Positions 1 through 64,000 of a DNA stretch of 64,000 bases are shown one piece after another; the stretch's first letter is position 1; each line of letters starts with the position of its first letter. The position numbers and the translations under genes were made by a program. The notes under the pieces were generated by a model that did not search any database, was not told the origin of the DNA, and was given only the letters and a program-made list of their open reading frames with translations. The stretch comes from Caldibacillus debilis DSM 16016 (GTDB lineage: Bacteria; Bacillota; Bacilli; Bacillales; Caldibacillaceae), in contig NZ_KB912880.1 of assembly GCF_000383875.1 (NCBI RefSeq), positions 14,108-78,107 of the forward strand. The letters run 5' to 3'.

Positions 1-870
1 CAAATCGTTCAAGCGATGTGTAAAAAACAACAGCGGAACCTGAAGGACAATAACGGAAAGGCTATTTACTGTAAATAACAAACCAGAAATCCAGCTAAGG
101 TCTGGACTTATTTCCTTTATAAAAGCAGGCATTGCGAAAACTAAAACAACGTACATAAAGGTCATCGGAGCAACTGCGACCAAAAAACGCATTAAGTTTG
201 AGTCGTATGAAAAACGAATAGCCCAAACCTTTTTGGAAATCGGCTCTTTTTTTATAATTGGTTGGCTGCGCAACGGAATTTTTGCAATCAACACGGCTGC
301 AATAAGAAAACTGATTGCATCTATGAATATTAACGTCCCATAAGCCAATGGTGTATTAAATATTGCTACGATACCTGTACCTATGAGCATTCCTAAAGAA
401 TTCCCCAAATTCCGTAAACTTCGAGAACTTCCAAACCACATCGTTCTATTCTCGCTGGGGACAAGTTGTGAGATGATCGTTTGGTTCACAACTGGCCATG
501 CCCGCTGTCCCCAGACAACAATGGTCGCTGCGATTGTCAATCCCCAAATATTATGGAATATCAAATATCCAAGAGTTCCGATTCCTCGTAACCAAAAACT
601 TGCAAGAGCAGCAGGCTTTGCACCTAATCGATCCACGATCACACCGCAGACAGGTATGGCCAGTAATCCAGCCAATGCACTAATCGATAGCATTTGACCT
701 ACTTGCTCCAACGAAAGACCACTCGTCTTTAGAAAAAAAAGAACTAAAAATGGCATGGTTAACCCCGATCCGAACGAATCTAGAAACAATGCCCCCAGAA
801 AGGGCGCACTCCAAGGTTGCGAATGAACTACTTTCTTTATTTTCGAATATTGAGAAACTAGGAACTTCAT
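1..870 (-). CDS. MFS transporter, partial (3' end outside the window)
   Basis: The minus strand is open from an ATG at 870 to the window edge, about 290 codons. The product is strongly hydrophobic with repeated membrane segments. After the second segment comes GVIVDRLGAK, which fits the major facilitator motif A (G-x3-D-R-x-G-x-K/R). An early segment reads DSFGSGLTMPFLVLFF, typical of the first helix of drug-type MFS carriers. It probably exports or imports a small solute by proton coupling; the substrate cannot be read from the sequence. The region is AT-rich compared with the core from 4400 onward and lies next to a decayed parA and an IS21 element, so horizontal acquisition is likely. The C-terminal part is not visible. 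Confidence 0.8.
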   Translation of the reverse strand, partial: MKFLVSQYSKIKKVVHSQPWSAPFLGALFLDSFGSGLTMPFLVLFFLKTSGLSLEQVGQMLSISALAGLLAIPVCGVIVDRLGAKPAALASFWLRGIGTLGYLIFHNIWGLTIAATIVVWGQRAWPVVNQTIISQLVPSENRTMWFGSSRSLRNLGNSLGMLIGTGIVAIFNTPLAYGTLIFIDAISFLIAAVLIAKIPLRSQPIIKKEPISKKVWAIRFSYDSNLMRFLVAVAPMTFMYVVLVFAMPAFIKEISPDLSWISGLLFTVNSLSVIVLQVPLLFFTHRLNDL

Positions 871-882
871 GCCATCTACACC

Positions 883-1406
883 TTACCCTAGTAACTTTTG
901 CTCAGCTGTAGAAGAAAGAGCTTTTGGATTGTAGCAAAACTTTGAAGTCTCAAACATGACAACAACAAAATCGGAGGCGACTAAACCGTTAATCGTTTGA
1001 TCCGATAAGGCAGGCGGTAAATCCGAAATAATAAAATCATAGTTTTCTTTTACTGGCTTCAAACAATTAATTGGTGCTAACGGAGCGTCTTCACGAAATC
1101 GTTGAAATAATACGCTGGGCATACGGGCAGTGAAATCATTAGAAGGCAATAAGTGCAGATTTTCTGTAAGTTTAGCTATGTATTCCGTAGCATCTTCATC
1201 TAGCATTGCCTCTAATACTGTTCGATCGTAATAGTCATCACCAGGATCTTCTACACCACTTAAAAATTGGGTTGGGTTCCCTTGTGAATCTAATCAACAG
1301 CAAGTACTTTATATCCCATTCTTGCTAATTAAAAGGATGTAATGCCGCCACTTGTTGACTTAACCACACCACCTTTTTGAATACCATAACTAATCGAAAT
1401 AGCCAA
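883..1406 (-). pseudogene. Decayed ParA/Soj-type partition ATPase
   Basis: Read on the minus strand from a TTG at 1406, the sequence begins with a deviant Walker A, KGGVVKST, where ParA proteins have KGGVGKT/ST. It then hits an in-frame TAA where a Leu codon is expected and needs a one-base frameshift near 1290 to recover the next conserved block (DSQGNPTQFLSG). The part from 1206 to 883 is an open frame of 107 codons containing the ParA region around YDFIISDLPPALS. Three independent lesions (Walker A Gly to Val, a stop, a frameshift) make it non-functional. ParA proteins segregate plasmids, chromosomes and some integrative elements, so this is probably a relic of a plasmid or integrative element. 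Confidence 0.75.
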
Positions 1407-1617
1407 AAATCATCACCCTTTGGAATAGTATATAAATATATATATCATTCATAATTCCATTTTCATATTGTTAATGTAAATAATTTGGTTGCATTTGTTG
1501 CTATATATAAATCTGAGATGACAAGGCGTGGTTTTGTTGATATAGAGAAGCAGTCATGAATGACATGAGAAGATTTACTCTAATGGGATATTTGTTGAAA
1601 TGATAGTAAGATAGCAC

Positions 1618-1622
1618 TACAA
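1618..1622. repeat. Left target-site duplication of IS21 element (TACAA)
   Basis: TACAA directly abuts the left TG end of the element and is repeated at 3727-3731 after the right CA end. IS21 members make duplications of 4-8 bp. Confidence 0.85.
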
Positions 1623-1680
1623 TGTCAAGGCCGATTATTTTTTCCCCAAAATCGCCGGTTTAAAATTCCCCAGAAGGACC

Positions 1681-3611
<1,931 letters not shown>

Positions 3612-3726
3612 AAAAAATTCCCCTCTCGTAATCTAAAACCTAGCTCCTCTCATTGACACTATGGTTCTATTGTAAGTGGGGAATTTTATTCCGGCTATAT
3701 TGGGGATTTTATCATCGGCTTTAACA

Positions 3727-3731
3727 TACAA
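3727..3731. repeat. Right target-site duplication of IS21 element (TACAA)
   Basis: Second copy of the 5-bp duplication, directly after the right terminus of the element. Confidence 0.85.
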
Positions 3732-4185
3732 TTCTAGTAAACTGGAGAATACCTCCATAGAGTAGTACATTAAAATCAAAAAAAGAGATGTATGAATTTC
3801 TCGCCATTGATTTCAACAACAAAGGAGCGTCCGAAAACAGCGGGAAGCCCGGGAAATCGTAAAGATGAGCGCAACATTGCATGAGAGAACCCGGCCATGA
3901 GTCTGGGTGCGGCACGGATCGATCGCGGTATACACGTCCAATTCAAGTGCCGTAGGAAGATTGCGGAAGGTCATCCATAATGGCCAACATTACTGATACT
4001 TCCGGAATTGATTTACAGGAACTGGCAAAAACATTAGTTGTGGTGTACAAAATGAGGGCGCTTGAATTATTGATCTGATAACCATCCCGAGAAAATTTTG
4101 ACACATACAATCCGGCCGGCAGACTTGCACTTTTTTCCGTGTTTTGTTATAGTATTCCGTGTTGACCTTATCCGGCAGCCGGAAT
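3732..4185. other. Intergenic stretch between IS21 and the infC promoter
   Basis: About 450 bp without a convincing gene. Open frames here are short, lack ribosome sites and show no family features. The base composition changes from AT-rich to the GC-rich core within this stretch, so it marks the junction between acquired and core DNA. Confidence 0.5.
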
Positions 4186-4215
4186 TTGACATTCCGCGTA
4201 CTTGTATGATTTAAT
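4186..4215 (+). promoter_or_regulatory. Probable sigma-A promoter of infC-rpmI-rplT
   Basis: TTGACA at 4186-4191 and TTTAAT at 4210-4215, separated by 18 bp. It lies about 230 bp upstream of infC, leaving a long leader as in B. subtilis. Confidence 0.55.
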
Positions 4216-4385
4216 ATTAGTAATTGAATACGTGTATGGAAAAAGAAGAGGCACCCGCTTCTCACCTGGATGACGCGTTTCAGCTGTTAACAGGTTCGCA
4301 TGACGTTGGATGATTAGGGATCGAGTGTGTGGGTGTTCGTGCCTGCACTTTTTTTATGGGAAAAACATAAGGTGAGGCAAGGAAC
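4216..4385 (+). ncRNA. L20-type autoregulatory leader of the infC operon
   Basis: A leader of about 220 nt precedes infC. It contains the block AAGAGGCACCCGCTTCTCACC (about 4244-4264), matching my memory of Bacillus infC leaders. A GT-rich arm downstream (about 4328-4345, ending in GTGCC) can pair with GGCACCC and is followed by a run of seven T. Ribosomal protein L20 is known to bind such leaders and promote premature termination of its own operon in Firmicutes. Assignment rests on position, the conserved block and the terminator-like end; exact helices were not folded. Confidence 0.65.
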
Positions 4386-4441
4386 AAGTTGTGCTCTCTT
4401 CGCCAGCGATGTATTCAAATTTTTCCCGGAGGTGTATAAAT

Positions 4442-4957
4442 ATTAGCAAAGATCTTTTAGTGAACGAGAGCATTCGCGCTCGTGAAGTCCGTCTAATTGA
4501 TGTGAACGGAGAGCAATTAGGCATTAAATCGAGGGCGGAAGCGCTCGAGATTGCCGGCAGGAAAAATCTCGACCTGGTTCTTGTCGCTCCGAATGCAAAG
4601 CCTCCCGTCGCGCGCATCATGGATTACGGGAAGTACCGTTTTGAACAGCAGAAGAAGGAAAGGGAAGCCCGGAAAAACCAAAAGGTCATCAACGTGAAGG
4701 AAATCCGGTTGAGCCCGACGATCGAGGAACATGATTTCAATACGAAGCTGCGCAATGCCCGGAAATTTTTAACGAAGGGCGATAAAGTGAAAGCGACGAT
4801 CCGCTTCAAAGGCCGCGCCATTACCCATAAAGAAATCGGGCAGCGGGTCCTGGACCGCTTTGCCGAAGCCTGCTCGGATCTGGCCCAGGTGGAAACCTCC
4901 GCCCGGATGGACGGCCGGAACATGTTTTTGGTTTTAGCACCGAAAAACGATAAGTAA
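4442..4957 (+). CDS. infC: Translation initiation factor IF-3
   Basis: 171 residues, beginning [15 protein letters not shown]-3 binds the 30S subunit, prevents premature 50S joining and checks the start codon. The N-domain (to about residue 75, with the linker [13 protein letters not shown]) and the C-domain ([14 protein letters not shown] onward) are both complete. The start is taken as the rare ATT at 4442, 8 bases after GGAGGTG; the only ATG in frame lies 51 bases upstream with no ribosome site. Rare ATT/ATA starts on infC are known to give autoregulation because IF-3 discriminates against non-standard starts. First gene of the infC-rpmI-rplT operon. Confidence 0.95.
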
Positions 4958-4974
4958 TTCGAGGAGGAATTTTT

Positions 4975-5163
4975 ATGCCGAAAATGAAAACCCACCGCGG
5001 CTCTGCCAAACGGTTCAAGAAAACGGGAACGGGGAAATTGGTCCGTTTTCATGCCTATACCAGCCATAATTTTTCCAGCAAGACGAAGAAGCAAAAACGC
5101 AAACTCCGCAAAGATACGCTCGTTTCTGCCGGAGACCTGAAACGGATTCGCCATATGATTTAA
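4975..5163 (+). CDS. rpmI: 50S ribosomal protein L35
   Basis: 62 residues, very basic, starting [20 protein letters not shown], the family signature. The usual length is 64-66. It follows infC after 17 bp, with the ribosome site GAGGAGG in the gap. It is part of the large ribosomal subunit and is co-transcribed with IF-3 and L20. Confidence 0.97.
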
Positions 5164-5204
5164 CCGCAAAAGAAAGAGCAGAAAATATTTAGGAGGGAAA
5201 TGAC

Positions 5205-5564
5205 ATGGCACGAGTAAAAGGCGGTACGGTTACGCGCAGACGCCGTAAAAAAGTGCTGAAATTGGCAAAAGGTTATTACGGTTCCAAACATCGTTTATAT
5301 AGAGTCGCGAATCAGCAAGTGATGAAATCCTTAATGTACGCTTATCGCGACCGTCGCCAGCGGAAACGGGATTTCCGCCGGCTGTGGATCACCCGGATCA
5401 ATGCGGCCGCGAGACAAAACGGCCTTTCCTACAGCCGCCTGATGCACGGACTCAAGTTGGCGGGCGTCGAGGTCAACCGCAAGATGCTTGCCGATTTGGC
5501 GGTGACGGACGCCGAAGCCTTCGCCCAATTGGCCAACACGGCAAAAGAACAATTGAAAAAATAA
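5205..5564 (+). CDS. rplT: 50S ribosomal protein L20
   Basis: 119 residues, the standard length. The N-terminus [16 protein letters not shown] and the stretch [18 protein letters not shown] are diagnostic. L20 is an early 50S assembly protein that binds 23S rRNA and also represses its own operon through the leader upstream of infC. The ribosome site AGGAGGGA precedes the ATG. It is the last gene of the operon; a strong terminator follows within 4 bp of the stop. Confidence 0.97.
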
Positions 5565-5566
5565 AA

Positions 5567-5594
5567 AAGTCATCCTTTAAGGATGGCTTTTTTC
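5567..5594 (+). terminator. Rho-independent terminator of the infC operon
   Basis: AAGTCATCC-TTTAA-GGATGGCTT followed by a T run, directly after the rplT stop. Confidence 0.9.
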
Positions 5595-5612
5595 ACGGAA
5601 AATGGAAAACTT

Positions 5613-6329
5613 TTATGAAGAAGTCCCCGTCGTCTTATGGATGGGCGGCCGAACCGGGCCGCCGGTTCCGGATGAAGATGCCTCCCTGGCGTGCATGGGA
5701 GGACGCTTGTTGAAAACGGCCGGGCGGCCTCCCGGCCCCCCGGGGAAACGGTGCGAAATGCCGCCGGCTTTCGACCGGAACGGCGGGGAAGGCTGCCGGC
5801 GATCCGCATCCTTCGGGAAGAAAAAACCGGGCAAAAAGCCCGGTTTTTCGTTTATTTTCGTGACAAAAAGATAGACGGCCAGGAGCAGGCTGAACAAAAG
5901 GAGCGAGTGGAAGGCGGCGTGGAGGATGTCGGCCGTGATGCCGTTTAATTCCGGTAAAAAACTGTGGGTGCCGCCGGACATCGCCTGATTACGCTGCAAC
6001 CTTTTTTCATCGGCGCCGAAAAGATACGGCAACCGCCAGGCCTCTGCCGCTCCGGCCAAGATCAGGCCCGAATGGATGACGAACCAGGATCTGAGCCAAA
6101 GGGGATATTTTTTCCCGGCAAAAAGACCGGCGAGCAGGAGAAGGAAGCCGACGGATAAGCCGTTGACGACGGTAACGAGGAGCTGCTCTCCCGTCGTGTT
6201 TTCCCTGCGGACGGATGCCGGATCGTTGAAGGGGCCGAGGGGGACCCAGTCATGCAGGAGCAGGAACAGCAGCATGGCGTTGAGGCAGGCCATGAACATT
6301 TTTTCCGATAAACGAATGTTTCTTTCCAT
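5613..6329 (-). CDS. Four-helix membrane protein of unknown function, with unusual C-terminal extension
   Basis: 238 residues from the ATG at 6329, chosen because GGGGGA lies 6 bases upstream. Residues 1-165 have four hydrophobic segments (around AMLLFLLL, GLSVGFLLLLAGLF, WFVIHSGLILAGA and SLLLFSLLLAVYLF). I do not recognise a family. The gene is last in the GntR/ABC operon, 40 bp after the permease, so it may be a transporter accessory protein. Oddly, the frame runs through a perfect terminator hairpin (5821-5848) and continues for about 75 low-complexity residues rich in Pro, Arg and Gly. The natural stop may have been lost by mutation. Confidence 0.55.
   Translation of the reverse strand: MERNIRLSEKMFMACLNAMLLFLLLHDWVPLGPFNDPASVRRENTTGEQLLVTVVNGLSVGFLLLLAGLFAGKKYPLWLRSWFVIHSGLILAGAAEAWRLPYLFGADEKRLQRNQAMSGGTHSFLPELNGITADILHAAFHSLLLFSLLLAVYLFVTKINEKPGFLPGFFFPKDADRRQPSPPFRSKAGGISHRFPGGPGGRPAVFNKRPPMHAREASSSGTGGPVRPPIHKTTGTSS
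5821..5848 (-). terminator. Terminator-like hairpin, usable in both directions
   Basis: CCGGGC-AAAAA-GCCCGG flanked by A6 and T5, so it has a T tract on either strand. It lies inside the 3' part of the minus-strand membrane-protein frame and probably ends the ABC-transporter operon. Confidence 0.75.
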
Positions 6330-6368
6330 TTTCCGTCCCCCTTTGCGGATGCGATGCAAGACGGTTCG

Positions 6369-7172
6369 TTACAGTTTGACGGCAACCCGGCGGGTAAGGA
6401 GCCGGATCAGCCAGGCCATGATGAAGATCAGCGCCAGGCTGGCGAAGATGAACCCCGGCAAGGGGATGGAAAAGGTGTCAACAGGCAGCCATTGTTTAAG
6501 GGATTCCGCCGCTTCCTTCTTCCAGAGAAATGCCCGCAGATGGAAGAAAAAGAGCGCGAGGACGATAAAGCCCAAACCGGCCGGCCCGCCGTAACGATAG
6601 AATCCCGCCCCGATCAGCCATCCGCTGAGGTAGAAAAAGGCCAGATTCAGGGCGTGCAAAGCGATGGCCAAGAGCCCGTTTTCCTGCAGATCGGCGAGGG
6701 GAATGTCAAAGACGGGAACGATGATCATCCGGATGATGGTTCCCACCCAACTGGAAGGCGAATCGCCCCCGGAATCGATCATATCGGCGCTGTGGTACGA
6801 AACCGGGAGGTTCGCCAGCCGGACAAGGAATCTTTCCGCCAGCGCCATAACCCCCGCGATAAGGGGGAGCGCCAGGGCAAGACCGGCGGCCGCCGCGATT
6901 CCCCCTTTGAAAAATTCCTTCCGCGTCACCCCGTTCCGGATGAAGGCCGGCATGAAGGCGTAGACGGCCAGGATTCCAAGGACGAACATGAAAATGTTGG
7001 CGGACTGGCCGGTGGAAAGGAAAAAGTCTTCGATGCGGCTGCCGTTTTTTGCGGAAAAAATCAACCGGACGATTTGAATCATGGTCACGATTCCCAAATA
7101 CCAAAGGGCCCATCCCGTTTGGACGGCAAACATGTCGATGGCGATCTTGGCGGATACGGATCTCTGTTTCAA
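6369..7172 (-). CDS. ABC transporter permease (ABC-2 type)
   Basis: 267 residues with about six hydrophobic segments: around GWALWYLGIVTMI, IFMFVLGILAVYAF, AAAGLALALPLIAGVMA, ALHALNLAFFYLSGWLI, GLGFIVLALFFF and GFIFASLALIFIMAWL. The start is a TTG at 7172, one base after the ATPase stop, preceded by GGGGAGGAAG. The gene follows a YtrB-like ATPase and a YtrA-like GntR regulator, so the product should be the membrane component of that transporter. In B. subtilis, ytrABCDEF responds to cell-wall antibiotics; substrate and role here are unproven. Confidence 0.8.
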   Translation of the reverse strand: MKQRSVSAKIAIDMFAVQTGWALWYLGIVTMIQIVRLIFSAKNGSRIEDFFLSTGQSANIFMFVLGILAVYAFMPAFIRNGVTRKEFFKGGIAAAAGLALALPLIAGVMALAERFLVRLANLPVSYHSADMIDSGGDSPSSWVGTIIRMIIVPVFDIPLADLQENGLLAIALHALNLAFFYLSGWLIGAGFYRYGGPAGLGFIVLALFFFHLRAFLWKKEAAESLKQWLPVDTFSIPLPGFIFASLALIFIMAWLIRLLTRRVAVKL

Positions 7173-7173
7173 G

Positions 7174-8046
7174 TTAATCTTCCTCCCCTGTCAGAAAAAT
7201 GAATAAGTCTTGAAGGGAAACGGGGCCGACATCCAGCCCTTCGCTTCTTGCCCTTGCCATCTCTTCCTTGGTAAAGGCGCCGTACAGCGTGACGGATTTC
7301 GTCTTTCCCAGCCGCTGTTCATTCAATATTTTCTTGCCCTCGACGAAGGGATCGACGATCCTTTCGTCGCCGGTCACCGTCACCCCCCGCGAAACCAGCC
7401 GGTCGTATGCTTCCTGCACGACCACCTTTCCTTTATCGAGAATGATCACTTCATCAAACAAGTGGTCCATCTCCGAAACGAGATGGGTGGACAAGATGAA
7501 CATCCGGGGGTGCCGGGTTTGATCTTCCAACAGCTCCCGGTAAAAGATCTCCCTTGTCGGGGCGTCCATTCCCAGGTAGACCTCGTCAAAAATCGTAATC
7601 GCCGTCCGGCTTGCCAGGCCTAAGGTCACATTCATGGCCGATTGCATCCCTTTGGACAATTTTTTCACCGGTTTTTCCAACGGAAGCTTGAAGCGCCTGA
7701 CCAGGTATTCCGCATATTCCCGGTCGTAGGCGGGCCGGTATCTTTCCGCCATCTCGAGGACTTCCTTCACCGTTTCCGATTCTTCCTTATAGTCCCTTTC
7801 ATAGAGAAAGGCGATGTCGGGCATGATTTTTTCGTTTTCAAAATGGATTTGCCCGTTTACCGTGATCGTCCCTTCCGTCGGCTCCCGGTAGGCGGCGAGC
7901 AAAGTAAGGAGTGAGGTTTTCCCGGCGCCGTTTCTTCCGAGAAGGCCGTAAATTTTTTCCCCTTCCAGCCGCAGCGTGATCTGTTTTAACGCCTCAAAGG
8001 TGTTGTATCTCAAAGAAACGCCGTTAAATTCCACGCGCATCGTCAT
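7174..8046 (-). CDS. ABC transporter ATP-binding protein, YtrB-like
   Basis: 290 residues. Walker A is GLLGRNGAGKTSLL near residue 35. The signature region is shortened to KLSKGMQSAMN near residue 135, and Walker B is TAITIFDEVYLGMD near residue 155. The switch His is in ILSTHLVSEM. The SKGM signature in place of LSGGQ is typical of the YtrB/CcmA-like group paired with GntR regulators. It energises the permease encoded next to it. The ATG at 8046 lies within the end of the GntR gene (23-bp overlap), with GGGGG upstream, suggesting translational coupling. Confidence 0.88.
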   Translation of the reverse strand: MTMRVEFNGVSLRYNTFEALKQITLRLEGEKIYGLLGRNGAGKTSLLTLLAAYREPTEGTITVNGQIHFENEKIMPDIAFLYERDYKEESETVKEVLEMAERYRPAYDREYAEYLVRRFKLPLEKPVKKLSKGMQSAMNVTLGLASRTAITIFDEVYLGMDAPTREIFYRELLEDQTRHPRMFILSTHLVSEMDHLFDEVIILDKGKVVVQEAYDRLVSRGVTVTGDERIVDPFVEGKKILNEQRLGKTKSVTLYGAFTKEEMARARSEGLDVGPVSLQDLFIFLTGEED

Positions 8047-8419
8047 TTTTCCCCCGTCCTTTCACCTGCTTGATGAATGCCATAATTTCTTTTTCGGAAA
8101 TTCCCAGCAATTCCGCTTCCCTTACCAATCCATAAATGTAATTATCCAGGAATTCCTTCTTCCGCCTCCTGATCACTTTTTCCCGCGCGCCTTGGGCGAC
8201 GAACATCCCGATTCCCCGCTTTTTGAAAAGGATGCCTTCCTCCACCAGCCGGTTCACCCCCTTGGATACGGTCAAATGGTTGATCTTGTAAAATTGGACA
8301 AGCTGGTTGGTCGAAGGGGCCTGATCCCCTTCCGCAAGCTGCCCGGTTAAAATCTGGTCTTCAATGATCCTCCGGATTTGCTGGTAGATGGGCTGATTGC
8401 TTTCAAACGGATGGTCCAA
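8024..8419 (-). CDS. GntR-family repressor, YtrA subfamily
   Basis: 131 residues, the short YtrA format: an N-terminal winged helix (PIYQQIRRIIEDQILTGQLAEG then STNQLVQFYKINHLTVSKGVNRL) followed by only about 55 residues. There is no large effector domain. The start is a TTG at 8419, eight bases after GGCGGTGA. It is first in an operon with an ATPase and a permease and should repress that operon through the palindrome at 8462-8487, which overlaps the -10 box. YtrA-type regulators often respond to envelope stress; the signal here is unknown. Confidence 0.88.
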   Translation of the reverse strand: MDHPFESNQPIYQQIRRIIEDQILTGQLAEGDQAPSTNQLVQFYKINHLTVSKGVNRLVEEGILFKKRGIGMFVAQGAREKVIRRRKKEFLDNYIYGLVREAELLGISEKEIMAFIKQVKGRGKNDDARGI

Positions 8420-8461
8420 AGTTTCTCACCGCCTTTTGACAGTTCGGCTCATTTGCATATC

Positions 8462-8487
8462 TAGTTATATACTTACGTATATAACTA
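8462..8487. promoter_or_regulatory. Perfect palindromic operator of the GntR/ABC operon
   Basis: TAGTTATATAC-TTAC-GTATATAACTA, an 11-bp perfect inverted repeat with a 4-bp centre. It overlaps the -10 of the minus-strand promoter, as expected for a repressor site. Two-fold symmetry fits a dimeric YtrA-type protein. Confidence 0.8.
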
Positions 8488-8512
8488 TAGATAAAGAATA
8501 CCCAATTGTCAA
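8484..8512 (-). promoter_or_regulatory. Sigma-A promoter of the GntR/ABC operon
   Basis: On the minus strand TTGACA (8512-8507), a 17-bp spacer, then TATAGT (8489-8484). The spacing is optimal and the -10 lies inside the palindrome. Confidence 0.85.
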
Positions 8513-8783
8513 CGGTTTTTCGAAAATCTCGGAAAAGGAGGGATTTGTGGAAAGGCGGCCGCTTATGAAAGGGAGGGTTTGATTTGCCGCGTGGGCGGGT
8601 GTGGGCACAAGGGATGAAGGGAAGGCGCCGCCCCAGGGCCGCAAAAAAGGCGGAATCAAATGGGCACAATGGAAAAGGGGGGAGGGAAAACCTGGATGTG
8701 CGGGGGAAGGCCCGTTTTGACCCCGACCGCCAAGGGAACCGGGCGATGGCGCAAATGCTGAAAGGGGGACAGAAAATCGGCGG
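8513..8783. other. Intergenic region between divergent transcription units
   Basis: Together with the flanking promoters this leaves about 340 bp without a convincing gene. One plus-strand frame (8584-8811) is arginine- and glycine-rich with no ribosome site or family features, so I do not call it. Confidence 0.5.
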
Positions 8784-8812
8784 TTTTCAGCCTCTTTCGG
8801 CTCTGTTATAAT
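8784..8812 (+). promoter_or_regulatory. Promoter of the dUTPase-like gene
   Basis: TTTTCA (8784-8789), a 17-bp spacer and TATAAT (8807-8812) with an extended TG at 8804-8805. It ends 37 bp before the start codon. Confidence 0.6.
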
Positions 8813-8848
8813 TTCTATAATGCGGAAACAAGCAAAGAGGGGATCGCA

Positions 8849-9346
8849 ATGGAGCTGCAAAAAATGTTTGAACTGCAAAAAGTTCTCGACCGCCGCATCG
8901 AAACAAAGCACCGGCTGGAGCATGAGAACATCTTTGACAAAAAGGTGCTGGCCCTGCTTGTGGAAATCGGGGAATTGGCCAATGAAACGCGCTGCTTCAA
9001 ATATTGGAGCGAAAAGGGACCGTCCGCCAGGGAGACGATTTTGGAAGAATATGTCGACGGCATGCATTTCATCTTGTCCCTTGGCCTCATGTTCGGATTT
9101 GACCGCCTGTCCGGGGAGGCCGTCCCCGGAAGGGGACGGGGGACAGGGGATTTAACGGTGAAGTTTTTGGAAGTCTATAATGCGGTTTACCGTTTCCAAA
9201 GGGAAAAAACGGCCGAATCCTACATGGCCTTGCTGGAAACCTTTTATGAATTGGGGGAGCTGCTCGGTTTTACCCGGGAGGAAATCTTCCGGGCCTATGT
9301 TTCCAAAAATGAAGTGAACCACCGTCGGCAGGAGGAAGGGTATTGA
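8849..9346 (+). CDS. Dimeric all-alpha dUTPase-family pyrophosphatase
   Basis: 165 residues. The metal-binding helices are visible as EIGELANETRCFKYW (about residues 37-51) and EEYVDGMHF (about 70-78). The C-terminal KNEVNHRRQEEGY is typical of Firmicute dimeric dUTPases of the all-alpha NTP pyrophosphatase group. It should hydrolyse dUTP to dUMP and pyrophosphate, limiting uracil in DNA and supplying thymidylate synthesis. A ribosome site AGAGGGGA precedes the ATG. The gene stands alone with its own promoter and terminator. Confidence 0.85.
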   Translation: MELQKMFELQKVLDRRIETKHRLEHENIFDKKVLALLVEIGELANETRCFKYWSEKGPSARETILEEYVDGMHFILSLGLMFGFDRLSGEAVPGRGRGTGDLTVKFLEVYNAVYRFQREKTAESYMALLETFYELGELLGFTREEIFRAYVSKNEVNHRRQEEGY

Positions 9347-9443
9347 CGGACGGAAATGGCGGCATCGCTTTTGCCCCTTTCCGGGACGGGGAAACCCGTT
9401 CCCTCATCCATCGCGTGCCGCACAAGCCGCGGGAAAAACGGAA

Positions 9444-9476
9444 GGACACCGGAAAACTGTTTCGGTGTCCTTTTTT
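9444..9476 (+). terminator. Terminator after the dUTPase-like gene
   Basis: GGACACCG ... CGGTGTCC with an 11-base loop, followed by TTTTTT. Confidence 0.88.
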
Positions 9477-9644
9477 ACGGATTTTTAAAGCGGAAGATTC
9501 CCGGGCGTACCGGAAGCTTCGGTTTTCCTTCGCCCGCTTCTTTGCGGCGCGGAACCGGAAAGGCTTTTCAAGCTGTTCATGCCGTCCCTTTCATGATCTT
9601 TTCAACGGACGAAGGCACAGGCGGACAGGCCGCAAAGGTCTTTT

Positions 9645-11525
9645 TCAACCCGTTTCTTCCATTTCTTTTTCTCTGCCGGCAAACTGGCTGAAATAAAGAT
9701 CGGCGTAAAATCCCTTCCGCGCCAGCAGCTCCTCGTGGGTTCCCTTTTCGATGACCCGGCCGTGGTTCATGACGAGGATCATGTCGGCGTTTCGGATGGT
9801 CGACAGACGGTGGGCGATGACAAAACTGGTCCTCCCTTTCATGAGCTCCCTCATCGCGTTTTGGATATGGATTTCCGTCCTCGTGTCCACGTTGCTTGTC
9901 GCTTCGTCCAAAATCAGGATGGGCCGGTTGGCCAATATGGCCCGGGCGATGGTCAACAGCTGTTTCTGTCCTTGGGAGATATTCGAGGCCTCCTCGTTCA
10001 AAACGGTATCGTAGCCGTCGGGCAAGGTCCGGATAAAGTGGTCCGCCCGAGCCGTTTTGGCCGCCTGGATGATCTCGAAATCGGAGGCGCCTTCCCGGCC
10101 GTAGGCGATATTTTCTTTGATCGTTCCGTGAAACAGCCATGTGTCTTGCAAAACGATGCCGAACAGTTGACGGAGATCGCTCCGCCTCAAATCCCGGATG
10201 TCGACCCCGTCGATGGTGATCCTTCCCCCGTCGATTTCGTAGAAGCGCAGGAGCAGGTTCATCAATGTGGTTTTGCCGGCGCCGGTTGGTCCGACGATCG
10301 CCACCGTCTGTCCGGGCTTGACGTCGATATTCAAATCCTCGATCAACGGTTCATCGCCCTTGTAGCGGAAAGAGACGTGCTCGAAACGGACATGTCCTTT
10401 CGGTTCGGGCAGGGTGACCGCTTGTTTCTGGTCGGGGACGTCTTCATTTTCGTCCAATACTTCAAAAATCCGTTCCGCCGAGGCGACGGTTGACTGGATG
10501 ATATTCACGATATTGGCGGCCTGGGCGATCGGCTGGGAAAATTGCCGGGCGTATTGCATAAAAGCCTGCACGTCCCCGACGGTGATCGCCCTTTTCGTCA
10601 CGAAGACGCCGCCGACGACGCAGATGAGGACATAGGCCAAGTTGTTGATAAAGTTCATCAGCGGCATGATCACACCCGAGATGAATTGGGCCTTCCAGCC
10701 GGCATGATACAGATTTTCATTGATCTGCTTAAACCGTTCGATGGCCGCTTTTTCCCTGCCGTAGGCCTGCACCACCTGGTGGCCGGTAAACACCTCTTCC
10801 ACATGGCCGTTCAACTCGCCGATGGCGGCCTGCTGCCCTTTGAAATATTTTTGCGATTTCGAGGCGATGAACACCGTCGTCAGGAAGCTGAGCGGAAGGG
10901 TCAGCATGATGAACAGGGTCATCAGCGGGCTGATGGTCAGCATCATGACGAATACGCCGACGATCGTCACCAGCGAGGTGATGATTTGCGTCAAACTTTG
11001 CTGCAGGGTGTTGCTCACGTTGTCCACGTCGTTGACGATCCTGCTTAAAATCTCCCCGTTGGTGCGGGTATCGTAATATTTTAGCGGCACCCGCGACAAT
11101 TTTTCGTCCAGCTCTTTCCGGAGCTGGTAAACGGTCTGTTGGGCGACGCCCGCCATCAGATATTGCTGGACATATTGGAATGCGGAGCTGAACAGGTACA
11201 GTCCCGCCAAGATCAGCAGGATTTGCCCGATGTAGGCAAAATCGATGGCGGCCCCGGGTATTCCTTGCCATTTGGCCATCAACCCTTCAAAAATTTTCGT
11301 GGTCGCCTTGCCCAAAATTTTCGGGCTGGCGATGGCAAAAACGGTGCTGAGGACCGCCGCTCCCAAAACGGCGGCGAGCCGCCACCGGTAAGGCTGCAAA
11401 TAGCGGAGAAGCCGTTTCAGCGTCCCGCGGAAATTTTTCGGTTTTTCCACCGGCATGCCCAGGCCCATCGGGCCGCCCCGGGCATGGGGATGGTTGGTTC
11501 GGAACGGCCTTTTCTCGTTCTTCAT
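9645..11525 (-). CDS. Heterodimeric ABC exporter, subunit with canonical catalytic site
   Basis: 626 residues from the ATG at 11525, which overlaps the upstream stop as ATGA and has GGAGGAAAT before it. Six hydrophobic segments form an exporter membrane domain (to about residue 340). The ATPase domain has Walker A GPTGAGKTTLM and Walker B PILILDEATSNVD with the catalytic Glu, and the H-loop reads FVIAHRLSTI. The signature is altered to NISQGQKQLL. Such a subunit pairs with a degenerate partner, here the gene upstream, as in BmrC/BmrD or YheI/YheH multidrug exporters. The unusual N-terminal tail is rich in His, Pro and Gly. Confidence 0.9.
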   Translation of the reverse strand: MKNEKRPFRTNHPHARGGPMGLGMPVEKPKNFRGTLKRLLRYLQPYRWRLAAVLGAAVLSTVFAIASPKILGKATTKIFEGLMAKWQGIPGAAIDFAYIGQILLILAGLYLFSSAFQYVQQYLMAGVAQQTVYQLRKELDEKLSRVPLKYYDTRTNGEILSRIVNDVDNVSNTLQQSLTQIITSLVTIVGVFVMMLTISPLMTLFIMLTLPLSFLTTVFIASKSQKYFKGQQAAIGELNGHVEEVFTGHQVVQAYGREKAAIERFKQINENLYHAGWKAQFISGVIMPLMNFINNLAYVLICVVGGVFVTKRAITVGDVQAFMQYARQFSQPIAQAANIVNIIQSTVASAERIFEVLDENEDVPDQKQAVTLPEPKGHVRFEHVSFRYKGDEPLIEDLNIDVKPGQTVAIVGPTGAGKTTLMNLLLRFYEIDGGRITIDGVDIRDLRRSDLRQLFGIVLQDTWLFHGTIKENIAYGREGASDFEIIQAAKTARADHFIRTLPDGYDTVLNEEASNISQGQKQLLTIARAILANRPILILDEATSNVDTRTEIHIQNAMRELMKGRTSFVIAHRLSTIRNADMILVMNHGRVIEKGTHEELLARKGFYADLYFSQFAGREKEMEETG

Positions 11526-13246
11526 GCGATTTCCTCCTCCGAAAGCTGCGACGCCACGATTTCCCGGTAGACTGGACAAGTTTTGAGGAGTTCCTGGTGT
11601 TTCCCGATTCCGGCGATTTTGCCCTCATTTAAGACGATGATCCGGTCGGCATCCATGACCGTTGCCACCCTTTGGGCGATGAGGATCACCGCGGCGTCCG
11701 CCGTTTCCTTCCGCAAGGCCTGCCGCAGCTTGGCGTCGGTTTTGAAGTCCAGGGCGGAAAAACTGTCGTCGAAAATGTATATATCCGGTTTCCGGACCAA
11801 TGCCCGGGCAATGGCCAGCCTTTGTTTTTGGCCGCCGGAAAGGTTCGTTCCCCCCTGGGCGATGACCGTCTCGTATTTTTCCTTCATTTCTTCAATAAAA
11901 TCCGCGGCCTGTGCCGCTTCCGCCGCGTGCCGGATTTCCTCGAAGCTGGCGTCTTCCTTCCCGAAGCGGATGTTTTCCGCCACGGTGCCGCTGAACAGAA
12001 CGGTTTTTTGCGGAACGTAGCCGATCTTTTTCCGCAGTTCCTCCAAGGGCCAATCGCGGACATCGATGCCGTCCACCAGCACCCTTCCTTCCGTCGCGTC
12101 ATAAAAGCGGGGGATCAGCTGGACCAGGGTGGATTTACCCGCCCCCGTTCCCCCGATGATGGCCGTCACTTCGCCGGGCCCCGCCTTAAAGGAAATGTTG
12201 GAAAGGGCGGGAGCCTCCGCACCGGGATAGGAGAAGGAGACGTTTTGAAATTCCACCCAGCCCTTTGCGTTTGCGGCCCGGCTTCCTTTCCCTCCCTCGA
12301 TCGCCGGTTCGGTGTCCAGTATTTCATTGATCCGTTCAGCGGACACCTGCGCCCGCGGGATCATGATGAACAAAATGGAAACCATCAGGAGGGAAAACAT
12401 GATTTGCATCGCATATTGAATGAAGGCCATCAAATCCCCGACTTCCATCCGGTTGTTGTCGATCCGCATGGCGCCGAACCAGACGATGGCGATCGTCGAG
12501 AGATTGACGATGAGCATCATGGCCGGTGCGATTAAGGACATGATTTTGATCGCGGCGGTGGTCGTCTCCGTCAAATCCCGGTTGGCGGCGTCGAACCTTT
12601 TCTCCTCGTATCCGGTCCGATTGAAGGCGCGGATCACGCGGACGCCCGTCAAATATTCCCGCAACACCCGGTTCAGGGCGTCCAGTTTCTTTTGGATCGC
12701 CTTAAACAGCCCGATCGCCTTCCGGGCGATGAAAAAGATCGTCAGGGCGAGCACCGGGAGAATTACGAGGAAAATCAAGGTTAAACGGGCATCCCGCCCC
12801 ATGGCCATGATAATGCCGCCGACAGCCATAATGGGAGCGGTGATCATGATCCGCAAGGCAAACATGAGCACGTTTTGCACCTGCAGAATATCGTTGGTCG
12901 TTCTCGTAATTAAGGACGCCGTCCCCAGCCGGTCGAATTCTTCCTGGGAAAAATTTTCCACGTGGATGAATACTTCGTTCCGCAGATTCCGGCCGAAGCC
13001 GACGGCGGTCCGGGCGGAGAAAAAGCTGCTTAAAATGGCGCATATGAGCCCTCCGGCCGCGACCAAAAGCATGATTCCCCCGATTTTCCATATATAAGGG
13101 ACGTCCCCTTTTACGACCCCGTGGTCAATGATGTCAGACATGAGCGTGGGCAGATATAAATCCGCCATCGACTGGAGAAAGACGAGGACGATGACGGCAA
13201 TGACCTGCGCCTTAAAGGGTTCCAAGTACTTGATCAGCTGTTTCAC
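11522..13246 (-). CDS. Heterodimeric ABC exporter, subunit with degenerate catalytic site
   Basis: 574 residues: six-helix exporter domain (to about residue 320) then an ATPase domain. Walker A is GGTGAGKSTLV and the signature is a normal NLSGGQKQRL. Walker B ends IFDDSFSALD, with Asp in place of the catalytic Glu, and the H-loop is LIAQRVATV, with Gln for His. These changes are the mark of the non-hydrolysing site in heterodimeric exporters. This subunit therefore lends its good signature to the partner's active site. The GTG start at 13246 overlaps the marR stop by 4 bp. Probable role: export of drugs or lipophilic compounds under MarR control. Confidence 0.9.
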   Translation of the reverse strand: MKQLIKYLEPFKAQVIAVIVLVFLQSMADLYLPTLMSDIIDHGVVKGDVPYIWKIGGIMLLVAAGGLICAILSSFFSARTAVGFGRNLRNEVFIHVENFSQEEFDRLGTASLITRTTNDILQVQNVLMFALRIMITAPIMAVGGIIMAMGRDARLTLIFLVILPVLALTIFFIARKAIGLFKAIQKKLDALNRVLREYLTGVRVIRAFNRTGYEEKRFDAANRDLTETTTAAIKIMSLIAPAMMLIVNLSTIAIVWFGAMRIDNNRMEVGDLMAFIQYAMQIMFSLLMVSILFIMIPRAQVSAERINEILDTEPAIEGGKGSRAANAKGWVEFQNVSFSYPGAEAPALSNISFKAGPGEVTAIIGGTGAGKSTLVQLIPRFYDATEGRVLVDGIDVRDWPLEELRKKIGYVPQKTVLFSGTVAENIRFGKEDASFEEIRHAAEAAQAADFIEEMKEKYETVIAQGGTNLSGGQKQRLAIARALVRKPDIYIFDDSFSALDFKTDAKLRQALRKETADAAVILIAQRVATVMDADRIIVLNEGKIAGIGKHQELLKTCPVYREIVASQLSEEEIA

Positions 13247-13686
13247 TGCCCTTTCCCCTCCGTGTCAAATGGGTCGCCGTTTGCGATTTTTTCCAATAAC
13301 TCGGTGAGCGTCCGGATCTCCTCTTCGGAAAGCCGGTTCAGATAGCTTTTCAGAATCCCGCGCCTCCTTTGCCGGAAATCGTGGATAATCTCCCTTCCGA
13401 GCGGCGTCAATTCCACGCGGACGGAACGGCGGTCGTCGGGATCGGTGATCCGTTTTACATAATTCAGCTTTTCCAGCCGGTCGATCAGGACGGTGATCGC
13501 GCTCGGCTGGACGTTCATTTCTTCCGCCAGCCGAGCCAGCTTGGGGCTTCCTTCCCGGGAGATCAATAACAAGAGGATAAACTGGGTTCTGGTGACCGGA
13601 TAACTAGTCATGGTCTGCATGTCCTGGTCCAATTTTTTTCTTAAATGGTGAAAGGCGACGAGCAAACGCTGGATGAGCGTATCCAA
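13243..13686 (-). CDS. MarR-family transcriptional regulator of the ABC exporter
   Basis: 147 residues with the MarR winged helix: PKLARLAEEMNVQPSAITVLIDRLEKLNYVKRITDPDDRRSVRVELT, residues about 53-99. The DDRR wing is characteristic. The start is a TTG at 13686, nine bases after AAGGAGG. It is first in an operon with both ABC exporter subunits, with 4-bp overlaps, so it very probably represses this operon and is released by a transported compound. The promoter upstream carries repeated TTTAAATATT elements overlapping the -10. Confidence 0.9.
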   Translation of the reverse strand: MDTLIQRLLVAFHHLRKKLDQDMQTMTSYPVTRTQFILLLLISREGSPKLARLAEEMNVQPSAITVLIDRLEKLNYVKRITDPDDRRSVRVELTPLGREIIHDFRQRRRGILKSYLNRLSEEEIRTLTELLEKIANGDPFDTEGKGQ

Positions 13687-13716
13687 TGTATTCCTCCTTC
13701 AAGAACCGTAAATTTA

Positions 13717-13755
13717 ATGTGTTTAAATATTAAATGGTTTAAATATTTTTGTCAA
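13717..13755 (-). promoter_or_regulatory. Promoter and probable MarR operator of the ABC exporter operon
   Basis: On the minus strand TTGACA (13755-13750), a 17-bp spacer, TAATAT (13732-13727). The element AATATTTAAAC occurs twice, at 13721-13731 across the -10 and at 13737-13747 in the spacer, a 16-bp step suited to a dimeric winged-helix repressor. Confidence 0.7.
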
Positions 13756-13870
13756 GAAAAAACCTTCGCCCCTTATGCCCCGCAAAATAAAACTTCATAG
13801 CTTATCCGATTTTATTTGAGGTATAATAAAGTTATTAAAATTTATAAAATAAAAAACGGGAGGGATTTTT

Positions 13871-14956
13871 TTGACAGTATTGGATGAACAGCTGCAAATG
13901 CTGAAGGAACTTACCGACGCCAAAGGGATTCCCGGCAATGAAAAGGAAGTCCGGGAAGTGATGAAAAAATACATAACGCCCTATGCCGACGAAGTGACCA
14001 CCGACGGCCTGGGAAGCCTGATCGCCAGGAAAACGGGGGATCCGAACGGGCCGTCGGTCATGCTTGCCGGCCATTTGGATGAGATCGGGTTCATGGTAAC
14101 CAGCATCGATGACAAAGGTTTCGTCCGGTTCCAAACGGTGGGCGGCTGGGTCAGTTCGGTCATGCTTGCCCAACGGGTGACGATCGTCACCGACAAGGGG
14201 AATGTGACCGGCGTCATCGGTTCCAAGCCCCCGCACATCCTGTCTCCGGAAGAGCGGAAGAAGCCGGTGGAAATCAAGGATATGTTTATCGATATCGGGG
14301 CCTCATCCAAAGAAGAGGCGCTGTCCTGGGGCGTGCGTCCCGGTGCGATGATCGTCCCCTATTTTGAATTTACCGTCATGAAAAACGAAAAATTTCTCCT
14401 TGCCAAAGCGTGGGATAACCGGATCGGCTGCGCCGTCGTCATCGAGGTGCTGAAAAATTTAAAAGGCACCGCCCATCCGAACACCGTTTTCGGGGTCGGC
14501 GCCGTTCAAGAAGAAGTCGGCTTGCGCGGGGCGAAGACCGCCGCTTTCAAGATTGAGCCGGATATCGGTTTTGCCCTCGACGTCGGCATCGGCGGCGATG
14601 TTCCGGGCGTTACGGAAAAAGAGGCGATGGGGAAATTGGGGAAAGGCCCGCAGATCGTTTTGTATGATGCCTCCATGGTTTCCCATAAAGGCTTGCGGGA
14701 CTTTGTCGTCGGCGTAGCGGAAGAGTTGAACATTCCCTATCAATTCGAAAGCATCCCCGGCGGCGGCACGGACGCGGGGTCCATCCATGTGACGAAAAGG
14801 GGCGTTCCTTCATTGGCCGTCACGATCCCGACGAGGTACATCCATTCCCATGCCGGCATCCTTCACCGGGACGATTTCGAAAATACGGTAAAACTGATGA
14901 CGGAAGTCGTGAAACGGCTCGACCGGGAGACGGTGAACAAAATCACCTATGACTGA
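13871..14956 (+). CDS. ysdC: M42-family glutamyl/deblocking aminopeptidase, YsdC-type
   Basis: 361 residues. Binuclear metal ligands of the M42 family are visible: His in [10 protein letters not shown], Asp in WDNRIG, the Glu pair in VQEEVGLRG, Asp in [10 protein letters not shown] and a late His in YIHSHAG. It removes N-terminal residues from peptides in the cytoplasm, probably as a large oligomer (TET-type). The start is a TTG at 13871 after GGGAGGG. A TATAAT at 13822-13827 may be its -10. B. subtilis ysdC also lies downstream of infC-rpmI-rplT, which supports the name. Here an accessory block separates it from rplT. Confidence 0.88.
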
Positions 14957-15097
14957 AACGATGCCGTCCGCTGAAGCGGGAATCCCGGCATATCCGGAAA
15001 AACGAATGGGCGCCCGATGATGCCAAAAACGGCGATCACCGGGCGAATGCGGACATTGTGGAAAAAACCCTTTTCGGGAGGATGGCCGAAAGGTTTT

Positions 15098-15118
15098 CCC
15101 TCCCGGGAGGGTTTTTTT
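15098..15118 (+). terminator. Terminator-like palindrome after the aminopeptidase gene
   Basis: CCCTCCCGGGAGGG followed by seven T. The hairpin has almost no loop, so efficiency is uncertain; 14957-15370 otherwise holds no gene. Confidence 0.55.
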
Positions 15119-15261
15119 CTTCCCGGCCGGGTTACCCGTTCCGACGGGGGACCATGAAGGCGCCTGCGGATTCCTCCGCCCGCCTTTTGCGGACGGCTTT
15201 CCTTTCCGCCTGCGGGGCGGAAACCTGCAGGGGACCTTTTCCCGCGTCGTTTTTTCCGCAC

Positions 15262-15294
15262 AAAAAATCGCTCCGGCTTTCCGCCGGAGCGATT
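15262..15294 (-). terminator. Terminator of sspI
   Basis: Perfect 12-bp stem AATCGCTCCGGC/GCCGGAGCGATT with a 5-base loop; on the minus strand it runs into TTTTTT. It is about 75 bp past the sspI stop. Confidence 0.88.
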
Positions 15295-15370
15295 GGAAAA
15301 AAGGGGGATCGGGATTGGTTTCCCGGTCTTCTCATTTTTCCCGAAATCTTCGCCCGTTAAACATACGCGT

Positions 15371-15598
15371 TCAATGGCGTTCAGGTTTTTTCAGGCCTTC
15401 TTCCAGCGTTTCCAGCATCATCTGCTGTTCATTGGCGTCCGCGTTTTTCCAAATCACTTCAAAAAGCACGCCCAGTCCGGGCAGCATCTTTTCTTCGCCT
15501 CCCTGGATGGCGTCCATGATCGTCGCCTTTAATTCTTCCCGGGTATTATCGGAAACGTTTTGAATGATCGCCTTCCGCAAATCGAAATCCATATTCAA
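15371..15598 (-). CDS. sspI: Small acid-soluble spore protein SspI
   Basis: 75 residues from the TTG at 15598, nine bases after GGAGG; an ATG at 15607 is too close to that site. The core is [20 protein letters not shown] and [18 protein letters not shown], diagnostic for SspI. These minor spore proteins accumulate in the forespore, usually under sigma-F/G control, and associate with spore DNA. It is divergent from ysgA, as in B. subtilis. This is direct evidence that the organism sporulates. Confidence 0.93.
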
Positions 15599-15698
15599 GT
15601 TGATCATCCTCCAATTTTATTGTCATGGATATTTTGCTACACTTTTCTATGGATTATGTGCATCCGTCCGGGAACGGATGCCGGGGCAGGTGAAAAAA

Positions 15699-16457
15699 AT
15701 GAAAAGGATACAATCGGCCAAAAATGAAAAGGTGAAACGTTGGAAAAAACTGTTGACGAAAAAGGAGCGGGACAAAGCCGGCCTTTTCCTCGTCGAGGGG
15801 GAACATCTTGTCGAGGAAGCGGGGAAAGCGGGACTTATCAGGGAATTGATCGTGACGGAACGGTTCCTGGGGCAGCTTCCCGCGGCGCGATACGGGGCGG
15901 ATGAGCTGTATCTCGTTTCCGAAGAGGTCGGCAAGGCGATAGCGGATACGGAAACGCCCCAAGGGATTTTTGCTGTTTGCGGAAAACCGGAGGCCCGGGA
16001 TCCGGAAGGGAAGCGGTTTTTATTGATTGACGCCGTCCAGGATCCGGGAAATCTGGGCACCCTGATCCGGACGGCGGATGCGGCGGGCTTGGACGGGGTC
16101 GTCGTCGGGGAGGGGAGCGCGGACATTTACAATCCGAAGGTCGTCCGCGCCACCCAGGGAAGCTTGTTCCATCTCCCCGTTTTGCCGGGTTCCTTGGAAG
16201 GCTGGGTGGAAACATTCCGCTCACGGGGGATTCCCGTTTACGGAACCGCATTAACGGGCGTCTCCATGTACGAAATCGGGCCGGCGCCCGCCTTTGCCCT
16301 GCTGGTCGGCAATGAGGCGCGGGGCGTGGATCCGAGGCTTCTGGAAAAGACCGACGCCAACCTGCACATCCCGATCTACGGGATGAGCGAGTCGTTGAAC
16401 GTCTCCGTCGCCGCCGGGATTCTCCTCTATCATTTGCGGGGAAGAAATTCCGGATAA
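15699..16457 (+). CDS. ysgA: SpoU/TrmH-family RNA 2'-O-methyltransferase YsgA
   Basis: 252 residues from the ATG at 15699 (AGGTG seven bases upstream). The N-terminal SpoU substrate-binding domain contains LVEGEHLVEEAGKAG near residue 35. The trefoil-knot SPOUT domain shows the three family motifs: LIDAVQDPGNLGTLIRTADAAG, FALLVGNEARGVDP and IPIYGMSESLNVSVAAGILLY. It transfers methyl from SAM to a ribose in tRNA or rRNA; the target is unknown. Position between sspI and pheS matches B. subtilis. Confidence 0.92.
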   Translation: MKRIQSAKNEKVKRWKKLLTKKERDKAGLFLVEGEHLVEEAGKAGLIRELIVTERFLGQLPAARYGADELYLVSEEVGKAIADTETPQGIFAVCGKPEARDPEGKRFLLIDAVQDPGNLGTLIRTADAAGLDGVVVGEGSADIYNPKVVRATQGSLFHLPVLPGSLEGWVETFRSRGIPVYGTALTGVSMYEIGPAPAFALLVGNEARGVDPRLLEKTDANLHIPIYGMSESLNVSVAAGILLYHLRGRNSG

Positions 16458-16623
16458 AAACCGCCATTTTTCCGGAATGGGAGCCGGCCTCTTTTTTTCG
16501 GCACAGCGAAGGAAAACGGCTCCGGTTTCCCCTTCGGCCATCCGGAAAGGAACGGGAAGATGCGGCCCGCCGATCCGCGGCGGGCGGGCAAAATATGGGC
16601 GCGGCCGCGGCAAAGGATTCCCG

Positions 16624-16652
16624 TTGAATTTGCGGGAAAAGCCCTTTATAAT
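16624..16652 (+). promoter_or_regulatory. Sigma-A promoter of pheST
   Basis: TTGAAT (16624-16629), a 17-bp spacer, TATAAT (16647-16652), about 400 bp upstream of pheS and ahead of the T-box leader. Confidence 0.75.
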
Positions 16653-16659
16653 AATTGAT

Positions 16660-17026
16660 AACCGTTCCGAATTTTTCGTTGAATGATAATCGGAAGTACC
16701 TCGGAACCGGTATATCAAGAATTTTTCGTTGAATGATAAACCTCTACGGACCTGAACAACGGCATATCGGAAGCGATGATCGGGGCAGAGTAGTCGGGGG
16801 ACCTCCGCTTACAGGGAGAAAATGCCGCGACTGAGAGCATTTTCAGCCGGAGCCCGAACGAAGTTTCACCCCGGGAGCTCGCATCGGGACCACTCCGGGA
16901 ATCCGGGGTGTAAAGATGTTGCGGAGGCGATCCGTTATCCAAAGGAGCGGGCATGGCGTTCCGTCATGCCAATAAGGGTGGTACCGCGAAACGATCCTCG
17001 TCCCTTAGCCGGGAGGAGGTTTTTTT
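16660..17026 (+). ncRNA. T-box riboswitch leader, Phe-specific
   Basis: The invariant T-box AATAAGGGTGGTACCGCG lies at 16971-16988, followed by the terminator CCTCGTCCC...GGGAGGAGG and T7 (16995-17026). Stem I features precede it, including AGTA at about 16787. A TTC at 16865-16867, in GAAGTTTCACC, is the likely specifier codon for phenylalanine. Uncharged tRNA-Phe should pair with the specifier and T-box, form the antiterminator and allow pheST transcription. The structure was not folded. Confidence 0.92.
16669..16739 (+). repeat. 21-bp direct repeat at the 5' end of the pheST leader
   Basis: The same 21 bases, starting GAATTTTTCGTTGAATG, occur at 16669-16689 and 16719-16739, exactly 50 bp apart. 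They lie just after the expected transcription start and before the T-box stem I. No function is known to me. Confidence 0.9.
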
Positions 17027-17059
17027 GTTTTCCCCATTTCAAACCAAGGAGGTCAAAGG

Positions 17060-18097
17060 ATGAAGGAGCGTTTAACCGAACTTCAAGCCGAAGCGCTGGA
17101 AAAAGTGAAAGCGGCAAAGGATTTACGGGCGCTGAACGACGTCCGCGTCGCCTTTCTGGGGAAAAAGGGCCGGATTACGGAAGTGCTGCGGAACATGGGA
17201 AAACTCCCCAAGGAAGAGCGGCCGGTGGTCGGCGCCTATGCCAATGAGGTGCGCGAAACCATCCAGCGGGCCATCGAAGAAAAGATGAATCAGCTGGAAA
17301 AAGAGCAGATGGAAAGGGAATTGGCCGAGGAGACGGTGGACGTCACGCTGCCGGGGAGACCGGTCCGCCAGGCCGGCCGCCATCCGCTCATCCAGATCAT
17401 CGAAGAAATCGAGGACCTGTTTATCGGCATGGGCTACCGCATCGCCGAAGGCCCGGAGGTGGAAACGGACTACTATAATTTTGAAGCCCTCAACCTGCCG
17501 AAGGGCCATCCGGCGAGGGATATGCAGGATTCCTTTTACATCAGCGAAGAGATCCTGCTTCGCACCCACACGTCGCCGGTGCAGGCGAGGACGATGGAAA
17601 GCCATCAGGGAAGGGGTCCGGTGAAGATCATCTGCCCCGGGAAGGTCTACCGGCGCGACAACGACGACGCGACCCACTCCCACCAGTTTATGCAGGTCGA
17701 AGGGCTGGTCGTCGATGAAAACATCCGCATGAGCGACTTGAAGGGAACCCTCGAGGTCTTCGCCAAAAAAATCTTCGGCGATGACCGGGAAATCCGGCTG
17801 CGCCCGAGCTTTTTCCCCTTTACGGAGCCGTCGGTGGAAATGGATATTTCCTGCAAAATTTGCCGCGGCCAAGGCTGCTCGGTGTGCAAAGGCACGGGCT
17901 GGATCGAAATCTTGGGGGCGGGCATGGTCCACCCGAACGTGCTGAAAATGGGCGGCTTCGACCCGGACATTTACAGCGGCTTTGCTTTCGGGATCGGGGT
18001 CGAACGGATCGCCATGCTGAAATACGGAATCGATGACATCCGCCATTTTTACACGAACGACGTCCGGTTTTTGCAGCAGTTTTACCGGCAGGAATGA
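17060..18097 (+). CDS. pheS: Phenylalanyl-tRNA synthetase alpha subunit
   Basis: 345 residues, the usual length. An N-terminal coiled coil (residues 1-90) precedes the class II catalytic core. Motif 2 is visible in [21 protein letters not shown], and motif 3 in [18 protein letters not shown] near the C-terminus. The substrate loop contains [12 protein letters not shown]. It charges tRNA-Phe as an alpha2-beta2 enzyme with PheT. The ATG follows AAGGAGG. It is controlled by the T-box leader directly upstream. Confidence 0.98.
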
Positions 18098-18230
18098 CGG
18101 TGCCGGGAAGTTTTTCCCCTTTCGGGTTCCTGCGGCCTTTGCCGGAAGGGTGCGGAAGGCAAAGCGGCTTTTTCCCTTTGCGGATCTCTTGCGCCGTTAT
18201 GCGGCATGATGGATAAAGGAGGTTGGAAAT

Positions 18231-20639
18231 ATGCTGGTTTCTTTCAAATGGCTGGAAGATTACGTCAGCCTTCCGGTGACCCCGGAGGAGCTTGCGGAAA
18301 AAATTACGAGAAGCGGGATCGAAGTGGACGGGATTCACCTCAAGGGCCAGGATTTCGATCATCTGGTCGCCGGACGGGTGTTAAAATGTGAAAGGCATCC
18401 GAATGCGGACAAACTGACCGTCTGCCTCGTCGATATCGGCGAAGGAGAACCGGTGCAAATCGTTTGCGGCGCAAAAAACGTCGCCCCGGGACAGGGGGTG
18501 ATCGTCGCCAAGCCGGGGGCGAAATTGCCCAATCAGGTAAAAATCAAAAAAGCCAAATTCCGCGGCGTGGAATCGAACGGCATGATCTGCTCCTTGCAGG
18601 AGCTCGGATTCGAAGGCAAGGTCGTGCCGAAAGAATACGCTGAAGGCATTTTCGTTTTGCCCGAAGATGTGCCCCCGGGGACGGAGATCGCTTCCCTCCT
18701 GCATTTGGACGATCCGGTTTTGGAGCTGGAACTGACGGCGAACCGGGGCGACTGTTTGAGCATGATCGGCGTCGCCTATGAGACGGCGGCCATCCTCGGC
18801 GGAGAAGTCCGCTTGCCGGAAGCGGAATATGAACCTATCCGGGAAAAGGCGGAAGACCATATTCGCGTGAAGGTGGATTCGCCGGAAGATTGCCCGCTGT
18901 ATACGGCCAAAATCATCCGGAACGTGAAGATCGGCCCCTCGCCTTTATGGATGCAGGCGCGGCTGATGGCGGCGGGAATCCGCCCCCACAACAACGTCGT
19001 CGATATCACCAACTACGTGATGCTGGAATACGGGCAGCCGCTCCACGCCTTCGATTACGACCGTTTCGGATCGAAGGAGGTGGTCGTCCGGCGGGCGAAA
19101 GACGGGGAAAAACTCGTCACCCTGGACGGCGTGACCCGGACATTGAATGAAAACCATCTCGTCATCACAAACGGCAAGGAACCGGTCGCCCTGGCGGGCG
19201 TCATGGGCGGCGCCGACAGCGAAGTGACCGCGGAAACGACGACCGTTCTCCTGGAATCCGCCTTGTTTGCCGGCCCCGTGGTCCGCAGGGCCTCGAAAGA
19301 TTTGCAGTTGCGGAGCGAGTCCAGCAGCCGCTTCGAAAAGGGGGTCGACCCGGCGAGGGTGAAGGAGGCCGCGGAAAGGGCGGCGGCATTAATGGCCCGC
19401 TATGCGTCCGGGGAAGTGCTGGAAGGGACGGCGGAGGCCCGCGCTTTGCAGGCCGATCCCGTGAAAATCACCGTCGATTTGGAAAAGATGAACGCATTTT
19501 TGGGAACGGAATTGACGATGGCAGAGGTCGCCGGCATCTTGGAACGCCTCCGTTTCCCGTACGAACAAAAGGAACGGACATTGACCGTCACCGTCCCGAC
19601 GCGCCGTCCGGACATCACGCGGGAAGTGGACGTGTACGAAGAAATCGCCCGGCTCTACGGCTACGATCTGCTGCCGGGCACCCTTCCCCGGGGACCGCAG
19701 ACCCCCGGCGGATTGACCGACTATCAGAAAAAAAGAAGGATCGTCAAATATTTCCTGGAAGGCGCCGGATTGCAGGAGGCGATCACCTATACGCTGACAA
19801 GCCGGGAAAAATTCCGCCTGTTTTCCTTAACGGCGACGGAAGAAATCCCCTTGAGCCTCCCGATGAGCGAGGAACATTCCGTCTTGCGGCAAAGCCTGCT
19901 TCCCCATCTGCTTGATGCGGTCCGTTACAATCGGGCGAGGAAAAATGAAAACATCGCCCTGTACGAGATCGGTTCCGTCTTCCTGTCCCGGGGCACGGGC
20001 AAGCAGCCGGAGGAACGGGAACATTTGGCCTTCGTCCTGACCGGTTTATGGGTCGACCATCCCTGGCAGGGGGAAAGGGTGAAGGCGGACTTTTTCACGG
20101 CGAAAGGAATTTTGGAACAGCTGTTTGCGAAATTGGGGCTGAAAAACCGCATCCGCTTCGTCAAAGGAGAAGCGGAAGGCTTCCATCCCGGCCAAACGGC
20201 GGAAATTCTGTTCGACGGGGAAGCGATCGGCGTGATCGGAAAAATCCACCCCGCGATGGAGAAAAACTGGGACATCAAAGATGTGTTCGCCGCCGAAATC
20301 ATCTTGGCGAAGCTGTTGCGCGCGGAAAACGAACCCCTTGTCTATTCCCAGGTGCCGAGATTTCCCTCCGTCTCCCGGGATATCGCCCTCGTGTGCGGAA
20401 AGGATCTTTCCGCCGGCGAGCTGAAGGAAACGATCGTGGCGGCGGGAGGAAAGCTTTTGACGGATGCGAAGGTGTTTGACGTATATGAAGGGGAAAAGAT
20501 GGATGCGGATAAAAAATCCGTCGCCTTCTCCCTGACCTTCTCGGATCCGGAACGCACGCTGACCGACGAAGAAATCGACAGGGCGCTGGAAAGGATTTTG
20601 CGGGCGCTCGAGGAAAAAGGGGCCTATTTGCGGAAATAG
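18231..20639 (+). CDS. pheT: Phenylalanyl-tRNA synthetase beta subunit
   Basis: 802 residues, full length. The N-terminal tRNA-binding EMAP-like domain covers about residues 40-150 ([19 protein letters not shown]). B3/B4 editing and B5 domains follow, and a class II-like pseudo-catalytic core. The C-terminal ferredoxin-fold anticodon-binding domain starts near [17 protein letters not shown]. The editing domain removes tyrosine mischarged to tRNA-Phe. The start ATG has AAAGGAGG 9 bases upstream. The 133-bp gap after pheS is longer than in most Bacillus, but no terminator is obvious. Confidence 0.98.
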
Positions 20640-21337
20640 GGCGGCATTTTGCGCCGGCCCCATTTCGGTCGGTCCGGAAAAGGGCGGCCGGCTTTCAGGA
20701 AATGGGCTTGCCCGGGTCCGCGAAAGAAGGAAACGGGTTTGCGGGAAAATTTTCATGGACGGGATATTCCGGGACATTTCCGGGATATCCAGATCTTTTT
20801 CGGTTCGGCGCAAGGGAAGGGGAACCGGCCGGCGCCGTTTCACGTTCGTCGTCCGCGGCAAGGCCTGATGCGGGCACTGTCCGGCGGGTACGGCCTTCCC
20901 CTCCCGAGGAGCGACGGGAAAACCGGACCTCCATCGTTTCCGCCGCCTTGGGGAAGGAGCGGCCAAATTTTCATGGTCAGATTGGTTTCGGGACCGGACC
21001 TTTCCGTTTTCGGGGGAGCCTTCCGGACCGCCGGGCGCAGGAGAGCGAAGGGGCGCTGCCGGATGGGTCCCTTCCGGAAAAATACGCAGGCCTCACCCGA
21101 TCCTCTGCCGGCAAAAATATCCGCCTTTCCGGCGGATTCCGATTCGCGAAACTTCCCCGTCTCAAACCTACCCCGGGCCTTCCTCCCTCTTCCCTTTCCC
21201 GGAGCCGGTTCCCCGGGGCGTGCGCCCTTTGCGAAAACGCCTTTGATCTTCCAATTTCCAAGGGATTCATGTATGATATTGCTAGGATTCTCTCAAAATC
21301 GCAGCCATTTTTATTCGGTGAAACGGAGGCAGACCCA
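20640..21337. other. GC-rich intergenic region where B. subtilis carries rnhC
   Basis: About 700 bp between pheT and zapA. Several frames are open on both strands, but all look like GC-rich random frames dominated by Arg, Gly and Pro. None shows the RNase HIII motif expected from synteny. I see no gene here. Confidence 0.55.
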
Positions 21338-21586
21338 TTGTCTGAAAGCCGAAAAAATAAAATCGCAGTGGAAATCTACGGCCGGCAATACGTGATTGTC
21401 GGCGATGAAAGCGAAAGCCATATCCGGAAAGTCGCCGCCATTGTCGATGAAAAAATGCGGGAGATGAAGAGCCGCAACCCGTCCCTGGATACGGCGAAGC
21501 TGGCCGTGTTGACGGCGGTAAACGCGGTCCACGAATATTTGAAGCTGCAGGAGGAAATGGAAAAATATAAATACAAAAAGGACTGA
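21338..21586 (+). CDS. zapA: Cell division protein ZapA
   Basis: 82 residues from a TTG at 21338, eight bases after GGAGG. The frame is open far upstream, but that extension is low complexity and not family-like. The core is [19 protein letters not shown] (N-terminal beta region) then a long helix with [28 protein letters not shown], the ZapA dimer/tetramer coiled coil. ZapA bundles FtsZ filaments at the Z-ring. It is followed 5 bp later by cvpA, as in B. subtilis yshA-yshB. Confidence 0.92.
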
Positions 21587-21591
21587 CGGAG

Positions 21592-22134
21592 ATGCTGAGT
21601 GCCATCATATGGATTCTCTTCATTATCGGTTTTTTGGTCGGATTGAAAAGGGGGCTGATCCTCCAGCTCATCCATCTGACGGGATTTCTGATCGCCTTCC
21701 TCGCCGCCGCCAAATACTACAAGGAATTTGCCGAAACGGTCAAATTATGGATCCCCTATCCGTCCATGGACGGCAATGAAGCGCTGCAGGTGATTTTGTC
21801 CGCATCGAATGCGGAGGCGGCCTATTATAACGCCATCGCTTTTTTTATCATCTTTTTTGCCGTGAAAATATTGCTCCAGATCGTCGGATCCATGCTTGAT
21901 TTTCTGGCGCGCATCCCGGTGATCAGCCAGCTGAACCGGCTTGGCGGGGGAATCCTCGGATTTTTGGAGGTGTATTTGGTCACTTTCGTCCTCTTGTACG
22001 TGGCCTCCCTCGTTCCCGTCGAACAGCTGCAATCCGCCTTGGACCAATCGGGAGTGGCGAAGTTTATCATCGGACATACTCCGTTTTTGACCAAACAGGT
22101 TTCCGACTTTTTTCTCGGCGCCATTATCCGATGA
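21592..22134 (+). CDS. cvpA: CvpA-family membrane protein (YshB)
   Basis: 180 residues with four hydrophobic segments: IIWILFIIGFLVGLKRG, LTGFLIAFLAAAKYY, AIAFFIIFFAVKILLQIVGSML and LEVYLVTFVLLYVASLV. The family glycine-rich turn GFLVGLKRGL is present. CvpA relatives are tied to colicin V production or envelope homeostasis; the biochemical role is not settled. Co-transcribed with zapA. In B. subtilis polX (yshC) comes next, but here a terminator and mutS2 follow. Confidence 0.9.
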   Translation: MLSAIIWILFIIGFLVGLKRGLILQLIHLTGFLIAFLAAAKYYKEFAETVKLWIPYPSMDGNEALQVILSASNAEAAYYNAIAFFIIFFAVKILLQIVGSMLDFLARIPVISQLNRLGGGILGFLEVYLVTFVLLYVASLVPVEQLQSALDQSGVAKFIIGHTPFLTKQVSDFFLGAIIR

Positions 22135-22162
22135 AACTTCTCTGGCAAAGGGAAGTTTTTTG
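22134..22162 (+). terminator. Terminator of zapA-cvpA
   Basis: AAACTTC ... GGAAGTTT followed by a T run, directly at the cvpA stop. Confidence 0.75.
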
Positions 22163-22301
22163 TCTGTTTTGGAAAAAATCTGCGGGGGAGCTCCGCTCGG
22201 GGAAGTACCGCCGCTTCGCCCGGAGGCCGGAAGAAAAATCCGGATTCGGGGAAAAATTTTAACCGGCACAGAAAAATTACGATCCAAAAGGGGGTTTCCC
22301 G

Positions 22302-24656
22302 GTGAACGAAAAAATTTTGCGCACGCTGGAATTCGACAAAATACGCGACGCATTGGCCAAGTACTGCTCCTCATCGCCGGGAAGGGAACTGGCTGAGCGA
22401 TTGCAGCCGGAAACCGAATACGAAACGATCGTCCGCCTGCAAAACGAGACCGACGAAGCGGCTACGGTGCTCCGCATCAAGGGGTACGCCCCCCTTGAAG
22501 GGATCTATCCCGTCTCTTCATCCGTCCGCCGGGCGGCCATCGGGGGGATGCTGGATGCCGGGGAGCTGCTGGAAGTTGCTTCGACGATCCGGGCGGGGCG
22601 GGTGTTCAAGGCCTTCATGAAACCCCTTCTCGAAAAGGAATCCCTGCCCATCATGGGGGAATTGTGCGAACGGATGAATCCTCCCGCCGAGGTGGAAAAG
22701 AAGATTTTTTCCTGCATCGGCGAAGACGGGACGGTTTTGGACGAAGCGAGCGAAAAGCTTCGCGCCATCCGCAAACAGATCCGCCTGGTGGAAGAACGGA
22801 TCCGGGAAAAACTGGAGGGGATGATCCGCTCCGGACCGGTGCAAAAGATGCTTTCCGACGCCATCGTTACGATCCGGAACGACCGCTTCGTACTTCCCGT
22901 CAAAGCGGAATACCGGTCCCATTTCGGCGGTTTTGTCCATGACCAGTCCGCTTCGGGGCAAACGTTATTCATCGAGCCGGAATCGGTCGTGGCGATGAAC
23001 AATGAAGTGCGGGAGCTGAAGAAGAAAGAGGAAGCGGAAATCGAAAGGATCCTGCTTGAATTGTCCCAGGAAGCGGGAAGCCGCCGCGAGGAAATCGACG
23101 AGATCGTCCGGGTGATGCAGAGGGCCGATTTGATCTTCGCGAAGGCGAAATACGGCTCCGCGTACAAAGGATCGAAACCGGCCGTCAACCAAAAGGGGTA
23201 CATCCGCCTGCTGAAGGCGCGCCATCCTTTGCTTCCGGCCGATCAGGCGGTGCCGAACGATATCGAGTTGGGGAAAGACTACACCGCCATTGTCATCACC
23301 GGCCCGAACACCGGCGGGAAAACGGTGACCCTGAAAACGGTCGGATTGCTTGTTTTAATGGCCCAGGCCGGCCTCATGATCCCCGCCCTGGACGGTTCGG
23401 AACTTTCCGTTTTCCGGGCGGTTCACGCCGACATCGGTGACGAGCAGTCCATCGAACAAAACTTGAGCACCTTTTCTTCCCATATGACGAACATCGTAAA
23501 CATCCTGCGGGATGTGGACGAATCGAGCCTCGTTCTCTTCGACGAGCTCGGGGCGGGTACGGATCCCCAGGAAGGCGCCGCCCTGGCGATGGCCATCCTC
23601 GACGAAGTCCGCCGGAAAAGGGCGAGGGTCATCGCCACCACCCATTATCCGGAACTGAAGGCCTACAGCTATAACCGGGAGGGCGTCATCAACGCCCGGA
23701 TGGAATTTGACCCGGAAACCTTGAGCCCTACCTACAAATTGTCCATCGGCGTCCCCGGCCGGAGCAACGCCTTTGAAATCTCCAAGCGGCTGGGCCTGTC
23801 CGAAAGTATCATCCGGCGGGCGAAATCGTATATCGGCGCCAATACCCGCCGGGTGGACAGCATGATCGCCTCCTTGGAAAAGAGCGAAAAGGAAGCCGAG
23901 GAGGCGAAAAAGGAAGCGGAAAATTATCTTCGGGACGCGGAAGAAATCTATAACGATCTGAAAAGCGCCTTTGAAGAATACGAAGCCAACAAGGAAGCCC
24001 TTATGAAAAAGGCGAGGGAGGAAGCCCGGGCCATCGTCGAAAAAGCGAAGCGGGAAGCGGAAGCAATCATAAGGGATTTGCGGGAGCTGCGGTTGAAAAA
24101 GGGCGCCGAAGTCAAAGAGCACGAACTCATCGAAGCGAAAAAAAGGCTGGAAGAAGCGGTCCCCGGCGGGGAGGAAAGACGTTCCGGGACCCCATCCCCC
24201 CCGAAAAATCAATCCTTTCATCCGGGGGATCCGGTCGAGGTTTTATCCCTCGGCCAAAAAGGTTATTTGGTGGAGAAGGCGGGCGGCCAGGAATGGCTCG
24301 TCCAGGTCGGCATTTTAAAGATGAACGTGGAAGAACGGGATTTGCGGCTGCTGGAAGAGAAGAAGGATCAGGAAGTCCGCCCCGTCGCCACCGTCAAAGG
24401 AAAGGAATACCATGTCCCGCTGGAGCTCGATTTGCGCGGCGAACGGTATGAAGATGCGCTGATCAAACTGGAAAAATATTTGGACGACGTCCTTTTGGCC
24501 GGCTATTCCCGGGTTTCGATCATCCACGGCAAAGGGACGGGGGCGCTGCGAGAAGGGGTGCAAAAGGTGCTGCGGCAGCATCCTTCGGTGAAATCTTTCC
24601 GTTACGGCACCCCGAATGAGGGCGGCATCGGCAAGACCATCGTGGAATTGAAGTAA
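22302..24656 (+). CDS. mutS2: MutS2 endonuclease/ATPase
   Basis: 784 residues, normal length. The MutS-like clamp and lever region occupies about 1-310. The ATPase domain has Walker A TGPNTGGKTVTLKTVG near residue 333 and Walker B LVLFDELGAGTDPQEG near 407. A long coiled coil (about 520-630) leads to the C-terminal Smr nuclease domain, with LDLRGERYEDAL and the HGKGTGALREGV motif. MutS2 is reported to split collided ribosomes and to influence recombination. The start is a GTG at 22302 after AAAAGGGGGT. Confidence 0.97.
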   Translation: MNEKILRTLEFDKIRDALAKYCSSSPGRELAERLQPETEYETIVRLQNETDEAATVLRIKGYAPLEGIYPVSSSVRRAAIGGMLDAGELLEVASTIRAGRVFKAFMKPLLEKESLPIMGELCERMNPPAEVEKKIFSCIGEDGTVLDEASEKLRAIRKQIRLVEERIREKLEGMIRSGPVQKMLSDAIVTIRNDRFVLPVKAEYRSHFGGFVHDQSASGQTLFIEPESVVAMNNEVRELKKKEEAEIERILLELSQEAGSRREEIDEIVRVMQRADLIFAKAKYGSAYKGSKPAVNQKGYIRLLKARHPLLPADQAVPNDIELGKDYTAIVITGPNTGGKTVTLKTVGLLVLMAQAGLMIPALDGSELSVFRAVHADIGDEQSIEQNLSTFSSHMTNIVNILRDVDESSLVLFDELGAGTDPQEGAALAMAILDEVRRKRARVIATTHYPELKAYSYNREGVINARMEFDPETLSPTYKLSIGVPGRSNAFEISKRLGLSESIIRRAKSYIGANTRRVDSMIASLEKSEKEAEEAKKEAENYLRDAEEIYNDLKSAFEEYEANKEALMKKAREEARAIVEKAKREAEAIIRDLRELRLKKGAEVKEHELIEAKKRLEEAVPGGEERRSGTPSPPKNQSFHPGDPVEVLSLGQKGYLVEKAGGQEWLVQVGILKMNVEERDLRLLEEKKDQEVRPVATVKGKEYHVPLELDLRGERYEDALIKLEKYLDDVLLAGYSRVSIIHGKGTGALREGVQKVLRQHPSVKSFRYGTPNEGGIGKTIVELK

Positions 24657-24708
24657 TCTGCCCGTCCGGACGGGAGCCGGCGGGATGAAAAAGGGACAGG
24701 TGAGCGGA

Positions 24709-25119
24709 ATGAACGGTTTTTGGGAAAATGAACTGGTCGTCCATGCGGCGATTTACAGCGTGGCCATATTATGCACCATCGTCTTCCTCGCCGTCTTTGA
24801 GGCGGTGACCAAATACAACGACTGGGAAGAAATTCAAAAGGGAAACCTGTCCGTGGCTATGGCGACGGGCGGGAAAATTTTCGGGATCGCCAATATTTTC
24901 CGCCATTCGATCATGCATAACGATTCCCTCATCGTCATGGTCGGCTGGGGGACTTTCGGCTTCCTTCTCCTGTTGGGGGGCTATTTCCTCTTCGAATTTT
25001 TGACGCCGAAGTTCAACATTGACGAAGAGATCGAGAAGGATAACCGGGCCGTCGGCTTCCTGGCCATGGTCATCTCGATCGGCTTGTCTTATGTGATCGG
25101 CGCCGGCATCTCGTACTGA
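24709..25119 (+). CDS. yshE: DUF350 membrane protein YshE
   Basis: 136 residues from the ATG at 24709, chosen over the ATG at 24685 because AGGTGAGCGG sits just before it. Four hydrophobic segments, with the DUF350 feature VAMATGGKIFGIANIFRHS between segments one and two and a late LAMVISIGLSYVIGAGI. The function of DUF350 is unknown. The gene lies 52 bp after mutS2, the B. subtilis order, and is probably co-transcribed. Confidence 0.85.
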   Translation: MNGFWENELVVHAAIYSVAILCTIVFLAVFEAVTKYNDWEEIQKGNLSVAMATGGKIFGIANIFRHSIMHNDSLIVMVGWGTFGFLLLLGGYFLFEFLTPKFNIDEEIEKDNRAVGFLAMVISIGLSYVIGAGISY

Positions 25120-25232
25120 AGCCGGTTTCGCTGAATGGGAAGATCCGCGAATTCCGCGGCACCGGACGGCTCTTCCCTTTCGCCGCCGGCCGCCAAACCC
25201 GGAGGTGAAACCATTTCGAGGGGGCGTTTATT

Positions 25233-25316
25233 TTGGAGCGGTTGGGAAAAATTTTAATCTTCCTCTGTTTTCTCTTCTTCTTTGCGGGCGTAATCTATTT
25301 GCTGTTTTTTGCATGA
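25233..25316 (+). CDS. Possible 27-residue single-span membrane peptide
   Basis: TTG at 25233, then ERLGKILIFLCFLFFF and GVIYLLFFA before TGA. A Gly-rich GAGGGGGCG lies 6 bases upstream and may serve as ribosome site. Such small hydrophobic peptides are common but rarely annotated. It sits just before a strong terminator, which supports transcription through this point. No homologue is recognised. Confidence 0.35.
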   Translation: MERLGKILIFLCFLFFFAGVIYLLFFA

Positions 25317-25339
25317 ATGGCGAGCGGATGGATGGGAAA

Positions 25340-25377
25340 GCGAACGGAAAGGAGCGGCACTCCGTTCGCCTTTTTTT
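25340..25377 (+). terminator. Terminator downstream of mutS2-yshE
   Basis: GCGAACGGA ... TCCGTTCGC, a perfect 9-bp stem with a 12-base loop, then CTTTTTTT. Confidence 0.85.
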
Positions 25378-25614
25378 GCATGGATGCCGGCCGGGGGACC
25401 CGGCCCTTTCAAGGACGATCCGTCGGAAACGGCATCTCCTTTTTGCGGCCGACGGTCCCTTCCGTCCGCTGCCACTTCAACGGAAAACTCCCGGCTGAAA
25501 ACCGGGGGTTTGCTTTTTATCATGGCGAAGTTGCAAATTTAAACCGTACCGGCCGCATGCCGGTTAAACGATCGGCGGGACGGGTCGCGCAGTTTACCCG
25601 CCTTCGTCTTGCCT

Positions 25615-25815
25615 TCAGGAGGGGATGTTTTCCTTCGGTTTGCTTTCTTTATGGATGAGCAGGACATAGCCGTATAAGCCGGCCCAAAAGACCGCCTTCA
25701 GGATCCGGCGGATAATCCGGAGCAAATCGGGAATCCGGCCGCTGACATCGACGAAAATATCGACCAGTAAATAAAATCCGGTGATCATAATGATCAATCT
25801 CAATGCCGTTTTCAT
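25615..25815 (-). CDS. Small two-span membrane protein of unknown function
   Basis: 66 residues from the ATG at 25815 (AGGAAGGGAG upstream). Two hydrophobic segments, LRLIIMITGFYLLVDIFV and AVFWAGLYGYVLLI, are separated by the basic linker RIIRRILK, and the tail is charged. I do not recognise a family. It is convergent with the yshE unit and divergent from the acyl-CoA ligase. Confidence 0.5.
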   Translation of the reverse strand: MKTALRLIIMITGFYLLVDIFVDVSGRIPDLLRIIRRILKAVFWAGLYGYVLLIHKESKPKENIPS

Positions 25816-26316
25816 GGAGGGCTCCCTTCCTGTCATCGGGATGAAACGTGCCTGCATCCCCAGGAAGCGTTTTCTTTGGCGAACCGCAAAAGGCGCCCCT
25901 TCCTTGGGTTTCCCCGTTCCGGCATATGCCGTTTCATGGACGAAGGAAGAGGGAAATGACCGGCATTAGAATCATCTTTATAAATGATTTGCAAAATTAT
26001 TAAAGGAAAATTTATCTGCAAAATCCGACAAGATCCGCCATCCTTCGGTCTACCGGCGAGAACCCTTGCCGGGATCTCCGAACGGATGGGGCTCTTGCCG
26101 CCTGCAGCGACGGCCTTTTCGATCGGGAAATCCAATCTTTCCGATTAAGACGGGCATGGTTTTCCGATTCCCCGGACCGGCATCGGCCGGCATCCTCCCC
26201 CGTGATCGGGCGGCCCGTCGAATAGAAACAGTGCCAGGCCCCTTCACTGAAAACCAATCCCTTCGGCGCCTTTTGAAAAAAACCGCTCTTGTAAACGCTA
26301 TCATAATTGGATATAT
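25816..26316. other. Intergenic region upstream of the acyl-CoA ligase
   Basis: About 500 bp. No gene seen; long frames on both strands are by-products of GC bias. The 3' part becomes AT-rich where the ligase promoter is. Confidence 0.5.
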
Positions 26317-26351
26317 TATAATAAAAGAACAATTCGAATGTTCGAACTGTT
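26317..26351 (+). promoter_or_regulatory. Acyl-CoA ligase promoter with 24-bp palindrome
   Basis: TATAAT at 26317-26322 is the likely -10; no clear -35 is seen. Just after it, 26328-26351 reads AACAATTCGAAT|GTTCGAACTGTT, a palindrome with 10 of 12 matching positions per half. It does not match the FadR box found elsewhere here, so another regulator is likely. Confidence 0.6.
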
Positions 26352-26371
26352 TTTATAAGGGGAGGGAGAAT

Positions 26372-28072
26372 ATGGAAGAAAGACCTTGGCTGAAGTGGTA
26401 TCCGAAGGAGATTCCGCATCATTTGCAGTACGAAGAGGTTTCCCTGCAGGAAACGCTGCGGCGGACGGCGAAAAAATTCCCGGATCGCCCGGCCGTTCAT
26501 TTTATGGGAAAAGAGGTCCCGTACCGGAAACTGTTCGAGTCCTCGTTGAAACTCGCCAATTACTTGCGGAAGATCGGCCTGCAAAAAGGGGACCGGGTGG
26601 CGGTCATGCTGCCGAACACCCCGCAAACCTTCATCAGCTTTTACGGGATCTTGTTTGCCGGCGGCATCGTCGTGCAGGTAAACCCGCTGTTTACGGAAAG
26701 GGAGATCGCTTTCCAATTGAAGGATGCGGGGGCCAAGTTCATCATCGTCCTGGATATGCTGTTCAACCGGGTAAAAAACGTGGAAAAGGAGACGGATCTC
26801 CGGCACATCATCGTCACCGGAATCAAAGATTACCTGCCTTTTCCGAAAAACCTGCTCTATCCGATGGTGCAAAAGCGGCAGAAGACCGTGCCGCCGAAAG
26901 TGGAACATGAAGGCCGTCATCATCTTTTTGCCGAAATCATGAAGCGTGCCGAAGCGAAGGATATCCCCGATGAGGTCAATCCGAAGGAAGATGTCGCCAT
27001 TTTGCAGTATACGGGAGGGACGACGGGGTTCCCGAAAGGGGTGATGCTGACCCATTTCAATTTGTACGCCAACGCCAAAATGTGCGACGCATGGATGTAC
27101 AAATTTAAGGAAGGCGAAGGCGCCACCCTCGGCGTGCTCCCCCTGTTCCACGTATACGGCCTGACGACGGTCCTCGTTTTCCCGGTGATGAAGGGCGATA
27201 TGGCCATTTTGCTGCCCCGGTTCGACGCCGGAGAAGTGCTGAAAACGATCGACAAATTGAAACCAAAAGTATTCCCCGGGGCGCCGACCATGTATATCGG
27301 TCTGCTGAACCATCCCGATTTGGAAAAATACGATTTGTCCTCCATCGAAATCTGCCTCAGCGGGTCCGCGCCGCTTCCGGTGGAAGTGCAGCAGCAGTTC
27401 GAGAAGCTCTCCGGGGGCAAGCTGGTGGAAGGATACGGCCTGACCGAATCCTCGCCCGTAACCCACGCCAATTTCTTGTGGGACAACGAACGGGTGAAGG
27501 GAAGCATCGGCGTGCCTTGGCCGGATACCGACGCAAAAATCGTATCCCTGTCGACGGGCGAAACATTGCCTCCCGGCGAGATCGGCGAATTGGCCGTCAA
27601 AGGTCCACAGGTCATGAAAGGGTATTGGAACCGTCCGGAGGAAACGGAGCAGGCGCTGAAGGACGGCTGGCTCATGACCGGCGATCTCGGTTATATGGAT
27701 GAAAACGGGTATTTCTATATTGTCGACCGGAAAAAAGACATGATCATCGCCGGCGGGTACAATATTTATCCCCGGGAAGTGGAAGAGGTGCTGTACGAAC
27801 ATCCGGCCGTGAAAGAGGCGGTTGTCGCCGGCGTTCCCGATCCTTACCGCGGGGAGACGGTGAAAGCCTATATTGTCCTGAAAGAAGGCCAAAGGGTGAC
27901 GGAGGAGGAACTGGACCGATTCGCGAGAAAGCAGCTCGCCGCCTACAAAGTCCCGAGGATCTACGAATTCCGGGACGAATTGCCGAAGACGGCCGTCGGC
28001 AAGATTTTGCGCCGCCAGCTGGTGGAAGAGGAAAAACGGAAACTTGCCGAAAAAGAGGAGAAAAAGGCGTAA
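26372..28072 (+). CDS. lcfA: Long-chain acyl-CoA synthetase
   Basis: 566 residues from the ATG at 26372, preceded by GGGGAGGGAG. The AMP-binding signature is LQYTGGTTGFPKGVML near residue 210; further motifs are GYGLTESSPV, MTGDLGYMDENGYFYIVDRKKD and the late lysine in LPKTAVGKILRRQL. It activates long-chain fatty acids with ATP and CoA, feeding beta-oxidation. Its position before fadR-fadB-etfBA is the B. subtilis lcfA arrangement, but here it has its own promoter and fadR has another. Confidence 0.95.
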   Translation: MEERPWLKWYPKEIPHHLQYEEVSLQETLRRTAKKFPDRPAVHFMGKEVPYRKLFESSLKLANYLRKIGLQKGDRVAVMLPNTPQTFISFYGILFAGGIVVQVNPLFTEREIAFQLKDAGAKFIIVLDMLFNRVKNVEKETDLRHIIVTGIKDYLPFPKNLLYPMVQKRQKTVPPKVEHEGRHHLFAEIMKRAEAKDIPDEVNPKEDVAILQYTGGTTGFPKGVMLTHFNLYANAKMCDAWMYKFKEGEGATLGVLPLFHVYGLTTVLVFPVMKGDMAILLPRFDAGEVLKTIDKLKPKVFPGAPTMYIGLLNHPDLEKYDLSSIEICLSGSAPLPVEVQQQFEKLSGGKLVEGYGLTESSPVTHANFLWDNERVKGSIGVPWPDTDAKIVSLSTGETLPPGEIGELAVKGPQVMKGYWNRPEETEQALKDGWLMTGDLGYMDENGYFYIVDRKKDMIIAGGYNIYPREVEEVLYEHPAVKEAVVAGVPDPYRGETVKAYIVLKEGQRVTEEELDRFARKQLAAYKVPRIYEFRDELPKTAVGKILRRQLVEEEKRKLAEKEEKKA

Positions 28073-28104
28073 CGTCTTCTTGGAACCCGATATTCCGGAA
28101 GGGT

Positions 28105-28158
28105 TTGACAAGGGGGAAAATTTATTTTATCATGGGAATATGAATGATTATTCATTCA
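28105..28158 (+). promoter_or_regulatory. fadR-fadB-etfBA promoter with FadR box
   Basis: TTGACA (28105-28110), a 17-bp spacer, TATCAT (28128-28133). Eight bases later TGAATGATTATTCATTCA (28141-28158) matches the B. subtilis FadR box TGAATGAMTANTCATTCA except at the M position; the 7-bp half sites are perfect. It covers the transcription start, so FadR should block initiation of its own operon until long-chain acyl-CoA binds. Confidence 0.9.
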
Positions 28159-28190
28159 TATTCTTTTTTTGTGATGAAAGGTGAGCAGCG

Positions 28191-28793
28191 TTGAAAGATC
28201 AGAGCCAAAAACCGAAATACAAACAGATCATTGATGCGGCGGTCATCACGATTGCGGAAAACGGATATCATCAGTCTCAGGTCTCGAAGATTGCCAAACA
28301 GGCGGGGGTCGCGGACGGGACGATCTATCTTTACTTCAAAAACAAAGAGGATCTCTTGATTTCCCTGTTTCAGGAGAAAATGGGGCAATTTGTCGAAAAG
28401 CTGAGGGAAGTGATCGACGGAAAGGCGAGCGCGACGGAAAAATTGTATTTGCTGATCGAAAACCATTTCCGCATCCTGTCCCGGGACCCGAAACTGGCCG
28501 TCGTCACCCAGCTGGAACTCAGGCAGACGAACCGGGAACTCCGGGCGAAGATCAACGGAATCCTGAAAAATTATCTGCGGCTGATGGACCAAATTTTGCA
28601 GGAAGGAATAGAAAAAGGGGAATTTTCTCAAGGGCTGGATATCCGCCTGGCCCGGCAGATGATTTTCGGAACGATCGACGAGACGGTGACCACATGGGTG
28701 ATGAATGATCACAAATACGACCTCGTCGGCCTGGCTCCGAAAGTCCATCATATGCTGATCCACGGCTTGGGCGGCGGTGATGAAACCGTTTAA
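28191..28793 (+). CDS. fadR: TetR-family fatty-acid degradation repressor FadR
   Basis: 200 residues from a TTG at 28191 after AAGGTGA. The N-terminal TetR helix-turn-helix is IIDAAVITIAENGYHQSQVSKIAKQAGVADGTIYLYFKNKEDLL, residues about 10-53. The ligand domain follows. Bacillus FadR represses beta-oxidation genes and releases DNA on binding long-chain acyl-CoA. It heads an operon with fadB and etfBA and has its box at its own promoter. Two other genes in the window carry the same box, which extends its likely regulon. Confidence 0.93.
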   Translation: MKDQSQKPKYKQIIDAAVITIAENGYHQSQVSKIAKQAGVADGTIYLYFKNKEDLLISLFQEKMGQFVEKLREVIDGKASATEKLYLLIENHFRILSRDPKLAVVTQLELRQTNRELRAKINGILKNYLRLMDQILQEGIEKGEFSQGLDIRLARQMIFGTIDETVTTWVMNDHKYDLVGLAPKVHHMLIHGLGGGDETV

Positions 28794-28820
28794 TCATCAG
28801 ACGAAGGGGTGTGGGAGAAC

Positions 28821-29594
28821 ATGGCTTTTTTAAACTACCGTACGGAAGGGAAGACGGGGGTGATCGCCATCTCCCGTCCTCCGGCCAATGCCTTGTCCAC
28901 GGAAGTTCTGCAGGAATTGGCGGATCTTTTGACGGCGGCCGAGCGGGATCCCAACGTCCGCGTCCTCGTCATCCACGGGGAGGGCCGATTTTTTTCAGCC
29001 GGGGCCGATATTAAAGAATTTACATCGGTCCGGACCGGCTCCCAATTTTCCGAAATGTCGCGAAGGGGCCAGGAGCTGTTCGAACGGATGGAGCGGTTCC
29101 CGAAGCCGATCATCGCCGCCATCCACGGCGCCGCCCTGGGCGGCGGGCTCGAATTGGCGATGGCCTGCCATATCCGCGTCGTCAGCGAGACGGCCAAGCT
29201 CGGGCTTCCGGAACTGCAGCTCGGCATCATTCCCGGATTTGCCGGGACCCAGCGGCTGCCGAAATACGTCGGCGCGGAAAGGGCCCTCGTGATGATGCTG
29301 ACCAGCGAGCCGATATCCGGAAAGGAAGCGGCGGAACGGGGATTGGCGGGATTTTGTTTTCCGGAAGAAAAGCTGCTTGAGGAAACGATGAAACTGGCAA
29401 AGAAAATCGAAAAGAAAAGCCCCCAATCCATTAAGGCGGTGATCGAACTCGCCAACTTCGCGAAAACCGGACAATTTTACGAAGGGATGAAGAAAGAGGC
29501 CGAATTATTCGGGCAAATCGCCGAAACCGGGGACGCCAAAGAAGGCATTCAAGCCTTTTTGGAAAAAAGGGAACCGAATTTTACCGGAGAATGA
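28821..29594 (+). CDS. fadB: Enoyl-CoA hydratase
   Basis: 257 residues from the ATG at 28821 (GGGGTGTGGGAG upstream). The crotonase fold is clear: oxyanion-hole segments FFSAGADIKEF and AAIHGAALGGGLELAMAC, then LPELQLGIIPGFAGTQRLPKYVG with the catalytic Glu region. It hydrates trans-2-enoyl-CoA in beta-oxidation. Co-transcribed with fadR upstream and etfB downstream (14-bp gap). Confidence 0.95.
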   Translation: MAFLNYRTEGKTGVIAISRPPANALSTEVLQELADLLTAAERDPNVRVLVIHGEGRFFSAGADIKEFTSVRTGSQFSEMSRRGQELFERMERFPKPIIAAIHGAALGGGLELAMACHIRVVSETAKLGLPELQLGIIPGFAGTQRLPKYVGAERALVMMLTSEPISGKEAAERGLAGFCFPEEKLLEETMKLAKKIEKKSPQSIKAVIELANFAKTGQFYEGMKKEAELFGQIAETGDAKEGIQAFLEKREPNFTGE

Positions 29595-29608
29595 GGGAGG
29601 GGTATGGG

Positions 29609-30382
29609 ATGAACATTTATGTGCTGTTGAAAAGAACCTTTGACACGGAAGAAAAAATTTCCGTTCAAGACGGCAAGATCAACGATGACGGCGTCGAATT
29701 CATCATCAATCCGTACGATGAATACGCGGTGGAGGAAGCGATCCGCGTCAAGGAAGCCCACGGGGGAGAAGTGACGGTCATCACCGTCGGCTCCGAAGAA
29801 AGCGAAAAGCAGCTGCGGACGGCCCTGGCCATGGGCGCGGATAAAGCGGTATTAATCAACACGGAAGAGGATTTGGATTCCGGCGATGAATATACGACGG
29901 CGAAGATCATTGCGGAATATTTGAAAGATAAGGAGATTGATATCATTTTCGCCGGCAACGTGGCCATTGACGGCGGCTCCGGCCAGGTCGGGCCGAGGGT
30001 GGCGGAACTGCTCGGCATTCCTTGCATCACGACGATCACCAAATTGGAGATTGACGGAAAAAATGTAAGCGTTATCCGCGACGTGGAAGGGGACGAGGAA
30101 AGGATCGAGGCGCCACTGCCAGTTCTCGTCACCGCCCAGCAGGGGCTGAATGAGCCGAGATACGCTTCCTTGCCGGGGATCATGAAGGCGAAGAAGAAGC
30201 CGCTGGAAGAATTGGAATTGGACGATCTCGGCCTGGATGAGGACGACGTGGCAGCCAAAACGGAGACGGTGGAAATTTTCTTGCCTCCGGAGAAAAAGGC
30301 CGGAAAGATCCTGCAGGGCGAGCTCGCCGATCAAGTCAAAGAATTGGTCTCGCTGCTTCGTAACGAAGCGAAAGTGATCTGA
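29609..30382 (+). CDS. etfB: Electron transfer flavoprotein beta subunit
   Basis: 257 residues from the ATG at 29609, after GGGAGGGG. Typical N-terminus MNIYVLLKRTFDTEEKI; AMP/FAD-region features include NPYDEYAVEEAIRVKE, FAGNVAIDGGSGQVGP and the C-terminal EPRYASLPGIMKAKKKPLEEL signature. With EtfA it carries electrons from acyl-CoA dehydrogenases to the respiratory chain. It is in the FadR-controlled operon. Confidence 0.96.
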   Translation: MNIYVLLKRTFDTEEKISVQDGKINDDGVEFIINPYDEYAVEEAIRVKEAHGGEVTVITVGSEESEKQLRTALAMGADKAVLINTEEDLDSGDEYTTAKIIAEYLKDKEIDIIFAGNVAIDGGSGQVGPRVAELLGIPCITTITKLEIDGKNVSVIRDVEGDEERIEAPLPVLVTAQQGLNEPRYASLPGIMKAKKKPLEELELDDLGLDEDDVAAKTETVEIFLPPEKKAGKILQGELADQVKELVSLLRNEAKVI

Positions 30383-30395
30383 GGAGGGGTTGTAC

Positions 30396-31373
30396 ATGCC
30401 AAGAAAGGTCATCGTTTTAAGCGAAATAAAGGACGGTTCGATCCGCAATGTCTCCTTTGAAGCGATCGCCGCGGGGAAGACCATCGCCCAAGGCGGCGAA
30501 GTCGTCGCCCTCCTGTTGGGGGAATCGGTCGCCCATTTGGCGGATCCGCTTTTCCATTACGGCGCCGACCGGGTGATCGTCATCGAGCATGAAAATCTGC
30601 GCCATTATACGTCCGAAGGGTATTCGCAGGCGTTGATGGAAGTGATTCGCGAAGAACAGCCGGGCGGGATCGTTTTCGGGCACACGGCCCTCGGAAAGGA
30701 TCTTTCGCCGAAGATCGCCACCAAACTGGATTCCGGCCTGGTGTCCGATGTGACGCAAATCGAAGCTTCGGGCGAGGATTTCCTATTTACGCGGCCGATT
30801 TACTCAGGAAAGGCCTTCGAGAAAAAGCGGATCAAGGAAGGGATCCTGTTCATCACCATCCGCCCGAACAACATCCCGCCCCTGGAAAAGGATGAGTCCC
30901 GCACCGGAGGCTTGGAAAAGAAAAACGTAGAGATCAAAGATTTGCGGACGGTTATCAAAGAGGTCGTCCGGAAGACGAGCGAAGGGGTGGACCTGACCGA
31001 GGCCAAAGTGGTCGTATCCGGGGGGCGCGGCGTAAAGAGCGCGGAAGGCTTTGAACCGTTGAAGGAATTGGCCGCTGTATTGGGCGGGGCCGTCGGGGCG
31101 AGCCGGGGGGCATGTGACGCCGGCTATTGCGATTATTCCCTGCAGATCGGGCAAACGGGGAAAGTCGTCACCCCCGATTTGTATATCGCCTGCGGCATCT
31201 CCGGCGCCATCCAGCATCTGGCCGGGATGTCCAATTCGAAGGTGATCGTGGCCATCAATAAGGATCCGGAAGCCAACATCTTTAAAGTGGCCGATTACGG
31301 CATCGTCGGGGATTTATTCGAAGTCGTGCCGATGCTTACGGAAGAAATCAAAAAATTGAAGGCGAACGCGTAA
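30396..31373 (+). CDS. etfA: Electron transfer flavoprotein alpha subunit
   Basis: 325 residues from the ATG at 30396; GAGGAGGGG lies upstream. The C-terminal FAD-binding domain shows [53 protein letters not shown] and [12 protein letters not shown]-like [18 protein letters not shown]. Partner of EtfB. It is the last gene of the operon, with a terminator 30 bp downstream. Confidence 0.97.
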
Positions 31374-31399
31374 GTGGTTTCCGACGGCTGGCCTGCCGC

Positions 31400-31433
31400 A
31401 CCGTTTCACGAGAAGATGCGTGAAACGGTTTTT
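31400..31433 (+). terminator. Terminator of fadR-fadB-etfBA
   Basis: ACCGTTTCACG-AGAAGATG-CGTGAAACGGT then TTTTC: a perfect 11-bp stem. Confidence 0.92.
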
Positions 31434-31860
31434 CTTTTGAGCCGGGCGGTTTTGATTGCGGATGCCTGTCCTTTGGATGGCCGAAGCCAATATCATGCGC
31501 TCCGGCAGCCGGGCGGGTTTTGTTTGCGGGCTGACTTGCGGCCCGGTGTTTCCTTTCCGATCCGGAACCGTTGAAGAAAGAACGGTTTTGATTCCGCCCG
31601 GAGCGATACCGGCGAACTTGCGGGATTTTGCCCGAAAAGGGAAGGAGCCGGACGCCATCCGGGAAAGGCGGGACGCCGGCCCCGATGGATGGAATAGGAC
31701 GGGGATCTATTGCCGATAATAACGGATGCCTGCCTGATCGGAACGGCCGGGAACGGACGGCCGGAGGAAAGCGGAATCCGCGGGTTGGAAGACCCGCCCT
31801 TCCATCCGCCCGGCTTTTCCCGGAGGCGCTGTCCGGCGAGCTTAATTGTTCGCATCCTTG
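31434..31860. other. Intergenic region between etfA and trxA
   Basis: About 430 bp, GC-rich, no gene seen. The trxA promoter probably lies at the end: TTATAC at about 31872-31877 resembles a -10. Confidence 0.5.
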
Positions 31861-31911
31861 AAAAAAGGATGTTATACTTGAAGATAACAGAATGAATTGG
31901 GAGGTTATAGA

Positions 31912-32226
31912 ATGGCTATTGTTCACGCGACCGATCAAACTTTCCGCCAAGAAACGAGCCAAGGTCTGGTATTGACCGATTTCTGGGCGAACTGGTGCGG
32001 GCCGTGCCGGATGATTGCCCCGGTGCTGGAAGAGATCGATGCCGAAATGGGAGATAAAGTGAAAATCGTCAAACTGGACGTGGATCAAAATCAGGAAACC
32101 GCCGTCCAATACGGCGTCATGAGCATTCCCACGTTAATTCTCTTCAAAGACGGCGAAGTGGTCGACAAGGTCGTCGGTTACCGCCCGAAGGAAGAATTGG
32201 TGGAATTCATTAATAAGCATCTGTAA
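31912..32226 (+). CDS. trxA: Thioredoxin
   Basis: 104 residues, the standard size, from the ATG at 31912 with GGGAGG upstream. The redox site WCGPCRM is at about residues 28-34, and the cis-Pro loop is [12 protein letters not shown]. It reduces cytoplasmic disulfides and donates electrons to ribonucleotide reductase and others. It lies between etfA and uvrC, as in B. subtilis. Confidence 0.98.
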
Positions 32227-32230
32227 AATA

Positions 32231-32257
32231 GGCAGTCCCCGAAGGGACTGCTTTTTT
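32231..32257 (+). terminator. Terminator of trxA
   Basis: GCAGTCCC-CGAA-GGGACTGC followed by TTTTTT, 5 bp after the stop. Confidence 0.93.
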
Positions 32258-32604
32258 CCTGCCGTCACCGCCAATCTTCGCATCCGGTTTGGTGGATTTG
32301 CACCGAAGGACCGTTTTTCCGGTTTTCCCTTGAGCCCGCGGCCGGTGAAAAGGAAAAAAGGATGCCCCATCCCTGCTTCCGCCAAGGCGATGGGGAGGGA
32401 CGGCTTCCCTGGGATAGGCGTTTCTTCAGAAACGGCCATAAGGCGTGCCTTGGGCAATTGTGGGAAAAGTCCCTTCCCCGTATGGATACTTACCCTTTCG
32501 CCGCATCATGATATTCACTGCACTGCGGCAAACGTCTTCCGATTCAGCCCCCTTTTGCCTACGGCCCTCCTTATCTATTTTTTTTAGAAATTGTAAAGGC
32601 ATTG
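32258..32604. other. Intergenic region before repeat array A
   Basis: About 350 bp; no gene or clear signal seen. GC-rich at first, AT-rich towards the array. Confidence 0.45.
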
Positions 32605-33117
32605 ATGTCAGACAAACGGCAGCGGATGTTGGACACAGGGAACGATGATGGACATTTTTTGTCCGATGATGGACATTTTTTCCCGGATGATGGACATTTT
32701 TTCGTTCATGTTGGACAAATTTTTTTCCATGTTGGACAATAATTTTCAAATGATGAACAAATCGTTGAAAATGTCGGACAGTCCCATGCGGTGTTGGACG
32801 TTTTTTTTCAGATGTTGAACGATCCGGTTGAAATGTTGGACGATCCGTCCCGAAAGGCGAAAGGAATGTTGAACGTTTTTCCCAAGATTTTGGACAAAAA
32901 GGATCTTTGCTTCAACGTTTGGCAAAAAATGTTGGACATTGTGTCTGGGATGTTGAACCATCCGGGGACGAAGAAAATGAAAATGTTGGACATTCCGGTA
33001 AGGGAATCCATAAATGTCGAATATTTCTTCTCTATGTTGAACAATAAACCTCCCATGTTGGACACATGACCATCCGAGTTGGACAATAAACCTTCCATGA
33101 TGATCCATGACCATCCA
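32605..33117 (+). repeat. Repeat array A: 21 cores resembling ATGTTGGAC, mostly 21-bp period
   Basis: Core starts at 32605, 32626, 32645, 32666, 32687, 32708, 32729, 32750, 32771, 32791, 32812, 32833, 32866, 32887, 32929, 32950, 32983, 33034, 33055, 33076 and 33097. Steps are 21 in most cases, otherwise 19, 20, 33, 42 or 51. Cores vary around A-T-G-[AT]-T-G-[GA]-A-C; the rest of each unit is often T-rich. Read on the plus strand the cores give M-[LM]-[DN] heptads in blocks, but the 19 and 20 steps break the frame. On the minus strand they give VQH/VHH repeats. It is intergenic between trxA and uvrC and is related to array B at 55466-55957. No known family recognised. Confidence 0.9.
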
Positions 33118-33337
33118 ACCGGAAATGCCGGGTCCCTGGCGCGCGCCTTGGCCCTCGTACATACCGGGAAAAGGGGGCTGGACCATAGACCATATTTTTT
33201 TATGCACAGGATTTTGTCTTTTCTGGCTCCTCCAACTGTGCATGTTAGCTTTTCCGGAAAATTTTTCTGCGAAACGGTAAAAATATTGGCTGGAATTAAT
33301 GCGCGATATTTTGACCGATGAGAGCTCCCTAAAGGCA

Positions 33338-33437
33338 TGCATCCGTTTGCATTGTCGGATGGGATTAAAAAATGCCCCCACTTACCTGACTCAAACTTGT
33401 ATCCGTTTACATTTCCGGCACGGGGTTAAAAAAATGC
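33338..33437 (+). repeat. Two degenerate repeat units with 60-bp period upstream of uvrC
   Basis: TGCATCCGTTTGCATT at 33338 and TGTATCCGTTTACATT at 33398. Each is followed by GGGRTTAAAAAATGCC-like sequence. Between the array and uvrC I see no gene. The repeats may be regulatory or the trace of a small duplication. Confidence 0.75.
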
Positions 33438-33557
33438 CACATACGCTTGACCGAATCTCGCTTCTTTCCGGGATGACGATTCGGCAAGCCCGATGGTAAA
33501 ATAATAGAAGTTCAAAGGGTGAAAAGCATAAAAGCTGCCATTTCGGAGTTGAAAAAA

Positions 33558-35336
33558 ATGGATGAAAGAAAGAGATTGCAGGAAAAATTGGCCCTCCTTC
33601 CCGATCTGCCCGGCTGCTATCTGATGAAGGACGAGCATGACCAGGTCATCTATGTCGGCAAGGCGAAGGTGCTCAAGAACCGGGTGCGTTCCTATTTTGT
33701 CGGGAGCCATGACGGGAAGACCCAGGCCCTCGTCAACGAGATCCGCGATTTTGAATACATCATCACCTCATCCGATATAGAGGCGTTAATTTTGGAAATG
33801 AATTTGATCAAAAAATACAAACCGAAATATAACGCCATGCTGAAGGATGACAAAAGCTATCCCTTCATCAAATTGACGGCGGAGCGCCATCCCCGCCTGA
33901 TCATTACGAGAAAAGTCAAGCGGGATAAAGGGAAGTATTTCGGGCCGTACCCGAACGTGCGCGCGGCGAAGGATACGAAACGGCTGCTCGACCGGCTGTA
34001 TCCGCTGCGCAAATGCCAAACCCTTCCCGACCGGCCCTGCCTTTATTACCATATCGGCCAATGCCTGGCCCCCTGCATCCATGACGTCCCTGAAGAAACC
34101 TACAAGAAAATGACCGACGAAATCAGCAAATTTTTAAACGGCGGCCATGAAGAAGTAAAAAAACAACTGACGGAAAAAATGCACGAAGCGGCCGAGGCGC
34201 TGGATTTTGAAAGGGCGAAGGAATACCGGGACAAAATCCGCCATATCGAAGTGACGATGGAACAGCAAAAGGTGGCCTTGAACGATTATATCGACCGGGA
34301 TGTGTTCGGATACGCCGTCGATAAGGGCTGGATGTGCGTGCAGGTGTTTTTCATCCGCCAAGGAAAGCTGATCGAGCGGGACGTTTCCATCTTCCCGGTC
34401 TATAATGAGCCGAAGGAAGAAATCTTAACCTTCCTCGGGCAATTTTATGAAAAGGAAAACCATTTTAAACCGAAGGAAATCCTTTTGCCTGCGGAAGTGG
34501 ATGAACAATTGGCCGGGGCCCTGTTAAACGTCCCCGTCATCAAACCGAGGCGGGGGAAGAAGAAGGAACTGGTGCAATTGGCCGTGAAAAATGCCGGCCA
34601 GGCCCTGAAGGAAAAGCTGCTGCTGATGGAAAGGGACGAGGCGAGGACGACCCGCGCGGCGGAAAATCTGGGAAAAATCTTGGGGATCGGTTACCCGCGG
34701 CGCATCGAAGCCTTCGACAATTCGAACATTCAAGGGGTCCATCCCGTATCGGCCATGGTCGTCTTTACCGACGGCAAGCCCGACAAAAAGGAATATCGCA
34801 AGTACAGGGTGAAGACCGTCCAAGGACCGGACGATTTCGAGACGATGCGGGAAATTGCCCGCCGCCGGTACCTGCGGGTGTTAAGAGAAAACCTGCCGCT
34901 GCCCGATCTGATCATCGTCGACGGGGGGAAGGGACAAATCGAAGCGGTGAAGGACGTGTTGCAAAATGAATTCGACCTGGATATCCCCGTCGCCGGGCTG
35001 GCGAAGGATGACCGGCACCAGACCGCCCGTTTGCTGTTCGGCGATCCTTTGGCCGTCGTTCCGCTGGAAAAAAACAGCGAGGAATTTTATTTGCTGCAAC
35101 GCATCCAGGAGGAAGTCCACCGTTTCGCCGTCGCCTTCCACCGGCAGGTCCGGTCGAAATCGATGATCCATTCCGTGCTGGATGAAGTCCCGGGGATCGG
35201 TGAAAAAAGAAAGAAGCTGCTGTTGAAGCATTTCGGATCGGTGAAAAAAATGAAGGAGGCCTCCCTGGAAGATTTCCTGCGCATCGGTCTGCCGAAAAAT
35301 GTTTGCGAGGCGCTGGTCGAAAAATTGAAGGAGTAA
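33558..35336 (+). CDS. uvrC: Excinuclease ABC subunit C
   Basis: 592 residues from the ATG at 33558, nine bases after CGGAG; a GTG 13 codons upstream is less likely. The N-terminal GIY-YIG nuclease is [31 protein letters not shown]. The UvrB-binding UVR motif is [15 protein letters not shown] near 215. The RNase H-like 5' nuclease contains [11 protein letters not shown] and [11 protein letters not shown], and a helix-hairpin-helix tail follows ([16 protein letters not shown]). It makes both incisions in nucleotide excision repair. Length normal (about 590-600). Confidence 0.97.
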
Positions 35337-35391
35337 TCTTGCCGAAAAAAACCTGGCGCAAGCGGAGGAAAAGCGGCCTTATCCATCGGGT

Positions 35392-35424
35392 GGAGATCCG
35401 GGCAAAAGAGCGGATCTCCATTTT
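35392..35424 (+). terminator. Terminator of uvrC
   Basis: GGAGATCCG-10-base loop-CGGATCTCC followed by ATTTTG; the T tract is short. Confidence 0.7.
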
Positions 35425-35487
35425 GACCGATCCGGAAGGAAACGCCAGGGAGTCTTCGATGCTTCTCCCCCCATCTTCTTCGCGGCG

Positions 35488-35516
35488 TTGCGAAAATGGA
35501 AAAGCAATGCTATAAT
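35488..35516 (+). promoter_or_regulatory. Sigma-A promoter of lysC
   Basis: TTGCGA (35488-35493), a 17-bp spacer, TATAAT (35511-35516), about 300 bp before lysC. Confidence 0.8.
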
Positions 35517-35547
35517 GGGAGGTAATTTAAAAGGAAAATCAAATACG

Positions 35548-35732
35548 AGGGTGCAGATAGAGGTGCGGGTCTTCAAGAGTAGAGGCTGGAGGAGAACGGG
35601 CTCCGATGAAGGCTTTGAAAGGGGAGAACCGCCGAAGGACGTACGGGCCCTTTCCCGGCGTGCCTGGTCCTGTGGCCGAACAGGTGCAGGACTGTCAAGA
35701 GGAATTCTTGGAGCGCTATCTCACCTGTGTTG
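35548..35732 (+). ncRNA. Lysine riboswitch (L box)
   Basis: Conserved blocks in order: GATAGAGGTGCGG and CAAGAGTAGAGG (35556-35587), AAAGGGGAGAACCGCCGAAGG (about 35618-35638), GGTGCAGGACTGTCA (about 35684-35698) and CTTGGAGCGCTATCTCACCTG closing the five-way junction. A terminator follows at 35759. Lysine binding should stabilise the terminator and reduce lysC transcription. Confidence 0.95.
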
Positions 35733-35758
35733 GCAAACTTTTATGCATTGGCGGCACA

Positions 35759-35789
35759 GGCAATGGGATAATGTCTCATTGCCTTTTTT
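35759..35789 (+). terminator. Riboswitch-controlled terminator of lysC
   Basis: GGCAATG ... CATTGCC followed by TTTTTT, 30 bp before the lysC start. Confidence 0.92.
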
Positions 35790-35819
35790 GCTGACTATTA
35801 TTCGGGGAAGAGGAGAAAA

Positions 35820-37058
35820 ATGGGAAGGATTGTGCAGAAATACGGAGGATCTTCTGTCGCCACCATCGAAAAAATCATCCGCGTGGCGGAACGGATCAAA
35901 CGGACGGCGAAGGAAGGGCATGAAATGGTGGTCGTCGTTTCCGCCATGGGAGACACGACCGATGAGCTCCTCGGCATGGCCAAAAGCATCAGCCTGAACC
36001 CGGACAAAAGGGAACTGGACATGCTTCTCACCACCGGGGAACAGGTCAGCAGCGCCCTTTTGGCCATGGCCCTGCGGGAAACCGGAGAAAAGGCCGTCTC
36101 CCTGACCGGCTGGCAGGCGGGCATACGGACGGAATCCGTCCACGGAAATGCCCGGATCCTGCAGATCGATACGAAACGGATCGAAGAGGAATTGGCGAAG
36201 GGAAAAATCGTCGTCGTCACCGGTTTTCAGGGGGTGACGGAAGCGGGGGAAATCACCGCTTTGGGTCGGGGCGGCTCCGATACGACGGCGGTCGCCCTCG
36301 CCGCCGCCCTCCATGCGGACCGGTGCGAGATCTATACCGACGTGACCGGGGTGTTCACTTCCGATCCCCGGCGGATCCAAAAAGCGCGAAAATTGCCTGC
36401 CGTCTCCTATGACGAAATGATCGAGATGGCCCATTTGGGGGCGCAGGTTCTGCATCCCCGGTCGGTGGAATTCGCGAAAAATTTCCGCGTTCCCCTCGTC
36501 GTGCGTTCCAGCATGTCCGATGAGGAAGGAACCTGGATTGTCGAGGAGGAAAAGATGGAAAAAAATTTGATTGTGCGCGGCGTGGCTTTTGAAAAAAACA
36601 TAACCCGGATCACGGTCCACGGCCTTCCCGATGTGATGGAAAACCTGTCGGCCATCTTTACGGGCCTGGCGCGGGAAAACGTGGATGTGGACATCATCAT
36701 TCAAAATGTTTCCGGAGAAACGGAAAATCAAGTTTCCTTTTCCGTTAAGGACGACCAGCTCAACGATGCCCTTGCCGTCCTGGAGAAATTGAGGGGCGAA
36801 CTGGGATTTAAAAACGTGGAATGGGAATCGGGGCTGGCGAAGGTTTCCATCGTCGGATCGGGGATGGTTTCCAATCCCGGGGTGGCCGCCAAGATGTTTT
36901 CCACGCTGGCGGAAAACGGGATTTTCATCAAGATGATCAGCACCTCGGAGATCAAGATCAGCGTGGTCGTCGATGAGGAGCAAATGATCCGGGCGGCGGA
37001 AACCCTCCACCATGCCTTCGGGCTGGACCGGGCCGAACGGGAAGTCAAAACAAAATAA
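35820..37058 (+). CDS. lysC: Aspartokinase, lysine-sensitive type
   Basis: 412 residues. The kinase domain opens with KYGGSSVAT and has [31 protein letters not shown] and [17 protein letters not shown]. Two C-terminal ACT domains start near residues 265 and 345. It phosphorylates aspartate, the first step to lysine, diaminopimelate, threonine and methionine. GAGGAG precedes the ATG. Lysine riboswitch control upstream fits a LysC-type isozyme. An internal start at codon 246 probably yields a separate beta subunit. Confidence 0.96.
36543..36557 (+). promoter_or_regulatory. Internal ribosome site and start for the aspartokinase beta subunit
   Basis: GAGGAGG followed five bases later by ATG at 36555, in frame at codon 246 of lysC. 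B. subtilis LysC is known to make its beta subunit from an in-frame start at codon 246, so position and signal agree. The predicted product is 167 residues: the two ACT domains. Confidence 0.8.
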
Positions 37059-37085
37059 TCAGCAGGGATCCTCCTGCTGATTTTT
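37058..37085 (+). terminator. Terminator of lysC
   Basis: ATCAGCAGG-GATCCT-CCTGCTGAT followed by TTTT, overlapping the stop codon. Confidence 0.9.
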
Positions 37086-37148
37086 CCGTGTGCGCCCTTT
37101 TCGGGCGCCCTGCCCTCCTACCCGCGGCGGATCCCCGCCGCGGCCGTT

Positions 37149-37598
37149 TTAATCGAAGGGGGCCGTGTCCCATTGGACGAGGAAGCGGACTTTTCCCTCG
37201 TCCTTTTTTAAGGTTTCAAGGGCTTCGGCGAAAACTTTTTTCTGCTGCTGGATCTGCTCCGCAAGGAAACCGGCCTCCAATTGGAAGGTGAGGTTCGTCG
37301 TCCTTTGAATCCGGTTCCGGATCAGTTCGCCGGTCAATTCAAATTCGGCTTCGCGCTTGCCTTCTTTCACAAGCTGCAATTCTCCCCAGCCGGCGTTTAA
37401 AAAAAACTCTTTCATCTCATCCAAGGAAAACAACGGATAATTCCTTGCCAACCGCTTTCCGGCCCAATATAAAATCGCGGGGCGATCCTTTCCCAGGAGA
37501 TCGCTGATCAGTTCTTCCCGGATCAATTCGTAGCCGAAAGCGGGGACGGTCAATGGACTGGCGACGGAAATCGATTTCGCTTGTTCACTTTTTTCCAC
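37149..37598 (-). CDS. yslB: DUF2507 protein YslB
   Basis: 149 residues from a GTG at 37598 (GGGGGA upstream). Recognisable by LPVFGYELIREELISDLLG-like VPAFGYELIREELISDLLG and ILYWAGKRLARNYPL. The fold is shared with V4R-like ligand-binding domains, but YslB's function is unknown. It lies between lysC and sdhC, as in B. subtilis, but is convergent with lysC and divergent from sdhC. Confidence 0.88.
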   Translation of the reverse strand: MEKSEQAKSISVASPLTVPAFGYELIREELISDLLGKDRPAILYWAGKRLARNYPLFSLDEMKEFFLNAGWGELQLVKEGKREAEFELTGELIRNRIQRTTNLTFQLEAGFLAEQIQQQKKVFAEALETLKKDEGKVRFLVQWDTAPFD

Positions 37599-37793
37599 GG
37601 ATAGTCCCCCTTTTATCTATAAGACTATTATATACAATTTTTTCGGGAAAAATCATTTGTTGTGTCGGAAATTATATTAATATATTTTTTCGTCTGCCGG
37701 GACGTCCGCTGTTTTACGGAGAAAACCGAAGATCGGCGGACAAGGAAGGCAAAGAAAAAATTTTTGAAAATTATTAAATGTGTATCCGTTTTC

Positions 37794-37822
37794 TTGACGG
37801 AAAATTATATTAAGAGTAAAAT
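37794..37822 (+). promoter_or_regulatory. Sigma-A promoter of sdhCAB
   Basis: TTGACG (37794-37799), a 17-bp spacer, TAAAAT (37817-37822), 79 bp before sdhC. Confidence 0.82.
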
Positions 37823-37901
37823 AAACATGTCATAAAATTGTCATAAGATGTTCTAAATAGTTTCATAATTTATTTTCTGTCTGAGGGGGTATAGGCGATA
37901 A

Positions 37902-38510
37902 ATGGCCAGTAACCGCGAATTTTTTTACCGGAGGTTGCACTCCCTGTTGGGAGTCGTCCCAGTAGGCATTTTCTTGGTCCAACATTTGATGGTCAACCAT
38001 TTTGCAACCAGGGGTGAAGAGGCTTTCAACCGGGCGGCCCATTTTATGGAAAACCTGCCCTTTCGTCTTTTTTTGGAAATCTTTGTGATCTTTTTGCCTC
38101 TGCTGTTCCACGCCATTTACGGCGTCTACATCGCCTTTACGGCGAAATTTAACCTGAAGGAATTCGGGACTTTCCGGAACTGGATGTTCGTTTTGCAAAG
38201 GATCACCGGTATTTTTCTCGTTATCTTCATCTCCTGGCATGTGGGAGAGACCCGCATCGCTTCCGAATTCGGAACGCCCGTTGACTATCAAATGATGGCA
38301 AATATTTTGGACAATCCCTTCATGTTCGTTTTTTATCTTCTCGGCGTGCTGTCCGCTGTTTTCCATCTTTGCAACGGATTGTGGTCCTTCTGCGTCAGCT
38401 GGGGAATCACCGTGTCTCCGCGTTCGCAGCAAATTTTTACATACCTCAGCCTGATCTTGTTCGTCCTTTTGTCCATTGTGGGCATCCGCGCTTTATACGC
38501 GTTTGTATAA
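37902..38510 (+). CDS. sdhC: Succinate dehydrogenase cytochrome b558 subunit
   Basis: 202 residues with five membrane helices. Candidate haem-ligand histidines lie in YRRLHSLLG, RAAHFMENL, LLFHAIYG and FISWHVGE, matching the di-haem B. subtilis SdhC pattern. It anchors SdhA and SdhB in the membrane and passes electrons to menaquinone. GAGGGGG lies upstream of the ATG. First gene of sdhCAB. Confidence 0.97.
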   Translation: MASNREFFYRRLHSLLGVVPVGIFLVQHLMVNHFATRGEEAFNRAAHFMENLPFRLFLEIFVIFLPLLFHAIYGVYIAFTAKFNLKEFGTFRNWMFVLQRITGIFLVIFISWHVGETRIASEFGTPVDYQMMANILDNPFMFVFYLLGVLSAVFHLCNGLWSFCVSWGITVSPRSQQIFTYLSLILFVLLSIVGIRALYAFV

Positions 38511-38560
38511 ACGGCTGAAGGCAGAATACTATACACACGAAAAAGGAGTGGGCTATAACC

Positions 38561-40324
38561 ATGAAGAAAGGGAAAGTCGCCGTCGTCGGCGGCGGACTGG
38601 CCGGATTGATGGCAACGATCAAAATAGCGGAAGCCGGAGTCCCGGTGGATTTGTTCTCCCTCGTTCCGGTCAAGCGTTCTCACTCTGTCTGCGCCCAAGG
38701 CGGTATCAACGGCGCTGTCAATACGAAGGGGGAAGGGGATTCTCCCTGGCAGCATTTTGACGATACGGTATACGGCGGGGACTTCTTGGCCAATCAGCCT
38801 CCGGTACTGGCCATGTGTGAAGCCGCGCCGAAGATCATCTATATGCTGGATCGCATGGGGGTCATGTTCAACCGGACGCCGGAAGGGCTCCTGGATTTCC
38901 GCCGCTTTGGAGGAACCCTCTACCACCGGACCGCATACGCCGGTGCGACGACCGGCCAGCAAATCTTGTACGCGCTGGATGAACAGGTCCGCCGGCACGA
39001 AGTGGAAGGGCTCGTGACCAAATATGAAGGCTGGGAATTTTTGCAGCTGGTGCTGGATGAAGACAATGTCTGCCGGGGGCTCATCGCCCAAAATATGACG
39101 ACGATGGAAATCAAAGCGTTTCCCGCGGATGCGGTCATCCTGGCGACCGGCGGGCTAGGGATGATCTTCGGCAAGTCGACCAACTCGATGATCAACACGG
39201 GTTCCGCGGCTTCCATCGCCTATCAGCAAGGCGCCTACTATGCCAACGGGGAGTTTATCCAAATCCACCCGACCGCGATTCCCGGCGACGACAAACTCCG
39301 GCTGATGAGCGAATCGGCCCGGGGGGAAGGTGGAAGAATTTGGACGTACAAGGACGGAAAACCGTGGTATTTCCTGGAAGAGAAGTACCCGGCATACGGC
39401 AACTTGGTGCCCCGTGACATCGCCACCCGGGAAATCTTCCATGTTTGCGTGGACCTCAAGCTGGGCATCAACGGGGAAAACATGGTCTATCTGGATGTTT
39501 CCCATTTGGATCCGAAGGAACTGGACGTCAAGCTCGGCGGCATCATTGAAATTTACGAAAAATTCATGGGCGAAGATCCGCGGAAAGTCCCGATGAAGAT
39601 ATTCCCGGCTGTCCATTATTCCATGGGCGGCCTGTGGGTCGATTACGATCAGATGACCAATATCCCCGGTTTATTTGCGGCGGGCGAATGCGATTATTCC
39701 CAACACGGGGCGAACCGTTTGGGGGCCAATTCTCTACTTTCCGCCATCTACGGAGGAATGGTGGCGGGTCCGAAGGCGGTGGAATACATCAAAGGCCTGG
39801 AAAAGAGTTCGGATGCGCTGCCTTCCACCCTGTATGAACAATACCTGAAAAAAGAAGAGGAAAAATGGGAAGAAATTTTGTCCATGGACGGAAACGAAAA
39901 CGCATATGTCCTCCACAAGGAACTGGGCCAATGGATGACGGATAATGTCACCGTTGTCCGCTACAACGACCGGCTGCTGAAGACCGACGAAAAGATTCAG
40001 GAGCTGCTGGAGCGCTACAAGAACATCAACGTGAACGACACGTCCCGTTGGAGCAACCAGGGGGCCATGTTCATCCGGCAATTGAAAAATATGCTCCTTC
40101 TCGCCCGGGTCATCACCCTCGGGGCTTACAACCGGAACGAATCCCGCGGCGCCCATTACAAGCCGGAATTCCCGGAAAGAAACGACAAGGATTGGTTGAA
40201 AACCACGATGGCCAAATTCGTCAGTGAAACGGAAGCGCCCCATTTCCATTACGAAGATGTGGACGTTTCCCTGATTAAGCCGAGAAAACGCGATTACACG
40301 AAGAAATCGAAAGGGGAGAGCTAA
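38561..40324 (+). CDS. sdhA: Succinate dehydrogenase flavoprotein subunit
   Basis: 587 residues. The N-terminal dinucleotide fold is VAVVGGGLAGLMATIKIAEAG. The covalent-FAD His region is KRSHSVCAQGGINGAVNTKG, and the substrate region contains HPTAIPGDDKLRLMSESARGEGG. It oxidises succinate to fumarate in the citric acid cycle. AAGGAG precedes the ATG. Its stop overlaps the sdhB start by one base (TAATG). Confidence 0.98.
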   Translation: MKKGKVAVVGGGLAGLMATIKIAEAGVPVDLFSLVPVKRSHSVCAQGGINGAVNTKGEGDSPWQHFDDTVYGGDFLANQPPVLAMCEAAPKIIYMLDRMGVMFNRTPEGLLDFRRFGGTLYHRTAYAGATTGQQILYALDEQVRRHEVEGLVTKYEGWEFLQLVLDEDNVCRGLIAQNMTTMEIKAFPADAVILATGGLGMIFGKSTNSMINTGSAASIAYQQGAYYANGEFIQIHPTAIPGDDKLRLMSESARGEGGRIWTYKDGKPWYFLEEKYPAYGNLVPRDIATREIFHVCVDLKLGINGENMVYLDVSHLDPKELDVKLGGIIEIYEKFMGEDPRKVPMKIFPAVHYSMGGLWVDYDQMTNIPGLFAAGECDYSQHGANRLGANSLLSAIYGGMVAGPKAVEYIKGLEKSSDALPSTLYEQYLKKEEEKWEEILSMDGNENAYVLHKELGQWMTDNVTVVRYNDRLLKTDEKIQELLERYKNINVNDTSRWSNQGAMFIRQLKNMLLLARVITLGAYNRNESRGAHYKPEFPERNDKDWLKTTMAKFVSETEAPHFHYEDVDVSLIKPRKRDYTKKSKGES

Positions 40325-41100
40325 TGATGGAAGAACAAAAGGAAGAACAAAAATATGTGGAATTTATCATCACCCGGCAAGACAGTCCGGACTCCCCTCC
40401 GTATGAAGAAAGGTTTAAAGTTCCTTACCGGAAAAATATGAACGTCATTTCAGCCCTGATGGAAATCCGCAAAAATCCCGTCAACGCGGAAGGGAAGAAA
40501 ACGACGCCCGTCGCCTGGGAAATGAGCTGTTTGGAAGAAGTGTGCGGGGCCTGTTCGATGGTGATCAACGGAAAACCGAGACAGTCCTGCACGGCGCTCG
40601 TCGACCAGCTGGAACAGCCGATCCGTTTGGAACCGATGCGAACCTTCCCGGTCGTCCGGGATTTGATCGTCGACCGGAGCCGGATGTTTGACTCGCTGAA
40701 GAAAGTGAAGGCATGGATTCCGATCGACGGCACTTACGACCTCGGGCCGGGGCCCCGGATGCCGGAAAGGAAACGGCAATGGGCCTATGAGCTTTCCAAA
40801 TGCATGACTTGCGGGGTTTGTTTGGAAGCCTGCCCGAACGTAAACAGCAAGTCGAATTTTATCGGCCCCGCGCCCCTCTCCCAAGTCCGCCTGTTTAACG
40901 CCCATCCCACCGGGGCGATGAACAAGGCGGAACGGTTGGCGGCGATCATGGGCGAAGGCGGACTGGCCAATTGCGGGAATTCGCAAAATTGCGTCCAGGC
41001 CTGCCCGAAGGGCATCCCGTTGACCACATCCATCGCCGCGTTAAACCGGGAAGCGACCGTTCAAATGTTCCGCAACTTCTTCGGCAGCGACTATTCATGA
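40324..41100 (+). CDS. sdhB: Succinate dehydrogenase iron-sulfur subunit
   Basis: 258 residues from the ATG at 40324; the next ATG at 40327 is equally possible. The [2Fe-2S] ligands are in SCLEEVCGACSMVINGKPRQSC. The [4Fe-4S]/[3Fe-4S] ligands are in CMTCGVCLEACPN and CGNSQNCVQACPKGIP. It relays electrons from FAD to the haem subunit. Last gene of the operon. Confidence 0.98.
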   Translation: MMEEQKEEQKYVEFIITRQDSPDSPPYEERFKVPYRKNMNVISALMEIRKNPVNAEGKKTTPVAWEMSCLEEVCGACSMVINGKPRQSCTALVDQLEQPIRLEPMRTFPVVRDLIVDRSRMFDSLKKVKAWIPIDGTYDLGPGPRMPERKRQWAYELSKCMTCGVCLEACPNVNSKSNFIGPAPLSQVRLFNAHPTGAMNKAERLAAIMGEGGLANCGNSQNCVQACPKGIPLTTSIAALNREATVQMFRNFFGSDYS

Positions 41101-41187
41101 TTCCGAAGGGATGCCGCGGGGGTTTCGCGCCAGGCATTGGCGCGGCCTTCGCAGTCCGCCGGATTTCTTCCGGAAACCAATTTTCCA

Positions 41188-41231
41188 AAAAGAGATTGAT
41201 CCGCCGGACGGATCAACTCTTCTTTTTTTAA
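41188..41231 (+). terminator. Terminator of sdhCAB
   Basis: AGAGATTGATCCG-CCGGA-CGGATCAACTCTT followed by a T run. Confidence 0.88.
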
Positions 41232-41235
41232 ATTA

Positions 41236-41253
41236 TGAATGAATAATCATTCA
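41236..41253. promoter_or_regulatory. FadR box upstream of ysmA
   Basis: TGAATGAATAATCATTCA agrees fully with the published B. subtilis FadR consensus TGAATGAMTANTCATTCA. It ends 16 bp before the start codon. Confidence 0.88.
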
Positions 41254-41269
41254 ATAGGGGAGGGCGGTT

Positions 41270-41734
41270 ATGAACAAGATTCCTTATATCGCTGATTTTG
41301 CGAAGTGGGAGGAAGAATTTTCCTTTTTTCATGAGGTGTCCGTCCGTTTCTGCGAAACGGATCTTTACGGACATATGAACAATACGGTCGCCTTCGTCTA
41401 TTTCGAAAGCGCCCGGATCGAATATTTTAAATCCCTGGGGATCACCCATTGGAAAGAGGAAAGCCAGGACTTGATCCTCGTCACGGCCGATCTCCAATGC
41501 AATTATCTGGCGCAAATCTATTTTGACGAAAAGCTCAGGATCTATGTGAAGACGGCGAAAATCGGCAACTCCTCCGCCGATCTCCACTATTTGGGAAAAA
41601 AGGAAGACGGCACGGTCTGTTTGACGGGAAGGGGGACGATTGTCCTCTTCAGCCGGAAAACGGGAAGGCCGGTGCCATGGCCGGATGAAATGAAGAAGAA
41701 GATGGTGCCGGAGGCGGAAACGCGATCGGCTTGA
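41270..41734 (+). CDS. ysmA: Hotdog-fold acyl-CoA thioesterase YsmA
   Basis: 154 residues of the 4HBT/YbgC group: VRFCETDLYGHMNNTVAFVYFESARIEYF (residues about 25-53) contains the conserved Asp and His-Asn region. It should hydrolyse acyl-CoA or a related thioester. GGGGAGGGCGG precedes the ATG. The FadR box directly upstream ties expression to fatty-acid supply. B. subtilis ysmA also follows sdhB. Confidence 0.9.
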   Translation: MNKIPYIADFAKWEEEFSFFHEVSVRFCETDLYGHMNNTVAFVYFESARIEYFKSLGITHWKEESQDLILVTADLQCNYLAQIYFDEKLRIYVKTAKIGNSSADLHYLGKKEDGTVCLTGRGTIVLFSRKTGRPVPWPDEMKKKMVPEAETRSA

Positions 41735-41772
41735 ACTTATTTCCCGCCGGATGCCGGACTTTTCGATCACGG

Positions 41773-41798
41773 AAACCCGGAACTTGCCGGGTTTTTTT
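41773..41798 (+). terminator. Terminator of ysmA
   Basis: AACCCGG-AACTTG-CCGGGTT followed by T5. Confidence 0.88.
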
Positions 41799-42310
41799 AT
41801 TGACGGACATCCGGGAGTGAACCTCCGGCGGCATCCCCTTTTCAAGGGACGGGACGCAGGAGGAAGGACGGCCGTCAGGGGAAACCGGAAGGGCGGAGGA
41901 AAAGTTTTCGAAAAAATTCAAGCCGGACCGCCCGGACGGCCTATTTTTCCTTCCGGTTTTCCGCCGATCTCCCTTCCCAAGGGATATTCCCGGCGGCGTT
42001 AGCAGGCCCGCGGCAATTGGAAGGTCTATTCCGGCCCCGGGAGACGGACGGAAACGGCGCAGGCGGGTTTCGGCGAACACGCCGGATCGGCTTGGTGCCG
42101 GAAGGAACGAAGGGCCGCCGCCCGCTTTTTGCTTTCCGGAAAGCTTATGAGCAAAATGGCTGCAGGAAAAAACGAAGAAGCTCTAGTAACGATGCTGTCT
42201 CCTAATGCTGGATGAGCAAATTGGTTGCAGGCAAAAAACCCCTTCATTAGGCGCGTGTCCGTCGCGGTATTCATATAATGAGGAGGTCCCCGGGCGAATC
42301 CGTGGGCGGG
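41799..42310. other. Intergenic region upstream of the osmolyte transporter, with direct repeat
   Basis: About 510 bp with no gene seen. It holds a direct repeat with 65-bp period: ATGAGCAAAATGGCTGCAGG at 42147 and ATGAGCAAATTGGTTGCAGG at 42212, each followed by an A run ending in C. Confidence 0.6.
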
Positions 42311-42340
42311 TTGGCCCGAATGAGAAAAATAGGTTAATAT
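42311..42340 (+). promoter_or_regulatory. Candidate promoter of the opuC operon
   Basis: TTGGCC (42311-42316), an 18-bp spacer, TAATAT (42335-42340). The -35 is weak, as may suit a regulated osmotic-stress promoter. Confidence 0.5.
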
Positions 42341-42366
42341 AGTATGAAAAGGAGGTGGGTGGATTC

Positions 42367-42418
42367 TTTCACAAAGAAGATTCCTAGAAAGACCGAAAAT
42401 CTTCCGGAGTTTGTGAAA
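42367..42418 (+). promoter_or_regulatory. Long inverted repeat in the opuC leader
   Basis: TTTCACAAA (42367-42375) pairs with TTTGTGAAA (42410-42418), and inside it AAGATT (42377-42382) pairs with AATCTT (42398-42403). The hairpin would form in the transcript 84 bp before opuCA. No T run follows, so it may act on RNA stability or as a protein site. Confidence 0.6.
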
Positions 42419-42501
42419 TTTCCCGGATTCCCGGGACCGGGGGCGCTTTCCGGAGAAGTTTCCCCCTTGCGGCATTTCACTAAAGAAAAGAGGTGCGGGA
42501 A

Positions 42502-43650
42502 TTGCTGAAATTCGACCATGTATCGAAGGTGTACAACGGGAAAACGGTCGTGGGCGACATTACCATGGAATTTGAAAAGGGTGAATTCATCGTTTTGATC
42601 GGCCCTTCCGGCTGCGGGAAAACGACGACGCTGAAAATGATCAACCGTCTTGTCGAACCGACTTCCGGGTCGATTTTCATCAACGGAAAAAACATCAAGG
42701 AAACGAACCCGGTGAAATTGCGGAGAAACATCGGTTATGTGATCCAGCAAATCGGTTTGTTCCCCCATATGACCATTCAGGAAAACATCACCATTGTCCC
42801 CAAGCTTTTGAAATGGCCCCTTGAAAAAAGAAAAGCGCGCGCGGAAGAACTATTGGAACTTGTTCATATGACCCCCGATTATTTGGAACGCTATCCCCAT
42901 GAGCTCAGCGGCGGCCAGCAGCAGCGCATCGGCGTTTTGCGGGCGTTAGCCGCGGATCCTCCGCTCATTCTGATGGATGAGCCCTTCGGCGCATTGGATC
43001 CCATTACCCGTGAAACTTTGCAGGAAGAGATGAAAAATCTGCAAAAGACTTTGCAGAAGACGATCGTTTTTGTCACCCACGACATGGACGAAGCCCTGAA
43101 ACTGGCCGATAAGATCGTCATCATGAAGGACGGACGGATCGTTCAGATCGGCTCCCCGGACGAGATTTTGAAAAATCCGGCCAACGAATTCGTCGAGCAG
43201 TTCATCGGGAAGGAAAGATTGTTCAATGCGCGGGAAGATCTCAGAACCGTCAAAGAGATCATGAACCCGAACCCGGTCTCTTCCAGGGAAGACGTCACCC
43301 TTTCGGAAGCCATCCAAATCATGAAAAAGAAGCGGGTGGATTCGTTGCTCATCGTCGATGAAGAAGGGCGGTTAAAAGGGTTTATCGACGTGGAAATGAT
43401 CGAGGAACACCGGAAAAAGAATTTGACCGTCGGGGAGATCCTTCATCCGGAAGTGTTTTACCTGCAGGAAGACGCCCTGCTGCGCGATACCGTCCGGAAA
43501 ATTTTGAAGCGGGGGTACAAATATGTCCCCGTCGTCGATGAGGACCATCGTTTGACCGGAATTGTCACGCGGGCGACGCTCGTGGACATCGTCTATGATT
43601 CCATCTGGGGCGAGGATGGCCCGGAGGCGGAAGGACAAACCGGAATATGA
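42502..43650 (+). CDS. opuCA: Osmoprotectant ABC transporter ATP-binding protein (OpuCA-type)
   Basis: 382 residues from a TTG at 42502, six bases after GAGGTG; it then begins LKFDHVSKVYNGK like known OpuCA proteins. Walker A IGPSGCGKTTTLK, signature LSGGQQQRIGVLRAL and Walker B LILMDEPFGALDP are intact. Two C-terminal CBS domains (about 255-370) are typical of OpuA/OpuC ATPases and sense ionic strength or nucleotides. It drives uptake of glycine betaine, carnitine or choline. Confidence 0.92.
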   Translation: MLKFDHVSKVYNGKTVVGDITMEFEKGEFIVLIGPSGCGKTTTLKMINRLVEPTSGSIFINGKNIKETNPVKLRRNIGYVIQQIGLFPHMTIQENITIVPKLLKWPLEKRKARAEELLELVHMTPDYLERYPHELSGGQQQRIGVLRALAADPPLILMDEPFGALDPITRETLQEEMKNLQKTLQKTIVFVTHDMDEALKLADKIVIMKDGRIVQIGSPDEILKNPANEFVEQFIGKERLFNAREDLRTVKEIMNPNPVSSREDVTLSEAIQIMKKKRVDSLLIVDEEGRLKGFIDVEMIEEHRKKNLTVGEILHPEVFYLQEDALLRDTVRKILKRGYKYVPVVDEDHRLTGIVTRATLVDIVYDSIWGEDGPEAEGQTGI

Positions 43651-43798
43651 ACCCCGGCTTTTTTTGCCAATCGGAAGGATATGGGAGAGCAAACCGGAAC
43701 GATCCCCTTCCTTCGCGAAAAGTGAAAGGGGCGGGCGGAGAAAAAGGAAAGGGTTTCGGAACTTTTCAAGCAAATACGAGATGCGGGGTGAAGAACCG

Positions 43799-45456
<1,658 letters not shown>

Positions 45457-45591
45457 CCGGCCGTCTTTCGGTCCCGGGATGTCGAGAAATGCGCCGGGAA
45501 CGCACGCCGGACGGAAAGCGGGACGATAAGAATGGTTGAAAGCCGATGATCAAGCGCCGAAAACGGACGTTCGAACGAAAGGGTGAAGAGG

Positions 45592-46257
45592 ATGGATTTG
45601 ATCGGCGAGTTGTTCACATATTATTGGCAAAACGGGTCCTATGTATTGGAACAGTTCTGGCGGCATTTTCTGATGTCCGCCTACGGGGTGCTTTTTGCCG
45701 CCATTGTCGCCATTCCTTTGGGGATTTTCACCGCCCGACATGCGAACTTGAGCGGGATCGTGTTTTTCGTCGCCAACTTCATTCAAACGATCCCTTCCTT
45801 GGCGATGCTGGCGATTCTCATGCTCGTGCTGGGCCTGGGGGCAACGACCGTGATCGTTTCCTTGTTTCTTTATTCGCTGCTCCCCATTTTGAAAAACACC
45901 TATGCCGGCATCCGGGGCGTGGATCCTTCCCTATTGGAATCGGGGAAGGCGATGGGGATGACGAAAGGGCAGATCCTCTGGAAAGTGGAAATCCCTTTAT
46001 CCTTGGCGGTCATTATGGGGGGATTGCGGAACGCCCTCGTGGTGGCGATCGGGATTACCGCCGTCGGCACCTTCATCGGTGCGGGCGGATTGGGGGATAT
46101 TATCGTCCGTGGGACCAATGTCACCAACGGTGCGCCGATCATCCTGGCCGGCGCGATTCCGACCGCGCTGATGGCCGTGGCCGCCGATTTGCTTATGGGC
46201 TGGTTCGAGCGGAAGCTGCTGCCGGCCAATCAAAAGCGGGCGGCGAGGCCGTCCTGA
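45592..46257 (+). CDS. opuCD: Osmoprotectant ABC transporter permease (OpuCD-type)
   Basis: 221 residues from the ATG at 45592; AAAGGGTGAAG is upstream, and a GTG at 45583 is possible. Six helices, with the EAA loop ESGKAMGMTKGQILWKVEIPLSLAVIMGGLR and TAVGTFIGAGGLGDIIVRG. The second permease; the order ATPase-permease-binding protein-permease is that of opuC/opuB. Confidence 0.9.
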   Translation: MDLIGELFTYYWQNGSYVLEQFWRHFLMSAYGVLFAAIVAIPLGIFTARHANLSGIVFFVANFIQTIPSLAMLAILMLVLGLGATTVIVSLFLYSLLPILKNTYAGIRGVDPSLLESGKAMGMTKGQILWKVEIPLSLAVIMGGLRNALVVAIGITAVGTFIGAGGLGDIIVRGTNVTNGAPIILAGAIPTALMAVAADLLMGWFERKLLPANQKRAARPS

Positions 46258-46473
46258 ATTCCCGTCGGGAAGGAGAGACGACGGCATCCGGCGGCTGAAC
46301 GGGATAAGGTCCGAGAAATGGTGGGAAACGGTTTCTATTGCTCCGAAATCTCAGTCCTTTGCGCGGGACATCGGATTTTACACAAAAATTTGGACGTGGC
46401 CCTGAACGGACGGGAAAGGGGCGAGCGGATGCTTTGATAAAGCCCCAGTTCGCCCCGCTGCCTGTCATAAGCC
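46258..46473. other. Intergenic region after opuCD
   Basis: About 215 bp before the gerE-like fragment. No gene and no clear terminator seen. Confidence 0.4.
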
Positions 46474-46605
46474 GAGAAAAAGGGAAGTCTTCGAAGGGTG
46501 GTCCGGGACAAAACCACGAAAGATATCGCCCAAGAACTTTTCATCAGCGAAAAAAAGGTTCGAAATCATATTTCAAATGCCATGCGTGATAATTGCAAAA
46601 AATAA
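46474..46605 (+). pseudogene. Truncated duplicate of gerE
   Basis: From about 46474 the DNA is nearly identical to gerE (48210-48320): GGGAAGTCTTCGAA, GACAAAACCACGAAAGA, GAACTTTTCATCAGCGAAAA and GGTTCGAAATCATATTTC. A one-base deletion near 46497 breaks the frame; after it GTG at 46498 opens 35 codons, DKTTKDIAQELFISEKKVRN and so on, to TAA at 46603. The copy lacks gerE's N-terminus and its last 20 or so residues. It keeps most of the DNA-binding helix-turn-helix. GerE is a late sporulation regulator, and this fragment is probably silent. Confidence 0.88.
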
Positions 46606-47124
46606 TTAGGAGTGGACGAGCCGCTCCTGTTTTTATTGCACCAATAAAATTAATAGTTTAAAGAAATATTTCCCGTCAGGTAGATAAAAATAAATGTATG
46701 CAAGCAAATATCCTGGGAGTCACTTCAGAGCGGAAGGAATTTTTTACGAATGGATTTTTTGCAAAAATAAGGAGTTTTTTTAAATAATCTATTGACACTA
46801 GGATATAGAGTTTAATACTATAAAATTCAAAAAGGGGATGGAAATAAGTACAAGAAAAACAAAGAGCGAGGACCCAAAAAGAGAAGTCGCGAGTAAGCAA
46901 ACGGAAGCCCGGCTTTCGGGCCGAATTACTAAAATCAGAAAGCATCTCCCGAAAAAAATGTCAAAAATCATCCGCGGATATCGTCAATCTGTTTATTGTC
47001 ACGACCGACTTCCGGCATATGGGTGTCTTGGATATCGTGTTGCTTGCGGTTTTGTTGGTATGGGTGGACGCTTATGGATTGCCGCTTGATGAATCGTATT
47101 CACAAATGATCGGGTGGGGAAGGA
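46606..47124. other. AT-rich stretch with one promoter
   Basis: About 520 bp of AT-rich DNA unlike its neighbours. TTGACA (46792-46797), an 18-bp spacer and TACTAT (46816-46821) look like a sigma-A promoter. A plus-strand frame from 46838 (83 codons, basic) has no family features. No gene is called before 47125. Confidence 0.5.
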
Positions 47125-47373
47125 ATGGAATATCATCTGAAATCTCGAAAAGAAGTGGAGGAATTCATCAAAAATGAAGTCCTCACCACCGCGGAGGTCA
47201 AGGAAATTTTAAATGTTACCCGGCAGCGGTTGCATGTGCTGGCGAGTTCGGGAAAACTCAAACCGGTAAAAAAATTGAAAAGAGAGAGTTTATATTTACG
47301 GACAGACGTTGAAAGAGTGCAAGAAGAATTGATCGTATTGCGCAAAAAATATCGACCGTATGATTCGGATTAA
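47125..47373 (+). CDS. Small helix-turn-helix protein, excisionase/MerR-like
   Basis: 82 residues from the ATG at 47125, preceded by GGGGAAGG. The segment LTTAEVKEILNVTRQRLHVLASSGKLKPVKKLKRESLYLRTDVER (residues about 20-64) has the layout of an excisionase-type winged helix: a helix-turn-helix, a wing with a basic patch, then a helix. It ends in an acidic-basic tail. Such proteins regulate mobile elements or act as recombination directionality factors. It sits in an AT-rich segment between two gerE copies, which supports a mobile origin. I cannot name its target. Confidence 0.7.
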   Translation: MEYHLKSRKEVEEFIKNEVLTTAEVKEILNVTRQRLHVLASSGKLKPVKKLKRESLYLRTDVERVQEELIVLRKKYRPYDSD

Positions 47374-47456
47374 ATTGCCTGCCATTGGTGAACAAAAAAT
47401 TGAACAGGTTTTTTCATCAGGCATTCCGTTGGCTTGAGCTCGATGTTGCACCGGGC

Positions 47457-47770
47457 TCATGCTTTTTTTTCCTTGATCCGTTTGTTGTTGTAATATCCGA
47501 TATCAAGTTCTTTCCGAATGTGTTCCATCCGCTTGAACGGAATAATTTGTAAAGCTTCTTTGAAACGTTTCCATCCCGTGATATTGGCAATCTTTATCCA
47601 ATATGGAAGCATACGCTTCATCATGCCCAAATCGCGTGCGCTTGTTCTTATATCCTTCTTTATCCTTCCCAAATACCGTTGCATCGTTTTTCGTTTTTCA
47701 TCCGCTGAAAATTTAGCCAAAAAACTGCACCATCAATTGTTAGTCGTGTCTAACATTGGGGTGCAGTTCA
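47457..47770 (-). mobile_element. Remnant of an IS3-family (IS150-group) element
   Basis: On the minus strand the left end TGAACTGCACCCC starts at 47770 and is followed by AATGTTAGAC, as in IS150-type ends. The frame 47720-47457 encodes 87 residues. The start MAKFSADEKRKTMQRYLG resembles OrfA helix-turn-helix proteins, and the end DIGYYNNKRIKEKKA resembles the OrfB C-terminus (YYN-x-x-R). An internal deletion has therefore joined the two ends of the transposase genes. The right end near 47400 is no longer clear. Confidence 0.7.
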
Positions 47771-48090
47771 TTCCTCCTACACGATGTTTTCCTGAGACTT
47801 CGGCTGCCCGCAGATCTGCCGACAGCCCGGTTTGCCGCGAGTTTCCTCGCTTTCCAGAGAAGCACCGTCTGCCATTCGCATATCCGCCGGTTCCCCTTCC
47901 CGATCCTCCCGGTCCATGCATGGACGGGGACGGGTGCCGAACAACAAGGACTTTGTTGCATCTCCCCGCCGGGGGCATCCCTTCCTTTTGGTATCTCATT
48001 TCCGCCATCCGCCCGGCCATGACATGATTTTCGCGCAAATTTTGCCTATTTTCCTTATGCCTTGCCGTATTGCTGTCACTTCGGTACCTT
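47771..48090. other. Intergenic region upstream of gerE
   Basis: About 320 bp, GC-rich at first. Short open frames overlap on both strands; none looks real. Confidence 0.45.
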
Positions 48091-48105
48091 TGTTCACATA
48101 TGATA
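48084..48105 (+). promoter_or_regulatory. Candidate sigma-K promoter of gerE
   Basis: CATATGATA (48097-48105) fits the sigma-K -10 CATA-N3-TA. An AC at about 48085-48086 is near the expected -35 distance. B. subtilis gerE is transcribed by sigma-K in the mother cell. Confidence 0.55.
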
Positions 48106-48163
48106 TGATGACCATACCCATCCCCGCGTTTCTAGCTGGCTGAGTCAAGGAGGGTTCACGCAC

Positions 48164-48388
48164 TTGAAGGAGAATGAATACGGTCATAAATCGTTGTTAA
48201 CAAAAAGAGAAAGGGAAGTCTTCGAACTGTTGGTCCAGGACAAAACCACGAAAGAAATCGCCCAGGAACTTTTCATCAGCGAAAAAACGGTTCGAAATCA
48301 TATTTCAAATGCCATGCAAAAACTTGGCGTGAAAGGCCGTTCGCAGGCTGTCGTCGAACTGCTTCGCATGGGGGAATTAAAGCTCTAG
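48164..48388 (+). CDS. gerE: Spore coat transcriptional regulator GerE
   Basis: 74 residues, the exact family length, from a TTG at 48164 with GGAGGG upstream. Almost the whole protein is a LuxR-type helix-turn-helix: LTKREREVFELLVQDKTTKEIAQELFISEKTVRNHISNAMQKLGVKGRSQAVVELLRMGEL. GerE activates and represses late mother-cell coat genes together with sigma-K. In B. subtilis it follows ysmA; here the opuC block and mobile debris separate them. A partial duplicate lies 1.7 kb upstream. Confidence 0.97.
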   Translation: MKENEYGHKSLLTKREREVFELLVQDKTTKEIAQELFISEKTVRNHISNAMQKLGVKGRSQAVVELLRMGELKL

Positions 48389-48554
48389 CGGAAACCGGTT
48401 CTCTTTTCGGAGGACCGGTTCATCGCATTTTTACCGGATATTCCGGATCTGCCCGCATCTTGATCCGGACTTGGGAGACGGGCTCGACGCATATGTCCCC
48501 GAAAAGACCCGGCAAGCCCCGGATTCCGGCCTCCATCCCGGCGAAAGGCGCCGG

Positions 48555-49736
48555 TCAATCCGCTTCCCGGAAGTTCAAAGGCGCATCCTTTCCCCGGATT
48601 GGACGTTCAAGGGGCGGGTGTTCTCCCAGCAGATTCCGTTCATCGGAAGGGACTTGGGACAAAACCTGCAAGACGAGATCGCCGGCGTCAGGGCGGTCGA
48701 TGCCGAGGGCCCGTTCGACGGGAGGAGGCACCGTTTCCAGGACGGAGACGATCCGTTTTTCCAAATCGCCGTCCGAGCGCCAGTCTTCCAGATGGACGAT
48801 GATCCCCTGCCTCTTCAAAAACTGCAAGTTTCGTTCTTCCTGCCCCGGCAGAGGATCCAATACGATGATCGGCAGCCTTTTCCATAAACATTCGGTGACC
48901 GTCACCCCGCCCGGTTTGGTGATGATCCCGTCGGCTTCTTCGTACAGACGGTTCATTTCATCTTTATTCGAAATGTACGGAATGGCTTCGAAATATTTCT
49001 GATCCATTTGTTCAATAAAGGAGCGGAGCCGTTCGTTTTTCCCGCATAACACCTTATAGCGGACGGCGCCGGAAGGCCGCAATCTTCCCAGAAAGGTTTC
49101 GATGGCGCCGACACCCATGTTTCCCCCGCTGACCAACACGGTGTAATTTTCCTTTTTTTTCCTGACTTTTTCCCCTCCGGCGAATACGGGATGGACGGGG
49201 ATGCCGGTCACGAAAATGCGCCCGGAATCCGCCCCTCTCGCTTCCAGTTCTTCCTTGAGCGGCCGGGACGGGGCAAAGTGGTAATCGATCTCGGCCACCG
49301 ACCAGAGCCGGTTGATGAAAAAATCCGTGTAGACATTGATGACCCGGCCGTTCCAGCGATTTTTCCGCTTCAGGCGGCCGATCAGATAGGAAGGAAAGGC
49401 ATGGGTGCAAATCACCAGATCCGGGTCCCGCGTTTTCAGCAGCATCTCCATTTTCCGCAAAAAAAGCCAATCGTAGAGGAGATAAGCCTTCTTTGCCTTC
49501 CCGTCTTTTACCGCGAAGACATGATACAGCCGGCTGTAAAGGTTCGGGAATTTTTTGATGCTAAACAAATAAAGGAGGGAGATGAGCCGTTCCAAAAACC
49601 CGTAACTTTCGGAAAGGATATCGACGACTTCTACGCTGCCCGGCACTTTCCCGGCGATTTGCGCCTTCAGGCTGCCGGCCACATGATGGTGGCCCGTCGG
49701 TATCTTTAACAGCGGCAAAATCAATACTTTTTTCAT
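48555..49736 (-). CDS. MGDG synthase-type glycosyltransferase, YkoN-like
   Basis: 393 residues of glycosyltransferase family 28. The N-terminal half has LPLLKIPTGHHHVAGSL and DLVICTHAFPSYLIGRLK; the C-terminal nucleotide-sugar site has LVSGGNMGVGAIETFL, the GIITKPGGVTVTECLWKRLPIIV loop and DPLPGQEERN. It resembles monogalactosyldiacylglycerol synthase and UgtP, so it probably glycosylates a lipid at the inner membrane. The ATG at 49736 follows GGGGTGAAC. It is divergent from a ykoP-like gene; B. subtilis pairs ykoN and ykoP too. Confidence 0.85.
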   Translation of the reverse strand: MKKVLILPLLKIPTGHHHVAGSLKAQIAGKVPGSVEVVDILSESYGFLERLISLLYLFSIKKFPNLYSRLYHVFAVKDGKAKKAYLLYDWLFLRKMEMLLKTRDPDLVICTHAFPSYLIGRLKRKNRWNGRVINVYTDFFINRLWSVAEIDYHFAPSRPLKEELEARGADSGRIFVTGIPVHPVFAGGEKVRKKKENYTVLVSGGNMGVGAIETFLGRLRPSGAVRYKVLCGKNERLRSFIEQMDQKYFEAIPYISNKDEMNRLYEEADGIITKPGGVTVTECLWKRLPIIVLDPLPGQEERNLQFLKRQGIIVHLEDWRSDGDLEKRIVSVLETVPPPVERALGIDRPDAGDLVLQVLSQVPSDERNLLGEHPPLERPIRGKDAPLNFREAD

Positions 49737-49890
49737 CGATGTTCACCCCAAGTCAACATTTCATCCGCGGTTCCCCGTTTTCCATTCCTGCCGGAAAATT
49801 CATTTATATTCCCGCCCGTCCCTAATAAAAATAATAAAAGCACGATTTTCCTTTTGAGATCGGTTTTATGTTCGGGAAAGGGGAGCGGCC

Positions 49891-50445
49891 ATGAACATAC
49901 GCGGGTTCTTTCTTGTGATGTGGAATCTTTGGGATCCGATCTATTTTTCCATGACCCGCTTGCGCTATATCGAACGGGACGGAGAACGGACGATCATCCG
50001 TGCCCGATTGATGAGATACCGCGGCAAGCCGGTGGTGTTGTCGGACGGGACCGTGATCGGGAAAAACGACCTGCTCATCAAGATCCATTTGCACAACGCG
50101 AAATTGTTAAAAGAGCTGCAGCGGTACAACCATGAGATCGCCAAGGGAAAGGCGATCTACCGGCATGTGAAGGAAACCCTTCCTTCCGTCGCCGCCTTTT
50201 TGGAATCCCATCGCCGTTTTTCCGAGATCAAAGGAATCGTCGGAATCACGACCCTGTACAAAAGCGGCGGCAAACTCGGATTTGAGGCCTTCCCGATCCA
50301 TAACCGCCTTTATAAGTATTATAAATTAATTCTGCTCTTCCCGATTTATATCCTTTCCAGCCGGTGGTTTTTTAAGCAAAAAATGCCGAAACCGGCCTAT
50401 TTGTTCATGTCAAAAAACACCCTGCTGCAGCGGTACGGGAAATGA
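49891..50445 (+). CDS. YkoP-family protein
   Basis: 184 residues, rich in basic and aromatic residues, starting MNIRGFFLVMWNLWDPIYFSM. It has a central region GTVIGKNDLLIKIHLHNAKLLKEL and a late hydrophobic segment KLILLFPIYILSSRWFF. The N-terminal WDPIYF and KIHLHN are features I associate with YkoP. Function unknown; the association with a lipid glycosyltransferase suggests a role in glycolipid metabolism. GGGGAGCGG precedes the ATG. Confidence 0.75.
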   Translation: MNIRGFFLVMWNLWDPIYFSMTRLRYIERDGERTIIRARLMRYRGKPVVLSDGTVIGKNDLLIKIHLHNAKLLKELQRYNHEIAKGKAIYRHVKETLPSVAAFLESHRRFSEIKGIVGITTLYKSGGKLGFEAFPIHNRLYKYYKLILLFPIYILSSRWFFKQKMPKPAYLFMSKNTLLQRYGK

Positions 50446-50765
50446 AAACCGACGGAACGGTCGGGTTCGGTGGCCGACGGAATTTTTTCGAGGGAAGAAC
50501 CGGAAGAAGATGATCGGAAAGCCAGTCGGCGCGGGCGGCTTAAGGTTTCCGGAAAAAATTTTCCGGAAATTTCCGTTCCGTCCGCATCCGGCGAAAAATC
50601 CCGGAAAATCGGATGAAGTCAAAGAATTTGAGCAAAAAGAAGCGGGCACAAAGCTGTTCCATTTCCGGAAGGCTTTGTTCCTTCGGCTGGAGGCAGGATT
50701 TTACACAAAATCGCTGGAACCATTATGTTATAATAATATTGATTTTCTTTTTGGGGTGGTAAAAC
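50446..50765. other. Intergenic region with ysmB promoter
   Basis: About 320 bp without a gene. An extended -10, TGTTATAAT (TATAAT at 50729-50734), is the likely ysmB promoter; no good -35 is seen. Confidence 0.5.
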
Positions 50766-51218
50766 GTGGCAGAACACGAGAACAATTCCCTTGACTGGAA
50801 AACGGTTGCAGCCATCGAGAAGGACTTGCGCTATATCTCCGGGATCATCAAGCAAAAAGGTCGTGAAATATTAAACAACTATGGGATCACGCCCCCCCAA
50901 TTTGTCGCCATGCAATGGCTTTTTGAAGAGGGGGACATGACAATAGGCGAACTTTCCAATAAAATGTATTTGGCGTTCAGTACCACGACGGACCTGATCG
51001 ACCGGCTGGAAAAAAACCGGCTGGTAAAACGGACGAAGGACGAGAAGGACCGTCGGGTGGTCCGTGTCCATCTGCTGGAAGAAGGAGTGCGGATCATTGA
51101 TGAAGTCATCAAAAAAAGACAGCAGTATTTGGCCGGTTTGCTGGTGAAATTCGAACCGGAGGAAAGGGAAGAATTGCAGCAATACTTGCAGAAATTGCAT
51201 CGCTACATGAAAGAATGA
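50766..51218 (+). CDS. ysmB: MarR-family regulator YsmB
   Basis: 150 residues from a GTG at 50766 with GGGGTGG upstream. The winged helix is MTIGELSNKMYLAFSTTTDLIDRLEKNRLVKRTKDEKDRRVVRVHLLEEG (residues about 58-107), with the DEKDRR wing. It is 10 bp before racE, the B. subtilis order. Its target is unknown, possibly its own operon with racE. Confidence 0.92.
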   Translation: MAEHENNSLDWKTVAAIEKDLRYISGIIKQKGREILNNYGITPPQFVAMQWLFEEGDMTIGELSNKMYLAFSTTTDLIDRLEKNRLVKRTKDEKDRRVVRVHLLEEGVRIIDEVIKKRQQYLAGLLVKFEPEEREELQQYLQKLHRYMKE

Positions 51219-51228
51219 GGGGAAAACG

Positions 51229-52026
51229 TTGAAAGCAAATCCGATAGGCATCATCGATTCAGGCGTCGGCGGCTTGACCGTCGTAAAAGAAGTCATTCGC
51301 CAGCTGCCCAACGAATCCGTCATCTATCTCGGGGATACCGCCCGCTGCCCGTACGGTCCGCGGCCTGCCCATGAGATTAAACGGTTCACATGGGAGATGA
51401 CCCGCTTTTTGCAGCAATTCCGGATCAAGATGCTGATCATCGCCTGCAACACCGCCACCGCGGTGGCTTTGGACGAGATCCGGGCCGGGCTTCCGATACC
51501 GGTGATCGGCGTCATCCATCCCGGGAGCCGGGCGGCGATCAAAATCTCCGAGACGAAACGGATCGGCGTCATCGGAACGGAAATGACGATCAAAAGCAAG
51601 GCCTATGAAAGGGCGTTGAAATCCATTCACAAGTCCATTTTTGTTACCGGTCTTGCCTGTCCGGACTTTGTGCCGCTCGTGGAGAGGGGCGAATGGTCCG
51701 GGGAAGAGGCGGAGCGGACGGTGGCCCGTTCCCTCGCCCCGTTAAAATCGCAAAATATCGATACGCTCATCCTCGGCTGTACCCATTATCCGCTTTTGGA
51801 GCCGGTCATTGACCGATTCTTCGAGCACCGGCTCCACCTCATCAGCTCCGGGGAAGAAACGGCCAGGGAAGCCAGTTTTCTGCTCGATTACATGGACCTG
51901 TTAAACGATTCCGGCGCCACCCCCAGGCATCTTTTTTTCACGACGGGGGAAGCGGAAAAATTCAAGTGTCTCGCCGAAAAATGGCTCGACCTCGGCGAAG
52001 TGGAGGTGGAAACGATCCGGCTGTGA
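51229..52026 (+). CDS. racE: Glutamate racemase
   Basis: 265 residues from a TTG at 51229 after GGGGAAAAC. It has the opening IGIIDSGVGGLTVVKEV, the two catalytic cysteines in IIACNTATAVA and LILGCTHYPLLEP, and LGDTARCPYGPR. It interconverts L- and D-glutamate, giving D-Glu for peptidoglycan (and for poly-gamma-glutamate where made). Co-transcribed with ysmB. Confidence 0.97.
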   Translation: MKANPIGIIDSGVGGLTVVKEVIRQLPNESVIYLGDTARCPYGPRPAHEIKRFTWEMTRFLQQFRIKMLIIACNTATAVALDEIRAGLPIPVIGVIHPGSRAAIKISETKRIGVIGTEMTIKSKAYERALKSIHKSIFVTGLACPDFVPLVERGEWSGEEAERTVARSLAPLKSQNIDTLILGCTHYPLLEPVIDRFFEHRLHLISSGEETAREASFLLDYMDLLNDSGATPRHLFFTTGEAEKFKCLAEKWLDLGEVEVETIRL

Positions 52027-52151
52027 GCCGGCGGGCGTTCCGGAAAAAAGTCACGGTTTGCCAAAAAGCAAGCGGGAGATTTTAAAAAAACGGTCTATTT
52101 TTCACAGAGGCTCGTATACATGTAGTACAAACCATGAGGAGAGGGGAATCT

Positions 52152-53195
52152 GTGAGGATGAAGGGCCGTTTCTTTTTTGTGCTGCTTGCGGTTTTCGCCG
52201 TTATTCTTTCCGGCTGCAATTGGCTCGCCGGCAATAAAGAAAGCATCGATCCGCCTCAGTCGGTTACCTATGAAGACGATTTGGAAGGGACGGATGGGGG
52301 AACGAGTTCCGAGGAAACGGCGGAAAACACCGTTCAGACGGAACTGTACTTGATCGATAAAAACGGGTATGTGGTGCCGAGAACCTTTTCCCTGCCGAAT
52401 ACCCAGGGGGTAGCCGCCCAGGCGTTGGAATATTTGGTTGCCGGAGGACCGGTTTCCGAACGGCTGCCCCAGGATTTCCGCGCGGTCCTGCCGCCGGGGA
52501 CGGAATTTTCCGTCGATGTGAGGGACGGGATCGCCACGGTGGATTTTTCCAAGGAATTTTCCGGTTATGCCCCCGAGGACGAACAAAGGATCGTGCAGGC
52601 GGTCACGTGGACATTGACCCAGTTTGATTCGATAAAGGGCGTCAAACTCCGTCTGAACGGCAAAGACCTGAGCGAAATGCCGGTGGATAAAACCCCCCTT
52701 CCGGACGTCCTGACAAGGAAAAGCGGGATCAATCTTGAACAACCCGATGTGGTTGACATCGCCAATACGAAGCCGGTCACGTTGTATTACATCGCCCAGA
52801 CGGATCACGACAGCTACTACGTCCCCGTCACCAAAAGGGTAAAGGGAACGGAAGAGGATCTGGCCGCGAGGGTCGTTGAAGAACTGATCAAGGGCCCGGC
52901 GTACGATTCGAAATTGTTTTCCCTCTTTAACCCCGACGCCCGATTGGTGGAAGAGCCGAAGATCGAAGACGGCGTTGTCACTTTGAACTTCAATGAAAAT
53001 ATTTTGGGCAGTTACGACAAAAAACTGATCAATGAAAACCTGCTCAACATGATCGTATTATCGCTGACGGAGCTGGACGGCATCGAAGGGGTTTCCGTCG
53101 AAGTGAACGGGGATAAAAATCTCGTCGATGAAGAAGGGAAAAATTTGACGGAGCCGGTGTCCCGTCCGAAAAAAGTAAACGCTAGTGGTTTCTAA
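52152..53195 (+). CDS. gerM: Sporulation and germination lipoprotein GerM
   Basis: 347 residues from a GTG at 52152 after GAGAGGGG; an ATG at 52158 is close. The signal sequence [17 protein letters not shown] has a clear lipobox (LSGC). Two GerMN domains follow, one from about residue 60 ([17 protein letters not shown]) and one from about 200 ([18 protein letters not shown]). GerM is needed for septal peptidoglycan remodelling in sporulation and for germination. In B. subtilis it is made in the mother cell under sigma-E. Confidence 0.93.
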
Positions 53196-53228
53196 GGGGA
53201 AATTTTTTGATATACTACTATTGATACA

Positions 53229-53262
53229 AGAAGAGGCAGGCCGTTTTGCCGCCTCTTTCTTA
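53229..53262 (+). terminator. Terminator between gerM and rph
   Basis: AAGAGGCAGGC-CGTTTT-GCCGCCTCTT with one bulge, followed by a T-rich stretch. Confidence 0.75.
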
Positions 53263-53298
53263 CTTTTTTGTTTTTCACGGCTTAAGGAGGATTGGAAG

Positions 53299-54048
53299 TT
53301 GCGGACAGATAATAGAAGAAATAACGAGTTGAGGCGGACGGTCATCACGCCCCACTTCCTGAAGCACGCGGAAGGTTCGGTGCTGATCGAAGTCGGGGAT
53401 ACGAAAGTGGTCTGCAGCGCGAGCATCGAGGATAAGGTCCCTCCCTTTTTGCGCGGCACCGGCAAGGGCTGGATCACCGCGGAATATTCCATGATTCCGC
53501 GGGCGACGGAACAGCGGACCGTCCGGGAATCATCGAAGGGGAAAATTTCCGGCAGGACGATGGAAATTCAGCGTTTGATCGGCCGTTCCCTCCGGTCCGT
53601 CGTCAATTTGGATTTGATCGGGGAACGGACGATATGGATCGACTGCGACGTGATCCAGGCCGACGGAGGGACGAGAACCGCCGCCATCACCGGCTCCTAT
53701 GTCGCTCTCGTTTACGCCATCATCCATTTGCACAACCAACAGCCCTTTGACGTTTTTCCCGTCACCGATTTTTTGGCGGCGACGAGCGTCGGGATTTTGA
53801 AGTCGAAGGATATGGTCCTGGATTTAAATTACGAGGAAGATTCCAATGCCCAGGTGGACATGAATATCGTCATGACCGGGAACGGCCATTTTGTGGAAGT
53901 GCAAGGGACGGGTGAAGAGGCCACCTTCACCCATGAGGAACTGCTGGAGATGCTGGCGCTGGCCAAGGAAGGGATCCAGCAATTGATCTCGATCCAAAAG
54001 GAGACGCTGGGGGATATTGCGGAAAAAATTTTGCAAAACAAACAATAA
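53299..54048 (+). CDS. rph: Ribonuclease PH
   Basis: 249 residues from a TTG at 53299, seven bases after AAGGAGG; the open frame upstream is not family-like. Starts [33 protein letters not shown]. The phosphate site region contains [32 protein letters not shown], and [23 protein letters not shown] is conserved. It trims the 3' ends of tRNA precursors with phosphate. First of three coupled genes rph-rdgB-ysnB. Confidence 0.97.
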
Positions 54049-54063
54049 AAAGGTTGGGGAAAA

Positions 54064-54678
54064 ATGAAAGAAGTCATTATTGCGACGAGAAACGCCGGAA
54101 AAGCGAAGGAATTCGTCCGGCTTTTTTCCGAATTGGGCTGGACCGTGAGAACGCTGCTCGATTATGACAACATTCCGGATGTGGAGGAAACGGGAGAAAC
54201 CTTCGAGGAAAACGCGAGGATCAAGGCGGAAACCGTCTCCTCCCTGCTGAACGCGGCCGTGCTGGCCGATGATTCCGGTCTGGAAATCGATGCCTTGGAC
54301 GGAAGACCGGGCGTGTACTCCGCCCGTTACGCCGGAGCGGAAAAAAACGACGAGGCGAATATCGAAAAGGTGCTGCAGGAATTAAAGAACGTGCCGCCGG
54401 AAAAAAGAACGGCCCGTTTTCGCTGCGTATTGGCCTTTGCCGCCCCGGGAGAGAAGACCCGCTTTTTTTCGGGGACTTGCGAAGGAAAGATTTTGACGGA
54501 AAAGCGGGGATCGAACGGGTTCGGGTACGACCCGATTTTTTACGTGGAAGAAAAGGGAAAAACGATGGCTGAAATGGATCCCGGGGAAAAAAATCAAATC
54601 AGCCATCGGGCCGATGCCGTCCGCAAGCTGAAAGACTGGCTGCAGAACGGGTATCCGGAGGTGCGGGAGGAAAAATGA
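54064..54678 (+). CDS. rdgB: XTP/dITP diphosphatase (RdgB/HAM1 family)
   Basis: 204 residues. Family motifs: IIATRNAGKAKEFVRLF, VEETGETFEENARIKA, VLADDSGLEIDALDGRPGVYSARYAG and GSNGFGYDPIFYVEE, then the late SHRADAVRKL. It removes non-canonical purine nucleotides (XTP, dITP) from the pool. Known as ysnA in B. subtilis. Its stop overlaps the next start as ATGA. Confidence 0.97.
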   Translation: MKEVIIATRNAGKAKEFVRLFSELGWTVRTLLDYDNIPDVEETGETFEENARIKAETVSSLLNAAVLADDSGLEIDALDGRPGVYSARYAGAEKNDEANIEKVLQELKNVPPEKRTARFRCVLAFAAPGEKTRFFSGTCEGKILTEKRGSNGFGYDPIFYVEEKGKTMAEMDPGEKNQISHRADAVRKLKDWLQNGYPEVREEK

Positions 54679-55181
54679 AGATTTTGATCGTCAGCGACAG
54701 CCACGGTTTGCAAAGGGAATTGGAGGAATTGAAAAAACGCCACCGGGATGCGGAACTGTTCATCCATTGCGGGGATTCGGAGCTGGAGAAGGACGATCCC
54801 GCCATCCAAGGTTTTCATGTCGTCCGGGGGAATTGCGATTTCCACAACGGCTTTCCCGAACAGCTTCTCCTTTCGGTCAAGGATAAAAAAATCTTTGTCA
54901 CCCACGGCCATCTCTATCAAGTAAAAACCAACCCGCTGAATGTGTATTACAAGGCCCGGGAATCGGGAGCCGATATCGCCTGTTTCGGCCATTCCCACCG
55001 TTTGGGGGCGGAGATGGCGGACGGGGTTTTATTGATTAACCCGGGCAGCGTCCGCCTTCCCCGGGGCAGGTCGGAAAAAACCTACGTCGTGCTCGAGATC
55101 GGGGAAGATCATTACCTGGTCCGCGTTTATGAATATTTGGGTAAGGAATTGGAAGATTTGCGCCAGACCTTTCCGTTTTAA
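54675..55181 (+). CDS. ysnB: YfcE/MJ0936-type metallophosphoesterase YsnB
   Basis: 168 residues with the calcineurin-like metal ligands: ILIVSDSHG (Asp, His), FIHCGDSEL (Asp), VVRGNCDFH (Asn), VTHGHLYQVKTN (His) and CFGHSHR with INPGSVRLPRG. Probably a phosphodiesterase of unknown substrate. GGAGG lies before the ATG, which overlaps the rdgB stop. Confidence 0.93.
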   Translation: MKILIVSDSHGLQRELEELKKRHRDAELFIHCGDSELEKDDPAIQGFHVVRGNCDFHNGFPEQLLLSVKDKKIFVTHGHLYQVKTNPLNVYYKARESGADIACFGHSHRLGAEMADGVLLINPGSVRLPRGRSEKTYVVLEIGEDHYLVRVYEYLGKELEDLRQTFPF

Positions 55182-55465
55182 ATCATTTGCACCGCTGCCT
55201 AGAATTTCCACGAACTTTTTTACAGCTGCCGTTTTTTGCTAGCCGTCAAGGAAAATTCCGCGAACCCATTTGAGCGGGCGGCGCCGTTTTAAAGGCGCGA
55301 GAAGGAAGGAGGCGGAGAGGAAGTATGGGGCGGTGCGGCGCCAACGCCCGCTTTATGCGGCTGGCTGTGCGAACGATCCTCTTCCTTCGGCGATGGAATG
55401 TGCGGCATGTTTCCTAGGCGGTTTTGTGGCGGAAAGACCGCCTCCATTCCGTCGTGATGGAAAAA
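55182..55465. other. Intergenic region before repeat array B
   Basis: About 285 bp, no gene or convincing terminator seen. Confidence 0.45.
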
Positions 55466-55957
55466 ATGTCCGTCATAAAGTTTTTGATTTTAGACAAACC
55501 GCCTTGGATATCGGACATTGGGAGCGATGATGGACATTTTTCAAGCGATGATGGACATTTTTCAAGCGATGATGGACGTTTTTTCCGAGATGATGGTTAT
55601 TTTTTCTTCCATGTTGGACAAATTTTTTTCCATATAGAACATAAATGTGAAAATGATGAACAAATCGTTGAAAATGTTGGACAGTCCCATGGGATGATGA
55701 ATGATTTTGAACATTCCGGTCGAGATGTCGGATCAACCGCCGGGAAAGTGAAAACCAATGTTGGTCGTTTTACCGGAAATATGGGACATCCTAATCTTTT
55801 ATTGAACGTTTTGCAAAAAATGTTGGACATCTTCCCTTGGATATTGAACCGACCGCACCCGATGAGAAAAGGCATGTTGGACATTCCGGTCCGGAGAAAT
55901 GGAATGAAGCATTCCTTCGCAATGTTAAACAATAAAGCCGTCCTTATTGGCCGCTGA
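55466..55957 (+). repeat. Repeat array B: 19 cores resembling ATGTTGGAC, related to array A
   Basis: Core starts at 55466, 55487, 55508, 55527, 55548, 55569, 55590, 55611, 55632, 55653, 55674, 55694, 55725, 55758, 55781, 55820, 55841, 55874 and 55922. Steps are mostly 21, with 19, 20, 31, 33, 23, 39 and 48. The order of odd steps (19, then 20, then 33) repeats array A. Longer matches to A include CATGTTGGACAAATTTTTTT (55610) and AAATGATGAACAAATCGTTG (55651). A plus-strand frame (MLD heptads) ends at TGA 55957. It sits between ysnB and tRNA-Arg. Confidence 0.9.
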
Positions 55958-56155
55958 AGATGTGTATTGAATCTCCCAAAAGGGTCATGCCATGCCGCGA
56001 GGAAACGATGAAACCGAATGAAAAGGATGCCCTTTTAAACCTGTTCCCGCATTAACGGTAATTCCGCCGGATTCCGTCAAAAATGTGTTGACTGCCCCGC
56101 CGCTGACGATCCCGAAGAATGTTTACTTTTTAACGAGGGAAGGGTTAAAATAATA

Positions 56156-56184
56156 TTGACAGGGGAAGAGAATGATACTAAAAT
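56156..56184 (+). promoter_or_regulatory. Promoter of tRNA-Arg
   Basis: TTGACA (56156-56161), a 17-bp spacer, TAAAAT (56179-56184), about 48 bp before the tRNA. Spacing is optimal. Confidence 0.85.
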
Positions 56185-56231
56185 AAAATTTGTCTTTGAA
56201 CTCCGTGAAGGAGAAGGGTTCAGGGATCCTT

Positions 56232-56305
56232 GTCCCAGTAGCTCAGCTGGATAGAGCAGCGGCCTTCTAAGCCGTCGGTCGGGAGTTCGAATCTCTCCTG
56301 GGACG
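56232..56305 (+). tRNA. tRNA-Arg (anticodon TCT)
   Basis: Cloverleaf of 74 nt: acceptor GTCCCAG/CTGGGAC, D arm with AGCTCAGCTGGATAGAGC, anticodon stem CGGC/GCCG with loop CTTCTAA (anticodon TCT), and T loop GTTCGAATC. It reads AGA/AGG codons. CCA is not encoded. Confidence 0.97.
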
Positions 56306-56538
56306 TAACGAAAAAAGGCGATAAAGCCCGTCAAATCAACCTTCTCAAGCGTCTAGTGATACGGTCAAAGATGCGGTCATTTGCCGTATTATCACCGTTT
56401 TTATCACTGGCGTTTGGAGGTTGATTTTTTCTTTATGACAAAAAAACCGGAATACACTTTAAGATCTATACTATTGTTGGGGTTCTAAAACAATTCAAAA
56501 AATAAGACACGCGGGCTTCGATTTCTTTTCTACTTGGA
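56306..56538. other. AT-rich segment after tRNA-Arg, possible integration scar
   Basis: A minus-strand frame ending at about 56325 reads NGDNTANDRIFDRITRRLRR before its stop, which could be the tail of an integrase gene. That is tentative. DNA here is AT-rich compared with the core. Confidence 0.3.
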
Positions 56539-56574
56539 TTGGACCAACCAACAAAGAAAGGTGCCACGTGTCCA

Positions 56575-56802
56575 TTGAATCGTAACCTATTTCTCCCCGG
56601 TTTGAAAGATGTTAAAATCAACAAAGTGGAAATCTGTGAACATTCGATTCACCTCTACGTCGAAATGCCTGTGAAGCCCCACCGCTGCCCCCGCTGGTTT
56701 CTGAATAATAAAGAAATCACAAAAACTATTAAAGAAATCGGAAATAAAATAATCCCGGCCCCTATATTCAAATTCTATCTTCTTTTACTGAAAGCGTATT
56801 AA
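56575..56802 (+). pseudogene. Truncated ISL3-family transposase
   Basis: From a TTG at 56575 (AAAGGTG upstream) the product starts NRNLFLPGLKDVKINKVEI and continues HSIHLYVEMPVKPHRCP, the N-terminal, zinc-binding part of ISL3-family transposases. After one Cys the similarity ends, and unrelated sequence leads to a stop. Only about 45 of some 400 residues remain. Confidence 0.75.
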
Positions 56803-57528
56803 TCACTTTATTACATTTAATTTTAACGGATTTATAAAGGATATTTTTTTGAGATGAAAACATAGCGCCGAAAGGGCAGATTTGCCGATGCGCATCATGC
56901 TGAGCAGGCATTGATATTAATAAATTCCCAGTAAACATATTCCCTTGCCTGAATCTTTGCAGGTAAATCCATATGCCGATTTCAAATTTTTCCCATTCCA
57001 TCCCCTCCCATCTCCTACCCTTCCCCGTCGGAAAATTTCCCATCATCCATGACAAGCTGTATCCGCCGTTGGGAATTTCTATAAAACCAGAAAGGGAGAA
57101 AACTAAAAAATCGAAAGCGCTGTCCATCATTTCGGACACCCCTGTTCGTGCACCCGTTCACCGGCGGGAGAACATTGTTGCATTCTACAAGGAAATGATA
57201 ACCGGCGGAAGAAAAACCTTGGAATCTCGCCGCATTTTTTGTGCAGCCGTCAGTGCAGGATCAGCCGGGATTTCCTTTCCCGACGCCATCGCCGGTTTCT
57301 TTCGATCCACCAATCCGCCGGTCCCTTCATCCGTGTTCGGATACTCAGGATTGCCTTTTGTTCCGGTCCGAAAACTGCCGTGAATGTTCCGCATGGGGAG
57401 ATTCTTTTCCGGGCGAACAAAAATAAAACGAAATATTCATAGAATAAGAAAAAGTATGATATGATCATTAACAAACTTCCAGATGGAGGAGCGAATGGGG
57501 CGAAAAAATTCCGTGGGAGGGGTGAAAC
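56803..57528. other. Gene-poor debris region
   Basis: About 725 bp between the ISL3 remnant and the holin-like gene. Open frames on either strand lack ribosome sites and family features. The strand-neutral AT-rich start and GC-rich middle suggest joined fragments. Confidence 0.45.
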
Positions 57529-57780
57529 ATGTTTGAGATATACGATGTGGCGATTATTCCGTTGATTATAGGAGCGGTGGAGTTGATTAAAAGGATGGGG
57601 CTGCCTGCCAAATACAGCCCGTTTGCCGCATTGGCGCTGGGATTAACGGTCGGTTTGGTCTATTTGGATGCGCCGATAAAGGAAAGGATCCTTGTCGGGA
57701 TCATGTTCGGATTGTCGGCGAGCGGGCTGTATTCGGGCACAAAAAATATCGTGGAAAAAGGGGATGCAAATGACAGTTAA
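57529..57780 (+). CDS. Small phage holin-like membrane protein
   Basis: 83 residues from the ATG at 57529 after GGGAGGGG. Two hydrophobic regions, IIPLIIGAVELIKRMGLP and ALALGLTVGLVYL, then ILVGIMFGLSASGLYSGTKN. This layout is common among small prophage-encoded holins of Bacillus. No lysis enzyme follows: the next frame (MTVKDLTPGLGG) is cut after about 30 codons. Probably a prophage relic; it may still be expressed. Confidence 0.65.
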   Translation: MFEIYDVAIIPLIIGAVELIKRMGLPAKYSPFAALALGLTVGLVYLDAPIKERILVGIMFGLSASGLYSGTKNIVEKGDANDS

Positions 57781-58259
57781 GGACTTAACGCCCGGTCTGG
57801 GCGGCGCGGATCCGGGGGGCGGCCCCGGCCGAGCCCGCCAATGTGCTTATCCTTGAACCGGTGCAGGCGCGGCAATCCGAAGATTCACGATTCCGCGCCG
57901 AACCCGCTTTCCACAAACACGGGGAAAAGATGGCCGGACATTCGGTTACGACGTCCGTCTTTTTCTTAATAAAGAAAAGGCGGTTCCGCCATGAAAAATT
58001 CCCGGCCAAAGCGATGTCCGGCCAGGCCTGGAAATCCATTGCCGTGTAAGGTGCCGCAAACTTTGTGCTTCCTTGCCCGTCCGATGCGGAAGGCTTGAAC
58101 TTGCCCCTGCTTTTGGGCTTATTTCGGCGGATGCAAATGAGGGGCCGCCCGGGCCACTCCCTGCCCGGTTTCTTCATCCGCCGGCATCTCCCCTGTCCCC
58201 ATTCCCTGCGCTTCAAAAAAACACTTCTCAATTTTATATTTTTAAGATAAGATACGATA
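57781..58259. other. Intergenic region upstream of the chemoreceptor
   Basis: About 480 bp. It starts with a cut frame after the holin gene, then GC-rich sequence without a gene, and becomes AT-rich at the promoter. A -10-like TACGAT lies at about 58253-58258. Confidence 0.45.
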
Positions 58260-58277
58260 TGAATGAATATTCATTCG
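58260..58277. promoter_or_regulatory. FadR box upstream of the chemoreceptor gene
   Basis: TGAATGAATATTCATTCG matches TGAATGAMTANTCATTCA at 17 of 18 positions; only the last base differs. It lies 17 bp before the start codon, so binding would block transcription or elongation. Confidence 0.8.
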
Positions 58278-58294
58278 TCCGAAGGAGGGAGAAG

Positions 58295-59782
58295 ATGACC
58301 GTTGAAGAGATCGTCAAGGCTGACTGGATCCGGAAAAACCGGCTGATGGCCCTCGGCTATTCCGTTTCGATCCCGGCCGCCATTTTATACAGCGTCCTGA
58401 ACGGGGAGCATCCGCTGAAGGTCTGGATTTATTCGGTTTCTTATGCTGTTTTTCTTTCATTATATTTCATCCTCCATGTATGGCTGAAATGGTTGAAAGC
58501 GTTTCCCTACGCGGCCATTTTTCCCCTGTATACCGGAATGGCCGTCTACGCCTATTTTTTTGCCGGCAGCATATCGGCCATGCTCATCATTTTGTATCTG
58601 GCCGTCATCTCTTCCGTGCATTTTCGAAGGCCCCTTTTCGCCATCGGCTACGGGTACGGCTTCATCGCGCTCTTGATCAACAAAATCTTCGCCCCCGGCC
58701 AGGATCCGGTGTTTGATGCGGCCTTCGGCGTGGCCATGCTCGTTTACGTGCTCCTCGGCATGGTGTTCTTGATCTTGATCCATCTCAATCGGCTGCAGTT
58801 CCGCCAATTGATCCGCATTTTGAAGGATGCCGAAGAGGAGGCGGAAAAAAAGGAGAAACAAAAGGAATTGCTGGAACAGGACATTTTGCAAATCATCTCC
58901 CGGATTTCCAAAATCAACGGGCAAGTTCAGAAACATATGTCCGCCCAGAAAGAGATGATGCAGGCGGTCAACGAAATCGCAGCGGGGGCGGCATCCCAGA
59001 ACGACCAGGTCGTTTCCATCGCCGACCATGTTTCCTATGCCACGAGGCAAGTGGAAGAAATGGATCGGATCACGAAAAAGGTGATGGAACGCACCTCCGA
59101 TTCCTTGAGCATTTCCAAGACGGGAACGGAAAAAATGAAAGAAATGGAAAAAACCATGGGCGAATTGGCCGGGATCGTCCAGCAGCTGAAACAAACCTTC
59201 TCCACGTTGGCGAAAAAAATCGAGGAAACGAACAGCTTTGCGGACAATATCCAGGAGATTGCCTCCCAGACGAATATGCTCGCTTTGAACGCCTCCATCG
59301 AAGCGGCCAGGGCGGGAGATTCGGGCAAAGGTTTTTCGGTGGTCGCCGCGGAGATCCGGAATTTGGCCGAATTGACGAGCCAGACGGCCAACCGGATCAA
59401 CGAAAACTTGGCGGGCGTCAACGAAGTGAACCTCCAAACCGTAAAGGAGATGGAGCAAAGCGGAAGGATGCTGGATAAAAGCCTTGCCGCCTCCGCCAGC
59501 GTTTCAAAGTTTTTCGTGGATTTGAGCGGCAACTTGGAAAGGCTTCATGCGGAATTTTCCCAACTGATGGAAAGCGTCAACAATGTGAAGACGGATACCG
59601 GGCGCATCGAAGGGGCCGCGAAGGAACAGGCTGCCGTCATTTCCGAATCCACCGCCAAGCTGGAAGAAATCCGGCAGGTGATCGAGCAGCTGTTGAAAAA
59701 TCATGAGGAGATCGCCGGCGATTTGCTGGAGACGAACAAAAGCGCGGAAAATTTGCAGAAGCTGATTTTGGCGGAAGAATGA
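58295..59782 (+). CDS. Methyl-accepting chemotaxis protein with membrane-embedded N-terminus
   Basis: 495 residues from the ATG at 58295, after GAAGGAGGGAG. Residues 1-190 have about six hydrophobic segments (for example [61 protein letters not shown]) with no large extracellular domain and no clear HAMP. A coiled coil and the signalling domain follow; the hairpin tip is [39 protein letters not shown]. It should signal through CheW/CheA. A FadR box directly upstream suggests expression when fatty acids are available. A membrane sensor could detect lipophilic compounds or energy state; the ligand is unknown. Confidence 0.92.
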
Positions 59783-60399
59783 TGCGGGATGCGGATGCTG
59801 CGCAAGGGGGACGGGCCCTGGAACGACGGACGAAATCCGGCGGCTGAATTTTTGCCGGAATAAAATCGGGGGAACATGAGAAATCTTGTTGATGGTGTCT
59901 GGCTGAACTCATAAGGGTGTCCCGAACTTGAGAAATCTTGTTGAAAGGCTTCCCTTTCGGGATTGACTCACGAAAGGCCGTCCGCGCAGGCATCAGGCAG
60001 ATAGGACTCGCCCAAAATTTCTGAAGGCTGCGGATCGGAAGATCCGTTTTTCTTTTGCCTTGCCGTTTCCCCTTTGCCGTCAGCGGCTGAAAAAGGATCG
60101 CCGGCAAAATGGCGCAAAGATTTTTCCCGCCGCAAACATCCCGCCCCTGCATAAGTTCCGCCGCATAGGAAGGGTTCCGGACGAAAAGCTCTATCTTTTC
60201 CGCCGCAAGAATCCGTTTGGACAGGCCGGGAAAGGGGGGCGGCGAAACAGGAACGGACGGAACGGAACCCCGGGTGCCCCCAAGGTTCCGGCCGCGGGAA
60301 AATGCGCCTTTTTCCGGGGAAACTATTTTCTTTTCCGCAAAAAACATGGTAGACTAATCACAGCGGAATGGAAAAATTTTTAGAAACGCGGGATCGGCC
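59783..60399. other. Intergenic region with direct repeat and terminator
   Basis: About 615 bp. TGAGAAATCTTGTTGA occurs at 59877-59892 and 59939-59954 (62-bp step). A terminator CGGATC-GGAA-GATCCG-TTTTT lies at 60031-60051. No gene is seen. Confidence 0.6.
60031..60055 (+). terminator. Terminator downstream of the chemoreceptor gene
   Basis: CGGATC-GGAA-GATCCG followed by TTTTTCTTTT. Confidence 0.8.
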
Positions 60400-61458
60400 A
60401 TGGACCGTCATGAAAAGAAAGGGAACGTGATTCCCCTGCCCGATTTGGAGAACCGGCTGTTGCAGAGGGGAATGGATTATTTTGCGGAGGGAAAATACGG
60501 GGAAGCGGCTACGATGTTTTCTGAAGCAAAAAGCATCGGCGGGGACAACCCGGTCCTTTACCATGCCCTTTTGGCCGCGTACTTGAAACAGGGAAATGAT
60601 CTCGCCGCGGAAAAGATTGCGGAGGAAATGCTGGCGAAGAAAATCGGGGACGAGGAAACGCTGGACATTTACCTGTTCATCCTGCTTCACCGGGGGGAAT
60701 ACGGGAAGCTGCAAAAACTGACCGCTTCCCTTTTGGCGGACGGGGAAATGCGCGCCGATAGAAAGGAACGATTCCTTGCCCTGCAAAAGGCGTGCCAAGA
60801 GCTGGCACAACGGCAGCCTTTACCGGAGGAAACCGTTTCTCTAAGCAAAAAGAATAAGAACGAAAAATATCAACAGCCGTCATATAATAAGAAAAAAGAC
60901 GGCTTGAAGGCGGAAATCATTTTCGGCGAAAACAGGGTCGAAGCCATCCGGCAGATTGCCGATATCGGGGAAGAAGAGCTGCCGCAGCTATTGCCGGAAA
61001 TTTTATCTTATTTGGCGGATCCGGAGCGGGACCCCTTCGTGAAAACCGTTCTTCTCCACAAGCTGTACAGCCTTCATTACACCGGCACGGTGAAGGTCGC
61101 AAAATTCGGGCGGAAGACCGGTTTGGATCTTGCCCGTTACGGGCCGGTGGATCAGGTTCCCTTTGTCCGGGACGTCAAAGGGAAGATCGAAGAAAGGCTG
61201 GAACAATCCAACCCGAGCCTGATGGAACACGCCCTGTCCTTGGCGGACCGGTTTTTCATGGCCGTGTATCCCCTGGAAAGGGATTTCCAAGACGCCGGGA
61301 TCTGGTGCGATGCCTTCATCTTTACGGCGGAGTCGTATTTAAGCTCCGGCCTTACCGGCACCGGGGGAACTGGGGATATGCCGGTTCCGGAGGACGGGGA
61401 TGAAGAATTCCGGAAGGCGGTCGAATGGATCCTCCGTGCGGAACGGTGTTATGTGTAA
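60400..61458 (+). CDS. ysoA: TPR-repeat protein YsoA
   Basis: 352 residues. The N-terminal half has tetratricopeptide-like helices: ENRLLQRGMDYFAEGKYGEAATMFSEAKSI and NPVLYHALLAAYLKQGNDLAAEKIAEEML, then a charged linker (about 150-170). The C-terminal half is an alpha-helical domain without a named family. B. subtilis ysoA is a TPR protein directly upstream of tig, which fits. A scaffold role is likely; the partner is unknown. No strong ribosome site precedes the ATG (CGCGGGATCGGCC). Confidence 0.8.
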   Translation: MDRHEKKGNVIPLPDLENRLLQRGMDYFAEGKYGEAATMFSEAKSIGGDNPVLYHALLAAYLKQGNDLAAEKIAEEMLAKKIGDEETLDIYLFILLHRGEYGKLQKLTASLLADGEMRADRKERFLALQKACQELAQRQPLPEETVSLSKKNKNEKYQQPSYNKKKDGLKAEIIFGENRVEAIRQIADIGEEELPQLLPEILSYLADPERDPFVKTVLLHKLYSLHYTGTVKVAKFGRKTGLDLARYGPVDQVPFVRDVKGKIEERLEQSNPSLMEHALSLADRFFMAVYPLERDFQDAGIWCDAFIFTAESYLSSGLTGTGGTGDMPVPEDGDEEFRKAVEWILRAERCYV

Positions 61459-61559
61459 AAGGGGACGCCGATCCGGACGGCCGCGGCGCCGAAGGACTCG
61501 TGCGGCAGAAGGACGGCGGGGCTCTTTTTCCCGGGCGGGAAATTTTGCGGGCAACGGAA

Positions 61560-62090
61560 TCCTATGTTTTGCTCCGATCTTCGCCGCAACAGGGGTTGTT
61601 TTGCAAAGGTATTGCCCCGCAGAACCTCGTTCCGCAGCTTCGTTGCCGCCCAACACTCTGCTCCGCAACTGGGGCGCTAAACAAAACCTTGCTCCGCGAC
61701 CTCGTTGCTGCGAAATTTTGCCAGACGGATCAAAAGGAATACCGCACGATGTTTCTTGCTCCGCAACCTAGTTGCTGCGCAACACCCTGCTCCGCAAAAT
61801 TTGCTCGGCAGCTTCGTTGTTCCGCAGAACCTTGCTCAGAGACAGGGGCGCTTCGCAGGACCTTGCCCGGCGACAGGGTTGCTTGACGAAGTGCTCACCC
61901 GCAGGCTTGCGTTTTTGTTGCTGCGTTGCCCGGCGACAGGGTTGCTGGGCGAAACCTTGCTCGACAACTTCGTTCTTGCGCAAGAATGCTTGTTCCGCAA
62001 ATTCTGCTGCACAACTGCGCCGTACCCAACGCCGCCGAACCGGATCGCCCGGCCTGCTCCGGAAAACCCTTCTGGCCGCTCTGTTGCTGC
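61560..62090. repeat. GC-rich array of short inverted-repeat units between ysoA and tig
   Basis: Recurring elements: CTTGCTCCGC (61688, 61755), GTTGCTGCG (61704, 61771, 61917), and an exact 21-base repeat beginning TTGCCCGGCGACAGGG at 61863-61883 and 61926-61946, 63 bp apart. Many units pair a TTGC..CGCAAC arm with a GTTGC..GCAA arm, so the RNA or DNA could form serial hairpins. Frames on both strands are open but repetitive. No known family recognised. Confidence 0.75.
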
Positions 62091-62159
62091 GCAGAAACGC
62101 CGTGCCGCCGGTACCGGGCCTTGCCTTTTTTTCCCGACCGATCAATTTTCCCTATTTTA

Positions 62160-62187
62160 TTGAAAGAGCAAAAAGCTATGTTATAAT
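62160..62187 (+). promoter_or_regulatory. Promoter of tig
   Basis: TTGAAA (62160-62165), a 16-bp spacer, TATAAT (62182-62187) with extended TG at 62179-62180; 93 bp upstream of tig. Confidence 0.75.
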
Positions 62188-62280
62188 GTAATGGTTGAGT
62201 GATTCGAAATTTTACATAGACCGGGAAAACATCGATATAAAAGACAAACGGATGAAAACATAAGCTGGAGGGAAAAATAA

Positions 62281-63567
62281 ATGTCAGTGAAATGGGAAGT
62301 TTTGGAAGGAAGCCGCGGGGAATTGACCGTGGAGGTGGATGCTGCCGAAGTCAATAAGGCCCTGGATGCGGCTTTCAAAAAAGTCGTAAAAAGCGTCAGC
62401 GTTCCGGGGTTCCGGAAAGGAAAGGTCCCGCGGACCATTTTCGAAAAACGCTTCGGCGTGGAAGCATTATACCAGGATGCCTTGGATATCCTGCTTCCGG
62501 ACGCCTACGCCAAAGCGGTGGAGGAAGCCGGGATTGAACCTGTATCGAGGCCGGAAATTGACATCGAACAGCTGGAAAAGGGAAAACCTCTCATCTTTAA
62601 AGCGGTCGTCACCGTAAAACCGGAAGTCAAACTCGGGGAGTACAAAGGCCTGGAAGTGGAAAAAACGGATACGGAAGTCACCGACGAAGAAGTGGAAGAA
62701 GAATTGAAAGCCCTGCAAAACCGCTATGCCGAGCTCGTCCTTAAGGAAGAAGGGGCGGCGAAGGAAGGGGACACGGTCGTCATCGATTTTGAAGGGTTTA
62801 TCGACGGCGAGCCCTTTGAAGGCGGAAAGGCGGAAAATTATTCGTTGGAACTCGGTTCGAACCAATTTGTCCCCGGTTTCGAAGAACAATTGGTCGGAAC
62901 TTCCGCGGGAGAGGAGAAGGAAATCGAAATCACCTTCCCGGAAGATTACCGCGTTTCCGAGCTGGCCGGGAAAAAGGCGAAATTCAAAGTCAAAGTCCAT
63001 GAAGTAAAGGAAAAGGTGCTGCCCGCCTTGGATGACGAATTTGCCAAAGACGTGGACGAAGAAGTGGAAACGCTGGAGGCCTTGAAGGAAAAAATCAAAA
63101 ACCGCCTGAAGGAAGACAAAGAACACCGGGCGAAACACATGCTGGAAAACGCGGTGATCGAAAAGGCCGCGGCCAACGCGGAAGTGGAAATCCCCGAGGT
63201 CATGATCGAAAACGAAGTGGAACGCATGTTCAATGATTTCAAACAAAGGCTGCAAATGGACAACATCAGCCTGGAACTTTATCAGCAGCTGACCGGCCAA
63301 AGCCCGGATGACATCAAGAAGCAAATGCGGGAGGATGCGGAAAAACGGGTCCGCGCCAATCTCGTGTTGGAAGCCATCGTGAAGGCGGAAAATATCGATG
63401 TCACGGAAGAAGAGCTGGAAAAAGAAGTGCAAAAAATGGCGGACCTCTACCGCATGACGGCGGATCAAGTGAAAGAGGCGCTCGGTTCGCTCGATTTCCT
63501 GAAAGAGGATATCAAGCTGAACAAAGCGGTTCAATTGCTTGTCGAACACAGCAAAACCGTGGCATAA
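62281..63567 (+). CDS. tig: Trigger factor
   Basis: 428 residues, full length. The ribosome-binding domain (1-145) contains the signature [19 protein letters not shown]. The FKBP prolyl isomerase domain (about 160-245) has [19 protein letters not shown] and [27 protein letters not shown]. The C-terminal chaperone arms are acidic and basic helices. It binds nascent chains at the exit tunnel. GGAGGG precedes the ATG. Upstream of clpX, as in most Bacillus. Confidence 0.98.
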
Positions 63568-63589
63568 TTTTCCACGGGGAATATGGGGA

Positions 63590-63632
63590 TAACAACAGGG
63601 CGCGAGATGGATTTCGTGCCTTGTTTTATCCT
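63590..63632 (+). terminator. Terminator of tig
   Basis: Imperfect hairpin AACAGGGCGCGA ... TTCGTGCCTTGTT ending in TTTT. Confidence 0.6.
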
Positions 63633-63840
63633 TGAAACCCTTTGCCCGGGGCCGGACCTCCATTGAATATTTTACCTTCATCCCGGTCGAGGGAATTGCG
63701 CAAGATATACATAACATCATTTTCCGGGAGCGTATGTTTTCTTTTATTCCGAAAAATGTGATACAATGCAAATACATAAACCGTGAGCATTTTTCCGGTT
63801 ACCGTGACCTCCAGGCAAAAATTTTGAAGGGGTGAATATT

Positions 63841-64000
63841 TTGTTTAAATTTAACGATGAAAAAGGTCAGGTGAAATGTTCCTTTTGCGGAAAAACCCAG
63901 GACCAAGTGCGTAAGCTCGTTGCCGGCCCGGGCGTTTATATATGCGATGAATGCATCGAACTGTGCACGGAGATCGTGGAGGAAGAACTTGGGAACGAGG
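63841..64000 (+). CDS. clpX: ATP-dependent Clp protease ATP-binding subunit ClpX, partial
   Basis: 53 codons from a TTG at 63841 (GAAGGGGTG upstream) to the window edge. The N-terminal C4 zinc finger is complete: [11 protein letters not shown] and [11 protein letters not shown], spaced as in ClpX. The AAA+ part lies beyond the window. It unfolds substrates for ClpP. An extended -10 TACAAT at about 63762-63767 may be its promoter. Confidence 0.97.

Follow-up and report, generated by a model that had tools for sequence, protein, structure and literature searches.

A dispersed family of non-coding arrays with largely fixed core spacing in Caldibacillus debilis, carried in two copies by ISLre2-type ends

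The window analysed here is a stretch of 64,000 nucleotides of the Caldibacillus debilis DSM 16016 genome. Between trxA (31912-32226) and uvrC (33519-35336) lies array A (32605-33117, + strand), in which ATGWTGRAC cores follow each other in steps of mostly 21 bp. On the + strand of 32605-33117, 19 cores are found at up to one mismatch and 22 at up to two, so the 21 cores of the preliminary description are a fair, threshold-dependent count. It had also stated that most steps are exactly 21 bp, which holds for 11 of 18 steps at one mismatch and 14 of 21 at two; the remaining steps measure 19, 20, 31, 33, 42, and 51 bp. The period itself is real. Shuffled versions of the stretch (n = 1000) contain at most 3 ATGWTGRAC matches (mean 0.285, one mismatch), and the self-match of array A peaks at lag 21 with 0.476 (lags 5-69 compared), against values of up to 0.323 at lags 20-22 in 1000 shuffles. 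Both strands of the window together hold 25 occurrences of ATGTTGGACA at up to one mismatch versus 2.73 expected. Tandem Repeats Finder reports period 21 over parts of array A and at another site (55513-55604). A second copy of the family, array B, is located at about 55464-55976 on the + strand, where 13 cores at up to one mismatch precede a tRNA gene at 56232. In 32227-33518, a scan returned 4 promoter-like sites against 1.6 expected, two of them core-to-core matches, and 3 terminator-like sites, also against 1.6 expected. Two ordinary RNA elements stand elsewhere in the window: a leader of ribosomal protein L20 (4237-4360) and, directly 5' of an aspartate kinase gene, a lysine riboswitch (35550-35726).

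Array A is accompanied by pieces of an insertion sequence of the ISLre2 type, all on the + strand. A weak leader remnant (32496-32523, nhmmer E 0.0048) corresponds to the leader seen at three other loci of the family (L002, L004, and L005). No left terminal repeat was found in the window. A tail runs on from the array (32993-33266) and is common with L003 and partly with L002, L004, L005, L006, L008, L016, and L055. The match of L003 to array A and this tail reaches 83.7% over 627 columns. A first right-end module (33299-33395, nhmmer E 1.4e-9) ends in a degenerate terminal repeat (...CTGACTCAAA), and a second (33395-33455, nhmmer E 4e-14) follows it in tandem.

When the own genome (40 contigs, 3.06 Mb in total) is searched by blastn, at least 38 array loci emerge, whose identities range between 68% and 100%. 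Of the 54 blastn rows, 15 were discarded as weak (E of 1e-8 or worse) and one as a repeated hit at L014, which leaves 38 loci. This count is a lower bound, and more loci may exist, because 40 of the 64 first-look candidates were scored. According to rough ORF calls that tolerate edge overlaps of up to 60 nt, 32 of the 38 arrays have no overlying ORF. The gene upstream of the array is antisense in 23 of the 35 called, which is no firm bias. The preliminary description had offered three readings of array A, namely a phased protein-binding array, a decayed gene for a heptad-repeat protein, and a dispersed non-coding element. The last of these is supported by the number of loci and the lack of ORFs over 32 of them, and the genome-wide search for the unit that had been proposed has returned at least 38 copies that are mostly intergenic and follow a common step pattern.

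What stays constant in the family is an array of ~390 nt, in which cores of 10 bp (ATGWTGRACA) are set at a fixed, near-helical spacing. Exact cores within each hit are all on the same strand. When the copies are aligned by their cores, the common step pattern is 21, 19, six times 21, 20, 21, 21, 33, 21, 42 or 41, 21, and 33 bp, with a weak core inside the 42 or 41 step. L001 and L002 extend this pattern by 51 and 21 bp, and individual copies deviate from it locally or are truncated. Repeat number is fixed between copies; the exceptions are the truncated ones and L028 and L052, which carry a 48-bp tandem extension. In L028 this extension follows the array (about q 435-646) and comprises 4.5 copies, each unit containing two degenerate cores by eye; L052 has 2.2 copies. 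L014 and L017 are 91.6% alike and L028 and L046 are 89.6% alike, and in both pairs the strong match ends near both array edges, around q 33-51 and q 403-408 (q coordinates run one base high; window coordinates are corrected). Beyond the arrays, nothing was found in common between L014 and L017, and L028 and L046 have only diverged pieces in common (72-73%), which belong to the region that forms the 48-bp tandem repeat in L028 and L052.

Among the genomes searched, the family is seen in this genome only. No array match was obtained by blastn in 40 relatives, for most of which 15 first-look candidates were scored, or in plasmid and phage collections. The own genome contains 113 exact core pairs at 21 bp, and among 396 other genomes of the order that were scanned, 9 have any at all: eight of these have 1 each and G273 has 8. 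Seven core pairs in G273 are ~114 bp apart (C1 4792593-4793308), and G105 matched the control pattern only. A search by title of the open-access literature did not find the array family in print among the matches listed.

A core-pattern scan of the wider genome collection gave 38 stretches, of which 35 were inspected for reading frames; in L065, L069, and L088, as in six viral stretches, the cores were counted. A frame of at least 150 codons lies over the first match in 14 of 27 stretches and is absent from 13, and a further 8 stretches sit within frames of 119-832 codons. The 13 without a frame of this length comprise nine short arrays from MAGs of Bacteroidales/Bacteroidetes, a cyanobacterial stretch (L081), an IS21 in an Elusimicrobia genome (L084), and two Ruminococcus stretches (L061 and L075), whose frames have 113-126 codons. 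The nine short arrays consist of ATGATGGACAT units at 21 bp and come from Bacteroidales UBA5515 (L057, L066, L068, L073, L074, L077, and L089), UBA4866 (L090), and CTSoil_023 (L093). In several of them, copies of GTCCATCAT stand inverted on the left side. One such unit (ATGATGGACATAAATGA, then ATGATGGAC again) matches L028, L046, and L052 of the own genome across phyla; the likeness may be chance or convergence. No IS21 match was found in G041, G042, and G043. The cyanobacterial MAG carries a TTTGTATGTTGGACAATCAAA-like 21-bp array at L081 3200-3400.

Both the cores and their spacing are conserved beyond their surroundings. In the alignment of all 38 copies, the information content is 1.33 bits for core columns and 0.88 for spacer columns. 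Conservation repeats at lag 21 (0.47) and is higher at lags 1 and 2 only. Twelve disjoint pairs show differences at 263 of 1932 core positions and at 576 of 2652 spacer positions (p = 1.6e-12). With a rate ratio of 0.63, the constraint on cores is mild; it is slight in L004/L005 and L022/L023 and absent in L006/L007 (22/162 core, 29/224 spacer). With regard to length, the array shows 0 indels with 158 substitutions and the adjoining element sequence 11 indels with 149 (p = 8e-4) in a pooled test of 4 of 10 aligned pairs, the four having members in common. The array is without indel in 9 of the 10 aligned pairs, and L001/L008 has three. Compared with the consensus, all 38 copies together carry 79 gap events and 3463 substitutions, with 0 to 6 gap events per copy. 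L024, L051, and L052 have 0 gap events with 99-137 substitutions, and older copies carry gap events, up to 6. Although copies depart from the consensus at 38 to 150 of ~390 places, their spacing is mostly preserved, a sign of selection acting on geometry.

Further features of the cores bear on protein binding. The core is nearly palindromic (TGTTGAACA, TGTCGGACA). The combination of C with A beside the core centre is rarer than expected in a dyad-like manner (17 vs 37, p = 2e-4; the instances are related), but the four outer position pairs of the core show no dyad-like covariation. The phase coherence of the cores at 10.5 bp is high (vector strength 0.89), largely because the steps are 21 bp. 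The five steps of other lengths approach whole numbers of helical turns more closely than do random steps between 12 and 60 bp (p = 0.039, against a null of our own choosing). A phased binding array, as in the first reading of the preliminary description, is plausible but unproven in view of the conserved spacing, the more strongly conserved cores, and the helical phase. The fixed spacing suggests a phased protein-binding role, in which a putative DNA-binding protein may lie along the arrays.

A carrier can be named for a small part of the family. L002, L004, and L005 have an additional 217-283 nt in common upstream of the array. L004 and L005 are flanked by inverted ends, TGAGTAAAATATTT(G/A)TGGGCA and TGAGTCAAGCGTATGTGGGCA, of the ISLre2 (UPF0236) type. 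Target duplications accompany these ends, with 9/9 bp in L005 (ATTTTCAAA on both sides) and 8/9 bp in L004 (GGGGCCGGC and GGGGTCGGC). ISLre2 elements generate 9-bp direct repeats (PMC8024623). The tail frame of L005 matches UPF0236 (E 2.6e-7), and the start of its leader is somewhat transposase-like (9/21 identical, E 0.001 in a one-sequence comparison). A relic of ISLre2 without exact cores, L120, has ends of the L004/L005 type and a 9/9 duplication (CCTGCCAAA on both sides). Inside these ends and the 9-bp duplication, among the ISLre2 relic pieces, sits a Vga-family frame of the ABC-F ribosomal-protection type (L120 3119-4870, - strand; NF000170, 750 bits, cut-off 725). The genome has 11 matches to PF06782, none of which singly covers the whole model, and no whole transposase was seen inside any array copy. 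Acting in trans, an ISLre2 transposase appears to have mobilised the young copies L004 and L005 as small, defective MITE-like transposons that took the array along as cargo.

In a tree of 31 of the 38 copies, from which 7 short or broken copies were left out, L001-L007 form a clade (support 0.98), and each member has or adjoins some ISLre2-type leader or end piece. In L001, L002, L003, L006, and L007, the ends are one-sided, degenerate, or merely adjoining, and the array of L003 lies outside a neighbouring ISLre2 copy. Around 31 of the 38 copies, no ISLre2-type ends, leader, or terminal repeats were found. Since ISLre2-type pieces were found only around L001-L007 and the array of L003 lies outside, ISLre2 cannot explain the whole family. 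Different carriers or conversion between arrays could account for the other 31 copies. What is observed, then, is a dispersed family with no conserved frame, a largely fixed geometry, and an ISLre2-type carrier in two copies.

A period of 21 bp is also seven codons, and the arrays could in principle represent a decayed or living gene for a protein with M-L-D once per heptad, possibly a transposase N-terminus that has expanded. The outer-core frame is stop-free in 3 of 38 copies (L004, L005, and L055), and in L005 the array follows the transposase-start-like stretch mentioned above. However, the recurring steps of 19 and 20 bp shift the frame by -2 and -1. In ten close pairs (L001 being in two), differences by codon position are 0.160, 0.165, and 0.154, with 0.190, 0.185, and 0.188 for spacers alone, so there is no third-position bias. 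Summed over the 38 copies, stops number 112, 160, and 278 in the forward frames and 121, 83, and 91 in the reverse ones. The main variable bases of the core (T/A at the fourth position, G/A at the seventh) also alter the encoded residue when the core is read in its own frame. In Pfam, the four ORFs of array A match no family; an annotated protein family matching the array had been named as an argument against a new element. The 19 and 20 steps break the frame, divergence is equal over the three codon positions, and the family as a whole keeps no frame open. The heptad-gene reading therefore fails, and we regard it as scarcely credible.

A transcript of the + strand, structured or repetitive, that serves for example as a sponge for an RNA-binding protein is a different possibility. 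The + strand RNA of array A folds unusually well (z -3.5 and -4.9 in two runs), whereas the - strand does not (z -0.7 and -0.1). An alignment fold of L001-L007 has 124 pairs, 11 with double changes and 57/868 cells broken (z -7.4), and one of 12 copies of our own choosing has 55 pairs, of which 10 are doubly changed (z -5.2); these z values are inflated because column shuffles destroy the periodicity. Against such a transcript, z falls below -2 in only 12 of 38 + strands (and in 5 of 38 - strands), no consensus structure emerges for all 38 copies, and no Rfam family is found at the array at the gathering threshold. A conserved RNA fold was rejected on the lack of a fold common to the 38 copies and on the small number of strands with z below -2. 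Pairing can arise from a near-palindromic core, and the fold of the array is likely a by-product of such cores. An RNA function is accordingly very unlikely in our estimation.

The explanation that we favour, at a probability of roughly 0.55, is that the family comprises at least 38 dispersed, mostly intergenic non-coding elements, two of them moved by ISLre2, in which the array is kept by a putative multimeric binding protein. The ISLre2-type carrier would move as a MITE, with the transposase supplied in trans. A multimeric DNA-binding protein, either a transposase or a host factor, would occupy several cores on one helix face. The array would be retained in the lineages that spread because this putative protein reads the cores. 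That last step is the less sure one, and we suggest only tentatively that occupation of the cores by such a protein is what keeps the array.

The main competitor is passive cargo: an old minisatellite-like stretch inside defective transposons, or copied by recombination, that has no binding role. The apparent conservation of spacing would then stem from recent copies or from homogenisation by gene conversion. The mild core constraint, which is missing in L006/L007, and the gap events of older copies agree with this, as do the close pairs that are alike in the array and hardly in the flanks, a pattern that conversion between arrays would give. BrickBuilt, a repeat-bearing MITE discussed below, provides a precedent. 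Yet the sequence outside the array in the same pairs has indels and the array has none; L024, L051, and L052 have accumulated 99-137 substitutions yet no gap event, and the irregular steps are fixed, unlike those of a minisatellite. Passive cargo therefore deserves weight but seems unlikely on balance. More speculatively, the arrays may be genome-wide phased platforms (~1 per 80 kb) for a putative oligomeric DNA-binding protein, with selection holding core and spacing, any element spreading them, and ISLre2 being the latest carrier. The protein would perhaps be a host-captured transposase or a chromosome-organising factor. We hold this broader proposal to be improbable, though somewhat less so than an RNA function.

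MITEs in bacteria tend to be short, with little between the two ends. The present family carries ~20 sites with spacing largely kept. If the binding protein exists, the array should allow it to be fished out, and the protein would show how a defective transposon stays mobile or how a host recruited one.

Several known systems can be compared with the arrays. A CRISPR array was rejected, as the 11-12-bp spacers are homologous between copies. The terminal repeats of IS21 have conserved blocks about one AT-rich turn apart that are contacted by two HTH domains of IstA, with two repeats in inverted orientation at each end (PMC10122671). The block-and-gap geometry does occur at transposase ends, but the arrays here have ~20 cores in one orientation. 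An IS21-type end array was rejected because the exact cores in each hit are on one strand without inverted groups. In the Elusimicrobia stretch (L084 159-212), three ATGATGGACA copies, 23 (by eye) and 21 bp apart, lie upstream of an IS21-family istA, on a contig that stops short of the element's far end. The window itself contains the IS21 genes istA and istB (1681-3611, - strand), with AAAATTCCCC-type repeats ~20-24 bp apart at both ends by eye. NF033546 has 7 matches in the genome, one above the cut-off, and the ends of that IS21 carry a different repeat by eye. The IS21 of the own genome was rejected as the source of the arrays on its AAAATTCCCC-type end repeats (by eye), as was a decayed IS21 at L102.

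The ISLre2 family has a UPF0236 transposase and is exemplified by ISGka4 of Geobacillus kaustophilus (PMC8024623). The L001-L007 clade resembles it in its ends, in a C-terminal part of the transposase, and in direct repeats of 9 bp. The array copies differ from ISLre2 in that none was seen to contain a whole transposase; the relic L120 has no exact core, and no such ends were found at 31 of the 38 arrays.

The closest known kind that we found is BrickBuilt, a MITE of Porphyromonas gingivalis with 19 intergenic, non-coding copies in one strain (PMC4596501). BrickBuilt has internal 23-nt tandem units (about two helical turns) in 1 to 22.8 copies, and a leader and tail with IS5-type terminal inverted repeats; 8 of the 19 copies are without leader, tail, or both, and the element is described from P. 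gingivalis and P. gulae only (PMC4596501). A repeat of 23 nt in up to 22.8 copies makes the earlier statement that nothing known has this form too strong. The two families are alike in their dispersed intergenic copies (38 loci here), their tandem units of about two turns, and their leader and tail. They differ in that the unit number of BrickBuilt varies whereas the arrays here keep a fixed step pattern, and in that BrickBuilt has IS5-type ends whereas L004 and L005 have ISLre2-type ends with 9-bp duplications.
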